Translations under genes and position numbers: made by a program
Shown here: positions 1-64,000 of the stretch, piece after piece
Layout of the letters: every line of letters begins with the position of its first letter
Position numbering within the stretch: position 1 is the first letter of the stretch
NCBI GenBank assembly: GCA_009840635.1
Contig: VXNL01000098.1
Location: 1 to 64,000 of the forward strand
Direction: 5' to 3'
DNA length: 64,000 nt
DNA from: Acidobacteriota bacterium
Lineage (GTDB): Bacteria > Acidobacteriota > Vicinamibacteria > Marinacidobacterales > Marinacidobacteraceae
The notes under the pieces: generated by a model
Database searches by the model: none
Seen by the model: the letters and a program-made list of their open reading frames with translations, nothing else
Told to the model about the DNA's origin: nothing

Positions 1-195
1 CTTTCTTCCGGGACACCTTCTTTCGGGTGGCTTTCTTCCGGGACACCTTCTTCCGAGTGGCTTTCTTCCGGGACACCTTCTTTCGGGTGGCTTTCTTCCG
101 GGACACCTTCTTTCGGGTGGCCTTCTTCCGAGTGGCTTTCTTCCGCGTCACCCTCTTCCGCGTCACTTTCTTCCGGGTCGCCTTCTTCCTGGCGC
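1..195. repeat. 30-bp tandem repeats decaying into 15-bp half units inside the H1-like gene
   Basis: Four almost identical 30-bp units occupy 1-120. Variant 15-bp half units follow to about 195. Each 30-bp unit encodes ten residues on the minus strand (KKATR plus KKVSR), so copy-number change keeps the reading frame. The array may continue left of the window. Confidence 0.85.
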
Positions 196-409
196 CTGTC
201 TTCCTCGTGACCTTTTTGCGCGACACCTTCTTTCGCGTTGCTTTGCGCGCTGTCGCGTTGCGTGTCAACCGCTTGCGTGTCGCTTTCTTCCGCGTCGCCT
301 TCCTTGACGCAGCCGCACCGGAGGCGGTCCGGCGCACGGCAGTTTTTTTCTTTCGCGAGACTTTCTTGCGCGTGGCTTTCTTGGCCGACCGCCTGACCTT
401 TTTCTTCAT
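1..409 (-). CDS. Histone H1-like lysine/arginine-rich repeat protein (C-terminus cut by window edge)
   Basis: The minus strand reads open from an ATG at 409 to the left edge (136 codons, no stop). The product is almost entirely Lys, Arg, Ala, Thr, Val and Ser, built from pentapeptide units such as KKATR and KKVSR. Bacterial proteins of this kind (histone H1-like, AlgP-like) bind DNA non-specifically and may compact the nucleoid or act as regulators; DNA binding here is inferred from composition. A purine-rich stretch lies just upstream of the ATG. The gene is divergent from the menaquinone block at 613 across a roughly 200-bp gap. The plus-strand reading frame through this region is an antisense shadow of the repeats. 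Confidence 0.75.
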   Translation of the reverse strand, partial: MKKKVRRSAKKATRKKVSRKKKTAVRRTASGAAASRKATRKKATRKRLTRNATARKATRKKVSRKKVTRKTGARKKATRKKVTRKRVTRKKATRKKATRKKVSRKKATRKKVSRKKATRKKVSRKKATRKKVSRKK

Positions 410-612
410 TACAGTTCTTTTCACCCTTCGAGAGGAATCCGTTCGGGAGATAACGAACAAACGAAACGACGTCCCGCTGCGTAACCCGCAACTTCAGCGT
501 AACACTGCTTTCGAGGCTCGGTCAACCGATGCGTACACCCAAATGAATGAAACATGGTTCGATGTGGGGCTGTTAACCTTGCCGTCCGCGTCGCTCAATT
601 CCTCAACCGACG

Positions 613-1509
613 ATGAGGCACTTGTCTGGGGACGCGCCCGGTAACGTGCAGACCTCGGTTCGACACCGCTTCAGGGTCTGGGCCGAATACCTCAAGATCG
701 AACATACGCTGTTCTCGGTTCCGCTGATCTACGCGGGTGCATTGTTGGCGGAACCTCCACTTACCCCGAGCACGGCCGCGTTGATTCTCGTCGCGGCCAC
801 AGGAGCGCGTACGACTGCGCTGGGGCTGAATCGCATCCTCGATCGCCACCTCGACGCCCAGAATCCGCGCACGGCGAATCGCGCATTGCCGGCGGGCGCG
901 ATCTCCCTTCGGGGTGCAGTGGTCGTGGCAATTCTCGCGTTCATCGTCGCCCTGGCGGCGGCCTGGGCTATCTCGCCCCGTTGCCTGGTCATCGCTCCCA
1001 TCCCACTGGCGGCCTTCGTCGGCTATCCGCTCCTGAAGCGAACCACCAAGTGGGCCCACCTGGGACTCGGCGTGACGCTCGCTCTGGGCCCGCTATGCGG
1101 GTTTTACGCGGTGGCTCTCGAATGGCGAGGTCTTTTTCCGATCGTGATGTTGTCCACCTTCACTGCGCTCTGGTCCGCGGGCTTCGACATTCTCTATGCA
1201 ACCCTCGATGAAGAGTCGGACCGCAAGACCGGTGTCTTCTCGCTACCTGCGGCTATCGGAAGCCGGCGAGCGGTAAGGATCGCCGCGGGAATGCATGCCC
1301 TCGCGTTCGCTGCTCTTATGATTCTGTTCTCAACTTCGCTCCATGGTGCAGTGTCCGGCCTGCTGTTCATCCTCACCGGCGGCCTCTTCGTCTTGCAACA
1401 CCTGCTTCGGCAGCATGTGAATTTCGCGTTCTTTCAGGTGAACGCCGCGCTGGGTTGCGTCGTCTTCCTGGGCATTCTGCTATCCCAGACTTCCATCCCG
1501 GGATCATGA
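613..1509 (+). CDS. mqnP: UbiA-family polyprenyltransferase of the futalosine menaquinone pathway (MqnP-like)
   Basis: A 298-residue hydrophobic protein with both Asp-rich motifs of the UbiA superfamily: N73-x3-D77-x3-D81 and, near residue 192, D192 with D199 and D203. These bind Mg-prenyl diphosphate in the membrane. The family transfers an all-trans polyprenyl chain to an aromatic acid; in the futalosine route the acceptor is thought to be a dihydroxynaphthoate. The assignment to menaquinone rather than ubiquinone rests on the neighbours mqnE, mqnA and mqnC. Its TGA overlaps the ATG of the ubiX-like gene by 3 bases. A GTG near 649 is an alternative start, since no strong ribosome site precedes the ATG. 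Confidence 0.85.
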   Translation: MRHLSGDAPGNVQTSVRHRFRVWAEYLKIEHTLFSVPLIYAGALLAEPPLTPSTAALILVAATGARTTALGLNRILDRHLDAQNPRTANRALPAGAISLRGAVVVAILAFIVALAAAWAISPRCLVIAPIPLAAFVGYPLLKRTTKWAHLGLGVTLALGPLCGFYAVALEWRGLFPIVMLSTFTALWSAGFDILYATLDEESDRKTGVFSLPAAIGSRRAVRIAAGMHALAFAALMILFSTSLHGAVSGLLFILTGGLFVLQHLLRQHVNFAFFQVNAALGCVVFLGILLSQTSIPGS

Positions 1510-2057
1510 GAATCGTCGTCGGCATGTCGGGCTCCTCGGGAGCGGTTTACGGTGTCCAGTTCCTGAAGCGCTGTCCGGGCGAGAAACACCTCATCGTGTC
1601 CCGCTGGGGCGAGGAGGTGCTGCGGCTCGAAACGGGCCTTGCACTGGATGACCTGAAGGGTCACGTCCGACGTGTTCATCGCGACTCCGATCTGGCCGCA
1701 CCCTGGTCGTCGGGTTCGAACCGCTACGACGCCCTGGTTCTGATCCCGTGCAGCCTTTCGACGCTGGGCAAGGTCGCGAACGGAATTGCGGACACGCTGA
1801 TTACCCGGGCAGCTCAGGTCGCCCTCAAGGAGCGTATGCGCCTCGTCCTCTGTGTACGCGAGACACCGTGGTCCACCATCACCCTGCGGAACGCCCTCGC
1901 CGTTTCCGAAGCGGGAGGGATCGTGATGCCCGTGGCTCCTCCCTGGTACCGGAACCCCGACTCCATGGCCGAAGTCGTGGACGGCTTCTGCGACAAGGTG
2001 CTCGGCGTCCTGGAGCTCGGTGACGCTCCTGGCTGGCGGGAAGAAGAGACCACGTAA
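1506..2057 (+). CDS. ubiX: UbiX-family flavin prenyltransferase
   Basis: 183 residues beginning MRIVVGMSGSSGAVYG, the flavin-binding start of UbiX/Pad1 proteins. It also has the conserved PCS(L/M)ST-type segment near residue 80 and a VLCVRETP-like segment near residue 115. UbiX makes prenylated FMN, the cofactor of UbiD-type decarboxylases. In futalosine operons a UbiX/UbiD-like pair is proposed to decarboxylate the prenylated naphthoate. No UbiD homologue is visible in this window. The ATG overlaps the mqnP stop (ATGA), so translation is probably coupled; an in-frame ATG further upstream would start inside mqnP and is disfavoured. Confidence 0.9.
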   Translation: MRIVVGMSGSSGAVYGVQFLKRCPGEKHLIVSRWGEEVLRLETGLALDDLKGHVRRVHRDSDLAAPWSSGSNRYDALVLIPCSLSTLGKVANGIADTLITRAAQVALKERMRLVLCVRETPWSTITLRNALAVSEAGGIVMPVAPPWYRNPDSMAEVVDGFCDKVLGVLELGDAPGWREEETT

Positions 2058-2082
2058 GTCAGCGCGCTCCGGTCCTCGGACC

Positions 2083-2182
2083 GCGCCTTGTCAGCCGGGC
2101 CCCCACCGGGAGGACTGGCCCCACCGGGAGAACCGGGCCTCGCTGCTCTCGGCGGTCACGGGGGTTTCACCACAGGCTGCTA
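2083..2182. repeat. Dispersed intergenic repeat, copy A
   Basis: This stretch between the ubiX-like gene and mqnE shares several blocks with 5335-5440 and 12491-12690. The blocks are gcgccttgtcagccgggc and cccaccgggag (seen twice here), both also near 12.6 kb, and tttcaccacaggctg, also at 5.4 kb. The block order differs between copies, so this is a mosaic element. Confidence 0.6.
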
Positions 2183-2273
2183 AGATTTTTGCCCTTCGTC
2201 GAGGCCCTTTTGCCCCCGGGAAGCCGAACCCAACCGGCCTTTTTCCGGAGCAGCCTCGCTCCGGAGATTCCCC

Positions 2274-3386
2274 GTGTTGATTGCTGAAGGCGTCGCGTTC
2301 CGCGACCGATCCTTGGTTCCGATCTGGGAGAAGGTTCTGGCCGGAGACCGCCTCGACTTCGACGACGGAATGACTCTGCTCCGGACCGTCGACCTTCCGG
2401 CACTGGGCCGGATGGCGGACCACGTCGCCCGGGCGCGCAACGGGGACCGGGTCCAGTTCGTGGTGAACCGGCAGATCAACCCGACAAACCTGTGCGTTCT
2501 TTCCTGCGTCTTCTGCGATTTCGCCGCCAAGCCGGGCGACGAGCACGCCTACGAACAGTCCCTCGAGGAAGTCCTCGCGCAGGTGTCCGACGAACTCTCC
2601 GAGGTCCATATCGTGGGAGGCCTGCACCCCAAGTGGCCCTTCGCCCGCTATCTCGAGATCGTTCGGGAGATCCATCGGAACTTTCCGACCGTCCAGATCA
2701 AGGCGTGGACGGCCGTCGAAATCGACTGGTTCGCCCGGCTGGAAAAAACCAGCATCGAGGACATCCTGGTCCAGTTGAAGGAGGCGGGACTCCGGACTCT
2801 TCCGGGGGGTGGGGCGGAGGTGTTCTCGGACCGCGTCCGGAAGGAAACGTTCAAGACCAAGATCGGTCGTGAACGCTGGTTCGAAGTGCATCGGGCGGCG
2901 CATCGCATGGGGATCATGACGAACGCGACCCTGCTCTACGGGCACATCGAGACGCTCGCCGAACGCGTGGATCACATGATCCAGCTTCGGGAAGCGCAGG
3001 ATGAACGCGATCCGTCCGACGCCGGATTCCAGTCGTTCATCCCGCTCGCCCTGCAGCCGGGCAACACCGGGCTCGCCGAGCGTCAGGCCTCGGTGCTCGA
3101 GGACCTCCGGACCGTCGCCTGCGCCCGGCTGCTCCTCGACAACTTTCCCCATGTCAAGGCTTACTGGGTGATGCTCGGCGAGGACTCGGCGGCCATGGCG
3201 CTGAACTTCGGAGCCAGCGACCTCGACGGAACCATCGGCGAAGAGAAGATCGCCCATCTCGCGCAGGCAACGAGCCCGGTGGGGGTCGCCCGGGAGCGGC
3301 TCATCCAGATGATCCAGGACGCCGGCAAGGTCCCCGTGGAGCGCGACGCCCTCTACAACGTGGTGCAGGTCTGGGAGGCAGCCTGA
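2274..3386 (+). CDS. mqnE: Aminofutalosine synthase MqnE (radical SAM)
   Basis: 370 residues with the radical-SAM motif C74-x3-C78-x2-C81 that binds the [4Fe-4S] cluster. Downstream HIVGGLHP, GGGAEVFSD and LYGHIET blocks are typical of the MqnE/MqnC/CofH group. MqnE joins 3-[(1-carboxyvinyl)oxy]benzoate (from MqnA) to SAM-derived adenosyl to give 6-amino-6-deoxyfutalosine. It is separated from MqnC by sequence type (NPTNLC context, LQPGNTGLAE) and by having its own MqnC paralogue two genes downstream. The start is GTG with a purine-rich ccggag element upstream. It is followed after 25 bp by mqnA. Confidence 0.92.
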   Translation: MLIAEGVAFRDRSLVPIWEKVLAGDRLDFDDGMTLLRTVDLPALGRMADHVARARNGDRVQFVVNRQINPTNLCVLSCVFCDFAAKPGDEHAYEQSLEEVLAQVSDELSEVHIVGGLHPKWPFARYLEIVREIHRNFPTVQIKAWTAVEIDWFARLEKTSIEDILVQLKEAGLRTLPGGGAEVFSDRVRKETFKTKIGRERWFEVHRAAHRMGIMTNATLLYGHIETLAERVDHMIQLREAQDERDPSDAGFQSFIPLALQPGNTGLAERQASVLEDLRTVACARLLLDNFPHVKAYWVMLGEDSAAMALNFGASDLDGTIGEEKIAHLAQATSPVGVARERLIQMIQDAGKVPVERDALYNVVQVWEAA

Positions 3387-3411
3387 CCGCCGGCGGGCCC
3401 GGTACTCCTTC

Positions 3412-4212
3412 GTGCGCCTGCTGCTCGGGCAACTCGCCTACCTCAACACCCAGCCCTTCGAGCCGTTTCCGGGCCTGCGCGTGTTCCGCGCGTCTCCGTC
3501 CGAAATCGGCCGGCTTGCAGCGACTTCCGAGCTCGACGCCGGACTTCTTTCGGCGGGAGACCTGATTCGCAACGAAGGGCGGTACTCACCTCTGGGAGAC
3601 CCGCACGGCACCTTCGGAATCGCTTGCCGCAAACAAGCCGGGAGCGTGTTTCTCCTCTCGCGGCGCCCACCGGAGCAGCTCGGTGGAAGGATCGTCGAAA
3701 TCACCAGGGAGACCTCGACATCCGTGCTGCTGCTGCGGCTCTGGCTCGAGCAGCGGCTCGGCATCGAGCGTCCGGAGTACCGCCTGGGGGTCACGCGGAA
3801 ACACGAGGCGGTCCTCCTGATCGGCGACGAGGCGCTTCGCGAGCGGGAACGGCCCGATCCGCGGTTTCCCTACCGTTTCGACCTCGCGACGCGCTGGAGG
3901 GACTGGACCGGACTGCCCTTCGTCTTCGCGATCTGGAGCGCGCGCCGGTCGTTGACCTCGGCCAAGCGGTCCGTGCTCCAGGAAACGATCGCCGCCTCAC
4001 TCGAGCGGGGTGTCGGGAGGATTCCCGAGATCGCGGACGAGGCGGCGGGCCCGTTGGGGGACGGGTCGACCATTACGAGCTATCTCCTGGATTTCACCTA
4101 CCGGTTCGAAGAACCCGAACGCCGGGGTTTCCAGACCTTCCGGCGACTGGTAAGGGAAGGCAATCTCATTTCATCGCCACGTGCAATGCAGGGGAACGGA
4201 GTGTCATGTTGA
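3412..4212 (+). CDS. mqnA: Chorismate dehydratase MqnA
   Basis: 266 residues beginning MRLLLGQLAYLNTQPF, the usual N-terminus of the MqnA/MqnD periplasmic-binding-protein-like fold. It continues with a LDAGLLSAGD segment and GTFGIACR. MqnA dehydrates chorismate to 3-[(1-carboxyvinyl)oxy]benzoate, the first committed step of the futalosine pathway. The start is GTG. The C-terminus overlaps the start of mqnC by 7 bases, so the genes are co-transcribed. MqnA is preferred over MqnD because it sits directly between the two radical-SAM genes and begins with the MqnA-type GxxxYLNxxP pattern. Confidence 0.9.
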   Translation: MRLLLGQLAYLNTQPFEPFPGLRVFRASPSEIGRLAATSELDAGLLSAGDLIRNEGRYSPLGDPHGTFGIACRKQAGSVFLLSRRPPEQLGGRIVEITRETSTSVLLLRLWLEQRLGIERPEYRLGVTRKHEAVLLIGDEALRERERPDPRFPYRFDLATRWRDWTGLPFVFAIWSARRSLTSAKRSVLQETIAASLERGVGRIPEIADEAAGPLGDGSTITSYLLDFTYRFEEPERRGFQTFRRLVREGNLISSPRAMQGNGVSC

Positions 4213-5312
4213 ACAGTGCGATGGAACGGATCCGGCACAAGGTGGAGAGCCGCGTGCGGCTTTCGGAAGCCGATGCCGTCTGGTTGATGGACGAGGCTCC
4301 CCTGCTTTTTGTAGGAGAGCTCGCAAACCACGACCGTTTCCGCCGGCATCCGGAACGGGAAGTCACCTTCGTGGTCGATACGAATCCCAACTACACGAAC
4401 GTCTGCGAGGTGGACTGCACCTTCTGCGCCTTCTATCGGCCCCCTGGACACGCGGAGGCCTACACCCACTCCGTCGAGGAAATGCTGGACCGCATCGGCA
4501 GGGCCGTCGAGCAGGGCGCCACGACTGTCCTCCTGCAGGGCGGAGTCAACGAATCGCTGCCACTCGACTATTACCTCGATCTGGTCCGTGGAACGCGCGA
4601 ACGTTTTCCGGAAGTGACCCCGCACTACTGGTCGGCGGTGGAAGTCGAAGGCATGGCCAAGGTCAGCGGGCTCGGCATTCGTGAGGTCCTGATCAGGCTC
4701 AGGGAGGCAGGACAGGACACGCTCCCCGGCGGCGGCGCCGAGATCCTGAGTGATCGGGTGCGGCGGAAGGTGTCGCACAAGAAGGGGGGAGCGTCCGCCT
4801 GGCTCGATGTGCATCGCGAGGCGCACGCCGTTGGGTTCGTGAGTACCGCGACCATGATGTACGGCCACGTGGAAACGACCGCGGACATCGTCACCCACCT
4901 GTCGAGCATCCGCGAGCTGCAGGAGGAGTTCCATGGGTTCACGGCGTTCGTGCCCTGGAGTTTCAAGCCGGGAAACACTCCGCTGGTCCGGAAGATCCCG
5001 CACTACGCGGGGCCGAACGACTACCTCCGCATCCTGGGTGTCTCGCGGCTCGTGCTGGACAACTTCGATCACATCCAGGCATCGTGGTTCAGTGAGGGCA
5101 AAAAGGCCGGCCAAGTCGGCCTTCACTGGGGCGCCGACGACTTCGGAGGCACGCTGCTCGAAGAAAACGTGCACGCGTGCACGGGTTTCATCAACCGCAC
5201 GAGCATCGACGAAGTGCAGATTCTGATCAGGGAAGCCGGATTCACTCCGGTGCAGCGGGACACCAAGTACCGGACGTTGCAGGCGGGAAAGTCGGCCGGG
5301 GCTCCCTCTTAG
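4206..5312 (+). CDS. mqnC: Cyclic dehypoxanthinyl futalosine synthase MqnC (radical SAM)
   Basis: 368 residues with the radical-SAM motif C67-x3-C71-x2-C74. LLQGGVNESLPLDYY, LPGGGAEILSDRVR and VPWSFKPGNTPL are diagnostic of MqnC. The enzyme cyclises dehypoxanthine futalosine to the spiro-cyclic product that becomes dihydroxynaphthoate. I chose the ATG at 4206, which overlaps the end of mqnA; an ATG five codons later is possible. The frame is open far upstream, but that part lies inside mqnA. The MqnB nucleosidase and MqnD are not in the window. Confidence 0.93.
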   Translation: MLNSAMERIRHKVESRVRLSEADAVWLMDEAPLLFVGELANHDRFRRHPEREVTFVVDTNPNYTNVCEVDCTFCAFYRPPGHAEAYTHSVEEMLDRIGRAVEQGATTVLLQGGVNESLPLDYYLDLVRGTRERFPEVTPHYWSAVEVEGMAKVSGLGIREVLIRLREAGQDTLPGGGAEILSDRVRRKVSHKKGGASAWLDVHREAHAVGFVSTATMMYGHVETTADIVTHLSSIRELQEEFHGFTAFVPWSFKPGNTPLVRKIPHYAGPNDYLRILGVSRLVLDNFDHIQASWFSEGKKAGQVGLHWGADDFGGTLLEENVHACTGFINRTSIDEVQILIREAGFTPVQRDTKYRTLQAGKSAGAPS

Positions 5313-5334
5313 CAACCCGTGGCAAGACCCACGC

Positions 5335-5440
5335 GGCCCAGTTCTCCCGGTGGGAGCTCGAGCGGCGATGCATCCCGCCTGAACCGCGCCTCTGCGAGGC
5401 GCTCATCGTTGCGTTTCACCACAGGCTGTTGAGCCACTCC
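5335..5440. repeat. Dispersed intergenic repeat, copy B
   Basis: This fills most of the gap between mqnC and the transporter gene. It carries ggcccagttctcccggtggg, the reverse complement of a block near 12.68 kb, then gatgcatcccgcctgaacc (one mismatch to the copy at about 12.53 kb), then gtttcaccacaggctg, identical to copy A. Confidence 0.6.
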
Positions 5441-5442
5441 CG

Positions 5443-6759
5443 GTGACCTGGGCCTTCGCGGCGGCGCTCCTCGGAGTACTGGTCCTTTCGGCCTTCTTCT
5501 CGGGATCGGAAACCGCCTTCATGGCGGTGCGGCTGCACCGCCTGCGCGCTCTGGCAGTCCGCAGCCGCAAGGCCGCCGCCGTTGTCCGGGTGGCCGAGCA
5601 TCCGGAACGTTTCCTGGGTGCGATCCTGACGGGAAACGTCTTCGCCAACGTACTCGCCGGCGTACTGGCCACCGTGGTGCTCTCGGCGGGAGCGGAGACG
5701 ACGGAGGAGCGCGCCCGCGCGGCAACCCTCGCGACGCTCCTCGTCGGTGCGGCCCTGCTGGTCTTCGGCGAGATGGTGCCCAAGAGCATCGCCGCCCGTC
5801 ACTCCGAGAAGTGGTCGCTCGGCATGGTGCGCCCGGTGCAGGGATTGCTCTGGCTCCTTGGCCCGATCGCCGCCGCCCTGTCGTGGCTAGTGACGAATCT
5901 GCTGCGGGTCTTCGGCATCTCGCGTCCGGCGCGCGAGGCGACCATCAGCGCCGCCGAGATGCGGGAGAGCCTGCGGTTCGGATCCCCGGACGCCGACGCC
6001 GTTGAACGGCAGGTTCTGGTGAAACTCGCCGATGCCACCGGGCGGCGGCTCACCGAGGTCATGACCCCGAGGCGGGCGATCGTGGCCGTCCCTTTCGGGG
6101 CTGACGTCTCGGAGACGATGCGGCTCTTCCGCCAACACGGCCACACCCGGCTCCCGGTGGTGGGGAGCACTCTCGACGACGTGCGGGGCGTCCTGGACCT
6201 TCGTGACGTCCTGCCGGCAGTCGAATCCGGGGCCGACTTCCGGCCGGAGAACCACCTGACGCCGGCACGCTTTTCTCCGGGCACCGCGACGCTCGCCCAG
6301 GCGCTCGTTCAGATGCGCGAACAGTCCTGCCGCATGCTCATCGTGGTGGATGAACATGGGGGCGTCGAGGGATTGGTTACGTCGAGTTCGCTCCTCGGAG
6401 CCATTCGCGGTCCCGCACCAGGCGAGCGCGCGCCCGGGCCCGGGGGGAGCTTCCTGCTCGACGGCACCCTGACCGTTTCCGAGGCCAACGCCGAACTCTC
6501 CGGGCACGGACCAGTGCCGAGCGGCCCCGAAGTCAGGATCGAGATCCCGCCGGGGGACGACTACGACACCGTAGCGGGGTTCGTGCTCGCCCGCACCGGC
6601 CACATCCCGGAGGAGGGGGAAACCGTCTCGATTCCGGGCGCCGTACTCCGGGTGATGGCCGTGGACGGCCACCGGATCACCCGCTTGCGAATCGAGCCGG
6701 TCACCCCAGGGCCATCCGGCCCGGAAGCTAAAGAGGATGGCACCTCAAACAACGCCTGA
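5443..6759 (+). CDS. CNNM/CorC (HlyC)-family membrane protein with CBS pair
   Basis: 438 residues. The N-terminal DUF21/CNNM domain (about 1-165) has membrane segments and the signatures FFSGSETAF and FGEMVPKSIA. A CBS-domain pair follows (about 190-320), then a C-terminal CorC_HlyC domain (about 340-425) with DDYDTVAGFVLARTGHIPEEGE. Family members transport or sense Mg/Co at the inner membrane and bind nucleotide at the CBS pair; older annotations call them hemolysins without support. The start is GTG directly after repeat copy B. The 3' end overlaps tilS by 23 bases. Confidence 0.85.
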   Translation: MTWAFAAALLGVLVLSAFFSGSETAFMAVRLHRLRALAVRSRKAAAVVRVAEHPERFLGAILTGNVFANVLAGVLATVVLSAGAETTEERARAATLATLLVGAALLVFGEMVPKSIAARHSEKWSLGMVRPVQGLLWLLGPIAAALSWLVTNLLRVFGISRPAREATISAAEMRESLRFGSPDADAVERQVLVKLADATGRRLTEVMTPRRAIVAVPFGADVSETMRLFRQHGHTRLPVVGSTLDDVRGVLDLRDVLPAVESGADFRPENHLTPARFSPGTATLAQALVQMREQSCRMLIVVDEHGGVEGLVTSSSLLGAIRGPAPGERAPGPGGSFLLDGTLTVSEANAELSGHGPVPSGPEVRIEIPPGDDYDTVAGFVLARTGHIPEEGETVSIPGAVLRVMAVDGHRITRLRIEPVTPGPSGPEAKEDGTSNNA

Positions 6760-7867
6760 TCCCGGGGTCTCCCAGGCGTCGCCTCCGGGGGACACCGGGC
6801 CGCGGCGCCAGATTGTCGCGGCCGTTCGCGAAGCCCTCGCCGCCGCGCTGGACTGGTTTCCGGACGATGCCGGGAACCGTTCCGTCCTGGTCGGGTTCTC
6901 CGGTGGCATGGACTCGACGGCCCTCCTTCACGTGCTCGGCGGACCCGGCGGGGTGCGCGAGAGAGCCGGTGGACCGGCGCTGCTGGCGGCGCACCTCGAC
7001 CACCAGCTCCGCCCCGATTCCGGGAAACAGGCCAGGTTCGCGCGGACCATCGCGTCGTCACTCGGGATCGAATGCGTCAGCGGCAGGCAGGATGTCCGAG
7101 GCCGCGCCCACCGGGAGGGACGCTCGATCGAGGAGGCCGGCAGGCTGGCCCGGCTCGATTTCTTCGCCGAGATCGCCCGCGAACGGGGCGCCGCCACGGT
7201 TCTCCTCGCGCACACCCTCACCGACCAGGCCGAGACCGTTCTGCTCCAGTTGGCTCGCGGCGCCGGAACGCTCGGGCTCGGCGCCATGGCCGCGGTCCGG
7301 AACGACGAGCGGGGACTCGTGATCGTCAGGCCCCTGCTTGCGGTTTCACGGATCGAGATCAACCGGCTCGTAACCGGGGCGGGGTGGCCGTTTTACTCCG
7401 ATCCCTCCAACGAACTCGAGGGATTCACCCGCAACCGGATCCGGCGCCGGGCCCTTCCGCTCCTCCGGGAGTCGGTGAACCCGCAGGCGGAAGCGGCGCT
7501 CGGACGGGCCGCCGCGCTCCTCCGGGACGACGAGGAGTGGCTGAGCGAAATCACCTCGGAACGCTTCCGGGAGGTTGCGAGCATGGTGGAACGCGGCGGC
7601 TCCACCTTCGTACGGTTTCCGGCCGCCGCGCTCCGGGAGGCGCACCCGGCGCTGGCGCGCCGGCTCGTCCGGAAAGGACTCAGGATCGCCCGCGGAGATC
7701 TGCGGCGCATCGGAGCCGTGCACATCGAGGCGGTGCTCGGGCTCGTCAGGTCGGGCCGCGGCGGATCGTCGGTGAACGTCCCGGGGGCGGTCGCACGCCT
7801 CGAGCAACGGGTGCTGACGGTCTCGCCCGCCGCAAAGGCCCCCGGCGGAAGCGCCGACGGGTCCTGA
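6737..7867 (+). CDS. tilS: tRNA(Ile)-lysidine synthase TilS
   Basis: 376 residues with the PP-loop ATP-binding motif SGGMDS at 55-60. The HLDHQLRPDS segment and the AHTLTDQAETVLLQL helix are characteristic of TilS, as is the later NRIRRRALPLL motif. TilS adds lysine to C34 of the AUA-decoding tRNA-Ile and is generally essential. The gene is translationally overlapped with the transporter upstream, and ftsH lies 176 bp downstream in the same direction. The tilS-ftsH neighbourhood is conserved in many bacteria. Confidence 0.93.
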   Translation: MAPQTTPDPGVSQASPPGDTGPRRQIVAAVREALAAALDWFPDDAGNRSVLVGFSGGMDSTALLHVLGGPGGVRERAGGPALLAAHLDHQLRPDSGKQARFARTIASSLGIECVSGRQDVRGRAHREGRSIEEAGRLARLDFFAEIARERGAATVLLAHTLTDQAETVLLQLARGAGTLGLGAMAAVRNDERGLVIVRPLLAVSRIEINRLVTGAGWPFYSDPSNELEGFTRNRIRRRALPLLRESVNPQAEAALGRAAALLRDDEEWLSEITSERFREVASMVERGGSTFVRFPAAALREAHPALARRLVRKGLRIARGDLRRIGAVHIEAVLGLVRSGRGGSSVNVPGAVARLEQRVLTVSPAAKAPGGSADGS

Positions 7868-7947
7868 AGCGCTCCGATGTTCCCGCGTCACGCCGAGCTG
7901 TTGCCGGGTCCGGGGGCCGGCCGCGCCGGAGGATCCGGGGCGCAACC

Positions 7948-7953
7948 TATAAT
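7948..7953 (+). promoter_or_regulatory. Candidate -10 box upstream of ftsH
   Basis: A perfect TATAAT sits 91 bp before the ftsH ATG in the tilS-ftsH gap. I see no good TTGACA-like element at the expected 16-18 bp upstream. It is one of very few AT-rich hexamers in this region. Confidence 0.4.
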
Positions 7954-8043
7954 TTGCCCGGACGCCTTCGCATGTGTAACGAGCAAACCGAGAGCCGGCG
8001 AACACGGTTGCGCGGCCCGTTTCACGCAGACCGTTGAGTTGAG

Positions 8044-9966
<1,923 letters not shown>

Positions 9967-9999
9967 ACGACCGGAGGGCTCCTGCCGCCAGAGTTCCGA

Positions 10000-10848
10000 T
10001 TGACCGAAAGAATCCTCGAGCTGGCCGAGACGCTCGCGGCGCGCCTGTCCTGGACGGATGTCCTGGACATCCTCCTGGTGGCCGGGGCGATCTACGTCCT
10101 GCTGAAGCTCATCGAGGGACGGCGTGCCTCCCAGATGGCCTTCGGGACCGTGATCGTCGGCGGCCTGCTGCTGCTCACCGGGTCGAGCCAGCTCGGGCTC
10201 ACCACCGTCCAGTGGATCGTGCGCAACACGCTGCCCTACCTGGGGATCGCGATCATCGTCCTCTATCAGGCGGAGATCCGGACCGGCCTCGCTCAGATCG
10301 GCGGCGGCGGGTTTCTCCGCGGCCGGCGCCGGGACCTGGACCCGCAGCGCGCCACCATTGCGACGCTGGTCGATGCCGCGACCGATCTCTCCCGCCATCG
10401 GGTCGGGGCCATCGTCGTCTGGCAGGGGAACATCGGTCTCAAGAGCTACGCCGATTCGGGCATGCCGCTGGATGCGCAACTGAGTTCGGCACTGCTGGTC
10501 TCGCTGTTCCAGCCCACCTCCCCGCTCCATGACGGAGCCGCCATCGTCAGCGGCGACCGGATTGTCGCCGCCCGCTGCGTACTCCCGCTCTCCCGGCACG
10601 ACGCGGAAGGCGGCTTCGGAGGAACCCGGCACCGCGCCGCGCTGGGTCTTACCGAAGAGACCGACGCCACGGTGCTGGTCGTCTCCGAGGAGACCGGGCA
10701 GGCGAGCGTCGTCGCCGGTGGCCGGATCGTGCCGGTCGCCGATCGCTCGGATCTGGAAGCGGAACTCGCGAGGTCGCGTCCGGCCCCGTCCGGCGCCTCC
10801 GCGCCGGCGCCGGCCCGCCGTGTCTCGAGCCCGGAGATCGCCCGTTGA
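10000..10848 (+). CDS. cdaA: Diadenylate cyclase CdaA (DacA)
   Basis: 282 residues with three N-terminal membrane segments (about 21-38, 46-62, 78-92), then a DAC domain with the catalytic DGA at 178-180 and RHR at 210-212. The enzyme condenses two ATP to c-di-AMP. The start appears to be TTG. The stop overlaps the TTG of the next gene, a YbbR/CdaR regulator, as in canonical cdaA-cdaR operons. The Pro/Ala-rich C-terminal tail after about residue 255 is not part of the DAC fold. Confidence 0.93.
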   Translation: MTERILELAETLAARLSWTDVLDILLVAGAIYVLLKLIEGRRASQMAFGTVIVGGLLLLTGSSQLGLTTVQWIVRNTLPYLGIAIIVLYQAEIRTGLAQIGGGGFLRGRRRDLDPQRATIATLVDAATDLSRHRVGAIVVWQGNIGLKSYADSGMPLDAQLSSALLVSLFQPTSPLHDGAAIVSGDRIVAARCVLPLSRHDAEGGFGGTRHRAALGLTEETDATVLVVSEETGQASVVAGGRIVPVADRSDLEAELARSRPAPSGASAPAPARRVSSPEIAR

Positions 10849-11822
10849 GCAAGTTCGTCGCGGGGTCCGACTCCTTCCGCGCGGTCGAGATGTTCCGCGC
10901 CATCCTGGCGCTCGGACTGGCGTTCGGCCTCTGGTTCTTCGTCGCCGACGAGCAGGGAGCCGAGGTCCTGGTGTCCACCCCCCTGGAGCTCGTGAACGTC
11001 CCGGCCGGACTCGAGGTCGTGGACCAGTCCGTCCAGGAGGTGGACGTGAGGCTCCGGGGCGCCTCCGGCCTGCTCCGCGACGCCCCCATCCAGGGGCTCC
11101 GGGCGCGGCTCGACCTGACGGGGGAAGCTCCCGGCGAGCGCACCTGGTTTCTCGGAGCCGAGGCGGTGGAAGCTCCTTCGGGCGTGCAGGTGATGCGGGT
11201 GGATCCCCCGCAGGTGCTCCTGCGCCTCGACCGCACCCTGACCAGCACCGTCCGGGTGAGCCCGCGAGTGCTCGGCCAGCCGGCGACGGGGTTCGAGATC
11301 CACAGCGTCGTGATCGAACCCCTCGAACTCGCGGTGGAAGGGCCCGAGTCGCTGCTGCGCGACACGGCGCAGATCACCACCGAGCCGATCTCCGCCCAGG
11401 GGCTGCGGGAGACCTTTTCGCAGCGCCTGCAGATCGAGCTCGATCCCGCCCTGCGCCCCAGTGTCCGCTATGTCGACGTCCGTCTCGAGATCGGCGAAGC
11501 GCGGGAAGCCCGCGAATTGCGGCTGGCCGTCTGGATTACGCCGGTCGAGCCCGACGAACCTCCGTGCCAGCCGGCCATGGCCGAAATCGTGGCCAACGTG
11601 CGCATCCCCCTGAGCATGCTGAACCAGGTCGACGAGTCGAACCTCTTCGCCGTGGTCTCCTGCACGGGACTCGAGGAGGGCATCTACGAGATCGTTCCCG
11701 AGCTGCTCTTCCCCGAGGCGCCCGATGCGCCGATCGGCGTCGTCTCCTTCGATCCGGAGACGGTCACCACGGTCGTCGGTTCGCCGGAGGAAATGACGAC
11801 TCCGGCCTGGGATGGCGCCTGA
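10845..11822 (+). CDS. cdaR: YbbR-domain protein, c-di-AMP cyclase regulator CdaR
   Basis: 325 residues. One N-terminal membrane helix (about 15-31) is followed by several extracytoplasmic YbbR repeats of roughly 80 residues, rich in beta-strand (PLELVNVPAGLEV, VRVSPRVLGQPATGFEIHSV). CdaR proteins bind CdaA in the membrane and modulate c-di-AMP synthesis. The TTG start overlaps the cdaA stop by 4 bases. In many genomes glmM follows; here lepB does, and its start overlaps the last codons of this gene. Confidence 0.85.
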   Translation: MSKFVAGSDSFRAVEMFRAILALGLAFGLWFFVADEQGAEVLVSTPLELVNVPAGLEVVDQSVQEVDVRLRGASGLLRDAPIQGLRARLDLTGEAPGERTWFLGAEAVEAPSGVQVMRVDPPQVLLRLDRTLTSTVRVSPRVLGQPATGFEIHSVVIEPLELAVEGPESLLRDTAQITTEPISAQGLRETFSQRLQIELDPALRPSVRYVDVRLEIGEAREARELRLAVWITPVEPDEPPCQPAMAEIVANVRIPLSMLNQVDESNLFAVVSCTGLEEGIYEIVPELLFPEAPDAPIGVVSFDPETVTTVVGSPEEMTTPAWDGA

Positions 11823-12492
11823 CCGGGCCGTCATGACCGCTCCCGCCACGGCGCGCCCCCGTTCCTCCGCCCGCGAGTACTTCGAATCGATCTGCGCCGC
11901 GGTGATCCTCGCCCTGTTCGTGCGGACCTTCGTCTTCCAGGCGTTCAAGATCCCGACCGGCTCCATGCAGGACAACCTGCTCATCGGCGATCACCTGATG
12001 GTCAACAAGATGCTCTACCAGGACGGCGGCGCCGGAGTGCTCCCGTCGCGCGAGGTGGAGCGCGGCGACGTGGTCGTGTTCAAGTTCCCCGAGGAGCCCG
12101 AGCGGGACTTCATCAAGCGGGTCGTGGGGCTGCCGGGAGAGACGCTCCAGATCGGACGGCAGCAGGTCCTGATCGAAGGCGATCCCCTGCCCGAGGACTA
12201 CACCCGGTTCGTCCACGGCGGACAGCCCGGAATGCGGGAGTACCGGGTGCCGGACGGGCACTACTTCGTGATGGGGGACAACCGGGACAACAGTCACGAC
12301 AGCCGTTTCTGGGGCGCGCTTCCCGCCGAGAACATCAAGGGCAAGGGGCTCTTCATCTACTGGTCCTACGGGGCGCCGCGTGAGGAATATCTGGAGACCC
12401 GGCTGTCCCGGCGTTTCGTGGACCTGCTGCTGCTGCCGGTGAGGTTCTTTTCGCGGACCCGCTGGGACCGCTTCTTTACGCCGGTCCAGTAG
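11812..12492 (+). CDS. lepB: Signal peptidase I
   Basis: 226 residues. One N-terminal membrane helix is followed by the catalytic Ser motif PTGSM (Ser51) and the general-base Lys in RDFIKRVVGLPGE (Lys102). The conserved MGDNRDNSHDSR box lies further on. It removes signal peptides on the outer face of the cytoplasmic membrane, which fits the many exported products encoded here. An ATG at 11833 is an alternative start. The TAG stop lies at the very left end of an inverted-repeat element. Confidence 0.95.
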   Translation: MAPDRAVMTAPATARPRSSAREYFESICAAVILALFVRTFVFQAFKIPTGSMQDNLLIGDHLMVNKMLYQDGGAGVLPSREVERGDVVVFKFPEEPERDFIKRVVGLPGETLQIGRQQVLIEGDPLPEDYTRFVHGGQPGMREYRVPDGHYFVMGDNRDNSHDSRFWGALPAENIKGKGLFIYWSYGAPREEYLETRLSRRFVDLLLLPVRFFSRTRWDRFFTPVQ

Positions 12493-12663
12493 GAGCCTGT
12501 CCCGGTAACCTCGCGGCATTCGACGGCCGATGCATCCCGGCTGAACCACTTCGCTCGTCGTTGCGCTTCGGTCGAAAGAGCGCTGCTATTCCTCCCTCGC
12601 GCGCCTTGTCAGCCGGGCGCCTCGACCGTCTCGGTGCTCACGACGTTACCGGGACAGACTCCT
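12491..12663. repeat. MITE-like palindromic element with 19-bp terminal inverted repeats (repeat copy C)
   Basis: The left end, aggagcctgtcccggtaac (12491-12509), is the reverse complement of gttaccgggacagactcct (12645-12663) with one mismatch. Matching continues inward through a tcagccggg block, so the element can fold into a long imperfect hairpin. Internal blocks are shared with copies A and B. No coding capacity and no clear target-site duplication. It separates the convergent lepB and yggS genes. Confidence 0.65.
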
Positions 12664-12690
12664 GGCCTGGAGCCCCCACCGGGAGAACTG

Positions 12691-12722
12691 GGCCGGCTTC
12701 AGCCGGCACCGCCCGCGGGAGG
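12691..12722. repeat. REP-like double hairpin, copy 1
   Basis: A GCCGGC-ttca-GCCGGC hairpin is followed by an imperfect gcccgc/gcggga hairpin. The same layout recurs near 18.5, 27.7, 42.4 and 58.5 kb. It lies between convergent lepB and yggS and may act as a bidirectional transcription end. Confidence 0.6.
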
Positions 12723-12742
12723 CCGACCGCGGCATCCGCGAT

Positions 12743-13453
12743 TCACGGAGTCCGGGGGCCGAAGATGGCCGTGCCCACCCGGACCGTGGTGGCGCCCTCG
12801 GCGATGGCCGTCTCGAAGTCGTGACTCATGCCCATCGAGAGTTCAGGGTCGCGAGGCAGCAGTCCCTTTTCCGCGAATCGGCGGCCCAGCTCCCGGAGGC
12901 GCACGAACCACGGACGGACGGCCTCCGGATCGGGATCGAACGGCGGCATCAGCATGAGCCCGGCGAGCCGCAGACCGGACAGTCCGGCGATCTCCTCCAG
13001 AGCGCGCGGCAGGTCGGCCTCCGGGATTCCGAACTTCGAGGTCTCGCCAGCCAGGTCCACCTGCGCCAGGACCCGGATCGGAGGGCCGCCGGGCGGGACG
13101 ACGCCCTGGCTGACCATGCCGCTCAGCCGGGTGGCCAGGGCAACGCTGTCCACCGATTGGATCACCGGAAAGAGTCCCGCGGCCTGCCGCGCCTTGTTGC
13201 GCTGGAGATGTCCGATCAGGTGCGCAGTGACCGGAACCCGGAGACCCGGGAGCTTCGCGGCCGCCTCCTGGATCCGGTTCTCTCCGAAGTCGGTGACGCC
13301 GAGCGCGGCTGCCGCTTCGATGTCCGCCGCCGGCCGCGTCTTCGAAACCGCGACCAGCCGGACGCTTCCCTCGGCCCGCCCGGCGCGGCGGCAGCTCTCG
13401 GAGATCCGGTCGCGCACCGCGGAGATGCGCTCGGCAAGCGACGGCGGGTTCAC
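12743..13453 (-). CDS. yggS: YggS/PROSC-family PLP homeostasis protein
   Basis: 236 residues with the PLP-binding Lys38 in VRLVAVSKTRP. It also has the FGENRIQEA, HLIGHLQRNK and LSMGMSHDFETAIAEGAT blocks that define this fold-type III family. The protein buffers pyridoxal phosphate and influences amino- and keto-acid pools; no catalytic activity is established. The GTG start overlaps the TGA of the helicase gene upstream (GTGA), so the pair is one transcript. glyA, a PLP enzyme, lies one gene further upstream. Confidence 0.92.
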   Translation of the reverse strand: MNPPSLAERISAVRDRISESCRRAGRAEGSVRLVAVSKTRPAADIEAAAALGVTDFGENRIQEAAAKLPGLRVPVTAHLIGHLQRNKARQAAGLFPVIQSVDSVALATRLSGMVSQGVVPPGGPPIRVLAQVDLAGETSKFGIPEADLPRALEEIAGLSGLRLAGLMLMPPFDPDPEAVRPWFVRLRELGRRFAEKGLLPRDPELSMGMSHDFETAIAEGATTVRVGTAIFGPRTP

Positions 13454-15456
13454 GGCAGGGACTCCAGGAACCCGGTCGCCTCGTCCAGCCCGGTGATCAG
13501 CGGGAAGGGCGGCAGGCTCCGCAGCAGTCGCCGGCCGTAACCCATACGGACGAGGCGCGAGTCGAGAACCGCGGCGAGCCCGACGTCCTGCTGGGTCCGG
13601 ATCAGCCGGCCGAGACCCTGCTTCAGGGTCAGGGCCGCCTGTGGAACCGAGTAGTTGGTGAAGCCGTCGCCGGTCGCCTCCTCGGCCCGCTCCGCCCGCG
13701 CCCGGTGAAGGGGATCCGACGGCACAGGGAAAGGCAACTTGTCGATCACCAGCAGGGTGAGCGCGTCTCCCGGAACGTCGACCCCTTCCCAGAACGAGCG
13801 CACCCCCAGCAGGACCGCGTTCGGCGTCGTCCGGAAGGAATTGAGGAGTGCCGCGTGGCCGCCGCCCCGCTGCTGCCGCAGCACCGGAAAATGACAGGCC
13901 GTCCCGACCACCCGGCCCACGCGTTCCAGGTTTCCCCAGCTGGTGAACAGGATGAGGGCCCTGCCCCGGCTGGCGGAGACCAGGTGGAGGATTCTCTCCG
14001 CGGCGGCGTCCTGGAACCCGGGGTTGCGGGGGTCCACGAGATCGTGCGGGACATACAGGCGCGCCTGATCCTCGAACCGGAAGGGTGAGGGAACGACCTT
14101 TCCCGAGGTCGCCGTCACCCCGAGCGCGTCAGCGGCGTAGTCGAAGCCGCCGTCGAGCGCCAGCGTCGCGGAAGTCAGGACACAGGACTTCAGGGGATCG
14201 AAGAGCCCCTGCCGCAGTTCGTCGCCGGGATGCACCGGAGCGGTGCTCGCGAAACAGGTGGGCCCGCGGCCGGTCCTGGCCTTGCCGTTCCCGTTCTCCG
14301 GACGCGCCGTTTCCCTGCGGAACACGCTCCAGTGGACGTAGTCGGGTCGCGACGTCATCAGCGCGCTCAACTCGATGCGAAACTCGGTGATGCGCTTCAG
14401 GAGCCGCTCGGCGCCGGTCTCGCCATCGCTCCCGTCCGGCGGCGGGTTCTCTCTCAGGGCTTCCCGCACCTTCAGCAAATGACCTTCGAGGGCCTGGAGT
14501 TGCAGCGAGGCCGCCTCGGCGTGCTCCCTCGCCTCGGGGGGCAGGCTGTCGGGATGGAACAGCCGCGGCCTGTCGTCGCGTTCCGGGGCGAGCGTCTCGA
14601 AGAGTTCGCGGTACGAGCGCCGCAGCTTGCGGATGGCCGGAGGGGACGCGGGTTCCGGGGCCGACCGCTTGAGGAAGCGCGTCAGGTCGGTCGCCAGCCG
14701 GTCCGCCGCCGCCCCGGAGAGGGTGCTCGAAAGACCGTGCGTGGCGGCGTCCTCGAGCCGGTGGGCCTCGTCCACGATCAGGTGGTCGTATTCCGGCAGC
14801 ACCTCGCCGAAATCGGTCTGGCGCACGAGCAGGTCCGCCACCAGCAGGTGGTGGTTCACGATCAGGATCCGGCTGGAATGCGCCGCTTTGCGCAGGGTCG
14901 TCAGGTGACACTCCTCGTAGTGAGGACAGCGGCGGCCGATGCAGTTCTCGGAAATGGTTGAAATGCCGCGCCAATAGTCGGTCGGTCCCCGGAGTCCCCG
15001 AATCTCGTCGCGATCTCCGGTCTTCGTCTTCTCCGCCCAGGCGGCGATCCGCCGGAGGTCGGCACTGCGCCGGGGATCGAGCTTCAGGTCGCCCTCGGTC
15101 TGGAACTTCTCCCACTCCAGACGACAGAGGTAGTTCTCGCGGCCCTTCATGCGGGCCACCGGCACGCGGCTTCCCAAGAGGCCCTGAAGCTGGGGGAGAT
15201 CCTTCTCGAAGAGTTGGTCCTGGAGGTTCTTGGTCGCCGTCGAGATCACCACCCGCTCCCCGCACAGGAGCGCCGGGATCAGATAGGCGAACGACTTGCC
15301 GATGCCGGTTCCCGCCTCGATCATCAGCGCCCCGTCCCGGTTCAGCGTCTCCTCGACCCGCGCCGCCATTTCCACCTGCCCCGCCCGGTGTTCGAAACCG
15401 GGCAGCGACTCGGCCAGCACCCCGTGGGGACCGAGGAAATCGGCCGCGCGGCTCAT
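13450..15456 (-). CDS. dinG: DinG/XPD-type iron-sulfur DNA helicase
   Basis: 668 residues. Walker A EAGTGIGKS lies at 47-55 and the DEAH box (VDEAHRLED) at 229-232. Four cysteines between them (C111, C172, C177, C183) are spaced as in the 4Fe-4S domain of XPD/DinG helicases. C-terminal motifs include FTSWGNLERV, SFWEGVDVPG and QGLGRLIRTQQD. The family unwinds DNA 5'-to-3' and resolves R-loops or damaged structures. DinG and YoaA types cannot be separated here. It is the first gene of a pair with yggS. Confidence 0.88.
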   Translation of the reverse strand: MSRAADFLGPHGVLAESLPGFEHRAGQVEMAARVEETLNRDGALMIEAGTGIGKSFAYLIPALLCGERVVISTATKNLQDQLFEKDLPQLQGLLGSRVPVARMKGRENYLCRLEWEKFQTEGDLKLDPRRSADLRRIAAWAEKTKTGDRDEIRGLRGPTDYWRGISTISENCIGRRCPHYEECHLTTLRKAAHSSRILIVNHHLLVADLLVRQTDFGEVLPEYDHLIVDEAHRLEDAATHGLSSTLSGAAADRLATDLTRFLKRSAPEPASPPAIRKLRRSYRELFETLAPERDDRPRLFHPDSLPPEAREHAEAASLQLQALEGHLLKVREALRENPPPDGSDGETGAERLLKRITEFRIELSALMTSRPDYVHWSVFRRETARPENGNGKARTGRGPTCFASTAPVHPGDELRQGLFDPLKSCVLTSATLALDGGFDYAADALGVTATSGKVVPSPFRFEDQARLYVPHDLVDPRNPGFQDAAAERILHLVSASRGRALILFTSWGNLERVGRVVGTACHFPVLRQQRGGGHAALLNSFRTTPNAVLLGVRSFWEGVDVPGDALTLLVIDKLPFPVPSDPLHRARAERAEEATGDGFTNYSVPQAALTLKQGLGRLIRTQQDVGLAAVLDSRLVRMGYGRRLLRSLPPFPLITGLDEATGFLESLP

Positions 15457-15499
15457 TCCCGACGCGCCCCCGCCGGCGGCCGGCCGGCGCTCCCGCCGT

Positions 15500-16780
15500 T
15501 CACCCCGCCGGCGTTACGTACAGCGGGAACCCGGAGGCCAGTTCGGCAACCTCGGCGGCGATCCGGGCGAGCCCCGCCTCATCGCCAGCCGACCGGAGCG
15601 CCGCATCCATCAGGCGCGCGACCGCCGCCATCTCGCCTTCCCGCATTCCCCGGGTGGTGAGCGCCGCCGTACCAAGACGGATGCCGCTCGCGATCATCGG
15701 CTTTTCGGGGTCGAAGGGGATCGTGTTCTTGTTCGCGGTGATCCCCGCGGTCTCCATGGCCACTTCGGCATCGCGGCCGGTGATCCCCCGGGCCCCCACG
15801 TCCACCAGCACGAGGTGGTTGTCGGTCCCTCCGGAGACCAGCCGGAACCCCAGCGCCATGAGCGCCTCGGCCAGCGCCTTGGCGTTCGCCACGATCTGCC
15901 GTGCGTACTCCGCGAAGGACGGATCGAGCGCCTCCCGGAAACACACGGCCTTGGCGGCAATCGTGTGCATCATCGGGCCACCCTGGATGCCGGGGAAGGT
16001 GATCCGGTTGAGGGCCTTTCCGTACGCCTTCTCGTTCCAGAGAATGAGCCCCCCGCGCGGACCCCGCAGGGTCTTGTGCGTGGTGGTGGTGACGATGTCC
16101 GAATAGGGCACCGGACTCGGGATGGCGCCGCCCGCGACCAGGCCGGCCACGTGGGCGATGTCGGTGACGACCTTCGCCCCGACCTCGTCCGCGATCTGCC
16201 GGATTTCCGCGCTCGGATAGAGGCGCGGATACGCGCTCGCGCCCACCATGATCATCTTGGGCTGGTTTTCCCGGGCGAGTAGCGCCAGCTGATCGAGATC
16301 GAGCCGTTCGTCCTCCCGGCGCACCCCGTAGGCAACGGGCAGATAGAACTGGCCCGAGAAGTTCAGCGGGTGGCCGTGCGTGAGGTGTCCCCCCTGATCG
16401 AGCGCCATGCCGAGGAAGACGTCGCCCGGTTCCAGGATCGCCTGGTAGGCGACCATGTTGGCCTGGGAACCGCTGTGGGGCTGGACGTTCGCAAACCGGG
16501 AACCGAAGAGTTCCTTGGCCCGGTTGCGGGCCAGCCGTTCCGCCTCGTCGACGTGGATGCAGCCTCCGTAGTAGCGCCGGCCGGGATACCCCTCGGCGTA
16601 CTTGTTCGTCATGACCGAACCGGTGGCTTCCATGACCGCATCGCTCGCGAAGTTCTCGGACGCGATCAGTTCGAGACCCTCGGACTGGCGGACCTCTTCG
16701 GCATGGATCGCGGCGGCGATTTCGGGATCCCGCTCAGCGAGGCCGGGACCCAGGTTGCGGCGGGAAAACGTTCGGCTCAC
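15500..16780 (-). CDS. glyA: Serine hydroxymethyltransferase
   Basis: 426 residues, full length for the family. It has the N-terminal LIASENFAS motif, the [15 protein letters not shown] motif and the PLP-binding Lys236 in [15 protein letters not shown]. It interconverts serine and glycine with tetrahydrofolate and supplies one-carbon units in the cytoplasm. The start is GTG. A 43-bp gap separates it from the helicase gene downstream, so co-transcription is possible. Confidence 0.97.
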
Positions 16781-16835
16781 GGGAACGCCAGTATAGGACC
16801 GCCGCGATGTCTGCGGACGGGGTGAGCGCCGCGGA

Positions 16836-17753
16836 TCAGACCAGGTAGGCGAACGCGAACCCGAGCTGGGCGACCATCATCATCAGGTACATGTGCCGCC
16901 AGGACACGTGGTTGCTGTCGGTCGCGAGTTCGTCGGGACGGCGCAGCATGAGCCACGCGGTAAAGGCCCCGTAGAGCACGAGTGCGACGCCGAGCGCGTC
17001 CAGCAGCACGGGATTACCGGTCAGCAGGCCGGTGCGGACGCCCACGGGAATCAGCACGAAGGGCAGCACGAAGAACGGTGCGATCCGCCAGGCCGCCCCC
17101 CGGGGACCGTGCACCACCGGGAGCGTCCGGCAGCCCCCCGCGCGGTCTCCGGCGATGTCGGAGAAGTCCTTGGTGGTGGTGGCGCCGAGCAGAAACAGCC
17201 CGAAGATGAGCCCGATGAACCAGGGCTCCGGATCGGACACCGTCTTCAGCGCCGACCAGCCAGCGACCTTGAGTAGCAGTCCGCGGGGGATGGCGACCGT
17301 CAGGTTGGCGAGGATGCCCAGCCGCTTCGTCCTGAGCGGGGGCGCCGAGTACATCCAGACGAAGAAGCTCGCCACCACGACGATCCAGAAGCACTCGTGC
17401 CGGCCACCGGGACTTACGAACCACGCCGCGACCAGCGACAGGGCCCAGCACACCGCCGTGAACCACCATGCTTCCGCGAGCCCCAGCCGGCCGGAAGGCA
17501 GGGGCCGGTCCGGTTTCGTGATCCGGTCGATCCCGAGGTCGCAAATCTGGTTCAGGGCGTTGCTCGCCGCGTTCAGGGTGGCGGCCATGACCGCCCCCAG
17601 GATGGGATAGATCCAGGGAACGGTTTCCAGGGCGGGCGGCGCTCCGTACGCGGTAACGCTTCCACTGAGGAAACCGATCAGCGGGGGCAGCAGGGTGAAC
17701 GGCCGCGAAAACTCGCGGTAGAGCGTCAGCCGCTCGGCGACCACCCGCATCAT
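16836..17753 (-). CDS. UbiA-superfamily prenyltransferase paired with DUF92 kinase
   Basis: An integral membrane protein with the first Asp motif [21 protein letters not shown] and a second [12 protein letters not shown]-type motif. The pattern resembles geranylgeranyl/phytyl-transferring UbiA members (DGGGP synthase, chlorophyll synthase, homogentisate phytyltransferase) more than MqnP. I chose the ATG at 17753 because it overlaps the TGA of the DUF92 gene (ATGA); the frame is open to a GTG at 17786. Acceptor and prenyl donor are unknown. The partner gene suggests use of a salvaged prenyl phosphate or diphosphate. Confidence 0.8.
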
Positions 17754-18472
17754 CCGGCGCCGCCACCGCCTGAAATCCATCCCCACCCGAACGCCAGGAG
17801 GCCGCCGGCAAGGACGGAAACCGCGTTGACACCGTCGTTGTCGAGAGTCCCGCGGGCCTCGAGCGGGGAGAGCAGGCCTTCAAGGAAGGCGGCCAGAAAC
17901 CCGGCCGCCGCCACCGGCAGGAACCACTCGGGCGGTATCAGCCCGCCCCCCGCGGCAACGCCACAGATCACCACGGAGGCCAGCAGCCCCGCGGCCGAGC
18001 CCGCGAAGCTGACCCCGCCGGGCGTTCCGGCCGGCGCCCGGGAGAGGCCGGGGAGCCGCCGTACCGTCCCTCCCAGGGACTTGCCCACCTCCGAGGACAC
18101 CGTGTCCGCTGCCGCGGTGGCCAGCGAACCGACGAACGCGGCGGCCGCGGGGGCGCCCCAGGAAACGGGCAGCAGACCCGCCAGCACGCAGAAGAGCACG
18201 GGCGGTCCACCGTTCGCGGCCACCTGCCTCGGTCCCCGGGCGCCGCCCTGGGCTTCCGCGATCCCGAGAGCCCGTTTCCGGGTCCAGCCCATACGGGTCA
18301 CGAGGGCGCCGAGCGCGAAGTAGAGGAGCAGCACCGCATACCCGGGCCCGCCCAGGCTCAGGACGACCGCAGCGCCGACCACGAATCCGGCGAGCGCACC
18401 GGCGCCGGTAACGGTTCGGAGCCGCCAGCCGAGGAAGGCCAGGACGCCGTTCAGCGCGAGGAGGGAGAACAC
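17750..18472 (-). CDS. DUF92/TIGR00297 membrane protein (VTE6-like prenyl phosphate kinase family)
   Basis: 240 residues with about six hydrophobic segments. Family signatures are GAGALAGFVVGAAVVL, FVGSLATAAADTVSSEVG near the middle and GTLDNDGVNAVSVLAGG near the C-terminus. The plant member VTE6 phosphorylates phytyl phosphate to phytyl diphosphate; bacterial and archaeal members are mostly uncharacterised. The gene is translationally coupled to the UbiA gene that follows, which fits kinase and transferase acting in sequence in the membrane (inference). The start is GTG. Confidence 0.75.
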   Translation of the reverse strand: MFSLLALNGVLAFLGWRLRTVTGAGALAGFVVGAAVVLSLGGPGYAVLLLYFALGALVTRMGWTRKRALGIAEAQGGARGPRQVAANGGPPVLFCVLAGLLPVSWGAPAAAAFVGSLATAAADTVSSEVGKSLGGTVRRLPGLSRAPAGTPGGVSFAGSAAGLLASVVICGVAAGGGLIPPEWFLPVAAAGFLAAFLEGLLSPLEARGTLDNDGVNAVSVLAGGLLAFGWGWISGGGGAG

Positions 18473-18500
18473 GGGACGTACCGCGGCGGATTGTGCGTTT

Positions 18501-18544
18501 CGCCTCCCTTCGGCCGGCGATGCCGGCTGGACGCCGGCGCTCCA
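18501..18544. repeat. REP-like hairpin, copy 2
   Basis: A ggccggcgatgccggc hairpin is followed by acgccggcgctcca, in inverse orientation relative to copies at 12.7 and 58.5 kb. It lies between lptD and the DUF92 gene, both leftward. Confidence 0.5.
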
Positions 18545-18548
18545 CGCA

Positions 18549-20810
18549 TCAGTAGTAGCTGTCGCGGCCGCCCGCGCCGAAGCCGAAACTGGTGAGTCCG
18601 CCGAGGGTGACGCTGAAGTGGAAGATGTTCTCGCTCCGGCTCACGAGGTTGTAGCGAATCCATTCGACGTTCAGCCCGCAACACTGGAACAGGAAATCGG
18701 TGCGCAGCCGGATGTTGGAGAGTCTCCGTTCCGTGATGTCGTAGTTGACGTCGAAACCGGTCCGGATCACCTCGGTCGGGAAGAAGTCGGTTCCGGCGCG
18801 GAGGTAGCTCTTCGCGTCCACCTCTTCGCTTTCCGGGCCGCCGACCCGGCGGGCGCGGCGGGACCAGTTGAAGTTGAACCTGCGGTTGGAGAGACGATCC
18901 CCCACGCGCAACCCGGTACGGATCGAGGTGAACAGCCGCTCATCGGGGTCCCATTCCATGGTCCAGTCGCCGTTCACGCTCTGGTCCGGGGTGAAACGGA
19001 AGTCCGAGCGGATGGGGGACTTCCGTATCTCCACTTCGCTTTCCTCGAAGGAGGAGGACACGTAGCGGGAGTCGTAGGCGCCCGCCGTCGGATCGAAGTA
19101 CCAGCTCTGCTGGATGCGCCAGGTAATGACGTCGGTCGCGGACGATTCCTCGACGCCGTCCCGGTAACGCTTGGCGAGCAGGCGGTTCACCAACCCGAAG
19201 CTGATCTGGTTCGCCTGCGTGGAGCTGTCGTAGCGGTCGAAACGGTTGACGTAGTCGGACTGGTCGTCGCTCTTGCGGTACTCCCAGTTGGCTTCCGGCT
19301 CGATCAGGTGCTTGAAGCGGGCGGCGTAAAAGTTGCCCGCGGTGTCGAAGATGCGTTCGAACTTGGGACCGGACAGCTGCAGGGACGTGCCGTAGAACCG
19401 CCGGCTCAGTCCCAGTTCCGGATTGAATTCGTCCGTCTCTGGGTCGATCGAACCACCGTAGCGCAGATACCCGGCATCGATTTCCGCCCGCAACTGCAGG
19501 AACGGAATCTCGGGCAACGAGAGACCCAGGGTCGGCCCCACGAAGAGCCGGTTCCACTCCTGGAAGTCATCCCGGCGCGAGCGGCCCACGCGCACGTAGT
19601 TGGCCTCGTAACCGAGCTGGACGAACTGACCCAGCAGGTTCAGGTTTCGCCGGGTGATCGAGAACTGCGGCATCGTTTGCCGGCGGCTGCTCCTGGACGT
19701 GTACTGGGTGTCCTTGCGATCGATCTTGAACTTGATGCGGTGACGGAAGAGTTGGCCGCTGAGATCCACCTTGGCGCGCTGGAACCGCCGGGTGGAGCGC
19801 GAAAAGGAATCCTGGAAACGGCGGCTGAAGTCGAAGCTCGAGAACATGTCACCGGCGGCGCTGAAGCGGAATCGCGCCGGCAGCCGCTGCGCCACGTTGA
19901 AGCTGAGCGAGTACTCGCGGTTCTCGGTGGTCTTGTCGTTGATGATGAACCCTTCCGCTTCGCCCCGGGAACCGCTGTTCCCGCGATAGCGGTACTCCAT
20001 GCCGAGCCCGGTGCCCGCCACCGTGAAGTGGTCCACGCTGAACGTCGCATCCATCGAGCGGTTGATGGCCCAGTAGAAACCCTGGCTGATGAGGTGCCCC
20101 CGGAGGTCGGAGCGGCTGTAGCGCGGGATGAGGAAGCCGGTCTGCCGGCCGTCCTCTTCGAGGGGGTAGTAGAGCGCCGGAAAGTAGGTCACCGGCAGGT
20201 TCTTGACGCGAAACGCCACGTTACGCAGCCACACGTGTTTTTCCGGCCGTACGACCGCGCGGCCGGCGGTGAACTTCCAGCGCGGATTCGGCTGGGCGCA
20301 GGTGGTGAACGCTCCCCCCTCGATTGCGAACGCCCCGTCGTCCAGCTCCTCGAGGGTCTCGGCGACGAAGTGAAAGTCCTGGCCGAGGATCCCCCGGGCG
20401 TTCCTGAAGACCGCCGTCCCATCCTCGAGGCTGCCTTCCATGGACTCGGCGACGATCTTCTCGTCACGGCGTTCGAAGACGACGTTGCCCTCCGCGCGCA
20501 CGCTCAGCTCCTCCTCGTCGATCTCGATGCGATCGGCCTGGATCCGGAGTCCTCCGTAGGCGACCTGCGCGTAGCCGTCGAGGACAACGTGGGAGCCCTC
20601 GCGGGTGACGTGTTCGGCGCGCGTGATCATGGTCCCGGCCGGCGGCGGGTCGTGGCTCCACGCCACGGGCGGCGCTTCCCGCTGATTCCGATTCCGCTGC
20701 TGGCCGAACTGGACGGCTCCGCCCTCGGCGAGGGTGGGAAGAGCCAAGGCCAGGAGCAGGAGCGGGCCCTGGAAACCCTTGCGTACCGAAGATCGTGTTC
20801 GCGAAGTCAC
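18549..20810 (-). CDS. lptD: LPS-assembly outer-membrane protein LptD
   Basis: 753 residues from a GTG at 20810, giving the signal peptide MTSRTRSSVRKGFQGPLLLL.... An OstA/LptA-like domain (about 60-165) precedes the beta-barrel. Cys171 in the TTCAQPNPRW segment and the adjacent Cys pair in FQCCGLNVEW near the C-terminus match the disulfide pattern of LptD. No cysteine is visible at the N-terminal position of E. coli C31. With LptE it inserts LPS into the outer leaflet, so the organism probably makes LPS. The frame is open to 20927, but that lies inside the Nfu gene. Confidence 0.88.
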   Translation of the reverse strand: MTSRTRSSVRKGFQGPLLLLALALPTLAEGGAVQFGQQRNRNQREAPPVAWSHDPPPAGTMITRAEHVTREGSHVVLDGYAQVAYGGLRIQADRIEIDEEELSVRAEGNVVFERRDEKIVAESMEGSLEDGTAVFRNARGILGQDFHFVAETLEELDDGAFAIEGGAFTTCAQPNPRWKFTAGRAVVRPEKHVWLRNVAFRVKNLPVTYFPALYYPLEEDGRQTGFLIPRYSRSDLRGHLISQGFYWAINRSMDATFSVDHFTVAGTGLGMEYRYRGNSGSRGEAEGFIINDKTTENREYSLSFNVAQRLPARFRFSAAGDMFSSFDFSRRFQDSFSRSTRRFQRAKVDLSGQLFRHRIKFKIDRKDTQYTSRSSRRQTMPQFSITRRNLNLLGQFVQLGYEANYVRVGRSRRDDFQEWNRLFVGPTLGLSLPEIPFLQLRAEIDAGYLRYGGSIDPETDEFNPELGLSRRFYGTSLQLSGPKFERIFDTAGNFYAARFKHLIEPEANWEYRKSDDQSDYVNRFDRYDSSTQANQISFGLVNRLLAKRYRDGVEESSATDVITWRIQQSWYFDPTAGAYDSRYVSSSFEESEVEIRKSPIRSDFRFTPDQSVNGDWTMEWDPDERLFTSIRTGLRVGDRLSNRRFNFNWSRRARRVGGPESEEVDAKSYLRAGTDFFPTEVIRTGFDVNYDITERRLSNIRLRTDFLFQCCGLNVEWIRYNLVSRSENIFHFSVTLGGLTSFGFGAGGRDSYY

Positions 20811-20859
20811 GATGGGGTTTCTCGTCCCGGCGCCCGCACGGGGCGGGACCCCACGCCGT

Positions 20860-21471
20860 CTACCGCGCCGGCTCGTAGTAGGGGTTCGTCCCGGCAGCGT
20901 GGTCCGTGGTGTCCAGGATGGCCCCAATCTCCGGAACCGCCCGGCGCAGGATCCTCTCGACCCCCTGGCGGAGAGTGGCCGTCGCCATTCCGCACCCCTG
21001 GCAACCTCCCCCCATGCGGATGAAGACCTGGTTCTGCTCCACGCCGACGAGGTCGATGTATCCCCCGTGGGAGGCGACGGCCGGGTTGATTTCGTCGCGC
21101 AGGACAGCCTGGACGCGATCGCGGATGTCCTCCGGCGCGGGGAGATCGGCGAGTGCCTCGGGGTCCACCGCTGGCTCGGCGCCCTCGAGGACGGACCGGA
21201 TCCGCTTTCCCGCCTCGCGGCCGATCGGCATCCAGTTGGCCTGGTTCTCTGCCGCCGTCACCGTGATCAGGTTGTCCTGGATCAGCACCCCGGAAACGCC
21301 GGGAATGCTCAGGAGTTCCCGCGCGAGCGCTGAGTTCTCCGTGGGTCCGGCGGAGTCGAAATAGACCGAACCTCCGGAGAGAACGGGACGATCCACCACG
21401 AAGCGGCAGGTCGAAGCATCGCGCGGCTCGGCCCGAATGCGGATCGCGGGAGCGGGCGGCGGCAGGGACAT
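20860..21471 (-). CDS. Nfu-type Fe-S cluster scaffold protein (NifU C-terminal domain)
   Basis: 203 residues. An Nfu N-terminal domain (about 8-95, with the SALARELLSIPGV block) joins a NifU-like C-terminal domain (about 115-185) carrying C157-x2-C160 in MGGGCQGCGMA. The pair of cysteines binds a bridging [4Fe-4S] cluster delivered to apo-proteins; radical-SAM MqnE and MqnC and the DinG-type helicase are obvious local clients. It lies 50 bp upstream of lptD on the same strand. No suf or isc genes are present in the window. Confidence 0.88.
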   Translation of the reverse strand: MSLPPPAPAIRIRAEPRDASTCRFVVDRPVLSGGSVYFDSAGPTENSALARELLSIPGVSGVLIQDNLITVTAAENQANWMPIGREAGKRIRSVLEGAEPAVDPEALADLPAPEDIRDRVQAVLRDEINPAVASHGGYIDLVGVEQNQVFIRMGGGCQGCGMATATLRQGVERILRRAVPEIGAILDTTDHAAGTNPYYEPAR

Positions 21472-21885
21472 GCACGGAAGCGTAGCAGTCTCCTTCGCAA
21501 GGCCGGGACCACGGCCGCAACGCCTTCACCGCAGGGTCGCCGGGAATTCACGAACCGCGGATTGTCCGACTCAGGGCGGTGAATCGCCTGCGGTGTTTCT
21601 GAATCGAACCGGCGCACCGGATACGGAATCCAAGGCGCCGATGAACCGGACATCCGGGTTTCCGGGGCAATCTCGCGGCCGGAACCGCGGATTCCCGGGC
21701 TAACCGCCGGACGCGGTCGGCGGGAGGTCCGGGCGCGTCCCTTGCGCCTTCCTGAGGACATGCACGGCAACGCGCCGCGGTCGCTCCGGGCTCCGGAAAC
21801 GACGCGAATTCAAAAAACGCCGGTCCCGTCCCGCGCACCGGGCGCGAAGCCGCAACCCCAACCCCCCCAAGGAGAAGCACTTCCC
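21472..21885. other. Intergenic region between nfu and receptor 1
   Basis: About 410 bp between divergent genes. I find no supported coding gene, tRNA or terminator. A purine-rich AAGGAG ribosome site lies at the right end, 10 bp before the receptor ATG. The sequence is GC-rich, with several short inverted ccgg-type stems, and probably holds the promoters of both flanking genes. Confidence 0.5.
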
Positions 21886-24759
21886 ATGAAACCACTCATT
21901 CCCCTGGCGCTCGCGTTCTGGGCGCTGGCCGGTTCCGCCGCCTTCGGCCAGACGGCGGGAGAGATCGAGGGCCGGGTCACCGACGCACAGGGCCTCGCCG
22001 TACCGGGAGCGACCGTCACCCTCTCTGGCGAAGCCCTCATCACCGAACAAAGCGCCGTGACGCTGAGCGACGGCTCCTACCGCTTCCGCTCGCTGCGCCG
22101 CGGCGCCTACAACCTGCGGTTCGAGATCTCCGGGTTCCAGACGCTGGTGCGCGAGGGCATCATCGTCGAAGGAAACCGCACCATCACCGTGCCCGTGACC
22201 CTCGAGGTCGCCAACGTGGCGGAAACCGTGACCGTCACCGGTGAAGCGCCGGTGGTGGACGTCCGGACGACGGCGCTCTCCACCGACTTCGGGACCGAGG
22301 CCCTCCACGAGGTGCCCTCGGCGACCGATGTCTGGGCGGTGCTCGCCCAGACTCCCGGCGTACGCATGCGCGGCTACGACGTCGGCGGCAGCCACAAGAG
22401 CCAGCAGACCGGCTACGAGAGCTTCGGGATCCGCCGCCAGAACCGGATCCTCGCCGACGGCGTGGACACCACGGAGGGCGAAAGCGGCACCGGCTTCTAC
22501 TTCGACTATTACTCCATCGAGGAGTTCACCACTTCGGCCGCCGGAGCGGACGTGGAGATGACCGGGCCCGGCTCGATGGTGGTGATGACCATGAAGAGCG
22601 GCGGCAACGAGTTCAGCGGCATGCTGCACGGTGACTACGAACACGGGTCGTTCGTCGGCAACAACGTGGACCGCGAGCTGGAGGCCCGGAACTTCACGGG
22701 CAATCCGAACATCCTGTTCTGGGAGGCCCACGCCGACCTCGGCGGCCCGATCGTGGAGGACCGCGCCTGGTTCTACGGCTTCTACAACCACTTCCGGATC
22801 GACAAGCAGATCTCCGGAGTGGACCCCAACCTGGCGACCGACCTCGGCGACTTCGACCAGTTCGGCGGCAAGGTCACGGCGCAGCTGACCAGCCGGGACC
22901 AGCTCATCGCCTACACCAACTACCAGTTGAAGGAGAAGCCGCAGCGCGGCCTATCGAACACGGTCGGACCCGACTCGGTCCTCGCGCAGGCGAGCTGGAG
23001 CTGGGCGCACAAGGGCGAATGGCAGCGCGTCTGGGACGACCGCACCTTCTCGACGCTCGCCGTCAAGCACTTCGGGTTCGGCTGGCCGATGGTTCCGCAG
23101 GTCGATCCCGAGTCGAATCCGCCGCGCTTCGACCAGGCGACCGGGATCCATACCGGCGCCGGCTGGAACACCAACATCACGGGAACGCCACCGTTCACGT
23201 TCGAACGCTGGAAGCCGCAGGTGACCGCAACCCTCAGTCACTACGTCCCCGATTTCCTCGGCAGCCACGACTTCAAGGTCGGGTACGAGTTCCAGATCGA
23301 CAGCCGGAAATTCGGCGCCAATTCCAACTCCGGCCACGTGCGCTACATAGACAACAGCACCCTCGGGCGGCCCAACGACGTGGACCAGATCGCGCTCTTC
23401 AGCATGCCCGCCGACGGCCAGATCAACGCCGATTCCCGGAACACCCACCACGACGTGTTCGCCCAGGACACCTGGCGGCCGCACGCGCGGGTGACGCTGA
23501 ACATCGGCGTCCGCTACGGGCAGCAGCGGACCCACTTCCTCGACTCGGAGTCGAACCCGTTCTTCGCCGACTTCTTCCCGACCGGCGTGACCGAGGGGCA
23601 GACGCTCGTCACCTGGAACACCTGGGCGCCCCGGCTGGGCGCGACCTACGAGATCGCCCCGGGGACGGTCCTGAAAGGCCACTACGGTCGCTACTACGTG
23701 AACCTCGCCGACGCGCACCGGCGCGCCGACCCGGCGAACGTGGCGTGGGTCCGGTTCGACTTCCTCGACCAGAACGCGAACGGCCTCTATGACGGCGCCC
23801 ACGAACTCGGAACCCTCCGGGCCGAAAGCGGCGCCACCGGCACCGCGATCCGTACCCTGGGAACGCCGGTGAACCCGGACCTGGAGAAGGAGTACGTGGA
23901 CGAGTTCAGCGTCTCCTTCGAGCACGAACTCGTCGCCGACACCGCCCTGCGCGCGTCCTACGTGCACAAGCGGTTGAACGCCGACAGCGGCCAGTGGAAC
24001 GTCGCCCAGCAGACGGCGCTCCTCGACGGCCGCGGCATCCCGTGCGGCGCGGACTTCGACTGTCCGGTGAACGCGCTCACCGGGGCGCCGATCAACGTGC
24101 AGCGGGTGCCGGACGACGTCGCCGACGTGGTGGACATCCGGACCGACACCTTCCCCGGGATGGAAGCCAGGTACGACACGATCCAGGTCGCGGCGAACCG
24201 GCGTTTCGCCGGCGGGTTCTTCGTCCAGGCGAGCTTCGACTACCAGTGGCGCGACGAGTTCCGCGCCGCCTCGGGAGAATGGAGAAGCCCCCTGGGCGCC
24301 GATCCGATCGACGTGGGTTCCGACGGCCACGGCACCATCTGGCAGAACCACAGCCTCGACGTGGACTTCCGCCAGGAAACCACCAACTGGAACGGGCGGC
24401 TGCTCGCCCGCTACTCGCTGCCCTACGGCGTCGCGGTGTCGGGCAACATCCGTTACCAGAGCGGCTGGCCCTGGGCGCCGATCCAGCGCGTCTCGATTCC
24501 GGGTTCCGGCACCCAGCCGGTGTTCCTGTCGAACCTCGACGAGAACCGCTCCGATGACGTAACGATCGCCGATTTCCGCATCGAGAAGGGGTTCGCTGTC
24601 GGGAACGGCGCGCTCCTCACCGCGATGGTGGACGTCTACAACGCGTTCAACTCGAATGCGGTGTCCAACTTCAACCTGCGCACCGGCTCCAACTACAACA
24701 ACGTGATCGCCGCGATCGATCCCCGCGCCGCCAAGGTCGGCCTCCGACTGACCTTCTAG
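21886..24759 (+). CDS. TonB-dependent receptor with N-terminal carboxypeptidase-regulatory-like domain (paralogue 1)
   Basis: 957 residues. A signal peptide (MKPLIPLALAFWALAGSAAF) is followed by a carboxypeptidase-regulatory-like domain (about 25-115) and a plug domain containing VAETVTVTGEAPVVD and the local signature YDVGGSHKSQQ. A long beta-barrel ends in LRLTF with the terminal Phe needed for barrel assembly. This is the Oar-like receptor architecture of Acidobacteriota, used for uptake of large substrates; the substrate is unknown. The ATG at 21886 follows AAGGAG. The next gene is a secreted metalloprotease, which suggests peptide uptake. It is the most divergent of the five local paralogues. 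Confidence 0.9.
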   Translation: MKPLIPLALAFWALAGSAAFGQTAGEIEGRVTDAQGLAVPGATVTLSGEALITEQSAVTLSDGSYRFRSLRRGAYNLRFEISGFQTLVREGIIVEGNRTITVPVTLEVANVAETVTVTGEAPVVDVRTTALSTDFGTEALHEVPSATDVWAVLAQTPGVRMRGYDVGGSHKSQQTGYESFGIRRQNRILADGVDTTEGESGTGFYFDYYSIEEFTTSAAGADVEMTGPGSMVVMTMKSGGNEFSGMLHGDYEHGSFVGNNVDRELEARNFTGNPNILFWEAHADLGGPIVEDRAWFYGFYNHFRIDKQISGVDPNLATDLGDFDQFGGKVTAQLTSRDQLIAYTNYQLKEKPQRGLSNTVGPDSVLAQASWSWAHKGEWQRVWDDRTFSTLAVKHFGFGWPMVPQVDPESNPPRFDQATGIHTGAGWNTNITGTPPFTFERWKPQVTATLSHYVPDFLGSHDFKVGYEFQIDSRKFGANSNSGHVRYIDNSTLGRPNDVDQIALFSMPADGQINADSRNTHHDVFAQDTWRPHARVTLNIGVRYGQQRTHFLDSESNPFFADFFPTGVTEGQTLVTWNTWAPRLGATYEIAPGTVLKGHYGRYYVNLADAHRRADPANVAWVRFDFLDQNANGLYDGAHELGTLRAESGATGTAIRTLGTPVNPDLEKEYVDEFSVSFEHELVADTALRASYVHKRLNADSGQWNVAQQTALLDGRGIPCGADFDCPVNALTGAPINVQRVPDDVADVVDIRTDTFPGMEARYDTIQVAANRRFAGGFFVQASFDYQWRDEFRAASGEWRSPLGADPIDVGSDGHGTIWQNHSLDVDFRQETTNWNGRLLARYSLPYGVAVSGNIRYQSGWPWAPIQRVSIPGSGTQPVFLSNLDENRSDDVTIADFRIEKGFAVGNGALLTAMVDVYNAFNSNAVSNFNLRTGSNYNNVIAAIDPRAAKVGLRLTF

Positions 24760-24858
24760 GCAGAACCTCCCCCGGTGGGCGGCGGTCTTCCGCCGCCCAC
24801 CCGGCCCGTGCAGCAGCTCCGTTTGGCACGGAGTTTTCTTGCCCCGACGGGCACTGCG

Positions 24859-26001
24859 ATGTCAGGTAGCGGGCTACAGAATCGGTCGGCGTCCGGCCGG
24901 GCGCATCGGCGCCGCTGGTCGGTAGGCGTGATCGCCCTGATGGCCGCGAGCCTGCCGGCCAGTCCGGGCGAGACCTACCGGTTCTTCCAGCGCCTCGGCG
25001 ACTGGAACGAGGTCACTTCGTCTGCCGGTGCCAGCGTCTGGGAAGCGCAAGATCTCCCGCTGCGTTTCCGGTTGCTCGAGAACGCAAACCTGCCGGATCA
25101 TGAAGGACTGGATGCCGAGGTCTGGCGCGAGATCAACCGGGGCTCCATCGCCGCCTGGGTGGACGTTCCCACCGCCGCCGTCGGAATTGTGCTGGAGAGT
25201 GAATTGGTGCTGGCCGACCAGGCGAGCGATACGGACGGAATCAACACGATCGGCTTCTCGTCGTACGAAGGCTTCGTGGACAGCTGGTTCTCCGGATTTG
25301 CGCGTTCGGTCTGGCAGGACGGGAAGAAGGTCGGGTGCGACATCGAAGTCACCCCGTACTACTTCGAACGAACCCCGGTGGACGAACCGGACGCCGAGCG
25401 GCGGTCGGTTCGCGACCTCTATCCGTTCATCACGCACGAGATGGGCCACTGCCTGGGCCTCGCCCACACCGCCATGAACCCGATGTGGCTCGGCCGGCCG
25501 GGACCGGCGGACTGGGAGCCGGGTGTCTTGCCCGAAGGGATCGCCACCTTCCAGCCGCATCCCATCATGTCCTACGGATCCAGCTTCCGCTCGGCCGACC
25601 TGACTCCCGACGACGCCCACGCGATCACCCTGGCGTACCCGGCGCCCGGATTCCTGGAGTCCCGGGGCGCCATCGGCGGACGGGTGGTGTTCCCGAGCGG
25701 AGATCCGGTGCCGACGGCCTACGTGCAGACGGTGGATTACTCGGGTGGCTCGGCAGCCTTCGGACCGGGCGCCTTCACAGACCGGCGAGGCCAGTTCATG
25801 CTGGAGGGAATGCGCCCCGGTCCCATCCACGTCTGGGTGCGTCCGCTGATCGCCTCCCGGGCGCATGGGACCCTGGAACTCGCGATGGAAGCGGGGTCGC
25901 TCGACCTGGTGGACCGACAGCGTTGGTTCCGGGTACGTGCCGGGGAAGTCACGCTCGTTCCCGACATCGTCGTCGAACGCGGCCGGGAGTCCGGTCAATG
26001 A
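24859..26001 (+). CDS. Matrixin-type secreted zinc metalloprotease with C-terminal regulatory-like domain
   Basis: About 380 residues from the ATG at 24859. A hydrophobic N-terminal segment (about 21-33) serves for export. The zinc motif HEMGHCLGLAH lies at 193-203, and the Met-turn IMSYG about 33 residues later, both as in metzincins of the matrixin group. A carboxypeptidase-regulatory-like beta domain (about 265-375) ends the protein. It probably degrades extracellular protein whose fragments are imported by receptor 1, 99 bp upstream. The stop overlaps the next ATG (ATGA). Confidence 0.85.
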   Translation: MSGSGLQNRSASGRAHRRRWSVGVIALMAASLPASPGETYRFFQRLGDWNEVTSSAGASVWEAQDLPLRFRLLENANLPDHEGLDAEVWREINRGSIAAWVDVPTAAVGIVLESELVLADQASDTDGINTIGFSSYEGFVDSWFSGFARSVWQDGKKVGCDIEVTPYYFERTPVDEPDAERRSVRDLYPFITHEMGHCLGLAHTAMNPMWLGRPGPADWEPGVLPEGIATFQPHPIMSYGSSFRSADLTPDDAHAITLAYPAPGFLESRGAIGGRVVFPSGDPVPTAYVQTVDYSGGSAAFGPGAFTDRRGQFMLEGMRPGPIHVWVRPLIASRAHGTLELAMEAGSLDLVDRQRWFRVRAGEVTLVPDIVVERGRESGQ

Positions 26002-26933
26002 GGGAAGAGCGCCGGGCCCTCGCCGCGGTCGCCATCCCCATCCTCCTCGCGGCGGCCTGTCAGTCGGGCGCCGGGGATTCACCTCCACTTCCGACCTCTC
26101 CTCCGCCAACGGCCCGCGTCGCTCCTCCGGAGGAAGTTCGGTTGATACCGATGGGTTTCCGCGGTCCGCTGTTCCAGCCGGGCGTACCCCTGCCTCTCGA
26201 ACCGGGAATGCGACTCACCGTCCCCGTCATGACGCACGTCCGAGACTTCGGGGACGCCGACGGAATCCCGGGCATCCTCATCCGGGTAGAGACCGACGCT
26301 CCGCCCGCAGTCCTCACGGTGAGCGAACAAATCGCGGTCAAGGGATGGGCAGAGCCGGGACTTGTGGAAGTCCGCGCGGTGGAGACGTTCTCCAGCGGAG
26401 CGCCGGCGGCGACATACCAGATCTGGCTGGAGGAACACCCGGAACAGGTCTGGGCGCCAGGATTCGCATTGGCGCTTGACGAGAGGCGGCTTCTGGTCGC
26501 CGTAACGGAAGCCTCGCCGCCTCCGGCGCCATGTGAGCGGCTCGAAGTGACGGGCACGGTCACGTCAGGTGTGAAGGACGGGGGTGATCGAGCGCGGCTC
26601 ACCTTTGGATCTCTGGCCGACGACTTCCGCTCTGGAACGATCACTCTGCGCGCGGACCATCCGGAGACGTCCCTGAGTCTGGTCTCCGAATACCGGATGC
26701 CCTACGAGAATCTCGACCCCGAATCGGACCGGGCTCGAGTCACGTACCGTCCCTATCCGACGACCTTCCTCTTCGGCCTCGGTTTCCGGGAAACGGGGGT
26801 TGGCTTCGAGCAGACGATGTCACTCGGCTGGTTCGACGAATTCCACCTCCGCGCCGAAGCGCCGGGCTGCGACCCGGTGAACCTGTCATGCGACGAAACG
26901 GGACGCTGTTCTCCGGGAAGCCCAGCTCCATGA
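25998..26933 (+). CDS. Putative lipoprotein of the matrixin operon, function unknown
   Basis: 311 residues with an N-terminal lipobox (LLAAAC, Cys21) after a basic start, so it is lipid-anchored in the envelope. The mature part begins with a Pro/Thr-rich linker and then reads as beta-strand-rich sequence with no motif I recognise. The ATG at 25998 overlaps the TGA of the protease gene, and its own TGA overlaps the ATG of the next gene. All three are therefore one translationally coupled unit. It could be a protease partner, inhibitor or anchoring factor. Confidence 0.7.
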   Translation: MREERRALAAVAIPILLAAACQSGAGDSPPLPTSPPPTARVAPPEEVRLIPMGFRGPLFQPGVPLPLEPGMRLTVPVMTHVRDFGDADGIPGILIRVETDAPPAVLTVSEQIAVKGWAEPGLVEVRAVETFSSGAPAATYQIWLEEHPEQVWAPGFALALDERRLLVAVTEASPPPAPCERLEVTGTVTSGVKDGGDRARLTFGSLADDFRSGTITLRADHPETSLSLVSEYRMPYENLDPESDRARVTYRPYPTTFLFGLGFRETGVGFEQTMSLGWFDEFHLRAEAPGCDPVNLSCDETGRCSPGSPAP

Positions 26934-27601
26934 CCTCGGCGCCCCGGACGCGGAATGTCCTTCGACGCCGTCTCCTTGCGAGTGCGAAACTACGTTCGCT
27001 GAGCGAAACACCGATGACCGCGAACCCATCCGCCTGGCGCCACCGATCGGAGGCGGCGCCTCTCCTCGGAACCGCCGCGGCCCTCGTCGCCGTGTTCCTC
27101 GTTCCTGGAGATCTCGCGGCCCAGCACCGTGAGCCGATCCAGTCGCCCTTCGCGCCGCTTGGGATCCAGAGGATGTCCGAACTGGCGACGCAGGTGGTGG
27201 CGGGGACTATCGAGAAGATGGAATCGACCTGGAACCACGACCATTCGCGAATCTACACCCGGGTGACGATGCGGGTCGAACGAGTGCTGTCGGGCCAGGC
27301 CGGCAGGCAGATCGTGTTCCGCATCCCGGGCGGAACGGTCGGAGACACCACCGTCATGGTTTCGGAAATGCCGCACTTCCGGGAGGGCGAGGACACGGTC
27401 GTCTTCCTGCGCGGCTCCCGGGGGCGCCTGCCGTCGGTCCTCGGCGGGGTGGAAGGAAAGATGCCGCTTGCCCGCGCCGACGACGGGAGCCTCAGCCTGT
27501 TGTTTCCAATCCAGCTTGCATCGGAAGGAGACGCCAGCGCCGCCACCCACGAACTCGAAGACCTGGAGAGTCTGGTGCGCGGCCACGCCCTGCGCCGATA
27601 G
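26930..27601 (+). CDS. Secreted protein, third gene of the matrixin operon
   Basis: About 223 residues from the ATG at 26930, which overlaps the preceding TGA. An in-frame ATG at 27014 would give a more typical signal peptide ending VPGDLAAQ. The mature region (ELATQVVAGTIEKMES, VTMRVERVLSGQAG, FRIPGGTVGD, FREGEDTVVFLRG) looks like a compact beta-sandwich. From general knowledge, similar segments occur next to or fused with matrixin domains in secreted proteins; I could not check this. It is the last gene before a convergent intergenic region. Confidence 0.65.
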   Translation: MTSAPRTRNVLRRRLLASAKLRSLSETPMTANPSAWRHRSEAAPLLGTAAALVAVFLVPGDLAAQHREPIQSPFAPLGIQRMSELATQVVAGTIEKMESTWNHDHSRIYTRVTMRVERVLSGQAGRQIVFRIPGGTVGDTTVMVSEMPHFREGEDTVVFLRGSRGRLPSVLGGVEGKMPLARADDGSLSLLFPIQLASEGDASAATHELEDLESLVRGHALRR

Positions 27602-27652
27602 GGCGCGACGCCCACCCCGCACACCGCGCCGGCGGACAAGACGGCGGAAAGG

Positions 27653-27806
27653 CTTGGAACGCCGGCTTCAGCCGGCACGCGCTGCGCTGAGCGAGCGGAA
27701 GGGCGCATAGCGCGCCCGTAAAGAATCCCCTGCGCCATCACGGCGAATGGGGTCCTTCCCGCCGCCCGCCTGCGGCGGGCTGTGCCGGCTGAGCCGGCGT
27801 TCCAAG
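27653..27806. repeat. Inverted-repeat element built from two REP-like hairpins
   Basis: Opposed copies of a roughly 25-bp sequence (cttggaacgccggcttca... at 27653-27678; ending ggcgttccaag at 27782-27806) bracket about 100 bp. They differ by one base of length. The right copy also carries a gcccgcctgcggcgggc hairpin. The element lies between convergent genes ending at 27601 and 27889 and has no coding capacity. Confidence 0.6.
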
Positions 27807-27888
27807 CGGGCGGCGCCGTGACGGCACGCGACCGTCCCGCTGGACCGGATTCTCACCCCAGCCGGGCCACGGGGTCTTCCACCGGCTG

Positions 27889-28740
27889 CTACCGCCGGCC
27901 GCGGCGCCGGTCCGGTGGCAGGTCCACCTCGCCACGGACGTTCTCGTAGTCGATGCGCGACCTCCGGACGCCCGTGACGGTCAGGCCTCCCTCGACATCG
28001 CGAACCCGAACGCGGCCGGAGCCGGCGTCGCTGACGCGCACCTCGCCGCCCACCTCTTCGATCTCGATGCCGCCCGAGCCGTCGTCCGTCACGACCACGT
28101 TGCCGGTCACACCGCGGACCCGGGCCCCGCCGGAGCCGTCCTCCAGCCTGACGCTGCCTGTGACCTCGCGGATCGTGAGGCCTCCCGAGCCGTCCTCCAC
28201 CGACACGTCCCCGGTGACGCCCTCGATGGTCAGGCTCCCGGAGCCGTCCTCGACGCGAACGTCACCCTGGACGCCGCTGATGCGAAGACTCCCCGACCCG
28301 TCGTCCACGCGCACGCGTGCCACGTCCGAGATCACCGCCGATCCGGACTTGTCCTCCAGTTCGACGGCGGTGCCGGCCGGAACCCGGACCGCGAGGTGGA
28401 TGCTGGCGTAGTTGTTCCTCCAAAAACCCCAGCCGCCACTCCGCCGCTCCGGGTAGGTCGTGTCGAGGCGTCCTCCCTGAAGCGACACCGCCAGGCCGTC
28501 GAGGAGTTCCGCGCTGGCGGCGCACAGGGTGGCAGCCACCCGGAATTCCGAGAGCCCGGGTTCCCCGGTGATCTCGACGGCGCCGGCCCCGCTCTTCACC
28601 TCGAGGGTCCCGCCCGCGGGATCGCTCAGGTTCACCGTGTTCCGGTGCTCGCAGTGTTCGGGATCCGGTTGCGCCCAGGCGGCCGGCGCCACCAGCGCCG
28701 TCATCGCGAGCAGGATCGTCGTCTTCCGGGGTGTCGTCAT
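27889..28740 (-). CDS. Exported DUF4097-type repeat protein
   Basis: 283 residues from the ATG at 28740, preceded by a gggagg ribosome site. A signal peptide ends APAAWAQ. The second half is six or seven repeats of 18-19 residues with the core (V/R)(D/E)DGSG(S/G)LxIxxVxG(D/S/N), predicted to stack as a beta-solenoid. DUF4097/putative-adhesin proteins have this architecture; their role is unknown and they are often in the periplasm or on the surface. The open frame upstream of 28740 overlaps the divergent gene's promoter region and is unlikely to be translated. Confidence 0.8.
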   Translation of the reverse strand: MTTPRKTTILLAMTALVAPAAWAQPDPEHCEHRNTVNLSDPAGGTLEVKSGAGAVEITGEPGLSEFRVAATLCAASAELLDGLAVSLQGGRLDTTYPERRSGGWGFWRNNYASIHLAVRVPAGTAVELEDKSGSAVISDVARVRVDDGSGSLRISGVQGDVRVEDGSGSLTIEGVTGDVSVEDGSGGLTIREVTGSVRLEDGSGGARVRGVTGNVVVTDDGSGGIEIEEVGGEVRVSDAGSGRVRVRDVEGGLTVTGVRRSRIDYENVRGEVDLPPDRRRGRR

Positions 28741-28854
28741 CGGGGTGCCTCCCGCGGGGAGCCGCGAATCGCGTGTTGGCGCCGCTCGCCCCGCAACCGA
28801 CATAACGGACGGCCGCGCCGTTCGGTTCCGCCTCGAAACCACGGTCCGCGTCCC

Positions 28855-28860
28855 TATACT
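28855..28860 (+). promoter_or_regulatory. Candidate -10 box (TATACT) just before the CRTAC1-like gene
   Basis: TATACT ends 9 bp before the TTG start at 28870. If used, transcription would begin at or very near the start codon, giving a leaderless message. No convincing -35 hexamer is visible at 16-18 bp spacing. Confidence 0.35.
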
Positions 28861-28869
28861 GACGGGGCT

Positions 28870-30555
28870 TTGAGCCGTCGCGCCGGGATCCTCTTCATCG
28901 CGGCGTTCGGTCTCGCCGGGGCCGGGTCCGCGGCCGCCCAGGGATTCACCGAGGTGACGGACGAAGCGGGCATCCGCTTCATCCACGACGCCGGGGACGA
29001 GGGCAACTTTTCGCTGCCCGAGATCACCGGAGCGGGGGCAGGCTTTTTCGACGCCGACGGGGACGGAGACCTCGACATCTACCTGCTACAGGGCGGCCGG
29101 CCCGCCGACCCCGCGGGACCGAGGCCCGGAGCGCCGGGGAACGCTCTGTATCTCCAGGGTCCTCCTGGATCGTTCACCGACGCGAGCGCCGCTTCGGGAA
29201 CAGCCGACACCGGGTACGGAATGGGACTCGCCGCCGCGGATTTCGACGGAGACGGCCGGACCGATCTCTTCGTCACCAACTACGGGCCGGACGTCCTCTA
29301 CCGGAACCTCGGTGACGGGCGTTTCGAGGACGTGACCGCCAGGGCCGGCGTGGCCGGCGAGGGGTGGTCCTCCTCGGCGGCGTTTTGCGACTACGACGCC
29401 GACGGGCGGCTCGACCTCTACGTCGCCCGCTACGTGCGGAACGATCCGGGGAAGTTCTGCACTCAGCAGGACGGCAGCCGCGACTACTGCAGTCCGCAGG
29501 TCTTCCCGGGGGTCCACGACTACCTCTACCGAAACCTCGGCGGTGGACGGTTCGAGGACGTCTCGCTCGCGGCCGGACTCCGCGCCGTGCACGCGCCCGG
29601 GCTGGGCGTCGTCTGCCACGACTTCGACGGCGACCGGCGCCTCGACTTCTACGTGGCGAACGACGGCGAGGCGAACCAGCTCTGGCTGAACCAGGGCGGG
29701 AACGGTTTCGCCGACGACGCCTTTCTGGCGGGCGTCGCCCTGAACGACGCCGGCCGGCCGGAGGCCGGCATGGGCATCGCGCTCGGGGACGTGGACCACG
29801 ACCTCGATCTCGATCTCTTCATCACCCACGTGGCGGACGAGACCAACACGCTCTACCGCAGCGACGGCGCCGACTTCGGCCTCTCGTTCGCCGACCGCAC
29901 CGGCCCGTCGGGGCTCGGTCCGGCCAGCATGGCGATGACCGGTTTCGGGACCGGCTTTGTGGATCTCGACCTCGACGGCGCTCTCGACCTGGTGGTCGCG
30001 AACGGCCGGGTGCAGCGGAAACCCGCCCTGCCCGGGGCGCTCGGGGACTCCTTCTGGAAGGCGTTCGGCGAACCGAACCAGGTGTTCCGGAACGGCGGCG
30101 TCGAAGCAAGCGATGCGCTCTTCGGGGATTTTGGCGGCGCCGGCGACTTCTCCGCGGTCATCGAGGTCAGCCGTGGACTCGCGCTCGCGGACTACGACGA
30201 GGACGGGGACCTGGATCTGCTCCTGGCGAACGCCGAAGGGCCGGCGCGGCTCTACCGGAACGACTTCGAGCGTGCCGGGTCGCCGGTGCGCGTCAGCACG
30301 CTGGACCGCGAGGGACGGCCTTCCTTCCCCGCGGTGGTGACCGCCGTCTTCGCGGACGGCAGTCGGTCGGTTCGCCGCGCCGACCCGGGCGGCAGTTACC
30401 TGGCGACCGGGGATCCACGGGCTTTCTTTGCCGTCCCCGCCGGCGCCCAGGTGAGCGAGTTCGTGGTCGGGTGGCCGGACGGGGCTCGTGAAGTCTTCCC
30501 CGCGACCGGAGCCGATACCGTCAGCCTGCGCCGCGGCGCCGGCGAATCCCGCTGA
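28870..30555 (+). CDS. CRTAC1-like exported protein with FG-GAP/VCBS repeats and ASPIC/UnbV domain
   Basis: About 561 residues from a TTG at 28870. A signal peptide ends AGAGSAAAQ. Seven calcium-binding FG-GAP/VCBS-type blades follow, with D-x-D-x-D-G-x-x-D cores such as DADGDGDLDIYL and DYDEDGDLDLLLANA. A C-terminal ASPIC/UnbV domain follows (about 475-555, GGSYLATGDPRAFFAVP). Proteins of this CRTAC1 type form an extracellular beta-propeller; their ligand in bacteria is unknown. A TPR gene follows after 5 bp, an association repeated in reverse order at 60.9-64 kb. Confidence 0.85.
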   Translation: MSRRAGILFIAAFGLAGAGSAAAQGFTEVTDEAGIRFIHDAGDEGNFSLPEITGAGAGFFDADGDGDLDIYLLQGGRPADPAGPRPGAPGNALYLQGPPGSFTDASAASGTADTGYGMGLAAADFDGDGRTDLFVTNYGPDVLYRNLGDGRFEDVTARAGVAGEGWSSSAAFCDYDADGRLDLYVARYVRNDPGKFCTQQDGSRDYCSPQVFPGVHDYLYRNLGGGRFEDVSLAAGLRAVHAPGLGVVCHDFDGDRRLDFYVANDGEANQLWLNQGGNGFADDAFLAGVALNDAGRPEAGMGIALGDVDHDLDLDLFITHVADETNTLYRSDGADFGLSFADRTGPSGLGPASMAMTGFGTGFVDLDLDGALDLVVANGRVQRKPALPGALGDSFWKAFGEPNQVFRNGGVEASDALFGDFGGAGDFSAVIEVSRGLALADYDEDGDLDLLLANAEGPARLYRNDFERAGSPVRVSTLDREGRPSFPAVVTAVFADGSRSVRRADPGGSYLATGDPRAFFAVPAGAQVSEFVVGWPDGAREVFPATGADTVSLRRGAGESR

Positions 30556-30560
30556 AGACA

Positions 30561-32132
30561 ATGGCTCGCTCCCGGCAGCCCCGGAAGCGGCGGGGGGAGA
30601 AGACCGGCAGGATTCCGAGGAAGACCGACGAGCCCCGGGAATCCTCGCGCCGGCCACCGGGCCGCGACGGGACCTCTCCAAAACCGGCGGCCGAGCGGCG
30701 CGGAGGCCCTTCCCGGTCCCTCTGGCTCGGGGCCGCGGCCGCGGTCCTGATCGCGGCCTTCTTCATCCTCCGGGGGGGCGGCCCGGACCTTCCCGACCCT
30801 CCGGACCCCGACCTCTCCGGGATGGAGCCGGAAGTCGCCGAGGTGATCCGGCGGGCCCGTGCCGAAGTCCTCGACGACCGCGAATCCCCGGACCGCTGGG
30901 CGGCGCTCGGCGCCGCGCTCCTGGCTCACGAACTCCATTCGGAGGCGGCCACCGCGTACGCCGCCGCGGGCGCGCTGGCCGCGGACGACTACCGGTTTCC
31001 GTACCTGAAGGCCCGGTCCTTGTGGCGCCCGAACCCCGAGCTGGCCGAAGCCGCTGCGCTCGAAGCGATCGGCCTGAATCCCTCCTACATTCCCGCCTAC
31101 CTGCTCGCGGGACAGATCGCCGAGGACCGCGCGGATCCCGAGACCGCAAAGGACCACTACCGAACGGCTCTTGAGCGGCTGGGCAGAACCCGCTCCGCGC
31201 CGGCCAACACCGCGGCCGCGAGTTTCCGGCTCGGGCGCCTGCTCGCGGGCGACGGCAACCTCGAAGAGGCGCTGCCGCTCCTGGAGCAGGCGGAGGGCCT
31301 CGCTCCGGAGTCCGGCGCCATCGCCGCCGCGCTGGCCCGCGTCTACCGGCGGACGGGTGACGGCGAAAAGGCGCAAGCCGCGGCGGAACGCGCCCGCAGT
31401 CTCGACCACGACCTCATGATCAGCGATCCGTTGATCGACGCGGTGAACAACGTGGCTGCCTCCGTGATCGGCAAGGAGCGCCGCGCCTTCGCCGCCGAAG
31501 GCGCGGGACGTCCCGAGGTGGCGGAGCGTCTGCTCCGCGAGATGATCCGGTCGCGCCCGGACGCCGCGGACCTCTACTACAACCTCGGAAACAACCTCTC
31601 CCGGCAGGGGAGGAATGAGGAAGCGCTCGCTGCTTGGGCCACCGCGCTCGAGAAGAACCCAGACCACGTCGCGGCGCTCATCAACTCGAGCATCGTTCTC
31701 GCGCAGTCCGGGAATCTCGGCGAGGCGGAGCGGCGCTGCCTCCACGCACTCGAGATCCAGCCGAACCATCCGGGTGCGCTCTCCAGTCTCGGCAGCATCG
31801 CCGCGCTCGGCGGCAGAAGAGCGGATGCGCTTCGCTGGTTCCGGCGGGCGCTCGAACAGGAGCCCGAGCGCGCGGGGACCCATGATTCGATCGCCCAGGT
31901 ACTCGCGGCGAACCGCCAGTTCGCTGACGCGATCCGCCATTTCCGGATCGCGGTCGGCAAGGAACCCTTCCGGGGCGACTACCGGTTGGGACTCGCCGCC
32001 ACCCTCGCCTCGACCGGTGATTTCGAGGGCGCCTGGACGGTGGTCCATGACGGCCGCCGATTGGGAATCGAGCTACCCGCAAACTTCCTCGGGATGTTGC
32101 GCCAGGCGATGCCGGAACCGGCGTTCCGCTAG
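30561..32132 (+). CDS. Membrane-anchored TPR protein
   Basis: 523 residues. A highly basic N-terminal 50 residues precedes one membrane helix (about 53-71). The rest is a periplasmic solenoid of about ten tetratricopeptide repeats, for example DLYYNLGNNLSRQGRNEEAL and HPGALSSLGSIAALGGRRADA. TPRs mediate protein-protein contacts. It lies 5 bp after the CRTAC1-like gene, so both are one transcript, and it may scaffold that protein. No catalytic motif seen. Confidence 0.8.
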   Translation: MARSRQPRKRRGEKTGRIPRKTDEPRESSRRPPGRDGTSPKPAAERRGGPSRSLWLGAAAAVLIAAFFILRGGGPDLPDPPDPDLSGMEPEVAEVIRRARAEVLDDRESPDRWAALGAALLAHELHSEAATAYAAAGALAADDYRFPYLKARSLWRPNPELAEAAALEAIGLNPSYIPAYLLAGQIAEDRADPETAKDHYRTALERLGRTRSAPANTAAASFRLGRLLAGDGNLEEALPLLEQAEGLAPESGAIAAALARVYRRTGDGEKAQAAAERARSLDHDLMISDPLIDAVNNVAASVIGKERRAFAAEGAGRPEVAERLLREMIRSRPDAADLYYNLGNNLSRQGRNEEALAAWATALEKNPDHVAALINSSIVLAQSGNLGEAERRCLHALEIQPNHPGALSSLGSIAALGGRRADALRWFRRALEQEPERAGTHDSIAQVLAANRQFADAIRHFRIAVGKEPFRGDYRLGLAATLASTGDFEGAWTVVHDGRRLGIELPANFLGMLRQAMPEPAFR

Positions 32133-32168
32133 CGCACTCACCTCCCGGCCGGCGGCGCTCGGAGCCGT

Positions 32169-32198
32169 TTGAACCGGGCGGGAAACCCGCCATATGAT
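32169..32198 (+). promoter_or_regulatory. Sigma-70-like promoter of receptor 2 with palindrome in the spacer
   Basis: TTGAAC (32169-32174) and TATGAT (32193-32198) are separated by 18 bp. The spacer contains ggcggg-aaa-cccgcc, a perfect 6-bp inverted repeat that could be an operator or a weak hairpin. The ATG at 32323 would have a leader of about 115 nt. Confidence 0.5.
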
Positions 32199-32322
32199 CG
32201 GTTCATTAATTTGAATGTTCCGTCCCGCTTCGCGATTCGAAATGCCGTGCCAGGGTGCGGTACGTCGAATAACCAGGCGGTCAGCGGAAGCTCCCCTTGT
32301 CTTTTCCCGTGAAGGAGGGACC

Positions 32323-35224
32323 ATGAGAAAGATTCTTTTCGCTCTTCTGCTCCTCGCGTTCGCCGTGCCGGCGACCGCCCAGCAGCAGTACGGGCGCCTC
32401 GAAGGCGCCGCTCGCGACGCTCAGGGACTCGCCCTCCCCGGAGTGTCGGTCAGCCTCACCGGTGAGGCCATCATCGGAGGCCGGAACGCCACGACCGACA
32501 TCGACGGCTCCTACCGGTTCCAGGCACTGCCTCCGGGCGACTACAACATCCAGTTCGAACTGAGCGGCTTCCAGACCGTGGTGTTCGAAGCCGTGCGTGT
32601 CGTGACCGGCGCCACCTTCACCGTGGACGCCAACATGCAGATCGCGACGGTGGCGGAAACGGTCACCGTGACCGGCGAGTCACCGGTGGTGGACGTGAAG
32701 TCCACCGGCGTGGCGGCAACCTTCGACAAGACCCAGCTCGACGAGGTCCCCACCGCAACCGACATGTGGGCCGTGCTTCAGCAGAGCCCGGGAGTCCGGG
32801 TGCAGGGGTTCGACGTGGGCGGCTCGCACAAGAGCCAGCAGTCCATGTACGAGACCTTACGGGGTGCGGAGCCAGAACCGGGTCCTCTACGAGGGCGTGA
32901 ACACTACCGAGGGTTCCGGCAGCGCGGGCGGTTACTACGACTACTACGCGATGGAGGAGATGCAGGTCTCGGCGCAGGGCTCGGACGTGGAGATGTCCAC
33001 CCCGGGCGCGCAGATCCAGACGACCGTCAAGAGCGGCGGTAACGAGTTCTCCGGTCTCGAGAGCGGGGCCTGGAATCCGGCCGACTGGATCGCCGACAAC
33101 TTCGACAGCGAACTCGAGTCCAACAACGCCTCCGCGGCCCCGGTGCTCAAGTTTTACGAGTACCACATCGATCTGGGCGGCCCCATCGTCCGGGACAAGG
33201 CGTGGTTCTACGCGGCCTACAACAACTTCTACATCGACACCGCGGTATCGGGTCAGCCGATCGAACTCGGCACCGACGTCGGAGACTTCGACATCTTCAC
33301 CGCCAAGGTGAACTACCAGGTCACCGAGCGCGACCAGTTCATCGGCTTTTCGACCTGGTCGTGGAAGCGGAAGCCCAACCGCTCCATTTCGGCCACGATC
33401 CCGGCGGAGTCGGTGCTGGCCCAGGACTACTGGATCTGGCTGCACAAGGCCGAGTGGCAGCGGGTCTGGAGCGACCGGCTCTACAGCAACATCATGGTCG
33501 GCCATATGGGCACGGTCTGGCCCATGACCCCCAAGGGCGACCCCATCAACGGGAACGAGCCGCGTATCGAGGCGACCAACAACCTGCGCTCGGGCGCCGG
33601 CTGGCAGCCCTTCACCTCGAAGCGCTGGAAGCCGCAGAGCACGGGTCAGTTCAACTACTACGTCCCGATCGGTACGGGCAGCCACGACTTCAAGTTCGGC
33701 TGGGACTGGCAGCTCGACTCGCAGCTCTTCGGCTGGAACTCCAACTCCGGGGCGGTCCGCTACCTCGACGACATGAACGAGGGGCGGCCCCACGACGTGG
33801 ACCGCGTCCTTCTGGTGGGCGTCCCGAACCTCACCGACGACCGGAACATGCACGCGGACTTCTTCGCGCAGGACGTCTGGACGGTGAACGACCGCTTGAC
33901 GGTAACGCTCGGTTTCCGGGTCGGCAGCCAGATCCTTTCCTACCTGGAATCGGACAACAAGCCGGGCAGTCCCTGCCCCGACTCGCTGCTCTGCCAGTTC
34001 GAACTGCCGTCCAACCAGTCCACCTACCTCACCGAGGTCTTCGGCGCCGGCGCCACCATCCCGGGCGACCATGTCTATTCGCACTGGAACGTCGCCCCCC
34101 GGGCGGGCTTCACCTACGACATCACGGGTGAAGGCACTTCGGTGTTCAAGGCGTATGCCGGACGTTACTACTCGAACATCGGCACCGGTCTCGGCTCCGC
34201 GAACCCGGGTGGACAGGCAAGCGCCACCTACATCTTCGCCGATCAGAACATGAACGGGGTGCTCGAGGATTCATCCGAACTCGGAGAGCGGCTCACGTTC
34301 AATGCCGGCGCCGGAGCGGGAACGCCCATCGACCCGAACTGGGACCTGGCCTGGGCCGACGAGGCCAGCGCCGCGATCGAGCACGAGCTCACCGCCGACC
34401 TCGGATCCAGGGTCTCCTATGTGTACAAGCGGATGCGGAATACCTGGTCGAGCGGCCTGAACCAGGTGCTCCTCAACAACCGCAACACCTCGATCGCGCT
34501 CGGTAACGCCGAGGGCTGCGCCGGTGACTGTCCCGCCGGCTACAGCCGCTCGTTCAACCTGCGGGTCATCCCGGAGGACCTGGTGGGGGCGACCGACAAC
34601 ATCACGATGAACCATCCGGGCGGCGAGAGCGACATGGACTTCCACACCCTGTCGCTGGCGTTGAACAAGCGGTTCCGCAACAACTTCTTCTACAACGTCT
34701 ACTTCGACTACCAGTGGCGGTCCGAGCCGCGGAGCCCCGGCACCTCGTCCACCTCGTGGGCGGCCCGGAACCCCCTTTCGGCGGACCCCACCGCCCAAGG
34801 CTGGTTCATTAACTACGACCAGGACATCCCGACGGTGCAGGACACCAGCACCTACCAGTTCAAGACCTCGGCCCGCTACGTGCTGCCGTACGACATCGGG
34901 CTCGCCGGTACCTACCGGCTGATCAGCGGCTTCAACTTCGCCCCGACCCACCGGCTTAGCATCTATGGCGGAAGCCTGAAGCCCTACGTCTGGCTGGCGC
35001 CCATGAACGAGGATCGCTCCGACAACGTGGCCATCCTCGACTTCCGGGTGGACAAGTCGTTCGAGATCGGTGACGGAATACGCATCCAGGGCATCGTCGA
35101 CCTGTTCAACGCGCTGAACGCCAACACGGTGACGAACTTCCAGTTGCTCGATACGGCGTATCGGAACGTCGTGGACTACCTGAAAGGACGAACGATCGGG
35201 TTCTCGGCGAGGTTGACTTTCTGA
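32323..35224 (+). pseudogene. TonB-dependent receptor paralogue 2, split by a 1-base insertion
   Basis: The start (ATG at 32323, preceded by aaggaggg) and residues 1-178 match paralogue 3 closely: signal peptide, carboxypeptidase-regulatory-like domain and plug up to YET. At 32859 there is an extra A (accttacgggg here, accttcgggg in paralogue 3 at about 36017). The frame then shifts and ends at 33042. The remaining plug and barrel, ending SARLTF at 35224, are intact in the next frame. Without the insertion it would be a normal receptor of about 966 residues. It is either a recent pseudogene, a phase-variable allele or an assembly error; the rest of the frame shows no other decay. Confidence 0.85.
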
Positions 35225-35251
35225 CCCGCTGAGCCGTCCGCTCGGGACCTG

Positions 35252-35293
35252 GCCCGCCGGCTTCCCCACGGAAGCCGGCGGGCTTTTCTTTTT
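35252..35293 (+). terminator. Rho-independent terminator after receptor 2
   Basis: A perfect 14-bp stem (gcccgccggcttcc paired with ggaagccggcgggc) with a 4-base loop is followed by ttttctttttt. It starts 28 bp after the stop of receptor 2. Confidence 0.92.
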
Positions 35294-35483
35294 GCCGCTG
35301 AGGACTGTACGTATCCCGTCAGTGGATCGAAAAAATTGGATCGGATTCGTGAATTCGATCTCCTGTCCTCCGTATCCTGTTGAAAAATGGGCCCTTGTGG
35401 ATTCAGAAGACCCGATCGATCGATGGCACATCTCTTGCCGAACTCTGGTACCGTTTCTTCTACTTTCCCCCCAAGGAGGGACC

Positions 35484-38378
35484 ATGAGAAAGACTCTTCT
35501 CGCTCTTCTGTTCCTGGCGTTCGCCCTCCCGGCGACCGCCCAGCAGCAGTACGGGCGCCTCGAAGGCGCGGCACGCGACGCCCAGGGACTCGCCCTCCCC
35601 GGAGTGTCGGTCAGCCTCACCGGTGAGGCCATTATCGGAGGCCGGAACGCCACCACCGATATCGACGGCTCGTACCGGTTCCAGGCGCTGCCCCCGGGCG
35701 ACTACAACCTTTCCTTCGAACTGAGCGGTTTCCAGACCGTCGTGTTCGAAGCCGTCCGGGTCGTGACCGGCGCCACCTTCACGGTGGACGCCAACATGCA
35801 GATCGCGACCGTGGCCGAGACGGTCACCGTGACCGGCGAGTCGCCGGTGGTGGACGTGAAGTCCACCGGCGTGGCGGCGACCTTCGACAAGACCCAGCTC
35901 GACGAGGTCCCGACCGCCACCGACATGTGGGCGGTGCTCCACCAGAGCCCGGGCATCCGCGTCCAGGGCTACGACGTGGGCGGCTCCCACAAGAGCCAGC
36001 AGTCCATGTACGAGACCTTCGGGGTGCGGAGCCAGAACCGGGTCCTCTACGAGGGCGTGAACACCACCGAGGGCACCGGCTCGGCCGGCGGCTACTACGA
36101 CTACTACGCGATGGAGGAGATGCAGGTCTCGGCGCAGGGTGCGGACGTGGAGATGTCCACCCCGGGCGCGCAGATCCAGACGACCGTCAAGAGCGGCGGT
36201 AACGATTTCTCCGGTCTCCAGAGCGGCGCCTACAACCCCGCTGAGTGGATCGCCGACAACTTCACGCCCGAACTCGAGGCGCAGGGCGGCTCGCCGTCGC
36301 CGGTGCTCAAGTTCTATGAGTTCCACCTCGATCTCGGCGGCCCCATCGTGCGCGACAAGGCGTGGTTCTACGGCGCTTACAACAACTTCTACATCGACAC
36401 CGCCATCTCGGGCGTGGACCAGAACCTCGCCACCGACGTCGGCGACTTCGACATCTTCACCGCCAAGGTGAACTACCAGATCACGGAGCGCGACCAGTTC
36501 ATCGGCTTTTCGACCTGGTCGTGGAAGCGGAAGCCGAACCGCGGACTCTCCGCGACGCGTCCCGCCGAGTCCATCCTCGCCCAGGACTACTGGATCTGGC
36601 TCCACAAGGCCGAGTGGCAGCGCGTCTGGAGCGACCGTTTCTTCAGCAACATCATGGTCGGCCACATGGGCACGACGTGGCCGATGGTTCCGAAGGCCGA
36701 TCCCATCAACGGGAACGAGCCGCGGACCAATCTCGCCACCGCGGTTGTCTCCGGAGCCGGATGGCAGCCCTTCACCCGGAACCGCTGGAAGCCCCAGAGC
36801 ACCGCGCAGTTCAACTACTACGTCCCGATCGGCAACGGCAGCCACGACTTCAAGTTCGGCTGGGACTGGCAGATCGACAGCGAGCTTCGCGGGTTCAACA
36901 CGAACTCCGGCGGCGTCCGCTACCGCGACGATCCGGGCCAGGGCCGCCCGCTCAACGTGCACCAGGTGGACCTCGTGGGAGTTCCGAACCTGGTGGAGAA
37001 CCCGAACATGCACGCGGACTTCTTCGTGCAGGACGTCTGGACCGTCAACGACCGCCTGACCCTGATGGCGGGAGTCCGGGTAGGCAGCCAGATCCTCTCC
37101 TACCTGGAAGCGGACAACTCGCCGGGAAGCGCTTGCCAGGACGTGCTCAAGTGCCAGTTCGAACTCCCGGCCAACCAGAGCCAGATCCTCATGAGCGTCT
37201 TCGGCTCCGGCGGCGTGACGCCTGGCGACGATGTGTTCAGCCACTGGAACATCGCGCCCCGGGTGGGTCTCACCTACGACCTCACCGGCGAAGGTTCCAG
37301 CGTCTTCAAGACGTACTTCGGTCGCTACTACTCGAACATCGGCACCGGGCTGCTGTCGGCGAACCCCGGCGGCCAGCCTTCAGCCCGCTACGAGTTCCTC
37401 GATCAGAACATGAACGGAGTGCTCGACGACGTCTCCGAACTGGGCCAGCAGCTCTCGTTCACGGCGGGTGCGGGCTCCGGTTCGACGACGCCGATCGATC
37501 CGAACTGGACGCTCCCCTGGGCGGACGAACTCAGCGCCTCGCTCGAGCACGAGCTGACCGCGGACCTCGGTGCGCGTGTTTCGTACGTGTACAAGCGGAT
37601 GCGGAACACCTGGGGCACCTACGACCAGGCGGATCTGGGCCTGAACACCCCGATCCACATTCCGACCTGCGACGGGTGTCCGGCGGGTTACAACCGGTCG
37701 TTCAACCTGATGCTCTACCCCGAAGAACTGGTCGGAACGACGGAGAACCTCACGACGAACCATCCGGCCGGCGAGAGCGACATGGACTTCCACACCGTTT
37801 CGCTCGGACTCAACAAGCGGTTCCGGAGCAACTTCTTCTACAACGTGTACTTCGACTACCAGTGGCGGTCGGAGCCGCGGAGCCCCGCCGGGTCGTCCAG
37901 CGGCTGGGCAACCAGTTCGCCGCTCTCTTCCGACCCCACGGCGCAGGGTTGGTTCCTCAACTACGACCAGGACATTCCGACGGTTCAGGATACGACCACT
38001 TACCAGTTGAAGGCTTCCGCACGGTATGTCCTTCCCTATGAGGTCGGAGTGGCGGGAACGTATCGGCTCGTGAGTGGGTACAACTACGCGCCGACCCACC
38101 GGAACTCCGTGTACGACGGGCGGGTGACGGTCACTTCCTGGCTCGCCCCCATGAATGAGGCCCGCTCGCCCAACGTGACCATCGTGGACTTCCGGCTCGA
38201 CAAGTCCTTCGCGATGAGCGATCGCATGAACGTCCAGTTCATTGTCGATCTCTTCAACGCGCTGAACGCGAACACGATCGTGAACTTCCAGTTGCTGGAC
38301 ACCGCCACGCCTTACCAAAACATCGTCGAATACCTGAAAGGACGAACGATCGGGCTTTCCGCGAGGTTGACCTTCTGA
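35484..38378 (+). CDS. TonB-dependent receptor with carboxypeptidase-regulatory-like domain (paralogue 3)
   Basis: 964 residues from the ATG at 35484, preceded by aaggaggg. A signal peptide ends ALPATAQQQ. A carboxypeptidase-regulatory-like domain (about 22-110) is followed by a plug with YDVGGSHKSQQSMYETFGVR and a barrel ending SARLTF. It is a tandem, highly similar copy of receptor 2 and intact. Its own terminator and roughly 190-bp leader show it is a separate transcription unit. Likely role: outer-membrane uptake of an oligomeric nutrient. Confidence 0.92.
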   Translation: MRKTLLALLFLAFALPATAQQQYGRLEGAARDAQGLALPGVSVSLTGEAIIGGRNATTDIDGSYRFQALPPGDYNLSFELSGFQTVVFEAVRVVTGATFTVDANMQIATVAETVTVTGESPVVDVKSTGVAATFDKTQLDEVPTATDMWAVLHQSPGIRVQGYDVGGSHKSQQSMYETFGVRSQNRVLYEGVNTTEGTGSAGGYYDYYAMEEMQVSAQGADVEMSTPGAQIQTTVKSGGNDFSGLQSGAYNPAEWIADNFTPELEAQGGSPSPVLKFYEFHLDLGGPIVRDKAWFYGAYNNFYIDTAISGVDQNLATDVGDFDIFTAKVNYQITERDQFIGFSTWSWKRKPNRGLSATRPAESILAQDYWIWLHKAEWQRVWSDRFFSNIMVGHMGTTWPMVPKADPINGNEPRTNLATAVVSGAGWQPFTRNRWKPQSTAQFNYYVPIGNGSHDFKFGWDWQIDSELRGFNTNSGGVRYRDDPGQGRPLNVHQVDLVGVPNLVENPNMHADFFVQDVWTVNDRLTLMAGVRVGSQILSYLEADNSPGSACQDVLKCQFELPANQSQILMSVFGSGGVTPGDDVFSHWNIAPRVGLTYDLTGEGSSVFKTYFGRYYSNIGTGLLSANPGGQPSARYEFLDQNMNGVLDDVSELGQQLSFTAGAGSGSTTPIDPNWTLPWADELSASLEHELTADLGARVSYVYKRMRNTWGTYDQADLGLNTPIHIPTCDGCPAGYNRSFNLMLYPEELVGTTENLTTNHPAGESDMDFHTVSLGLNKRFRSNFFYNVYFDYQWRSEPRSPAGSSSGWATSSPLSSDPTAQGWFLNYDQDIPTVQDTTTYQLKASARYVLPYEVGVAGTYRLVSGYNYAPTHRNSVYDGRVTVTSWLAPMNEARSPNVTIVDFRLDKSFAMSDRMNVQFIVDLFNALNANTIVNFQLLDTATPYQNIVEYLKGRTIGLSARLTF

Positions 38379-38419
38379 TCTGACAGCAGGCCAGCCAACC
38401 GGTTCAGCCGGAACAGCAC

Positions 38420-38460
38420 GGCCCGCCGGTCCCGCAAGGGGCCGGCGGGCCTTTTCTTTT
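38420..38460 (+). terminator. Rho-independent terminator after receptor 3
   Basis: A stem of ggcccgccggtccc with ggggccggcgggcc (one G-T pair) and a gcaa loop is followed by ttttctttt. It has the same design as the terminator at 35252. Confidence 0.92.
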
Positions 38461-38487
38461 GTGCGTGACTTCGGCCAAGATCGGCGC

Positions 38488-40431
38488 ATGTTCCCGTCCC
38501 GAGGCGCCGCGGTCACGGCTGCGCTCCTGGTGGCAACCGTCTGGGGTTGCGGAGATGAGGGAGGTCCTCCAGAGTCCCCATCCCGGTCGGCGGAAACGCC
38601 CCGGACACCGCTCGCGGACCCGGACGAGGGCGTGGGCGCCGATGTCTGTTCCGCCTGTCACGCGGACATCGTGCTGGCCCAGGCGGAACATCCCATGGCG
38701 CAAACCGCGGGCGTGGTGACCCAAGCGACGCGCGACCGCTGGTTCTCGGACGAGATGCTGGCGCGGGCGATTTCCTGGCCGGCGGAGATCGGCGCCCAGC
38801 CGGCCTACGAAATCCAGGCCGACGGAAGAGTCCGGTTCACCGCCCCGGGCGGCGATCCGCCGGAGGTCCCGGTGGACGCCGTTTTCGGCTCGGGACTTCG
38901 GGGCCTCACCCCCGTTTCGTTCGCGGCCGGGCGCCGACTGCGCGAACTCCGGCTCTCCTTCTCGCACGCCCGAGACGGCTGGTTCCCGACTCCCGGGGGC
39001 GAAGAGGACGAAGACGCGTTGGGCAACCTCGACACGGCCGAAGAGAGCGCGAACTGCATCGGCTGCCACGCCACCGCGCTCGCGTGGGAGGAAGACGGCC
39101 GATTCGACCCGCACGGGGCGGTGCTGGGCGTCTCCTGCGAGCGCTGCCACGGCTCCGGCATCGCCCATGTGGAGGCCCAATCGGGCGGCGGCGATCCGGG
39201 CTCCATCTTCCACCCGGGACGACTCGCGCCCGCGGATCAGGTCGCCTTCTGCGGTCAGTGCCACCGGCAACCGACCGATTTCGAGCCGCGCGAGATCCTG
39301 GCCCGCGATCCGCTGTTGGCGCGGCACGCCGGGGCGAGCCTGATGATGAGCGCCTGTTTCCGCGAGTCCGCTCCCGAAACCACCATCACGTGCACCGAGT
39401 GCCACGACCCTCATCTGCCTGACCCCGCCGGACCGGTCCGGACTCGCGCCGTCTGCTCCCGCTGCCACGAGGACATCCCGTCGCTCCACCGGCAAACCGT
39501 GGTCACGGCCGAGTCCGACTGCGCCGGGTGCCACCTGCCGACCGAGAGCGAGGCGTTTCACGGCACTCCGTTCACCGACCACTGGATCCGGCTGCCCGGA
39601 GACCCGCCGACCCCCGCCTCGGCTGCCGGCCGCCGGGAACTCGCCTGGCTCGAGGAGCTCTACCAACGTCGGATTCCCGAGGAGAACCCTCCCGCCAAGG
39701 CGGCTCGCATCCGGGCCGGGCTCGCCGAGCTCCTCCATGTCCGTGGCGCCCGTGGCGAGGCGCAGGCGCTGCTCCGAGACGCTCTCGATCTCGGCGCCGA
39801 CTATGAGACCCGTCTGAAAGCCGGCGCGCTGTTTCGGGACGGAGGGCGCATCCCCGAAGCCCTGTCCCTCTTCCGGGAAGCGGCGGGGGAGCAGCCCCGT
39901 ACGCCGCATGCCCACTACGAACTGGGCGAGACGCTGCTTCAGTCGGGCGATTTCGCGAGCGCCGTCGGTCCGCTCACGATCGCGGCGGAGCTGAGCGCGG
40001 ATTCCGCCGGCGTGCACGCCGCGCTGGGCGCCGCCCTCCACGGCGCCGACCGGCCGGCTGAAGCGGTCGCTGCATTCCGGGACGCACTTCGGATCGAAGC
40101 CGAACTTCCGGCGGCGCTCGGCCCCCTCGCCGGGATCCTCGCGGCCCATCCGCGGCGCGATCTCCGCGACCCGGCAGAGGCAGTTCGGCTCGCCGAGCGG
40201 CTTGCGGGGCAGTTCTCGTTCCAGGAACCGCGCTCGCTGGACCTTCTTGGGGCGGCGCTCGCTGCGGCGGGGGACTTCACCGGCGCGATGCAGGCTGCAG
40301 AACGCGCCGCCAACCTGGCTACGAACGCCGGGGCCGCCGCAGATGCCGCGGCATTTTCGCAACGCCTGGCGCTTTATCGGGCCGGCCGCCCGTATGTGGG
40401 CCCGCTGCCGACGACCGACGTTCGTCCCTGA
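38488..40431 (+). CDS. Seven-haem cytochrome c lipoprotein with C-terminal TPR domain
   Basis: About 647 residues from the ATG at 38488 (a GTG at 38461 sits in the terminator tail and is less likely). A lipobox with Cys21 (VWGC) indicates lipid anchoring. Seven CxxCH haem-binding motifs follow (CSACH, CIGCH, CERCH, CGQCH, CTECH, CSRCH, CAGCH) between residues 54 and 350. Several TPR repeats fill 380-620. Cytochrome c554/c'-like proteins with TPR tails are electron carriers or redox enzymes at the cell surface or periplasm. The partner and substrate are not evident; no other redox gene lies nearby. Confidence 0.88.
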   Translation: MFPSRGAAVTAALLVATVWGCGDEGGPPESPSRSAETPRTPLADPDEGVGADVCSACHADIVLAQAEHPMAQTAGVVTQATRDRWFSDEMLARAISWPAEIGAQPAYEIQADGRVRFTAPGGDPPEVPVDAVFGSGLRGLTPVSFAAGRRLRELRLSFSHARDGWFPTPGGEEDEDALGNLDTAEESANCIGCHATALAWEEDGRFDPHGAVLGVSCERCHGSGIAHVEAQSGGGDPGSIFHPGRLAPADQVAFCGQCHRQPTDFEPREILARDPLLARHAGASLMMSACFRESAPETTITCTECHDPHLPDPAGPVRTRAVCSRCHEDIPSLHRQTVVTAESDCAGCHLPTESEAFHGTPFTDHWIRLPGDPPTPASAAGRRELAWLEELYQRRIPEENPPAKAARIRAGLAELLHVRGARGEAQALLRDALDLGADYETRLKAGALFRDGGRIPEALSLFREAAGEQPRTPHAHYELGETLLQSGDFASAVGPLTIAAELSADSAGVHAALGAALHGADRPAEAVAAFRDALRIEAELPAALGPLAGILAAHPRRDLRDPAEAVRLAERLAGQFSFQEPRSLDLLGAALAAAGDFTGAMQAAERAANLATNAGAAADAAAFSQRLALYRAGRPYVGPLPTTDVRP

Positions 40432-40539
40432 CCACGGACCGAGGCGTTTCCCGCCGCGCGCTGCATACCGGCACCCGGGTACACTGCGAAACCCGGTCAG
40501 CCGGGGGGCTGACCTCGAACCTCCCCAAGGAGCAACACG

Positions 40540-41658
40540 ATGCGCGATGTGAAGATCCCTCTGATTGCAGGTGCCTTGGCGCTGGGCGCCTACGGCTGTG
40601 GCAGCGCCACGGCCCCCGAGATGGAGGAACCGGCCGGAAGCCCCGATCTGGTGCAGCGGAACCTGCCGAATCCGAACCCGGTGGTCATCACCCAGTGGGC
40701 CGATCTCCCGGACGGGCGGACCTGGGGTTCCACGGCCGGTGTGGACATCGGCCCGGACGGCCACGTCTGGGTCTACGACCGCTGCGGTGCGAACGCGCTG
40801 GCAGGCGGCTGCGAGGAAAACCCTGACGTCAATCCGATTCTGAAGTACGACCGCCACACCGGCGAACTCCTCGCGGAGTTCGGCGCCGGGCTCTTCGTGC
40901 TCCCGCACGGGCTGCACGTGGACGATGACGGCAACGTCTGGGTGACCGATTCCCAGGGGAACGAGGCCGGTACCAAGGGCCACCAGGTCATCAAGTTCAC
41001 CCCCGAGGGTGAAGAGTTGATGCGCCTCGGGATCGCCGGCCAGCCAGGGACCGGCCCCGGCCAGCTCCACGAGCCCTGCGACGTGATCACGGCGCCGAAC
41101 GGCGACATCTTCGTTTCCGACGGCCACAGCGGCCAGAGCCTGGACCCGCCGGAAGGGCGCACCGGACGCATGCTCAAGTACGACTCGGAAGGCAACTTCA
41201 TCAAGGAGTGGGGCATCATCGGCTTCCGACCCGGCCAGTTCCGCACGCCCCACGGGGTGGAGTTCGATTCCCAGGGACGGCTATTCGTGGCCGACCGGGG
41301 CAACCACCGGATCCAGATCTTCGACCAGGACGGGAACCTGCTGGACATCTACTACCAGTTCAGCCGGATCAGCGGGCTGTTCATCACCGACGACGACATG
41401 CTCTACGCGATCGATTCCGAGTCCACGGAGACGAACCATTACGGGTGGCTGAACGGGATCCGCATCGGCCACGCGAGCGAGGACAAGGTGACGGCCTTCA
41501 TTCCTCCGCACTACCCCGCTGAGGGACGAGTGCTGCAGGGAGTTGCCGGCGAGGGCGTCGCGGTGGATGAGGACGGGAACGTGTTCGTCGCGGAGGGGCC
41601 GGCGTCACGTCCGACCGCGGGTGGGGGCCTGACAAAGTACGAACGCGCCCCGGAGTAG
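40540..41658 (+). CDS. NHL-repeat beta-propeller lipoprotein
   Basis: 372 residues with a lipobox (LGAYGC, Cys20). The body is a six-bladed propeller of NHL type with repeated (L/V)xVDDDGNVWVTDSQGN, APNGDIFVSDGH and FDSQGRLFVADRGNHRIQIF strands. Similar proteins include peptidyl-alpha-hydroxyglycine amidating lyase-like and other envelope binding proteins; no catalytic assignment is possible. A ccaaggagcaa ribosome site precedes the ATG. It is 108 bp after the cytochrome gene and converges on mazF with only 20 bp between stops. Confidence 0.85.
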   Translation: MRDVKIPLIAGALALGAYGCGSATAPEMEEPAGSPDLVQRNLPNPNPVVITQWADLPDGRTWGSTAGVDIGPDGHVWVYDRCGANALAGGCEENPDVNPILKYDRHTGELLAEFGAGLFVLPHGLHVDDDGNVWVTDSQGNEAGTKGHQVIKFTPEGEELMRLGIAGQPGTGPGQLHEPCDVITAPNGDIFVSDGHSGQSLDPPEGRTGRMLKYDSEGNFIKEWGIIGFRPGQFRTPHGVEFDSQGRLFVADRGNHRIQIFDQDGNLLDIYYQFSRISGLFITDDDMLYAIDSESTETNHYGWLNGIRIGHASEDKVTAFIPPHYPAEGRVLQGVAGEGVAVDEDGNVFVAEGPASRPTAGGGLTKYERAPE

Positions 41659-41678
41659 TCCCCAAGGCTCTCGCCGTT

Positions 41679-42020
41679 TCAGGAAAGCAGGGCGTTCAGC
41701 TTGCCCAGCGTCTCGGTGACCACTTGGCGCGGGGCGACGGCCGCCAACGTCAGGCCCCGCGCCCGCCAATCGAGGCTGCGTACCTGATCCGCCAGAACGA
41801 CGCCTCCGATTGGCCCGCCTGACGGAAGCTCCACTTCGAAGGGATATCCCTTCACCGTGGAGGTGATCGGAACGAACAGGGCGACGCTTGATTGCTCGTT
41901 GTATTCCCTTGGACTCAGGACGAGCGCCGGGCGATGGCCCGCCTGTTCGTGCCCGGCGTGCGGGTTGAAGTTCAACCAGACGAGATCGCCCCGGTCGGGA
42001 ACGTGAGGATCGCCTACCAC
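41679..42020 (-). CDS. mazF: MazF/PemK-family endoribonuclease toxin
   Basis: 113 residues with family signatures near the N-terminus (PDRGDLVWLNFNPHAGHEQ) and HRPALVLSPREYN, then VPITSTVKGYPFEV and VLADQVRSLDW. MazF cleaves mRNA at short sequences when not neutralised by MazE. The start overlaps the end of mazE by 7 bases, giving antitoxin-first order. Confidence 0.95.
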   Translation of the reverse strand: MVGDPHVPDRGDLVWLNFNPHAGHEQAGHRPALVLSPREYNEQSSVALFVPITSTVKGYPFEVELPSGGPIGGVVLADQVRSLDWRARGLTLAAVAPRQVVTETLGKLNALLS

Positions 42021-42253
42021 TCTTCCGTGCCCTCGGTTGCACCCCAGTCCGTCTCACCGTGGCGATTGTCCGCGGTGATGCCGGCCACCAGTTCCCTGAG
42101 GTCGTAGCGCCGCTTGCGAAGGATCACCTCGTCCCGGCGCGGGACGAGTTCAACGACCGCCCCTTCGCGCACGCCCCATTGTTCGGCGACGGGCTTGGGA
42201 ATCCGGATCGCGAGGCTTGCACCCCAGCGCGAGACGGTCGTTCGAGCACCCAT
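42014..42253 (-). CDS. mazE: MazE-type AbrB/SpoVT antitoxin
   Basis: 79 residues. An N-terminal swapped-hairpin AbrB domain (VSRWGASLAIRIPKPVAEQW, VREGAVVELVPRRDEVILRKR) binds DNA; the acidic C-terminus (ADNRHGETDWG) is the toxin-binding tail. It precedes and overlaps mazF. The palindrome at 42267-42287 is a good candidate for its own operator. Confidence 0.95.
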   Translation of the reverse strand: MGARTTVSRWGASLAIRIPKPVAEQWGVREGAVVELVPRRDEVILRKRRYDLRELVAGITADNRHGETDWGATEGTEEW

Positions 42254-42266
42254 GGATTTGGCCTTG

Positions 42267-42287
42267 GGGATATCTAAAGTATATCCC
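42267..42287 (-). promoter_or_regulatory. Palindromic mazEF operator overlapping a -10 box
   Basis: A perfect 7-bp inverted repeat (gggatat and atatccc with a 7-bp centre) lies 14-34 bp upstream of the mazE ATG. On the minus strand the sequence contains TATACT, a likely -10 element. This fits autorepression by MazE/MazEF. Confidence 0.65.
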
Positions 42288-42356
42288 TGATTGCTAAACG
42301 GGCGCAGTTTCTTCTCACCCGGCGGAGCCGTCCTGCGGGTTGGCGATCCGCGATTC

Positions 42357-42400
42357 CGCCCGCCTCCGGCGGGCTGTGCCGGCTGGAGGCCGGCGCTCCA
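42357..42400. repeat. REP-like double hairpin, copy 4
   Basis: gcccgcctccggcgggc is followed by tgtgccggctggaggccggc and gctcca, in inverse orientation to the copy at 58.5 kb. It lies between mazE and the terminator of receptor 4. Confidence 0.6.
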
Positions 42401-42407
42401 GGCAGAA

Positions 42408-42435
42408 GGCCCGCCGCCCCGAAGGGCGACGGGCC
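42408..42435 (-). terminator. Terminator hairpin of receptor 4
   Basis: A 12-bp stem (ggcccgtcgccc with gggcggcgggcc, one mismatch) with a ttcg loop lies 26 bp after the minus-strand stop. The T-tract that follows is poor. It matches the stronger hairpin after receptor 5. Confidence 0.7.
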
Positions 42436-42460
42436 TTGAAGGTGCTGGAGCTGGGAGATC

Positions 42461-45385
42461 CTAGAACGTCAGGCGGGCGCTGAGGCCGATGGTGCGGCCC
42501 TGGATCCACTCGATCGGTTCGCGATAGGCGGACCCGACCCGCATGTTGAAGTTGGTTTCGGTGGCGTCGTTGAGGGCGTTGAAGACGTCGAGCATGAGCT
42601 GAACCTCCGCCCGACCGTCCAGCGAGAAGGTCTTGTCCACGCGGAAGTCGAGGATCGTCACGGTATCGGAACGCCGCTCGTCGAGATTGTCGAGAAAGAT
42701 GCGCTGCGAGCCGACGTTCGGCACCGCGATCGACAGGATGGGGGACCAGTTGTAGCCGCTCACGAGGCGCAGGGTGGCGGCCGTGCCGATGTCGTAGGGG
42801 AACACGTAGCGGCCGGCGGTCTTGGCCTGCCAGTTCGAGAGGTCCTGCACGAGGGGTACCGGGCCGTACGAGTAGTGCCAGTCTACGTTGATCGGATCCG
42901 TCGTCAGGGGGCTCGTGGATTCGTTGTTGCTGCGCCGGGCCTCGTGGCGCCACTGGTAGTCGAAGTAGGCATTCCAGAAGAAGTTGTTCCGAAAGCGGCG
43001 GTTGACGCCGACGGACACCGTCGTCCAGTTCCACTCGCTTTGGTCCAGGGGCGTATTCGCGATCCGCTCGACGCTGGTCGGGGCACCGTCGGGCAACCCG
43101 TTCACCGTCAGCGTCGTTCCGCCGAAGCCCGCCGATTCGCAGGCCGCCGGACACGGAACCGTCACCGAGTTCGTGAGCGTCCCGACGCGAGCCACGTTCA
43201 GCGGCGCGTCGGTCCCGAGCCCGAGAACGTGCCCGGTCTGCCGCTTGTGAACGACCGAGGCGCGCACGCCCAGGTCACTGCCAACCTGGTGCTCCGCGGA
43301 CAGGCTGAACTCGTCCACGTGCGGGACCTCCAGGTTCGGATCCAGCTCGGTCCCCACCGGAGCGCTTCTCTCGATTCCGAGGCCGGCGCCGGTGGATCCG
43401 GAAACGCGCTCGCCGAGTTCGTTCACCCCGTCGAACAGGCCGTTCTGGTTCTGGTCAAGGAACTTGTACACGACGTTCTTGTTTCCGCCCGGGTTCGAGT
43501 TCGGCATGCCCGTGTTCATGTTGTTGTAGTACCGACCCCAGTAACCCTTCACGACGGAACGGCCCTCGCCGGTGACGTCGAGCGTGAAGCCGGCGCGCGG
43601 GGCGACGTTCCACCAGTTGATGACGTCCGCACCGGGCACCTGGCCGCCTTCACCGAAGAGCAGGGGCAGAGCCGCCGCCACGTTCGGATCCACGTCGGCG
43701 ATCTCGCGGAGGCAGCCGAGCGCCGCGTCGCAGGGGCCGCCCGGCACGTTGTTCGATTCCAGATAGGCCATGAACTGCGAACCGACGCGGACTCCGGCGT
43801 TCACCGTGAGGCGGTCGTTGATGGTCCACACGTCCTGGAGGTAGAAGTCGTAGTGGGTGTTCCGGTCGTAGTTGAAGTTCGGGAAGCTCTCGAAGCGGAT
43901 TTCGTCCACGTTGTGAGGGCGCGCCGGGTCCTGCCCGCTGTCGTCGAGGTAGCGCACCGCGCCCGAGTTCGCGTTCCAGCCGAACTGACGCTCGTCGATC
44001 TGCCAGTCCCAGCCGAACTTGAGGTCGTGGCTGCCGCTCGCCGTCGGGAGGTAGTAGTTGAACTGGCCGGTCGAGTGCGGCTTCCAGCGATTGAACGTGA
44101 ACGGCCTCCAGCCGGCGCCGGACCAGATGTTCGTACCTTCGTCGAGCCGCGGCGGCTGGGACGCGGGATCCACCGCCGGGGTCATCGGCCAGCCAAAGCC
44201 GAAGTGGTTCACCTGGATGTTGCTGTAGAGCCGATCGCTCCACACCCGCTGCCACTCGGCCTTGTGGAGCCAGGTCCAGGAGTCCTGGGCGAGAATGGAC
44301 TCGGCCGGGCGGTTCGAGGACAGCCCCCGGAAGGGCTTCTGCTTGAGCGACCAGTGGTGGAAGGTGATGAACTGGTCCCGGTCGGTGATCTGCCAGTTCG
44401 CCTTCACCGTGAACATGTCGAAGTCGCCGAGGTCGGTCCCTTCCGATTCGGGCTGCCCGGAGATGATCCGGTCGATGACGAACCGGTTGTAGGCGGCGTA
44501 GAACCACGCCTTGTCGCGCACGATCGGGCCGCCGAGGTCGAGGTGCGCCTCGTAGAACTCGATCACCGGCGCCGAGGTGCCGCCCCGGCTCTCGAGATCG
44601 GAGGTGATGTTGTCGTTGATCCACTCCGGCGGCTCGTAGGCGAAGTGCTCGGTCCCCGAGAAATCGTTGCCTCCGCTCTTCCAGACCGCGTTCACCTGTG
44701 CGCCCGGGGTGGACATCTCGACGTCCGCGCCCTGCGCGGACACCTGGAACTCGCCGATCGCGTAGTAGTCGTAGTAGCCGCCGGCGCCGCCGGTGCCTTC
44801 GGTGGTGTTGACCCCGTCGTTGATGATCCGGTTCTGGTTACGGACCCCGAAGGTCTCGTAGCCGGACTGCTGGCTCTTGTGAGAGCCGCCCACGTCGTAG
44901 CCGCGCATCCGCACGCCCGGGCTCTGCTGGAGCACCGCCCACATGTCGGTGGCCGAAGGAACGTCCTCAAGCTGGGTCGTGTCGAAGGTCGCCGATACTC
45001 CGGTGGACTTCACGTCCACGACGGGGGATTCACCCGTCACCGTGACCGTCTCCGCCACCGTCGCGATATCCATGGTGGCGTTGATCTCGAAGGTCGAACC
45101 GCCAACCACCGTGACGTCCTCGAACACGACGGTCTGGAAGCCGTCCAATTCGAAGGTCAGGTTGTAGCTGCCGCCGACGAGCTGCGCGAACCGGTAGGAC
45201 CCGTCGACGTCGGTCGTCGCGCTGCGGGACGAGACGAGTTCTTCGGACGTCAGGGTAACGGTCGCTCCGGGTAGCGCGAGGCCCTGCGCGTCGTTTGCGA
45301 CGCCTTCGAGGCGTCCGTAGATCTGCTGGGACACGGCCGAAGTCGGCCACGCCACCAGCAGCGTAAAGAGAAGGATTCTTTTCAT
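42461..45385 (-). CDS. TonB-dependent receptor with carboxypeptidase-regulatory-like domain (paralogue 4)
   Basis: 974 residues from the ATG at 45385, preceded by ccaaggagg; the frame is open 15 codons further, but that ATG has no ribosome site. A signal peptide ends TSAVSQQ. The regulatory-like domain has YGRLEGVANDAQGLALPGA, the plug has YDVGGSHKSQQSGYETFGVR, and the barrel ends SARLTF. It is much closer to paralogue 5 than to 1-3. Compared with 2 and 3 it has extra loop cysteines (VPCPAACESAG). It probably imports the same class of nutrient as its sisters. Confidence 0.92.
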   Translation of the reverse strand: MKRILLFTLLVAWPTSAVSQQIYGRLEGVANDAQGLALPGATVTLTSEELVSSRSATTDVDGSYRFAQLVGGSYNLTFELDGFQTVVFEDVTVVGGSTFEINATMDIATVAETVTVTGESPVVDVKSTGVSATFDTTQLEDVPSATDMWAVLQQSPGVRMRGYDVGGSHKSQQSGYETFGVRNQNRIINDGVNTTEGTGGAGGYYDYYAIGEFQVSAQGADVEMSTPGAQVNAVWKSGGNDFSGTEHFAYEPPEWINDNITSDLESRGGTSAPVIEFYEAHLDLGGPIVRDKAWFYAAYNRFVIDRIISGQPESEGTDLGDFDMFTVKANWQITDRDQFITFHHWSLKQKPFRGLSSNRPAESILAQDSWTWLHKAEWQRVWSDRLYSNIQVNHFGFGWPMTPAVDPASQPPRLDEGTNIWSGAGWRPFTFNRWKPHSTGQFNYYLPTASGSHDLKFGWDWQIDERQFGWNANSGAVRYLDDSGQDPARPHNVDEIRFESFPNFNYDRNTHYDFYLQDVWTINDRLTVNAGVRVGSQFMAYLESNNVPGGPCDAALGCLREIADVDPNVAAALPLLFGEGGQVPGADVINWWNVAPRAGFTLDVTGEGRSVVKGYWGRYYNNMNTGMPNSNPGGNKNVVYKFLDQNQNGLFDGVNELGERVSGSTGAGLGIERSAPVGTELDPNLEVPHVDEFSLSAEHQVGSDLGVRASVVHKRQTGHVLGLGTDAPLNVARVGTLTNSVTVPCPAACESAGFGGTTLTVNGLPDGAPTSVERIANTPLDQSEWNWTTVSVGVNRRFRNNFFWNAYFDYQWRHEARRSNNESTSPLTTDPINVDWHYSYGPVPLVQDLSNWQAKTAGRYVFPYDIGTAATLRLVSGYNWSPILSIAVPNVGSQRIFLDNLDERRSDTVTILDFRVDKTFSLDGRAEVQLMLDVFNALNDATETNFNMRVGSAYREPIEWIQGRTIGLSARLTF

Positions 45386-45506
45386 GCTGCTGTTCCTCCT
45401 TGGGGATCCGGAGCATGGAGTTGGAAACATGCGGCCGGAGGCAGCAACGGCGGGACCAGGCAGGGCGGACGGGAACGTCCCGCTCTTTAAATCCTTCTAA
45501 ATAGGC
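45386..45506 (-). promoter_or_regulatory. Leader and promoter region of receptor 4, conserved with receptor 5
   Basis: Reading on the minus strand, this leader shares blocks with the one before receptor 5: tttagaa-nga-ntta at the far end, ggtcc(c/g)-ccgttgct in the middle, ccggc, and ccatgctcc before the ribosome site. The homology outside the coding frame suggests a shared promoter or mRNA leader control. Confidence 0.45.
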
Positions 45507-45909
45507 GTCTTACGTGGTTCTATGCGGCGTCCGAAGTTCGAGGAATGCATCGCCGCCTTCGCCTCGTTGGACATGACCGAGGCGTTCGGTTGGTCAGGCA
45601 TTCAGAAAATGGACCGACGTTCATTTTGATGATCCACGAGAGCAGCGTTCGTTGAATCTCGTCCGCCACGAGTAGCCGCGCCGCCCGGACTCGGCTGCGC
45701 GGTGTTCGGCGTCGAGTAGCGGGCCAAAAGGCGCGTACTCGCGCTCCAGCCCCCGCATTTCGCCCAGGTCCGGGTGTCGGGGAGTGTTCCGATGAAGTCA
45801 CCGGCGCCACGGGCGCCAGTCGGATGTCTGCCACGGCGCCCGCTTCCTTGGCCACCACGGGAATCCACACAGAGTGGCTACGGCACCATCCGCAAGGTAC
45901 AAAGCGAAA
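45507..45909. other. Intergenic region between receptors 4 and 5
   Basis: About 400 bp with only short overlapping open frames on both strands and no ribosome sites or recognisable domain. I support no gene here. The composition is slightly less GC-rich and codon structure is lost, so it could be the remains of a decayed small gene. Confidence 0.4.
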
Positions 45910-45937
45910 GGCCCGCCGCCCCGAAGGGCGGCGGGCC
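45910..45937 (-). terminator. Rho-independent terminator after receptor 5
   Basis: A perfect 12-bp stem (ggcccgccgccc with gggcggcgggcc) and ttcg loop are followed on the minus strand by tttcgctttg. It lies 25 bp after the receptor 5 stop. Confidence 0.85.
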
Positions 45938-45962
45938 TTGAAGGTGCTTGAGCTAGGAGATC

Positions 45963-48872
45963 CTAGAAGGTCAGGCGGGCGGAGAGACCGACGGTGCGGC
46001 CCTGGATCCACTCGATCGTGTTCCGGTACCGACTGCCGGCGCGCATGATGAAGTTCGTCTCCGACGCGTTGTTCAGCGCGTTGAAGATGTCGAACATGAA
46101 CTCGATCTCCGCGCTGTCGCCGAGCTGGAAGCCCTTGTCCACCCGGAGGTCGACGATCGAGACGTTGTCCGAGGTGCGGTTGCCCAGGTCGTCCAGGAAG
46201 ATCGTCTGGGTTCCGACGTTCCCGATGCCCACGCTCAGGAGCGGCGCCCACGGGAAGCCGCTGACCAGGCGAAGCGTGCCGGCCACGCCGACGTCATAGG
46301 GCATGACGTAGCGCCCGGCGCCCTTGAACTGCCAGTTGGAGACGCTCTGGATGAGCGGGATGAAGCCGTACTGGTAGGTCCAGCCCACGCCAACCGGGTC
46401 GGTCGTCAACGGGCTCGTGCTCTGGCCCGGGGTCCGGCCTTCGTTCCGCCACTGGTAGTCGAAGTAAGCGTTCCAGAAGAAGTTGTTCCGGAACCGCTTG
46501 TTCACGCCCAGCGAAATCGTGGTCCAGTTGAAGTCGGCTTCGCCCTCCGGCACGTTGGTGATGAGGTTCTCGCTCGTCGGAGCGCCGTCCGGAAGGTCGT
46601 AGACCGTCAGCATGGTGCCGGCGAGCCCGTCCGGACAGGAAGCCGGGCAGGGAACCTGCTTCTGGTTGGTCAGCCTGCCGGCGCGGGCGATATTCACCGG
46701 CTCGAGGAACGCACCAGTCTGGCGCTTGTGCACCAGCGAGGCGCGGAACCCGAGGTCGTTCCCGATCTGCTGCTCGAACGAGCCGCTCACCTCGTCCACG
46801 TAGGGCTGCGTGGTGTTCGGGTCCACGGCGGCGCCAACGGGAGGCCGAGTGAAGTCCTGGCCGAGGCCGGCGCCGGTGCTGCCGCCGAGGCGTTCGCCCA
46901 ACTCGTGCACACCGTCGAACAGACCGTTCATGTTCTGGTCGAGGAACGTGTAGGTGACGCTCTTGTTGCCGCCGGGGTTGGTGCTCTGCCAGCCGCTGTT
47001 CATGTTGTGGTAGTAGCGTCCCCAGTAGCCCTTGACCACGCTCCGGCCCTCGCCGGTCACGTCATAGGTGAAGCCGAGGCGCGGGGCGATGTTCCACCAA
47101 CTGATGACGTTGCTCTCGGCTGGGACTTGGGCGCCCGAGCCGAACAGGAGCGGCAGCGCCGCCGCGACGTTGGCATCAACGTCCGCGATTTCCCGGAGGC
47201 ATCCGAGCGTCGCGTCGCACGCGCCGCCGGGAACGTTGTTCGAACCGAGGTAGCCGATCCGCTGACTGCCGAAGCGCACGCCGGCGTTGACCGTCAGGCG
47301 GTCGGAAAGCGTCCACACGTCCTGGAAGTAGGCGTCAATGTGGGTGTTCCGGTCGTAGTTCAAGTTGGGGAAGCTCTGGAAGTGGATCTCGTTCACGTTG
47401 TGGGGCCGCGGCGGATCCTGGCTGCTGTTGTCGAGGTAGCGGACCGCGCCGGAGTTCGCGTTCCAGCCGAACTGCCTCTCGTCAATCTGCATGTCCCAGC
47501 CGAACTTCAGATCGTGGCTTCCGCTCTCGGTCGGCAGGTAGTAGTTGAACTGGCCGGTGGAGTGCGGCTTCCAGCGGTTGAAGGTGAAAGGCCGCCAACC
47601 CGCGCCGGACCAGAAGCTGGTGCCGCTGTCGAAGCGTGGCGGCGCCGTGGCCGGGTCCACGGCCGGGGTCATCGGCCAGCCGAACCCGAAGTGGTTCACC
47701 TGGATGTTGCTGTAGAGACGGTCGCTCCACACCCGCTGCCATTCGGCCTTGTGCAGCCAGGACCACGAGTCCTGCGCGAGAATGGACTCGGCCGGGCGGT
47801 TCGCGGAAAGGCCGCGGAAGGGCTTCTGCTTCAGCGACCAGTGGTGGAAGGTGATGAACTGGTCCCGATCCGTGATCTGCCAGTTCGCCTTCACCGTGAA
47901 CATGTCGAAGTCGCCGAGATCGGTGCCTTGATCTTCGGGCTGCCCGGAGATGATCCGGTCGATGACGAACCGGTTGTAGGCGCCATAGAACCACGCCTTG
48001 TCCCGGATGATCGGGCCGCCGAGGTCGATGTGCGCCTCGTAGAACTCGATCACCGGCGCCGTGGTGCCGCCCCGGCTCGTCAGGTCGGAAGTGATGTTGT
48101 CGGCGATCATGTCCGGCGGCTCGTAAGCGAAGTGCTCGGTCCCGGAGAAGTCGTTACCGCCGCTCTTCCACACCGCGTTCACCGTCGCGCCCGGGGTGTT
48201 CGATTCCACGTCGGCGCCCTGCGCCGACACCTGGAACTCGCCGATCGCGTAGAAGTCGTAGTAGCCGCCCGCGCCGCCGGTCCCCTCGGTGGTGTTCACG
48301 CCGTCGTTGATGATCCGGTTCTGCCCCCGGACCCCGAAGGTCTCGTAGCCGGACTGCTGGCTCTTGTGGGATCCCCCCACGTCGTAGCCGCGCATCCGGA
48401 CGCCCGGGCTCTGCTGGAGGACCGCCCACATGTCGGTGGCCGACGGGACGTCTTCGAGCTGGGTGGTGTCGAACGATGCCGACACGCCGGTGGTCTTCAC
48501 GTCCACCACCGGGGATTCACCGGTCACGGTGACGGTCTCGGCGACGGTCGCGATGTCCATCGTGGCGTTGATCTCGAAGGTCGAACCGCCGACGACGGTG
48601 ATGTCTTCGAAGACGACGGTCTGGAAGCCGCCGAGTTCGAAGGTCATGTTGTAGCTGCCCGCGACGAGCTGCGCGAACCGGTACGAACCGTCCACGTCAG
48701 TGGTCGCCGACCGGGGCGCAACGAGCTCCGCGGACTCCAGGGTGACCGTCACTCCGGGGAGGACGAGTCCCTGGGCGTCGTTCGCGGCGCCCTCGAGGCG
48801 TCCGTAGATCTGCTGGGACAGGGCCGCACTCGGCCACGCCACCAGCAGCGTAAAGAGAATGAGTTTTCTCAT
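45963..48872 (-). CDS. TonB-dependent receptor with carboxypeptidase-regulatory-like domain (paralogue 5)
   Basis: 969 residues from the ATG at 48872, with taggagg upstream. A signal peptide (MRKLILFTLLVAWPSAALSQ) is followed by the regulatory-like domain (about 22-110), a plug with YDVGGSHKSQQSGYETFGVR and a barrel ending SARLTF. Very similar to paralogue 4 along its whole length, including FHHWSLKQKPFRGLS, so the two arose by tandem duplication. Differences concentrate in barrel loops, for example around residues 690-760. Confidence 0.92.
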   Translation of the reverse strand: MRKLILFTLLVAWPSAALSQQIYGRLEGAANDAQGLVLPGVTVTLESAELVAPRSATTDVDGSYRFAQLVAGSYNMTFELGGFQTVVFEDITVVGGSTFEINATMDIATVAETVTVTGESPVVDVKTTGVSASFDTTQLEDVPSATDMWAVLQQSPGVRMRGYDVGGSHKSQQSGYETFGVRGQNRIINDGVNTTEGTGGAGGYYDFYAIGEFQVSAQGADVESNTPGATVNAVWKSGGNDFSGTEHFAYEPPDMIADNITSDLTSRGGTTAPVIEFYEAHIDLGGPIIRDKAWFYGAYNRFVIDRIISGQPEDQGTDLGDFDMFTVKANWQITDRDQFITFHHWSLKQKPFRGLSANRPAESILAQDSWSWLHKAEWQRVWSDRLYSNIQVNHFGFGWPMTPAVDPATAPPRFDSGTSFWSGAGWRPFTFNRWKPHSTGQFNYYLPTESGSHDLKFGWDMQIDERQFGWNANSGAVRYLDNSSQDPPRPHNVNEIHFQSFPNLNYDRNTHIDAYFQDVWTLSDRLTVNAGVRFGSQRIGYLGSNNVPGGACDATLGCLREIADVDANVAAALPLLFGSGAQVPAESNVISWWNIAPRLGFTYDVTGEGRSVVKGYWGRYYHNMNSGWQSTNPGGNKSVTYTFLDQNMNGLFDGVHELGERLGGSTGAGLGQDFTRPPVGAAVDPNTTQPYVDEVSGSFEQQIGNDLGFRASLVHKRQTGAFLEPVNIARAGRLTNQKQVPCPASCPDGLAGTMLTVYDLPDGAPTSENLITNVPEGEADFNWTTISLGVNKRFRNNFFWNAYFDYQWRNEGRTPGQSTSPLTTDPVGVGWTYQYGFIPLIQSVSNWQFKGAGRYVMPYDVGVAGTLRLVSGFPWAPLLSVGIGNVGTQTIFLDDLGNRTSDNVSIVDLRVDKGFQLGDSAEIEFMFDIFNALNNASETNFIMRAGSRYRNTIEWIQGRTVGLSARLTF

Positions 48873-49234
48873 GCTGCTTGGTCCTCCTATGGGGTCGGGA
48901 GCATGGAAAGGAGAAAGATGTCAGCCGGAAAAAGCAACGGTCGGACCAGAAGCCGCGGCCGGGGTTTTTCTTCGCCTAAGTCGTTCTAAATGGGATGATT
49001 GCTCTGGCGCCTACGAGTGCCTGAATCCAGTAATCGAACCCCAATATTCGATTTATTGGAGCCGAACAGCCAATTCTCTTGAATATCGTAGGGTTCTGTC
49101 AAGCACTCAAACCTCTTCAGCCGTGAGCTTTCACGGGTTCTTGGCGCACTGGCGCGGGCTGCCCGCGGATCGAGTCGAGGGGTCAGCATCCCGGCTGGGG
49201 AACGGACAGGTTCCCCGCATAGACTCCGCATCCC
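48873..49234. other. Divergent intergenic region with receptor 5 leader
   Basis: The first roughly 120 bp is the leader of receptor 5, matching that of receptor 4. The rest (about 49000-49110) is the most AT-rich stretch nearby (caatattcgatttattgg, ttgaatatcg) and probably holds promoters for receptor 5 and the rightward ABC permease. No gene or RNA seen. Confidence 0.45.
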
Positions 49235-50581
49235 GTGGAAGCCCCGCTCCCGTTCCGCACCGCCGGCGCCGCCCTTACCGCGAATCCCCTGCGGACCGCG
49301 CTCGCCCTGATCGGCCTGGTGATCGGCGTCGCCTCGGTGATCACCATGGCCGCGCTCGGCTCCGGCGCCCGGGCGGCCGTCGCCGACGACGTGCGTTCCG
49401 CCGGGACCAACATCATCGTGGTGCGGGCCGGCAACTACATCCGCGGCGGTGACGCGGTCAACATCCCTTCCGGTTTCGGCCGGGCGGACACGCTGACCCC
49501 GGAAGACGCCGAGGCGATCCGGGGAATCACCGACGTGGCGATGGTGAGCCCGGTCGTGGAAGAGCGGACCGCCCTGCTCGCGGGCACCGGCGACTCCTTC
49601 GCGCAGATCCACGGTGTTTCGGACGAGGGACCCCTGATCTACCAGGTGCGGTTCCTGGACGGCGAGAACTTCAGCGCCAGCGACGTGAGGAACCGCCGTG
49701 CGGTGGTCCTCCTCTCCTCGCCGGTGGAGGCCGATCTCTTCCCCGGCCGCTCCGGGGTGGGCCGGACGGTGGTGATCCGGGAGCTGGAGTTCGAGGTGGT
49801 CGGGGTCTACCAGTCGTCCGACAGGCGCCTGGCCGAGGCCGCGATGGTCCCTCACACCCTGCTGGCCGATCTCGTGGGGCGCGACCACCTGCAGGCCGTC
49901 GCGATCGCCACCGAGCGCGCCGGCGACGCCTCGCGGGTGGGTCGGGACGTGGCCAACCTGCTTCGCGAGCGCCACGAGCTGACCCGCGCGGCGCCGCCCG
50001 CGGAGTCCAGCGCCCCGCACTCCTTCCGGCGCGGCACACGCCTGCCGGACGACTTCGTCGTGCGCACGCAGGCCACCGAAGCGCTGACCCAGGGGCTCTA
50101 CACGACCGCCGCCGCCTTCGTGCTCGCCTCCATGCCCAAGCTGGATGAAGTCACGTCCGAGGAGATGGTGGGCACCCTGAACCGCGCGACTTCGACGATG
50201 ACCCTCCTGCTCGGCGCGCTCGCCGGCGTCTCCCTGATCGTGGGCGGCGTGGGGATCATGAACGTCATGCTGCTCGCGGTCACGGAACGCACCCGGGAAA
50301 TCGGCCTCAGGCTCGCGGTCGGGGCGCGGCGCCGCGACGTGATGTGGCAGTTCCTCGCGGAGGCGATCGGCCTCGCCGCGCTGGGCGGGCTCTTCGGGGT
50401 TGTCCTGGGTGGGCTTTCCTCGACGCTCGTCGAGGCGATGTTCGGCTGGCGGACCCTGATTCCGGCGCTGGCGATCGGCGGGGCCGCCGTGCTCGCGATG
50501 GGGGTCGGGGTCTTCTTCGGCTGGTACCCGGCCCGGCGCGCGTCACGGCTCGACCCGATCGTCGCGCTGCGCTCCGAGTAG
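49235..50581 (+). CDS. MacB-type ABC transporter permease (orphan)
   Basis: 448 residues. An N-terminal membrane helix (about 18-42), a periplasmic MacB_PCD domain (about 45-250) and an FtsX domain with three helices near the C-terminus (about 325-430) are visible. LGALAGVSLIVGGVGIMNVMLLAVTERTREIGLR is the family's typical block (written here in part). Such permeases act with a separate LolD/MacB ATPase in exporting peptides, lipoproteins or antibiotics. No ATPase is adjacent; the nearest is at 56232. The start is GTG with weak ribosome-site sequence. Confidence 0.85.
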   Translation: MEAPLPFRTAGAALTANPLRTALALIGLVIGVASVITMAALGSGARAAVADDVRSAGTNIIVVRAGNYIRGGDAVNIPSGFGRADTLTPEDAEAIRGITDVAMVSPVVEERTALLAGTGDSFAQIHGVSDEGPLIYQVRFLDGENFSASDVRNRRAVVLLSSPVEADLFPGRSGVGRTVVIRELEFEVVGVYQSSDRRLAEAAMVPHTLLADLVGRDHLQAVAIATERAGDASRVGRDVANLLRERHELTRAAPPAESSAPHSFRRGTRLPDDFVVRTQATEALTQGLYTTAAAFVLASMPKLDEVTSEEMVGTLNRATSTMTLLLGALAGVSLIVGGVGIMNVMLLAVTERTREIGLRLAVGARRRDVMWQFLAEAIGLAALGGLFGVVLGGLSSTLVEAMFGWRTLIPALAIGGAAVLAMGVGVFFGWYPARRASRLDPIVALRSE

Positions 50582-50613
50582 CGGGCGAGCGCCGCTAGCC
50601 CCCCGCCGGGACG

Positions 50614-51147
50614 TCAGGGGGGCTCTTCGGGGTCCGGTGGCGGTGCGGCGATCGGCAGCCCGGTGTGGGGATCCACCGTGGGCGGCTCCATGATGAACGG
50701 GACCTCGATCTCGTAGGGCGAGCCCTCGAACCGGAAGTAGACGATCGCCACCGTGTCTTCGGTATCGATGGGATCGCCGCTCGCGATCCAGGCTTCCCCG
50801 AACTCGTCAATCCGCGGGCGGAGCGGTTCGAGTTCCTCGCCCGCCGCACCGAGGCGGCGAATGGTGACCCGCACGTCCTCGGCCACCGCGGCCGGCAGCT
50901 CGCTCCGCATGGCGTCGGAGAAATAGATGCGGTGCTCGCCTTCCGCGCTCAGCACGACCTCGAAATGGAGATCGCCGTGCATGAATACGTAGCCCCCGTA
51001 CCGGGGAGCGTGATCGCCGTGGGCCATCATCATCCCGCCCATCCCGGCCATGCCTTCCATCCCGTCCGAGGGCGGTTCCTCTTCGGGAGCCCCGCAGGCG
51101 GTGAGGACGAAGACGGCGAGCAGGCAGCTCGCCGGGCGAATCAGCAA
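50614..51147 (-). CDS. Met/His-rich lipoprotein, possible copper-binding
   Basis: About 177 residues from a TTG at 51147, chosen because it gives a lipoprotein signal (MLIRPASCLLAVFVLTAC). The frame is open upstream, but that part overlaps the DUF885 gene. The mature start has MEGMAGMGGMMMAHGDHAPRYGG, a Met/His cluster typical of periplasmic copper binders, followed by GYVFMHGDLHFEVVL. The rest is a small beta domain and a Pro-rich tail. It lies 20 bp after the DUF885 gene. No metal transporter is nearby, so the copper role is inference. Confidence 0.65.
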   Translation of the reverse strand: MLIRPASCLLAVFVLTACGAPEEEPPSDGMEGMAGMGGMMMAHGDHAPRYGGYVFMHGDLHFEVVLSAEGEHRIYFSDAMRSELPAAVAEDVRVTIRRLGAAGEELEPLRPRIDEFGEAWIASGDPIDTEDTVAIVYFRFEGSPYEIEVPFIMEPPTVDPHTGLPIAAPPPDPEEPP

Positions 51148-51167
51148 AGCGTCAATCAGCGGATCAA

Positions 51168-52424
51168 TTATGGGGGGGAAAACAGTTGGATGAACTCCGC
51201 CGGACTCATGGCTTCGCGGACCGCTCTCACGATCCCGGAGAGACGGTCGTCCGGTGAGAGCCGGGAATCCAGAAGGCTCTCCAGGGCGCCGCGAAACGCG
51301 GGGTCCACGGAAGGACGGACGAGAGCGTATCCGCCGAAGCGGTCGGCATGGGCGAGGAGGCCGTGGGGATCGGGAACGAGGGCCTCGAAGTCGAGCGCGC
51401 GCAGCGCCTCCAGGTGGGTCAGTTCGCCGTCCAGGTACCCGGCCAGCACCCGCGATACCACGGGCTCCAGAGCGCGGAGCGATTCGTCGGCGGGAGCGGC
51501 CGGGACGAGCTCCTCGAGCGTTGCCGCCAGGCCCTCGAACACCGCCGTCCGGGGACCGTAGAGCGGGACGATCCCGAGTTCGGGCCAGCCGGTGGCCTGG
51601 AACTCCCGGTCCGCGACGACCGCCTGCAGATGATGGCCGGGCACACCCTCGTGACACGCCAGCCGGTTCAACTCCGAGGACCTGAGCGGAAGACCCAGGG
51701 GAAGCCACAGCGCACCCGTCCCTCCCCCGGAGTAGCGGTAGAACGGGGAGGGACCGGTCGGAAGCGCAAGCGCCTCTGCAGGTTCCATCCACCGGATGCC
51801 GAGAGGTTCGAGTTCCATCGCGGCCGATGCGCCCAGCGCGAGTTCCCGGCACTCGGCCAGGGCCTCGCGCAGCCGGCCTTCCGCCGACTCCCCCGGCCCG
51901 TCCGAGCGCTCGTAGTAGCGGCGCACGCGAACCTTGAGAGGCGCCACGCCGGCGAGCGACCGGTCCACGCGGAAGTGGAGGCGGTCGGTTTCGACCTCGG
52001 GATCCGCCCAGGAGAGCCCGAAGACCACCTGGAGTTCCTCGGCCACCGGGCGGCGGTCCCCGAGCAACGAACGGGCGCGGAAGGCCATGGCGTGGAGCGA
52101 CGCTTCGATGCGGCGAACCCGGAACTCGTCCCCGGTCCGCGCCATCTCCCGGGAGCTGTCCGCGAGGCGCCCGGCCCGCTCGGCGATCTCCCGCAGTTCA
52201 AGGCCTTCGTGCGCCGGAGGAACCTCCGCGAACACGAGGTCCAGGAAGAGCGGGTCCCGCTCGTGGAGCGCGAAGGCGAGCCGCACGTACCGGTCGGCGA
52301 GTTCGTCGGCCGTGCGCGGAACGGGATCCGCCGCGGGCGGCGGCGCGGGGTTGCAGCCAGCCCAGGCGAGGAGCGCCGCCGGAACCAGCGGCGGGAGACG
52401 GGAGCGGGCGGGGAAACGGCGGAT
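51168..52424 (-). CDS. DUF885-family lipoprotein, peptidase-like, with no standard start codon
   Basis: The body has the family hallmark CHEGVPGHHLQ (HExxxHH-type metal site) followed by GWPELGIVPLYGPRTAVFEGLAATLEELV. The first conventional start in frame is a GTG at 52286, but the frame continues upstream through a convincing lipoprotein signal: a basic RRFPARSR segment, then LPPLVPAALLAWAGC. The only plausible start giving that signal is ATC at 52424. No ATG, GTG or TTG is in frame there. At 373-418 residues it is shorter than most DUF885 proteins. Likely an exported zinc peptidase or a degenerate relative. Confidence 0.65.
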   Translation of the reverse strand: MRRFPARSRLPPLVPAALLAWAGCNPAPPPAADPVPRTADELADRYVRLAFALHERDPLFLDLVFAEVPPAHEGLELREIAERAGRLADSSREMARTGDEFRVRRIEASLHAMAFRARSLLGDRRPVAEELQVVFGLSWADPEVETDRLHFRVDRSLAGVAPLKVRVRRYYERSDGPGESAEGRLREALAECRELALGASAAMELEPLGIRWMEPAEALALPTGPSPFYRYSGGGTGALWLPLGLPLRSSELNRLACHEGVPGHHLQAVVADREFQATGWPELGIVPLYGPRTAVFEGLAATLEELVPAAPADESLRALEPVVSRVLAGYLDGELTHLEALRALDFEALVPDPHGLLAHADRFGGYALVRPSVDPAFRGALESLLDSRLSPDDRLSGIVRAVREAMSPAEFIQLFSPP

Positions 52425-52513
52425 TCGGGAAGCGTATGCGGGGAACGCTGGCGATGCAGGAGGCGGTTCCCGTCGTGCCCGCGATCCAGTCCGACAGCGG
52501 CGCTCCCCGCCCT

Positions 52514-52542
52514 TTGACGGTCGCCGGGCCGGGGCGTATCTT
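52514..52542 (+). promoter_or_regulatory. Sigma-70-like promoter of M20 gene 1
   Basis: TTGACG and TATCTT are separated by exactly 17 bp, 37 bp before the start at 52580. The preceding bases (ctccccgccctttgac) are repeated before the second M20 gene. Confidence 0.65.
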
Positions 52543-52579
52543 CCGGATCTGGCCTGTTCGACTCATGGAGGAGACCCCG

Positions 52580-54262
52580 ATGACCCAGAAGGCAACCCGA
52601 TTCGTCCTGTTTCTGATCCTCGCTTCCGGGCTCGGCCTGCTCGCCTGTGGAGCGCCCGAAACGGAGGACCCGATGGCCCCCGCCACCGATGTGCTCGGTG
52701 TGCGCGCGGACGGCGATACCGAGATTTCTCCGGACCTGTCGCAGATCCCCGAGGAACTCCAGCAGGTCTTCCAGCACATCGACGACAACGTGGACGAGCA
52801 CGTGATGAACCTCCGCCGCTGGATCCAGCAGCCCAGCATCTCGAACTCCGGCGAAGGAATCCCCGAGTCCGCCCAGATGGTCAAGGGCTTCTTCGACCAG
52901 CTCGGCTGCCAGCAGTCCCAGGTCTACGAGATCCCGATGACCGAGTGGGGACAGCCCGGCAACCCGGTGGTCTACGCGAACTGCAACTACGGGGCGGAAC
53001 GGACGCTGCTCATCTACTGGATGTACGACACGATGCCGATCACCCAGCCGGAGGCGTGGGTGCTCCCGCCGTTCGACGGCGAGTTCAGCGAGTTCGGCCC
53101 CTTCAAGAAGGTGATGATCGGCCGGGGCGCGACGAACTCCAAGGGTCCCCAGATGGTGCAGTGGAACGCGTTCCATTCCATCCTGGAGGTCACGGGCACC
53201 ATGCCGGTGAACCTGATCTTCATCGCCGAGGGCGACGAGGAGCGGATGTCCATCGGCCTCCGGCAGTTCGTCCGCGAGAATCCGGAGCTATTCCGTGAGG
53301 CCGAGGCGATGTACCGCTTCGGGCGGCAGTCCCGCTCGGGCGCCGCCGGGATCGGCGGCGGGTCGGAAGGCTGCGTCTATATCGAGCTCACCACCAGCGG
53401 GGCGAGCTGGGGGCGGGGCCCGGTGGCCTCCAACATCCACGGATCCAGGAAGCGTTCCGTGGACTCCCCGGCGCTCCGGCACGTGAAGATGCTCTCCTCG
53501 CTTGTCTCCGAGGACGGCAACCGGGTGCTGGTGCCCGGCTTCTACGACGGCGCCGACCCGCTGAACGACGCCGAGGAGGCGATGTTCCAGAGCGCCGCCG
53601 GGAACATCGACATGGCCATCGCCGCCGAGAACATCGGGGTGGCCCGCTTCATCAGCGACGACCCGCTCACCTATCTGAAGAGCGCCCGTTACGGGATCTC
53701 CTTCAACATGGACGGCGTCTGGGCCGGCAACATGTATCCGGGCGGCGCCGGCGCGATCCTGCCGAACCGCATCACCTCGAAGCACAACATGCGCTACGTC
53801 CCGAGCATGGACGGCCTGGACATGGTCCAGAAGATCCGGGACTACCTCGACGAGCAGGGCTACGAGGACGTCGAGATGACGATCATCGGCGACGTGCCGT
53901 GGTCGAAGTCCAGCTACGACAACCGGGCCGCGCACTCGCTGCTGCGTACCTACGACATCTTCGGGATTCCCTACCGGGACCCCATCGAAGGTGAAACCAT
54001 CCTCGGCGGCTACTGGCCCGCCTACCTGTTCAGCGGCCGGGACGGAGATTTCGCGGACGGAACCGACCTCTCGATGCCGATCGTGGGCGGGGCCGGCGGA
54101 CACGGCGGCGGCTCCCACGCGGCCAACGAGTTCTGGGTGATCGAGGGCGCCGGCGAGGTCTACGGGATTGCCGGGGCCGAGAAGACGGTCGCGACCTTCC
54201 TCTACGCCTACGCCGGGCTGCTCCCCGATACCCCGGCAGCGACCGGCATGGACGAGGACTAA
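52580..54262 (+). CDS. M20-family metallohydrolase-like lipoprotein, copy 1
   Basis: 560 residues from the ATG at 52580, with tggaggag upstream. A lipobox (LGLLAC, Cys23) anchors it. The M20 fold is clear: LLIYWMYDTMPI (about 143-154), GRGATNSKGP (181-190), AEGDEE (216-221), ILPNRITSKHNMRYVP and a C-terminal HAANE. The usual ligand positions are altered: the first His of HxD is Met148, and the bridging Asp is Asn186. The Glu pair and the late His remain. Related M20 clades with MYD and GATNSKG exist; activity is uncertain. Likely an envelope dipeptidase or amidohydrolase. Confidence 0.85.
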   Translation: MTQKATRFVLFLILASGLGLLACGAPETEDPMAPATDVLGVRADGDTEISPDLSQIPEELQQVFQHIDDNVDEHVMNLRRWIQQPSISNSGEGIPESAQMVKGFFDQLGCQQSQVYEIPMTEWGQPGNPVVYANCNYGAERTLLIYWMYDTMPITQPEAWVLPPFDGEFSEFGPFKKVMIGRGATNSKGPQMVQWNAFHSILEVTGTMPVNLIFIAEGDEERMSIGLRQFVRENPELFREAEAMYRFGRQSRSGAAGIGGGSEGCVYIELTTSGASWGRGPVASNIHGSRKRSVDSPALRHVKMLSSLVSEDGNRVLVPGFYDGADPLNDAEEAMFQSAAGNIDMAIAAENIGVARFISDDPLTYLKSARYGISFNMDGVWAGNMYPGGAGAILPNRITSKHNMRYVPSMDGLDMVQKIRDYLDEQGYEDVEMTIIGDVPWSKSSYDNRAAHSLLRTYDIFGIPYRDPIEGETILGGYWPAYLFSGRDGDFADGTDLSMPIVGGAGGHGGGSHAANEFWVIEGAGEVYGIAGAEKTVATFLYAYAGLLPDTPAATGMDED

Positions 54263-54333
54263 GAGATCGTTTCGTCTGCCAACCCAGATCCGGCACGGCT
54301 GATTCCGCCCCGCGCTGCGGAGCTCCCCGCCCT

Positions 54334-54363
54334 TTGACAGTCCGGCGGGAGGCCGCATATCTT
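54334..54363 (+). promoter_or_regulatory. Sigma-70-like promoter of M20 gene 2
   Basis: TTGACA and TATCTT are separated by 18 bp, 68 bp upstream of the ATG at 54432. The flank agctccccgccctttgac matches promoter 1, so the promoter was duplicated with the gene. Confidence 0.65.
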
Positions 54364-54431
54364 TTGAGGTTGGCCGCTCTCCGGAAACGGGGATTCGGCC
54401 TCGCTCCGTCCCACTCCCCAAGGAGATTTCG

Positions 54432-56114
54432 ATGACGCGAAAGGCAACCCGATTCGGCCTGTTTCTGATCCTCGCTTCCGGGCTTGGCCTGCTGGCCTGT
54501 GGAGCGCCCGAGACGGAGGACCCGATGGCCCCCGCAACCGGCGCGCTCGGCGTCCGGGCTGACGGCGACACCGAAATCGCCCCCGACCTGTCGCAGGTTC
54601 CCGAGGAACTCCAGCAGATCTTCCAGCACATCGACGACAACGTCGACGCACACACCATGAACCTCCGCCGCTGGATCCAGCAGCCCAGCATCTCCAACTC
54701 CGGGGAAGGCATCCCCGAGTCCGCCCAGATGGTGAAGGGCTTCTTCGACCAGCTCGGCTGCCAGCAGTCGCAGGTCTACGAGATCCCGATGACCGAGTGG
54801 GGCCAACCCGGTAATCCGGTGGTCTACGCGAACTGCAACTACGGGGCGGAGCGCACGCTGCTCATCTACTGGATGTACGACACGATGCCCATCACCCAGC
54901 CCGAGGCCTGGGTGCTGCCGCCGTTCGACGGCGAGTTCACCGAGTTCGGCCCCTTCAAGAAGGTGATGATCGGCCGGGGCGCCACGAACTCCAAGGGCCC
55001 CCAGATGGTCCAGTGGAACGCGTTCCACTCCATCCTGGAAGTCACCGGAACCATGCCGGTGAACCTGATCTTCATCGCCGAGGGCGACGAGGAGCGGATG
55101 TCCATCGGCCTCCGCCAGTTCGTCCGCGAGAACCCGGATCTCTTCCGCGAGGCGGATGCGATGTACCGCTTCGGCTCCCAGTCCCGCTCCGGCGCCGCCG
55201 GGATCGGCGGCGGCTCGGAGGGCTGCGTCTACATCGAACTCACTACCAGCGGCGCGAGCTGGGGGCGAGGCCCGGTGGCCTCCAACATCCACGGGGCGCA
55301 CAAGCGTTCCACCGACGCCCCGGCGCTCCGGCACGTGAAGATGCTCTCCTCGCTCGTTTCCGAAGACGGGAACCGGGTCCACGTGCCGGGTTTCTACGAC
55401 GGCGCCGACCCGCTGAACGACGCCGAGGAGGCGATGTTCCAGAGTGCGGCCGAAAACCTCGATATGACGATCGCCGCCGAGAACATCGGGGTGGCCCGCT
55501 TCATTAGCGACGACCCTCTGACCTACCTGAAGAGCGCGCGCTACGGGATCTCCTTCAACATGGACGGCGTCTGGGCCGGCAACATGTACCCGGGCGGCGC
55601 CGGCGCGATCCTGCCGAACCGGATCACTTCCAAGCACAACATGCGCTACGTCCCGAGCATGGACGGCCTGGACATGGTCCAGAAGATCCGGGACTACCTC
55701 GACGAGCAGGGCTACGAGGACGTCGAGATGACGATCATCGGCGACGTGCCGTGGTCGAAGTCCAGCTATGACAACCGGGCGGCGGACTCGCTGCTCCGCA
55801 CCTACGACATTTTCGGGATCCGCTACCGGGATCCCATCGAGGGCGAGACCATCCTCGGCGGTTACTGGCCCGCCTATCTCTTCAGCGGCCGGGACGGAGA
55901 CTTCGCGGACGGAACCGACCTCTCGATGCCGATCGTGGGCGGGGCCGCCGGCCACGGCGGCGGCGCCCACGCGGCCAACGAGTTTTGGGTGATCGAGGGC
56001 GCCGGCGAGGTCTACGGGATTGCCGGCGCCGCGAAGTCGATCGCCACCTTCGTCTATGCCTACGCCGGACTGCTCCCCGACGCTCCGGCCGAGACGGGGA
56101 TGGACGAGGACTAG
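54432..56114 (+). CDS. M20-family metallohydrolase-like lipoprotein, copy 2
   Basis: 560 residues, the same length as copy 1 and nearly identical apart from scattered changes, mostly in the first 90 residues and near 260-310. The lipobox LGLLAC and the altered motifs WMYDTMPI and GRGATNSKGP are kept. A caaggag ribosome site precedes the ATG. Tandem duplication with conserved promoter suggests selection for dosage or recent origin. Same functional caveats as copy 1. Confidence 0.85.
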   Translation: MTRKATRFGLFLILASGLGLLACGAPETEDPMAPATGALGVRADGDTEIAPDLSQVPEELQQIFQHIDDNVDAHTMNLRRWIQQPSISNSGEGIPESAQMVKGFFDQLGCQQSQVYEIPMTEWGQPGNPVVYANCNYGAERTLLIYWMYDTMPITQPEAWVLPPFDGEFTEFGPFKKVMIGRGATNSKGPQMVQWNAFHSILEVTGTMPVNLIFIAEGDEERMSIGLRQFVRENPDLFREADAMYRFGSQSRSGAAGIGGGSEGCVYIELTTSGASWGRGPVASNIHGAHKRSTDAPALRHVKMLSSLVSEDGNRVHVPGFYDGADPLNDAEEAMFQSAAENLDMTIAAENIGVARFISDDPLTYLKSARYGISFNMDGVWAGNMYPGGAGAILPNRITSKHNMRYVPSMDGLDMVQKIRDYLDEQGYEDVEMTIIGDVPWSKSSYDNRAADSLLRTYDIFGIRYRDPIEGETILGGYWPAYLFSGRDGDFADGTDLSMPIVGGAAGHGGGAHAANEFWVIEGAGEVYGIAGAAKSIATFVYAYAGLLPDAPAETGMDED

Positions 56115-56231
56115 AGAGCTGCGGTCGCGCTCGCCCCGCGGACCCCGGCTCCCGGACGGGGGCCGGGTCCGACGCTTCGGGACGGCGAACAACCCCTGAG
56201 GCCCCAACAAACCACTCTGGAGGAACCGCCG

Positions 56232-56943
<712 letters not shown>

Positions 56944-56951
<8 letters not shown>

Positions 56952-58485
56952 GCGACTTCCACTGAACCGGGCGCAGATCCAGAGCCTGGTGCGCGAAATG
57001 CCGGCCGAGCGGCGCACGGCGCTCGAGACCGCTTCCCAGAGCCTTCGCCGCTATCCGCTTCGGACCGCGCTGACTCTCCTCGGGCTCGCGTTCGGGGTCG
57101 CCGCGCTGATGGCCACCATCGCCCTCGGGCGCGGGGCGCAGGGGGCGATCCGGGACCAGGTCCGCGCCGCGGGTCTCAACGTGATCGAGATCACCGCCGG
57201 GAACTACCGGACCCGCGGCGAGCGGCCGATCGGGGGCGTCGAAGCGCCGGCACGGCACGGGGCGGCGCTTCCGCCGGGCGCGCTCGAGCGCCTGCTCCGC
57301 AAGATCGAGCCGGTCGCGCTCGCGCATCCCGAGAACGACCCGATGGAAAAGCACGACCATCCGACGGCCGCCGAGCGGCTCGGGGACTCGGCCGCGGGTC
57401 TCGGCGCCGCCGCCACCCTCACGAGCGACGACGCGGAAGCGATCTCATCCGTGCCGGGAGTGGCCCATGTGGCGTCGGGCATCCATGAGAGCGTCCGGGT
57501 CTTCGCCGGCGACCGCCGCTGGTTCACGCGCCTTCACGGGACCGACGTGGACCTCGTGGAGATCCGCCGCTCGTTCGCGATGCAGCACGGAAGGTTCTTC
57601 AGTTCCGGCGAACTGCGGCGCTCCTCCCAGGTGGTGGTGCTCGGCAGCGTCGCCCGGGATCAGCTCTTCGGCCAGGACGAGGATCCGGTCGGCCGCGAGG
57701 TCACGATCTGGAACCAGGCCTTCGAGGTGGTCGGCGTTGTGGTGAGCACCAACTGGATGAATCCCGGTGCTCCCGGTGACGACGAGTTCGACGCGGTGTA
57801 CACCCCCTTCACGACGGTCCACCAGCTGCTCAACGTCACGAACCTCAACTCCATCACCGTCACGGCGGCCTCGTCCGGAAGAGTCACCGAGGTGTCGCGG
57901 GCCATCACCGATCTGCTCCGCGAGCGGCACGGCATCGGCGAGACCCAGGCCGACGACTTCACCGTGACCACCCAGGCGTCGGAAGTGCTCGGCAAGGGGC
58001 TCCATCCGAAGGTGGCCGAAACCCTCGCCGGCAACATTCCGAACCTGGAGCGCACCACCCTCGCCCAGCTCGCCTCCACCCTCGAGCGGTCCAGTCGGAC
58101 CATGTCGGCACTGCTGCTCGCCATCGCGCTCGTTTCGCTGATCGTGGGCGCGATCGGCATCTCGAACGTGATGCTGCTTTCGGTACGCGAGCGGATTCGC
58201 GAAATCGGACTCCGGATGGCGGTCGGAGCGCAGACCGGGGACGTCGGCAGTCAGTTCCTCACCGAATCGGTGCTCCTCGGCGCCGCGGGCGGTGTCCTCG
58301 GTGTCGTGATCGGAGCGGTCGCCGCCGTGGTGGTCGAGAGCTCCTTCGGGCTGGCCGTCGAGGTCTCGGTGGTCGCCGGCCTGATCTCGTTCGTAGTGGC
58401 GCTGCTCACCGGGGTGATCGCCGGCGTGAGCCCGGCGCGGCGGGCCGCGCGGCTCGATCCGATCGTCGCGCTCGGTTCGGAGTAG
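56944..58485 (+). CDS. MacB-type ABC transporter permease with extra insertion
   Basis: 513 residues with an N-terminal helix (about 42-62), a periplasmic domain and three C-terminal FtsX helices (about 380-500). Compared with the permease at 49.2 kb, it has about 55 extra residues after GNYRTRGERP that include MEKHDHP and an Ala/Gly-rich stretch, before the shared TSDDAEAI block. The start is GTG overlapping the ATPase gene by 8 bases. It forms a two-gene exporter with the ATPase; the substrate could be a peptide or lipoprotein. Confidence 0.88.
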
Positions 58486-58488
58486 CGG

Positions 58489-58587
58489 CTTGGAACGCCG
58501 GCTTCAGCCGGCACAGCCCGCCGAAGGCGGGCGGCGGGACCGGCCTCGTGCGCCGGGAGGGCGATGCCGGCCGCAGGCCGGCGCTCC
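58489..58587. repeat. REP-like hairpins between convergent genes (two units)
   Basis: Unit 1 (58489-58536) has cttggaacgccggcttca followed by gcccgccgaaggcgggc. Unit 2 (58563-58587) is inverted, with gatgccggccgcaggccggc and gctcc. Together they fill the gap between the convergent permease and GWxTD genes and could stop transcription both ways. Confidence 0.6.
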
Positions 58588-58595
58588 GAGCGCCT

Positions 58596-60809
58596 CTACT
58601 GGTTCCGCCGCTGTTCCCGCGATTGGGCGCCGCGCTCCGCTTCGGTGACCCGCGTCAGGGCCTCTTCCACCTGCGGCTGCTCCGCATCGAGCGCGAGCGA
58701 CCGCTCAAATGCCTCCCGGGCCCCCTCGAAGTCGGAAACCTGGAAGCGGGCGAGCCCGAGGAGATTCAGGCTCTGGGTGTCCGGGTTCTCGAGGAGGATG
58801 GCTCTCGCGAGCAGGTCCTCCGCCTCTTCGTAGCGGGCCAGGTGGAAGTACGCCTCTCCGAGCACCCGGAGCAGAGCGTAGCGATCCTGGACATGCTCGT
58901 AGACGGGCTCAAGCAGTTCTACAACCCTCGACGGGTTGCCCGCCTCGACCTCGAGCTGGGCGAGGAGTTCCCGCGCGCGTCCGAGACGGGGCGCCATGGC
59001 GACCGCTTGCTCGACCATCGGCCGGGCTTCTTCCGTCCGTTCGAGCGCCATCAACTGCTCGCCAATGGCGAGGCTGGTGAAGCCGGGGTTCTCCGGGCCG
59101 AACGGGAGCATGGTGCCGTGGAAGCCCGCTTCGAGCAGGTCCCCCCGGGGAGACACCGAGAACTCCGCACGGCGTGAAGACAGCGTGCCTCCGGCCCGGT
59201 CGAGCAACTCCACCTGGAGTTCATAGCGGCCCGCTCCGATGTCGAGGAGGGAGAAGTCGAGCGCCACGAGAGCGGTCGCCGCGTCCGGCTCCGCCGACTC
59301 GTCGCTCGTGTAGATCACATCACCGTCGGTGAGCGGGTCGCGGCTCACGATCCGGAAACGGACGGATGCGCCATCAGGCGCGCTTTCGGGCGCGACCGCG
59401 GCGACGAAATTGTCCCCGATCGTGTACACCGCCTGCGGATTCGGCACGACGCCGGAAAAGCCGATCCGGAAGGGGCGGTACTGCGCGCGGCCGGCCTCGA
59501 TGCGCCGTCCGAGGACCAGGTCGCTGAGGCGCGGGGTGCCGTCGCGGGGAGGCACGGTGACATCCGTTTCCACCAGGGTGTAGCTCTTCGCGCAATCCTC
59601 TTCGTCCCGCGAGGCGCACGCCCGGTTCCGAAGCACGATCCGGATCGTGTGATCTCCCGGAACCAGGGGCAGCACCCCGGACCAGGAGAACGGACGCTGC
59701 AAGGTCCCGCGGGCCTGTTCATCGGTCAGCGAGACGAACGACTCCTTCCGGAACTCGGTCACCACCTGCTCCGGGTCGTCGCGGAGGACAGCTTCAACGG
59801 TGCCGATGAACGAGGTGTCATAGGTGGCGCGATCCTCGTTGCGGATGAAGGCGGTGTATTGGGCGTCCACCTGGACCACCCAGTGCAGGAAGGAGGCGTT
59901 CTCGGGACCGGGAAGCACCGCCACTGCCCCGTACCCGGGCACGTAGGTGAACAGGTAGTCGGCCTCGATGGCGCCGCGCTCGAAGTCGAGCCGGTCGGCG
60001 TAGCTGTCATCCAGCCCCCGGAACGGCACCTCGTGGATGTCCCCGAGCAAGGACAGCGAGCCGAAAGGCACCGCCTGGAACCGGGTGATGTCCTGCTCGT
60101 CGGTGCGGAAGGACATGGCGGCGTTCGCGATCTCGGGGTCGAACTCGTAGAGGATTTCGTAGGCGCGCTCCACCTCGTCCCGGAAGTCGCGCCGCTCCGG
60201 CTGGTAGCCGGTCAGGAGCGCCGTCGGTCCGTCCGATATGGGGTCGTAGAGCTGCAACTCCCCGACGCCGTGGCGCCTCCAGAAGAGCAGGTAGAAGAAG
60301 GCCGGGAGTCCGAAACGCTTCAACTCGGAGTTGTTGTAGAACCAGAGTTCGGTCGGGTAGATCTCGTCGCGGGCCTCGTAGTTCTGGATGGAACGGGGCG
60401 GCCCGAGCAGGATGTAGTAGCGGCCGCGGTCGGTCTGCCAACCCTCGCGGAAGGTCGAGCGGCCGAACCAGTTGTTCACGTAGTCGAGCCGTTCGTAGTG
60501 CTCGACCTGGAACTCGTTCTCCGGCGTGGAGGGGTTGTGGTCACGCTTGCGCCAGAAGGCGTCCCTGAACGCGTTGCGCTGGGTTTCCGAGGTCAGGTTC
60601 AGGAACACGCGCTTCTCGCGATCCGTGATGAGGTAGGGCACCTCTTCCTCGAACCACACGCGCCAGGGCTCCGGGAGAGCGGCGATCTGTTCCTTTTCGC
60701 TCAGCTCTTCCTGCGCCGCCGCGAGCCCAACCCCGAAAACTCCCGAAACAAGGAGCGCCGCACACAGCAGCCGCGCCCCGCGAAATCTCGACTTCATGGC
60801 CCGGATCAT
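58596..60809 (-). CDS. GWxTD-domain protein with C-terminal TPRs
   Basis: About 737 residues from the ATG at 60809 (an ATG at 60797 is also possible). A signal peptide ends VFGVGLAAAQ. The GWxTD domain is at about 30-150 with the motif EGWQTDRGRYYILLGPP. A beta-rich middle region and three or four TPRs near 610-720 follow. GWxTD proteins are common in Acidobacteriota and of unknown function, probably periplasmic. The frame is open upstream of the chosen start but has no ribosome site. It is divergent from the TPR gene at 60925. Confidence 0.85.
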   Translation of the reverse strand: MIRAMKSRFRGARLLCAALLVSGVFGVGLAAAQEELSEKEQIAALPEPWRVWFEEEVPYLITDREKRVFLNLTSETQRNAFRDAFWRKRDHNPSTPENEFQVEHYERLDYVNNWFGRSTFREGWQTDRGRYYILLGPPRSIQNYEARDEIYPTELWFYNNSELKRFGLPAFFYLLFWRRHGVGELQLYDPISDGPTALLTGYQPERRDFRDEVERAYEILYEFDPEIANAAMSFRTDEQDITRFQAVPFGSLSLLGDIHEVPFRGLDDSYADRLDFERGAIEADYLFTYVPGYGAVAVLPGPENASFLHWVVQVDAQYTAFIRNEDRATYDTSFIGTVEAVLRDDPEQVVTEFRKESFVSLTDEQARGTLQRPFSWSGVLPLVPGDHTIRIVLRNRACASRDEEDCAKSYTLVETDVTVPPRDGTPRLSDLVLGRRIEAGRAQYRPFRIGFSGVVPNPQAVYTIGDNFVAAVAPESAPDGASVRFRIVSRDPLTDGDVIYTSDESAEPDAATALVALDFSLLDIGAGRYELQVELLDRAGGTLSSRRAEFSVSPRGDLLEAGFHGTMLPFGPENPGFTSLAIGEQLMALERTEEARPMVEQAVAMAPRLGRARELLAQLEVEAGNPSRVVELLEPVYEHVQDRYALLRVLGEAYFHLARYEEAEDLLARAILLENPDTQSLNLLGLARFQVSDFEGAREAFERSLALDAEQPQVEEALTRVTEAERGAQSREQRRNQ

Positions 60810-60924
60810 GGTAGTCCCCGCGATACCGGCGCGCAAAGTGCGGGGCGGTTCAGCCTGGGAGTCCCAGGCAACGGTTCCCCCGCCGGTCTCCTCCTGAATC
60901 TTGCGATACTCCGTTCCGCAGACG

Positions 60925-62442
60925 ATGAGGCTGTTCTCCCACCGCGCGGGCCACGTGCTGGCCCTGCTCGCCGTCGTTTCGGCCGCAGGGGCAGCGCAAC
61001 CGAACCCGGTCGAGACCGCCCGGCAATTGGTGGAGCAGGGCCGGATCGAAGAGGCCATTCCCTACCTGGAGCGGGCGCGGAGCGCCGATCCCACGAATCC
61101 GCAGGCACTCTGGATGCTCGCGGTGGCCCGGTTGCGGCTCGGCGATTTCCCCGAGGCGGCCGCGCTCGCCGAAGAGTTCGGCCGGCTGGTTCCGGAAAAC
61201 ACGACGGGACCGCTGCTCCGCGCGAGCGCGTTGACCGCCCTCGGGCGGCTTCCCGAAGCCGCAGCGGCCCTCCGCGAGGTCCTGGCGCTGGATCCCCGGC
61301 ACCCCGAGGCGCGCCGGGACCTGGCCGTCCTGCTCGGCAGGATGGGAGAAGGGGAGGAAGCGATTCGAAGGTTGGAGGAACTTCGGAGCGAGTATCCGGG
61401 CCGACCCGAGGTGCTGGCGCCCCTCGGCGTGCTCTTTGTGCAGGCCGGGCGGAGGCCGGAGGGTATTTCGGCGCTACAGCAGGCGGCACAGGTGAATCCC
61501 GATTCCTTCGAGGCGCGTCACCATCTGGGCGCGCTCTATTCGGAACTCGGACAGTACGAGATGGCCGAACCCCACCTGGCGGCCGCGCTGAGGCTCCAGC
61601 CGGGCAATCCCGGCACGCTGTTCGAGACCTGTCTCCTGCGTTCGCGCGAAGAGCGGCTCGAGGAGGCCCGGGAGGCATGCGCCGAGGCCGCCCGGACAGC
61701 TCCCGAGAACGCGGAGGCGCAGTTTGCGAATGGCGACGTACTGCACTATCTCCAGGAGGGAGAGGAAGCCGAGGGAGCCTACCGGGAGGCGATCCGGCTG
61801 AACCCGCACCACTCCCGGGCCCGGTTCCGTCTCGGCCTGCTGCTCCACGAGGCCGGGCGCAGCGCCGAGGCGATCCCGGTGCTGACGCCGGCGGTCGAGG
61901 AGGCGGGCGCCTTGCCGAACCCGGAGCACCTCGCGGGCGGCTTGACGACGCTCGGACAGGCTCTGGCGGCGGTGGACGATACGGACGGAGCCGCCCGCCG
62001 GCTGGAAGCGGCCATCGCGGCCGCTCCCACCCTCCCCGAACCCCACCTCCACCTGGGGAACCTGCTGGCGCGGAGCGGCGATCCCGCCCAGGCGGAGAAG
62101 GGCCGCGGACACCTCCAGCGATTCGCCGAACTCCGGCAGTTCTCCGATCGGACGAACGAACTGAAGGCGATGGTCAATGCGAACCCGGGGGCCCGCGAGC
62201 CCAAGATGGCGCTGATCGCCCATCTGATCGTCGGCGGGGCGCCCGGCCTCGCGGTCGAGGAGTCCGGCCGGCTGCTGGCCCTGGCTGCCGCCGAACCCGT
62301 GCACCACCTGCTCTACGCCGAGTCGCTGGCAGCGAGCGGCCAGCCGGAGGAGGCGCTCGGGGTACTCGAAGCCGCGCTTTCCGACTGGCCGGACAACGCC
62401 GAACTCCTCGCAGCGGCGACGCGCCTCGGCCGGAACCGGTGA
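60925..62442 (+). CDS. Exported TPR protein paired with CRTAC1-like gene
   Basis: 505 residues from the ATG at 60925; a TTG at 60901 is an alternative. A signal peptide (MRLFSHRAGHVLALLAVVSA) is followed by about twelve tetratricopeptide repeats across the whole protein, such as NPQALWMLAVARLRLGDFPE and EARHHLGALYSELGQYEMAE. It is a scaffold rather than an enzyme. The stop overlaps the GTG of the CRTAC1-like gene by 4 bases, the reverse of the order at 28.9-32.1 kb. Confidence 0.85.
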   Translation: MRLFSHRAGHVLALLAVVSAAGAAQPNPVETARQLVEQGRIEEAIPYLERARSADPTNPQALWMLAVARLRLGDFPEAAALAEEFGRLVPENTTGPLLRASALTALGRLPEAAAALREVLALDPRHPEARRDLAVLLGRMGEGEEAIRRLEELRSEYPGRPEVLAPLGVLFVQAGRRPEGISALQQAAQVNPDSFEARHHLGALYSELGQYEMAEPHLAAALRLQPGNPGTLFETCLLRSREERLEEAREACAEAARTAPENAEAQFANGDVLHYLQEGEEAEGAYREAIRLNPHHSRARFRLGLLLHEAGRSAEAIPVLTPAVEEAGALPNPEHLAGGLTTLGQALAAVDDTDGAARRLEAAIAAAPTLPEPHLHLGNLLARSGDPAQAEKGRGHLQRFAELRQFSDRTNELKAMVNANPGAREPKMALIAHLIVGGAPGLAVEESGRLLALAAAEPVHHLLYAESLAASGQPEEALGVLEAALSDWPDNAELLAAATRLGRNR

Positions 62443-64000
62443 CGTTCGGACGGCGTCGCCCCTGGCGCTACATCTCCGCCGCGCTCGCGATCCTCTTCCT
62501 CCTGCCGGGGTCGGCCGGGTTCAGCGCCACCGGCGGCCAGATCCGTCTCGAGGAAGTGAGCGGAGCCAGCGGAATCGACTACCGGAACGTGAGCGGAGAG
62601 CCGGAAAAGCGGTTCATCGTCTCTTCCCTCGGGGCGGGCGCCGGCCTCCTCGACTATGACCAGGACGGCGACCTCGACCTCTACCTCGTCAACGGCGCCC
62701 CGCTGGAAGACCGGACCCCCGGTCCCGGGCTGCCGAACCAGCTCTTCCGGAACGAAGGGGGATTCCGGTTCAGCGACCAGACCGAGGCCGCGGGCGTCGG
62801 CGACACCGGCTGGGGTTACGGAGTCGCGGCGGGGGACGTCGACAACGACGGCTTCCCGGACCTCTACGTCACGAATCTGGGCGAAAACGTCCTCTACCGA
62901 AACCGGGGGGACGGCACCTTCGAGCGCGTCCCCGCCGCCGGTGGCGCTTCGCACCCCGGTTACTCCACCTCCGCGGCGTTCCTCGACGCCGAAGGCGACG
63001 GCGACCTGGACCTGGTGGTGCTGGGTTACACGGAGGACTCCATCGAGTCGCTCCCGCTCCCGGGCGCCGCGGCGAGCTGCGTCTGGTTCGGGCTTCCGGT
63101 CTTTTGCGGTCCCTCCGGGCTGATTCCGGCGGAAGACGGGTTCTTCCGGAATCGGGGCGACGGGACGTTCGAGGATTTCACCACGGGGTCGGGGATTGCC
63201 GCGGCCGAGGCCGGCTACGGCCTGGGGGTGGTCGCGGGAGACCTGGACGCGGATGGGGACACCGACCTCTACGTTGCGAACGACTCGGTGCCGAACCACC
63301 TCTTCGTGAACGACGGCCAGGGGAGGTTCAGCGAACAGGCGCTCCTCTCCGGGACCGCCTACAACGTGGACGGCCTCGCCCAGGCGGGGATGGGGGTGGA
63401 CGCCGGCGACTTCGACGAGGACGGCCAGCTCGATCTCTTCGTGACGAACTTCTCCCACGACACGAACACGGCCTACCGGAACGCGGGAAGCGGTTTCTTC
63501 GAGGACAGCACCACCCGGAACGAGCTGCGGATGCCGGGCTGGTTCTACCTGGGCTGGGGGACCCGGTTCATCGACCTGGACGCCGACGGGTGGCTCGATC
63601 TCTTCGTCGCCAACGGACACGTCTACCCGGACGCCGAAGCCGCCGGCAGCGGCACGCGCTACCTGATGAAGAACCAGATCTTCCGGAACCAGGGCGGCGG
63701 GACGTTTCTCGAAGACGAGTGGGACGGGCCGGAACGCTCGAGCCGGGGGGTCGCCTTCGGGGACCTCGACGGCGACGCGCTACCCGACCTGGTGGTCGTG
63801 AACATCGATGAGGAAGCGGCGCTGTTCCGGAACGCGAGCGGGGGCCGCGGGGTCACGTTACAGCCTGTGGGCACCCGGGCGCCGCGTGACGGGACCGGGG
63901 CCCGGGTGGCGTTCTCCACCGGGGACGGGGTGCAGCGACTCCGTGAGGCGCACCGCAGCGGGAGTTTCCTGTCGTCGAACGATCCGCGCGTGCACCTCGG
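62439..64000 (+). CDS. CRTAC1-like exported protein (C-terminus cut by window edge)
   Basis: The frame is open from a GTG at 62439 to the right edge (520 codons). A signal peptide (about 1-32, IFLLPGSAGF-like hydrophobic core) precedes seven FG-GAP/VCBS blades with D-x-D-x-D-G-x-x-D cores, for example DYDQDGDLDLYLVNG and DFDEDGQLDLFVTNF. An ASPIC/UnbV domain begins near residue 470 (GARVAFSTGDGVQRLRE, GSFLSSNDPRVHLG). It is translationally coupled to the TPR gene upstream. Same family as the gene at 28870, with two loop cysteines near 210 not found there. Confidence 0.88.
   Translation, partial: MTFGRRRPWRYISAALAILFLLPGSAGFSATGGQIRLEEVSGASGIDYRNVSGEPEKRFIVSSLGAGAGLLDYDQDGDLDLYLVNGAPLEDRTPGPGLPNQLFRNEGGFRFSDQTEAAGVGDTGWGYGVAAGDVDNDGFPDLYVTNLGENVLYRNRGDGTFERVPAAGGASHPGYSTSAAFLDAEGDGDLDLVVLGYTEDSIESLPLPGAAASCVWFGLPVFCGPSGLIPAEDGFFRNRGDGTFEDFTTGSGIAAAEAGYGLGVVAGDLDADGDTDLYVANDSVPNHLFVNDGQGRFSEQALLSGTAYNVDGLAQAGMGVDAGDFDEDGQLDLFVTNFSHDTNTAYRNAGSGFFEDSTTRNELRMPGWFYLGWGTRFIDLDADGWLDLFVANGHVYPDAEAAGSGTRYLMKNQIFRNQGGGTFLEDEWDGPERSSRGVAFGDLDGDALPDLVVVNIDEEAALFRNASGGRGVTLQPVGTRAPRDGTGARVAFSTGDGVQRLREAHRSGSFLSSNDPRVHL

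Follow-up and report, generated by a model that had tools for sequence, protein, structure and literature searches.

The main discovery in the window, the whole stretch of 64,000 nucleotides analysed here, is a family of small secreted proteins that has neither a name nor a Pfam model and that is tied to metzincin proteases by gene order, overlap and repeated fusion. Its members are predicted to adopt a netrin/TIMP-type fold and are referred to as NTR. The window's genome (G000) is a 3.58-Mb draft. The organism is a member of a sponge-symbiont clade according to the records of its named relatives, which are Acidobacteriota MAGs, several of them from the marine sponges Ircinia (PMC9531527) and Aplysina aerophoba (PMC5649159). 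The original prediction described three coupled genes, coding for a metzincin protease (PRO), a lipoprotein (LIP) and a secreted beta protein (gene 3); three such genes do follow one another on the plus strand. The features of the locus are as follows:

21742..24759, + strand: receptor 1, an Oar-like TonB-dependent receptor and a neighbour only (OMP_b-brl_4 and CarboxypepD_reg)
24774..24801, + strand: perfect 12-bp hairpin GGTGGGCGGCGG TCTT CCGCCGCCCACC without a T-run, in the gap between receptor 1 and PRO (read from the sequence)
24859..26001, + strand: PRO (P0001), secreted matrixin-like metzincin protease of 380 aa (zinc motif, invariant Met, family profile matches)
25998..26001, + strand: ATGA in which the PRO stop and the LIP start overlap, translational coupling (overlap kept in relatives)
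25998..26933, + strand: LIP (P0002), lipoprotein (lipobox LAAAC with its Cys at 26058; position after PRO)
26930..26933, + strand: ATGA at the LIP stop, probably coincidental (orthologues without the extra N-terminus; conserved leader further 3')
26982..26998, + strand: leader GTGCGAAACTACGTTCG with a GCGAA...TTCGC inverted repeat, before the NTR start (conserved in G004, G007 and G008)
27014..27601, + strand: NTR (P0003 from Met29), secreted, predicted netrin/TIMP-type OB barrel (orthologue starts, AF2/Foldseek)
about 27140-27517, + strand: NTR domain of gene 3 (predicted barrel)

PRO consists of a signal peptide, a metzincin catalytic domain (about 25018-25656) and a CarboxypepD_reg-like C-terminal domain. 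The zinc-binding motif HExxHxxGxxH is present as HEMGHCLGLAH, and Met237 of the Met-turn region HPIMSYG is invariant in 16 relatives. On its own, PRO reaches 17.6 bits against PF00413, which is below the Pfam cut-off of 24; 13 of the 16 relatives match this model at E <= 0.01 (best 1.2e-6), and the family profile matched MMP-11 (E 5e-5) and MMP-16 in the PDB. The nearest NCBIfam model, over the zinc-binding region, is that of the myxosortase-dependent metalloprotease family MXAN_2677/2678 (NF041905); however, PRO scores 17.9 bits against a cut-off of 250 bits. In the relatives of PRO, the catalytic domain starts approximately 20-25 residues past the signal peptide and, as judged by eye, leaves no room for the cysteine-switch prodomain of animal MMPs. 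Genomes of the window's order carry many PRO relatives, up to 13 per genome. Cys160 and Cys198 of P0001, one of which sits within the zinc motif (HExGHC), are both found in LIP-paired PROs and are both missing in the class of PROs encoded after an NTR gene. This pattern (L107-L119) suggests that the two may pair in a disulfide, which comes and goes as a whole.

PRO and LIP form a true two-gene unit, a recurrent cassette whose copies are found at many different sites. LIP is encoded after PRO in the relatives, and none of the 31 LIP relatives in the order's genomes lies away from a PRO gene, bar three at contig ends. The original prediction saw the trio as coupled by two ATGA overlaps, and the first of these holds well, since a 4-bp (A/G)TGA overlap is present at 25 of the 27 PRO-LIP junctions read. 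A PRO-LIP pair is also encoded in a Gemmatimonadetes MAG (L177, 10184-11979), which comes from the same sponge survey judging by its isolate name; exchange between symbionts sharing one host is a possible explanation. LIP is composed of a lipobox, a proline-rich linker and two predicted Ig-like beta domains, and most relatives read possess a lipobox and a Cys equivalent to that of LAAAC. The AF2 model of LIP, which was built from 12 sequences and is of modest quality (pLDDT 74, pTM 0.52), contains two beta-sandwich domains; its structural matches are all generic Ig sandwiches, and the attempt to identify LIP from its fold was rejected for this reason. At three loci, PRO carries the C-terminal domain of LIP as an extension at its own C-terminus (L095, E 6e-6; L157 and L159, E 0.003-0.007).

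We read LIP as the putative membrane-anchored form of a protease accessory domain. The secreted matrixin would be co-translated with an anchored lipoprotein, whose C-terminal domain is elsewhere the C-terminal part of the protease proper, and we infer that LIP holds or presents PRO at the cell surface. Alternatively, PRO could cleave or process LIP instead of being anchored by it, as Tim of Listeria monocytogenes is cut and released by the metzincin Mtz. The strict pairing and the PRO-LIP order, which corresponds to that of mtz and tim (PMC8235301), are in line with this idea; however, LIP is predicted to be Ig-like and not TIMP-like, and its C-terminal domain is retained when it is fused to PRO, and LIP is quite unlikely to be a mere target of the protease.

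The linkage of NTR to proteases reaches far beyond the window. Each of the 29 best phylum-wide loci outside the window's genome has a metzincin next to NTR, either as the immediately following gene in the same orientation or as part of one continuous reading frame. An enlarged sample of 92 loci, made up of these 29, 60 further down the score list and three found earlier, contains 93-94 NTR domains; 60 are located directly upstream of a PRO gene, 25 are fused to PRO, one lies downstream and eight are without PRO. Four of these eight are found at contig ends and four have an intact neighbourhood. The latter are the true exceptions and correspond to an NTR subfamily without a metzincin nearby (L230, L249, L252 and L268; FDEKVE..A.SIILGK). 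The control, which covered 54 stretches (239 kb), yielded a single motif match besides the PRO of the window; when the latter is left out, one of 53 stretches was positive by regular expression and none by profile. On the NTR domain tree, at least seven changes between the fused and the separate state are counted, although this number is rough owing to the few alignment columns.

NTR proteins are encoded in 109 of the 297 sampled Acidobacteriota genomes, covering 77 of 169 genera, and in 58 of 114 genomes of a second phylum, to which a Bacteriovoracaceae genome belongs; no family members were found in viral contigs or in plasmids. A second set of 33 loci came mainly from this second phylum and included four from an earlier search. 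Here, 20 NTR genes are located upstream of a metzincin gene and one is fused to it, and for the other 12 no metzincin gene lies within about 1.5 kb. An NTR-metzincin fusion with a dockerin-like C-terminal end was seen in an unclassified bacterium (L189, 788-2545).

The product of gene 3 is a small, secreted, all-beta protein without a Pfam match, whose likeness to the TIMP/NTR barrel was noted from the sequence before any structure was available. An AF2 model of NTR, built from four sequences (core pLDDT about 84, pTM 0.60), was searched by Foldseek against 350,542 PDB chains. The 13 best matches were all of the NTR type, namely agrin NtA, complement C3/C4, TIMP-1 from a complex with MT1-MMP, TIMP-2 from a complex with MMP-13 and the NTR domain of PCOLCE; by these top 13 matches, the OB-type barrel of the model resembles NTR proteins more closely than it does other OB folds. 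The best E-value was 4e-4 and the TM-scores to agrin and the TIMPs range from 0.30 to 0.55 (0.3-0.5 for the TIMPs), so that the case for a predicted NTR/TIMP-type fold is good, but not decisive. When 34 diverse members were compared with 24,736 Pfam models, no model except Agrin NtA was hit by two or more members (three of 34, best E 0.14, which is below significance). The Pfam TIMP (PF00965) and NTR profiles gave no match above cut-off, and a membership of the family in either of them was rejected on this ground; the TIMP profile matched none of the family members compared and had no hit above cut-off in 198 genomes. Among solved structures, no convincing sequence relative of NTR was found; the match to the engineered protein 4rzp was discarded because it spans 36 residues only.

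In 68 of 93 NTR proteins, the best AxA cleavage site, called by a simple rule and not by SignalP, is located exactly seven residues before the domain. The first residue of the mature protein is Thr in 46 of the 93 and the second one is Thr, Val or Ser in 67; the typical mature NTR has a conserved Thr-Thr/Ser/Val-hydrophobic start. Conservation exactly at the mature N-terminus is unusual, and it is what a TIMP-like zinc-binding wedge would need. In TIMPs it is the N-terminal amino group that blocks the zinc, and the N-terminal wedge of TIMP-1, Cys1-Thr2-Cys3-Val4-Pro5, resembles the conserved Thr-Thr-Val-x-Pro starts of bacterial NTRs. The Pseudomonas inhibitor AprI reportedly also blocks the zinc through its N-terminal amino group (Hege et al. 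2001, cited in PMC8235301). We propose that NTR acts as the inhibitory or latency partner dedicated to bacterial matrixins, either as a separate protein encoded immediately upstream of the protease or as an N-terminal part of it. The free Thr1-Thr/Ser/Val2-hydrophobic end of a typical NTR probably plugs the active-site cleft, as TIMP and AprI do. PRO relatives have no visible classical prodomain, and latency or inhibition would come from NTR, in cis or in trans. The explanation as a whole, with PRO-LIP as an anchored cassette and NTR as an inhibitory or latency partner of matrixins, has in our estimation an even chance of being correct. A tentative proposal with a somewhat less than even chance is that genuine TIMP-like inhibitors of matrixins, whose free Thr-Thr N-terminus blocks the catalytic zinc, are present in two or more bacterial phyla.

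NTR domains also fill other roles; agrin NtA, for example, binds laminin. NTR might instead be a targeting or substrate-binding module, which directs the matrixin towards its substrate; LIP might be a second binding module, with neither of them acting as an inhibitor. The best structural and the sub-threshold profile matches are indeed to agrin NtA rather than to TIMP, and Ig-like domains such as those of LIP are typical of binding modules. However, the conserved mature N-terminus and the fixed location of NTR, either upstream of the protease or at its N-terminus, fit a wedge or pro-domain better, and we consider a pure binding role unlikely. The same location is reminiscent of classical pro-regions and, together with the 25 fusions, would suit a folding or secretion chaperone similar to a foldase-type propeptide, which assists the matrixin during export and is not a regulator thereafter. 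This function is very unlikely, as many NTR genes are separate and encode their own signal peptide, and LIP-paired PROs manage without an adjacent NTR.

The inhibitory or latency function favoured here for NTR invites a comparison with known protease-partner pairs. In the literature on matrixins and TIMPs together in bacteria, only the Mtz-Tim system of L. monocytogenes was found. It consists of a secreted metzincin, whose gene adjoins that of a predicted TIMP-resembling protein as a constant pair; Tim is a lipoprotein, which is encoded after the protease and cleaved by Mtz, and the system occurs in Gram-positive bacteria and prophages (PMC8235301). The authors stated that no other bacterial TIMP-like protein was on record in the literature (PMC8235301). 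A metzincin beside a TIMP-like partner is common to both systems; however, the NTR family differs from this precedent in its export signal (NTR is secreted via AxA-type signal peptides and has a free N-terminus), its gene order (NTR is encoded before the protease), its fusions to the protease N-terminus, its host phyla (Acidobacteriota and the second phylum) and probably its sequence class. The lipoprotein that does occur at the window, LIP, lacks the TIMP likeness of Tim. In the AprA-AprI pair of Pseudomonas, a bacterial metzincin likewise has a secreted inhibitor of its own, the part that NTR would play; however, AprI is a lipocalin-like barrel and not NTR-like, and AprA is a serralysin (M10B). 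Animal MMPs and TIMPs resemble the bacterial pairs in that a matrixin-type protease meets a partner with an NTR/OB fold, which is a predicted one in the bacteria. In contrast to TIMPs, P0003 contains no cysteine and hence lacks Cys1 and the conserved disulfides, there is no TIMP-profile match, and many bacterial NTRs are fused to the protease.

At the window itself, gene 3 lies next to PRO-LIP by chance of position, as judged by a comparison of this chromosomal site in six genomes of the same genus (G003-G008) and one of another genus (G002), in which site identity was set by the shared flanking receptor, DUF4097, FG-GAP and TPR genes. The receptor is followed by NTR in G004, G007 and G008 and by a Uma2-like gene and NTR in G003, G005 and G006, in each case without PRO-LIP, whereas G002 carries receptor, PRO and LIP and lacks NTR. 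All three genes are present only in the window among the genomes compared, and the trio was rejected as a conserved operon by this synteny. The gap between receptor 1 and NTR (window 24759-27014; L089-L094, L121) holds as cargo nothing, a Uma2-like gene (PF05685) or PRO-LIP. The PRO proteins of G002 and the window are 73-74% identical, which is close to the values of neighbouring genes (receptor 81%, NifU 77%, LptD 68%) and makes shared descent with losses as plausible as transfer. The original prediction had named a prevalence of the two unknown genes apart from matrixin genes as the outcome that would contradict it. Neither LIP nor the NTR family shows this pattern; among the closest orthologues of gene 3, however, it applies to six out of six.

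Gene 3 probably starts at ATG 27014 and not at the ATGA at 26930. In its orthologues the start codon corresponds to ATG 27014, and the extra N-terminus upstream is unconserved. The element GTGCGAAACTACGTTCG (26982-26998) is kept before NTR in G004, G007 and G008, which all lack PRO-LIP; it occurs once in the window and once per genome and is possibly an operator or leader element. The second ATGA string (26930-26933) does exist, but in view of the orthologue starts and the conservation of GTGCGAAACTACGTTCG in genomes lacking PRO-LIP it is probably a coincidence, and it was rejected as a coupling of LIP and gene 3.

The original prediction further placed the trio directly after receptor 1 and proposed that the three genes and the receptor form a degrade-and-import module. 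The position is correct and the adjacency recurs in G002; however, the 12-bp hairpin separates the receptor from PRO, a comparable hairpin is also located 3' of the receptor in relatives, and the receptor stays in place without PRO-LIP in the six genomes of the same genus. PRO-LIP copies also occur at many other sites. The link to the TonB receptor finds no support, and such a module is highly improbable. A second Oar-like receptor of the window (32215-35224) is split by a frameshift into ORFs in different frames (32215-33042 and 32864-35224), and its orthologue in G004 (L089, 2-1810) is a single reading frame; the frameshift may be a real mutation or an assembly error.

The NTR of the window and its nearest paralogues possess a longer and different N-terminus (AQHREPIQSPFAP...) and no Thr-Thr start, and the typical NTR-PRO pair of this genome is located elsewhere (G000:C25, L115). 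As a divergent member without the typical N-terminus, the window NTR may act on the window PRO at most as a possibility, and we regard an inhibition of this protease as doubtful; it may use another regulating surface, have a different PRO target or have lost its function. The earlier suggestion that the unknown genes may code for an inhibitor, an anchor or a substrate-binding partner fits well, with LIP as a putative membrane-anchored partner of PRO and gene 3 as a member of a metzincin-linked family with a predicted TIMP/NTR fold.

To our knowledge, little is known about how bacteria protect themselves from their own matrixin-type proteases. As the organism belongs to a sponge-symbiont clade, the extracellular matrix of animals is a possible target of the secreted matrixins. 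The linkage of the NTR family offers a direct test of how bacteria restrain such proteases. If inhibition were shown, NTR proteins would be cysteine-free metalloprotease inhibitors and a point of comparison when asking how the MMP-TIMP pair arose. TIMPs are regarded as an animal family; if TIMP-like inhibition in bacteria proved true, the partnership of matrixins and TIMPs would not be an animal invention, or it would have evolved twice.
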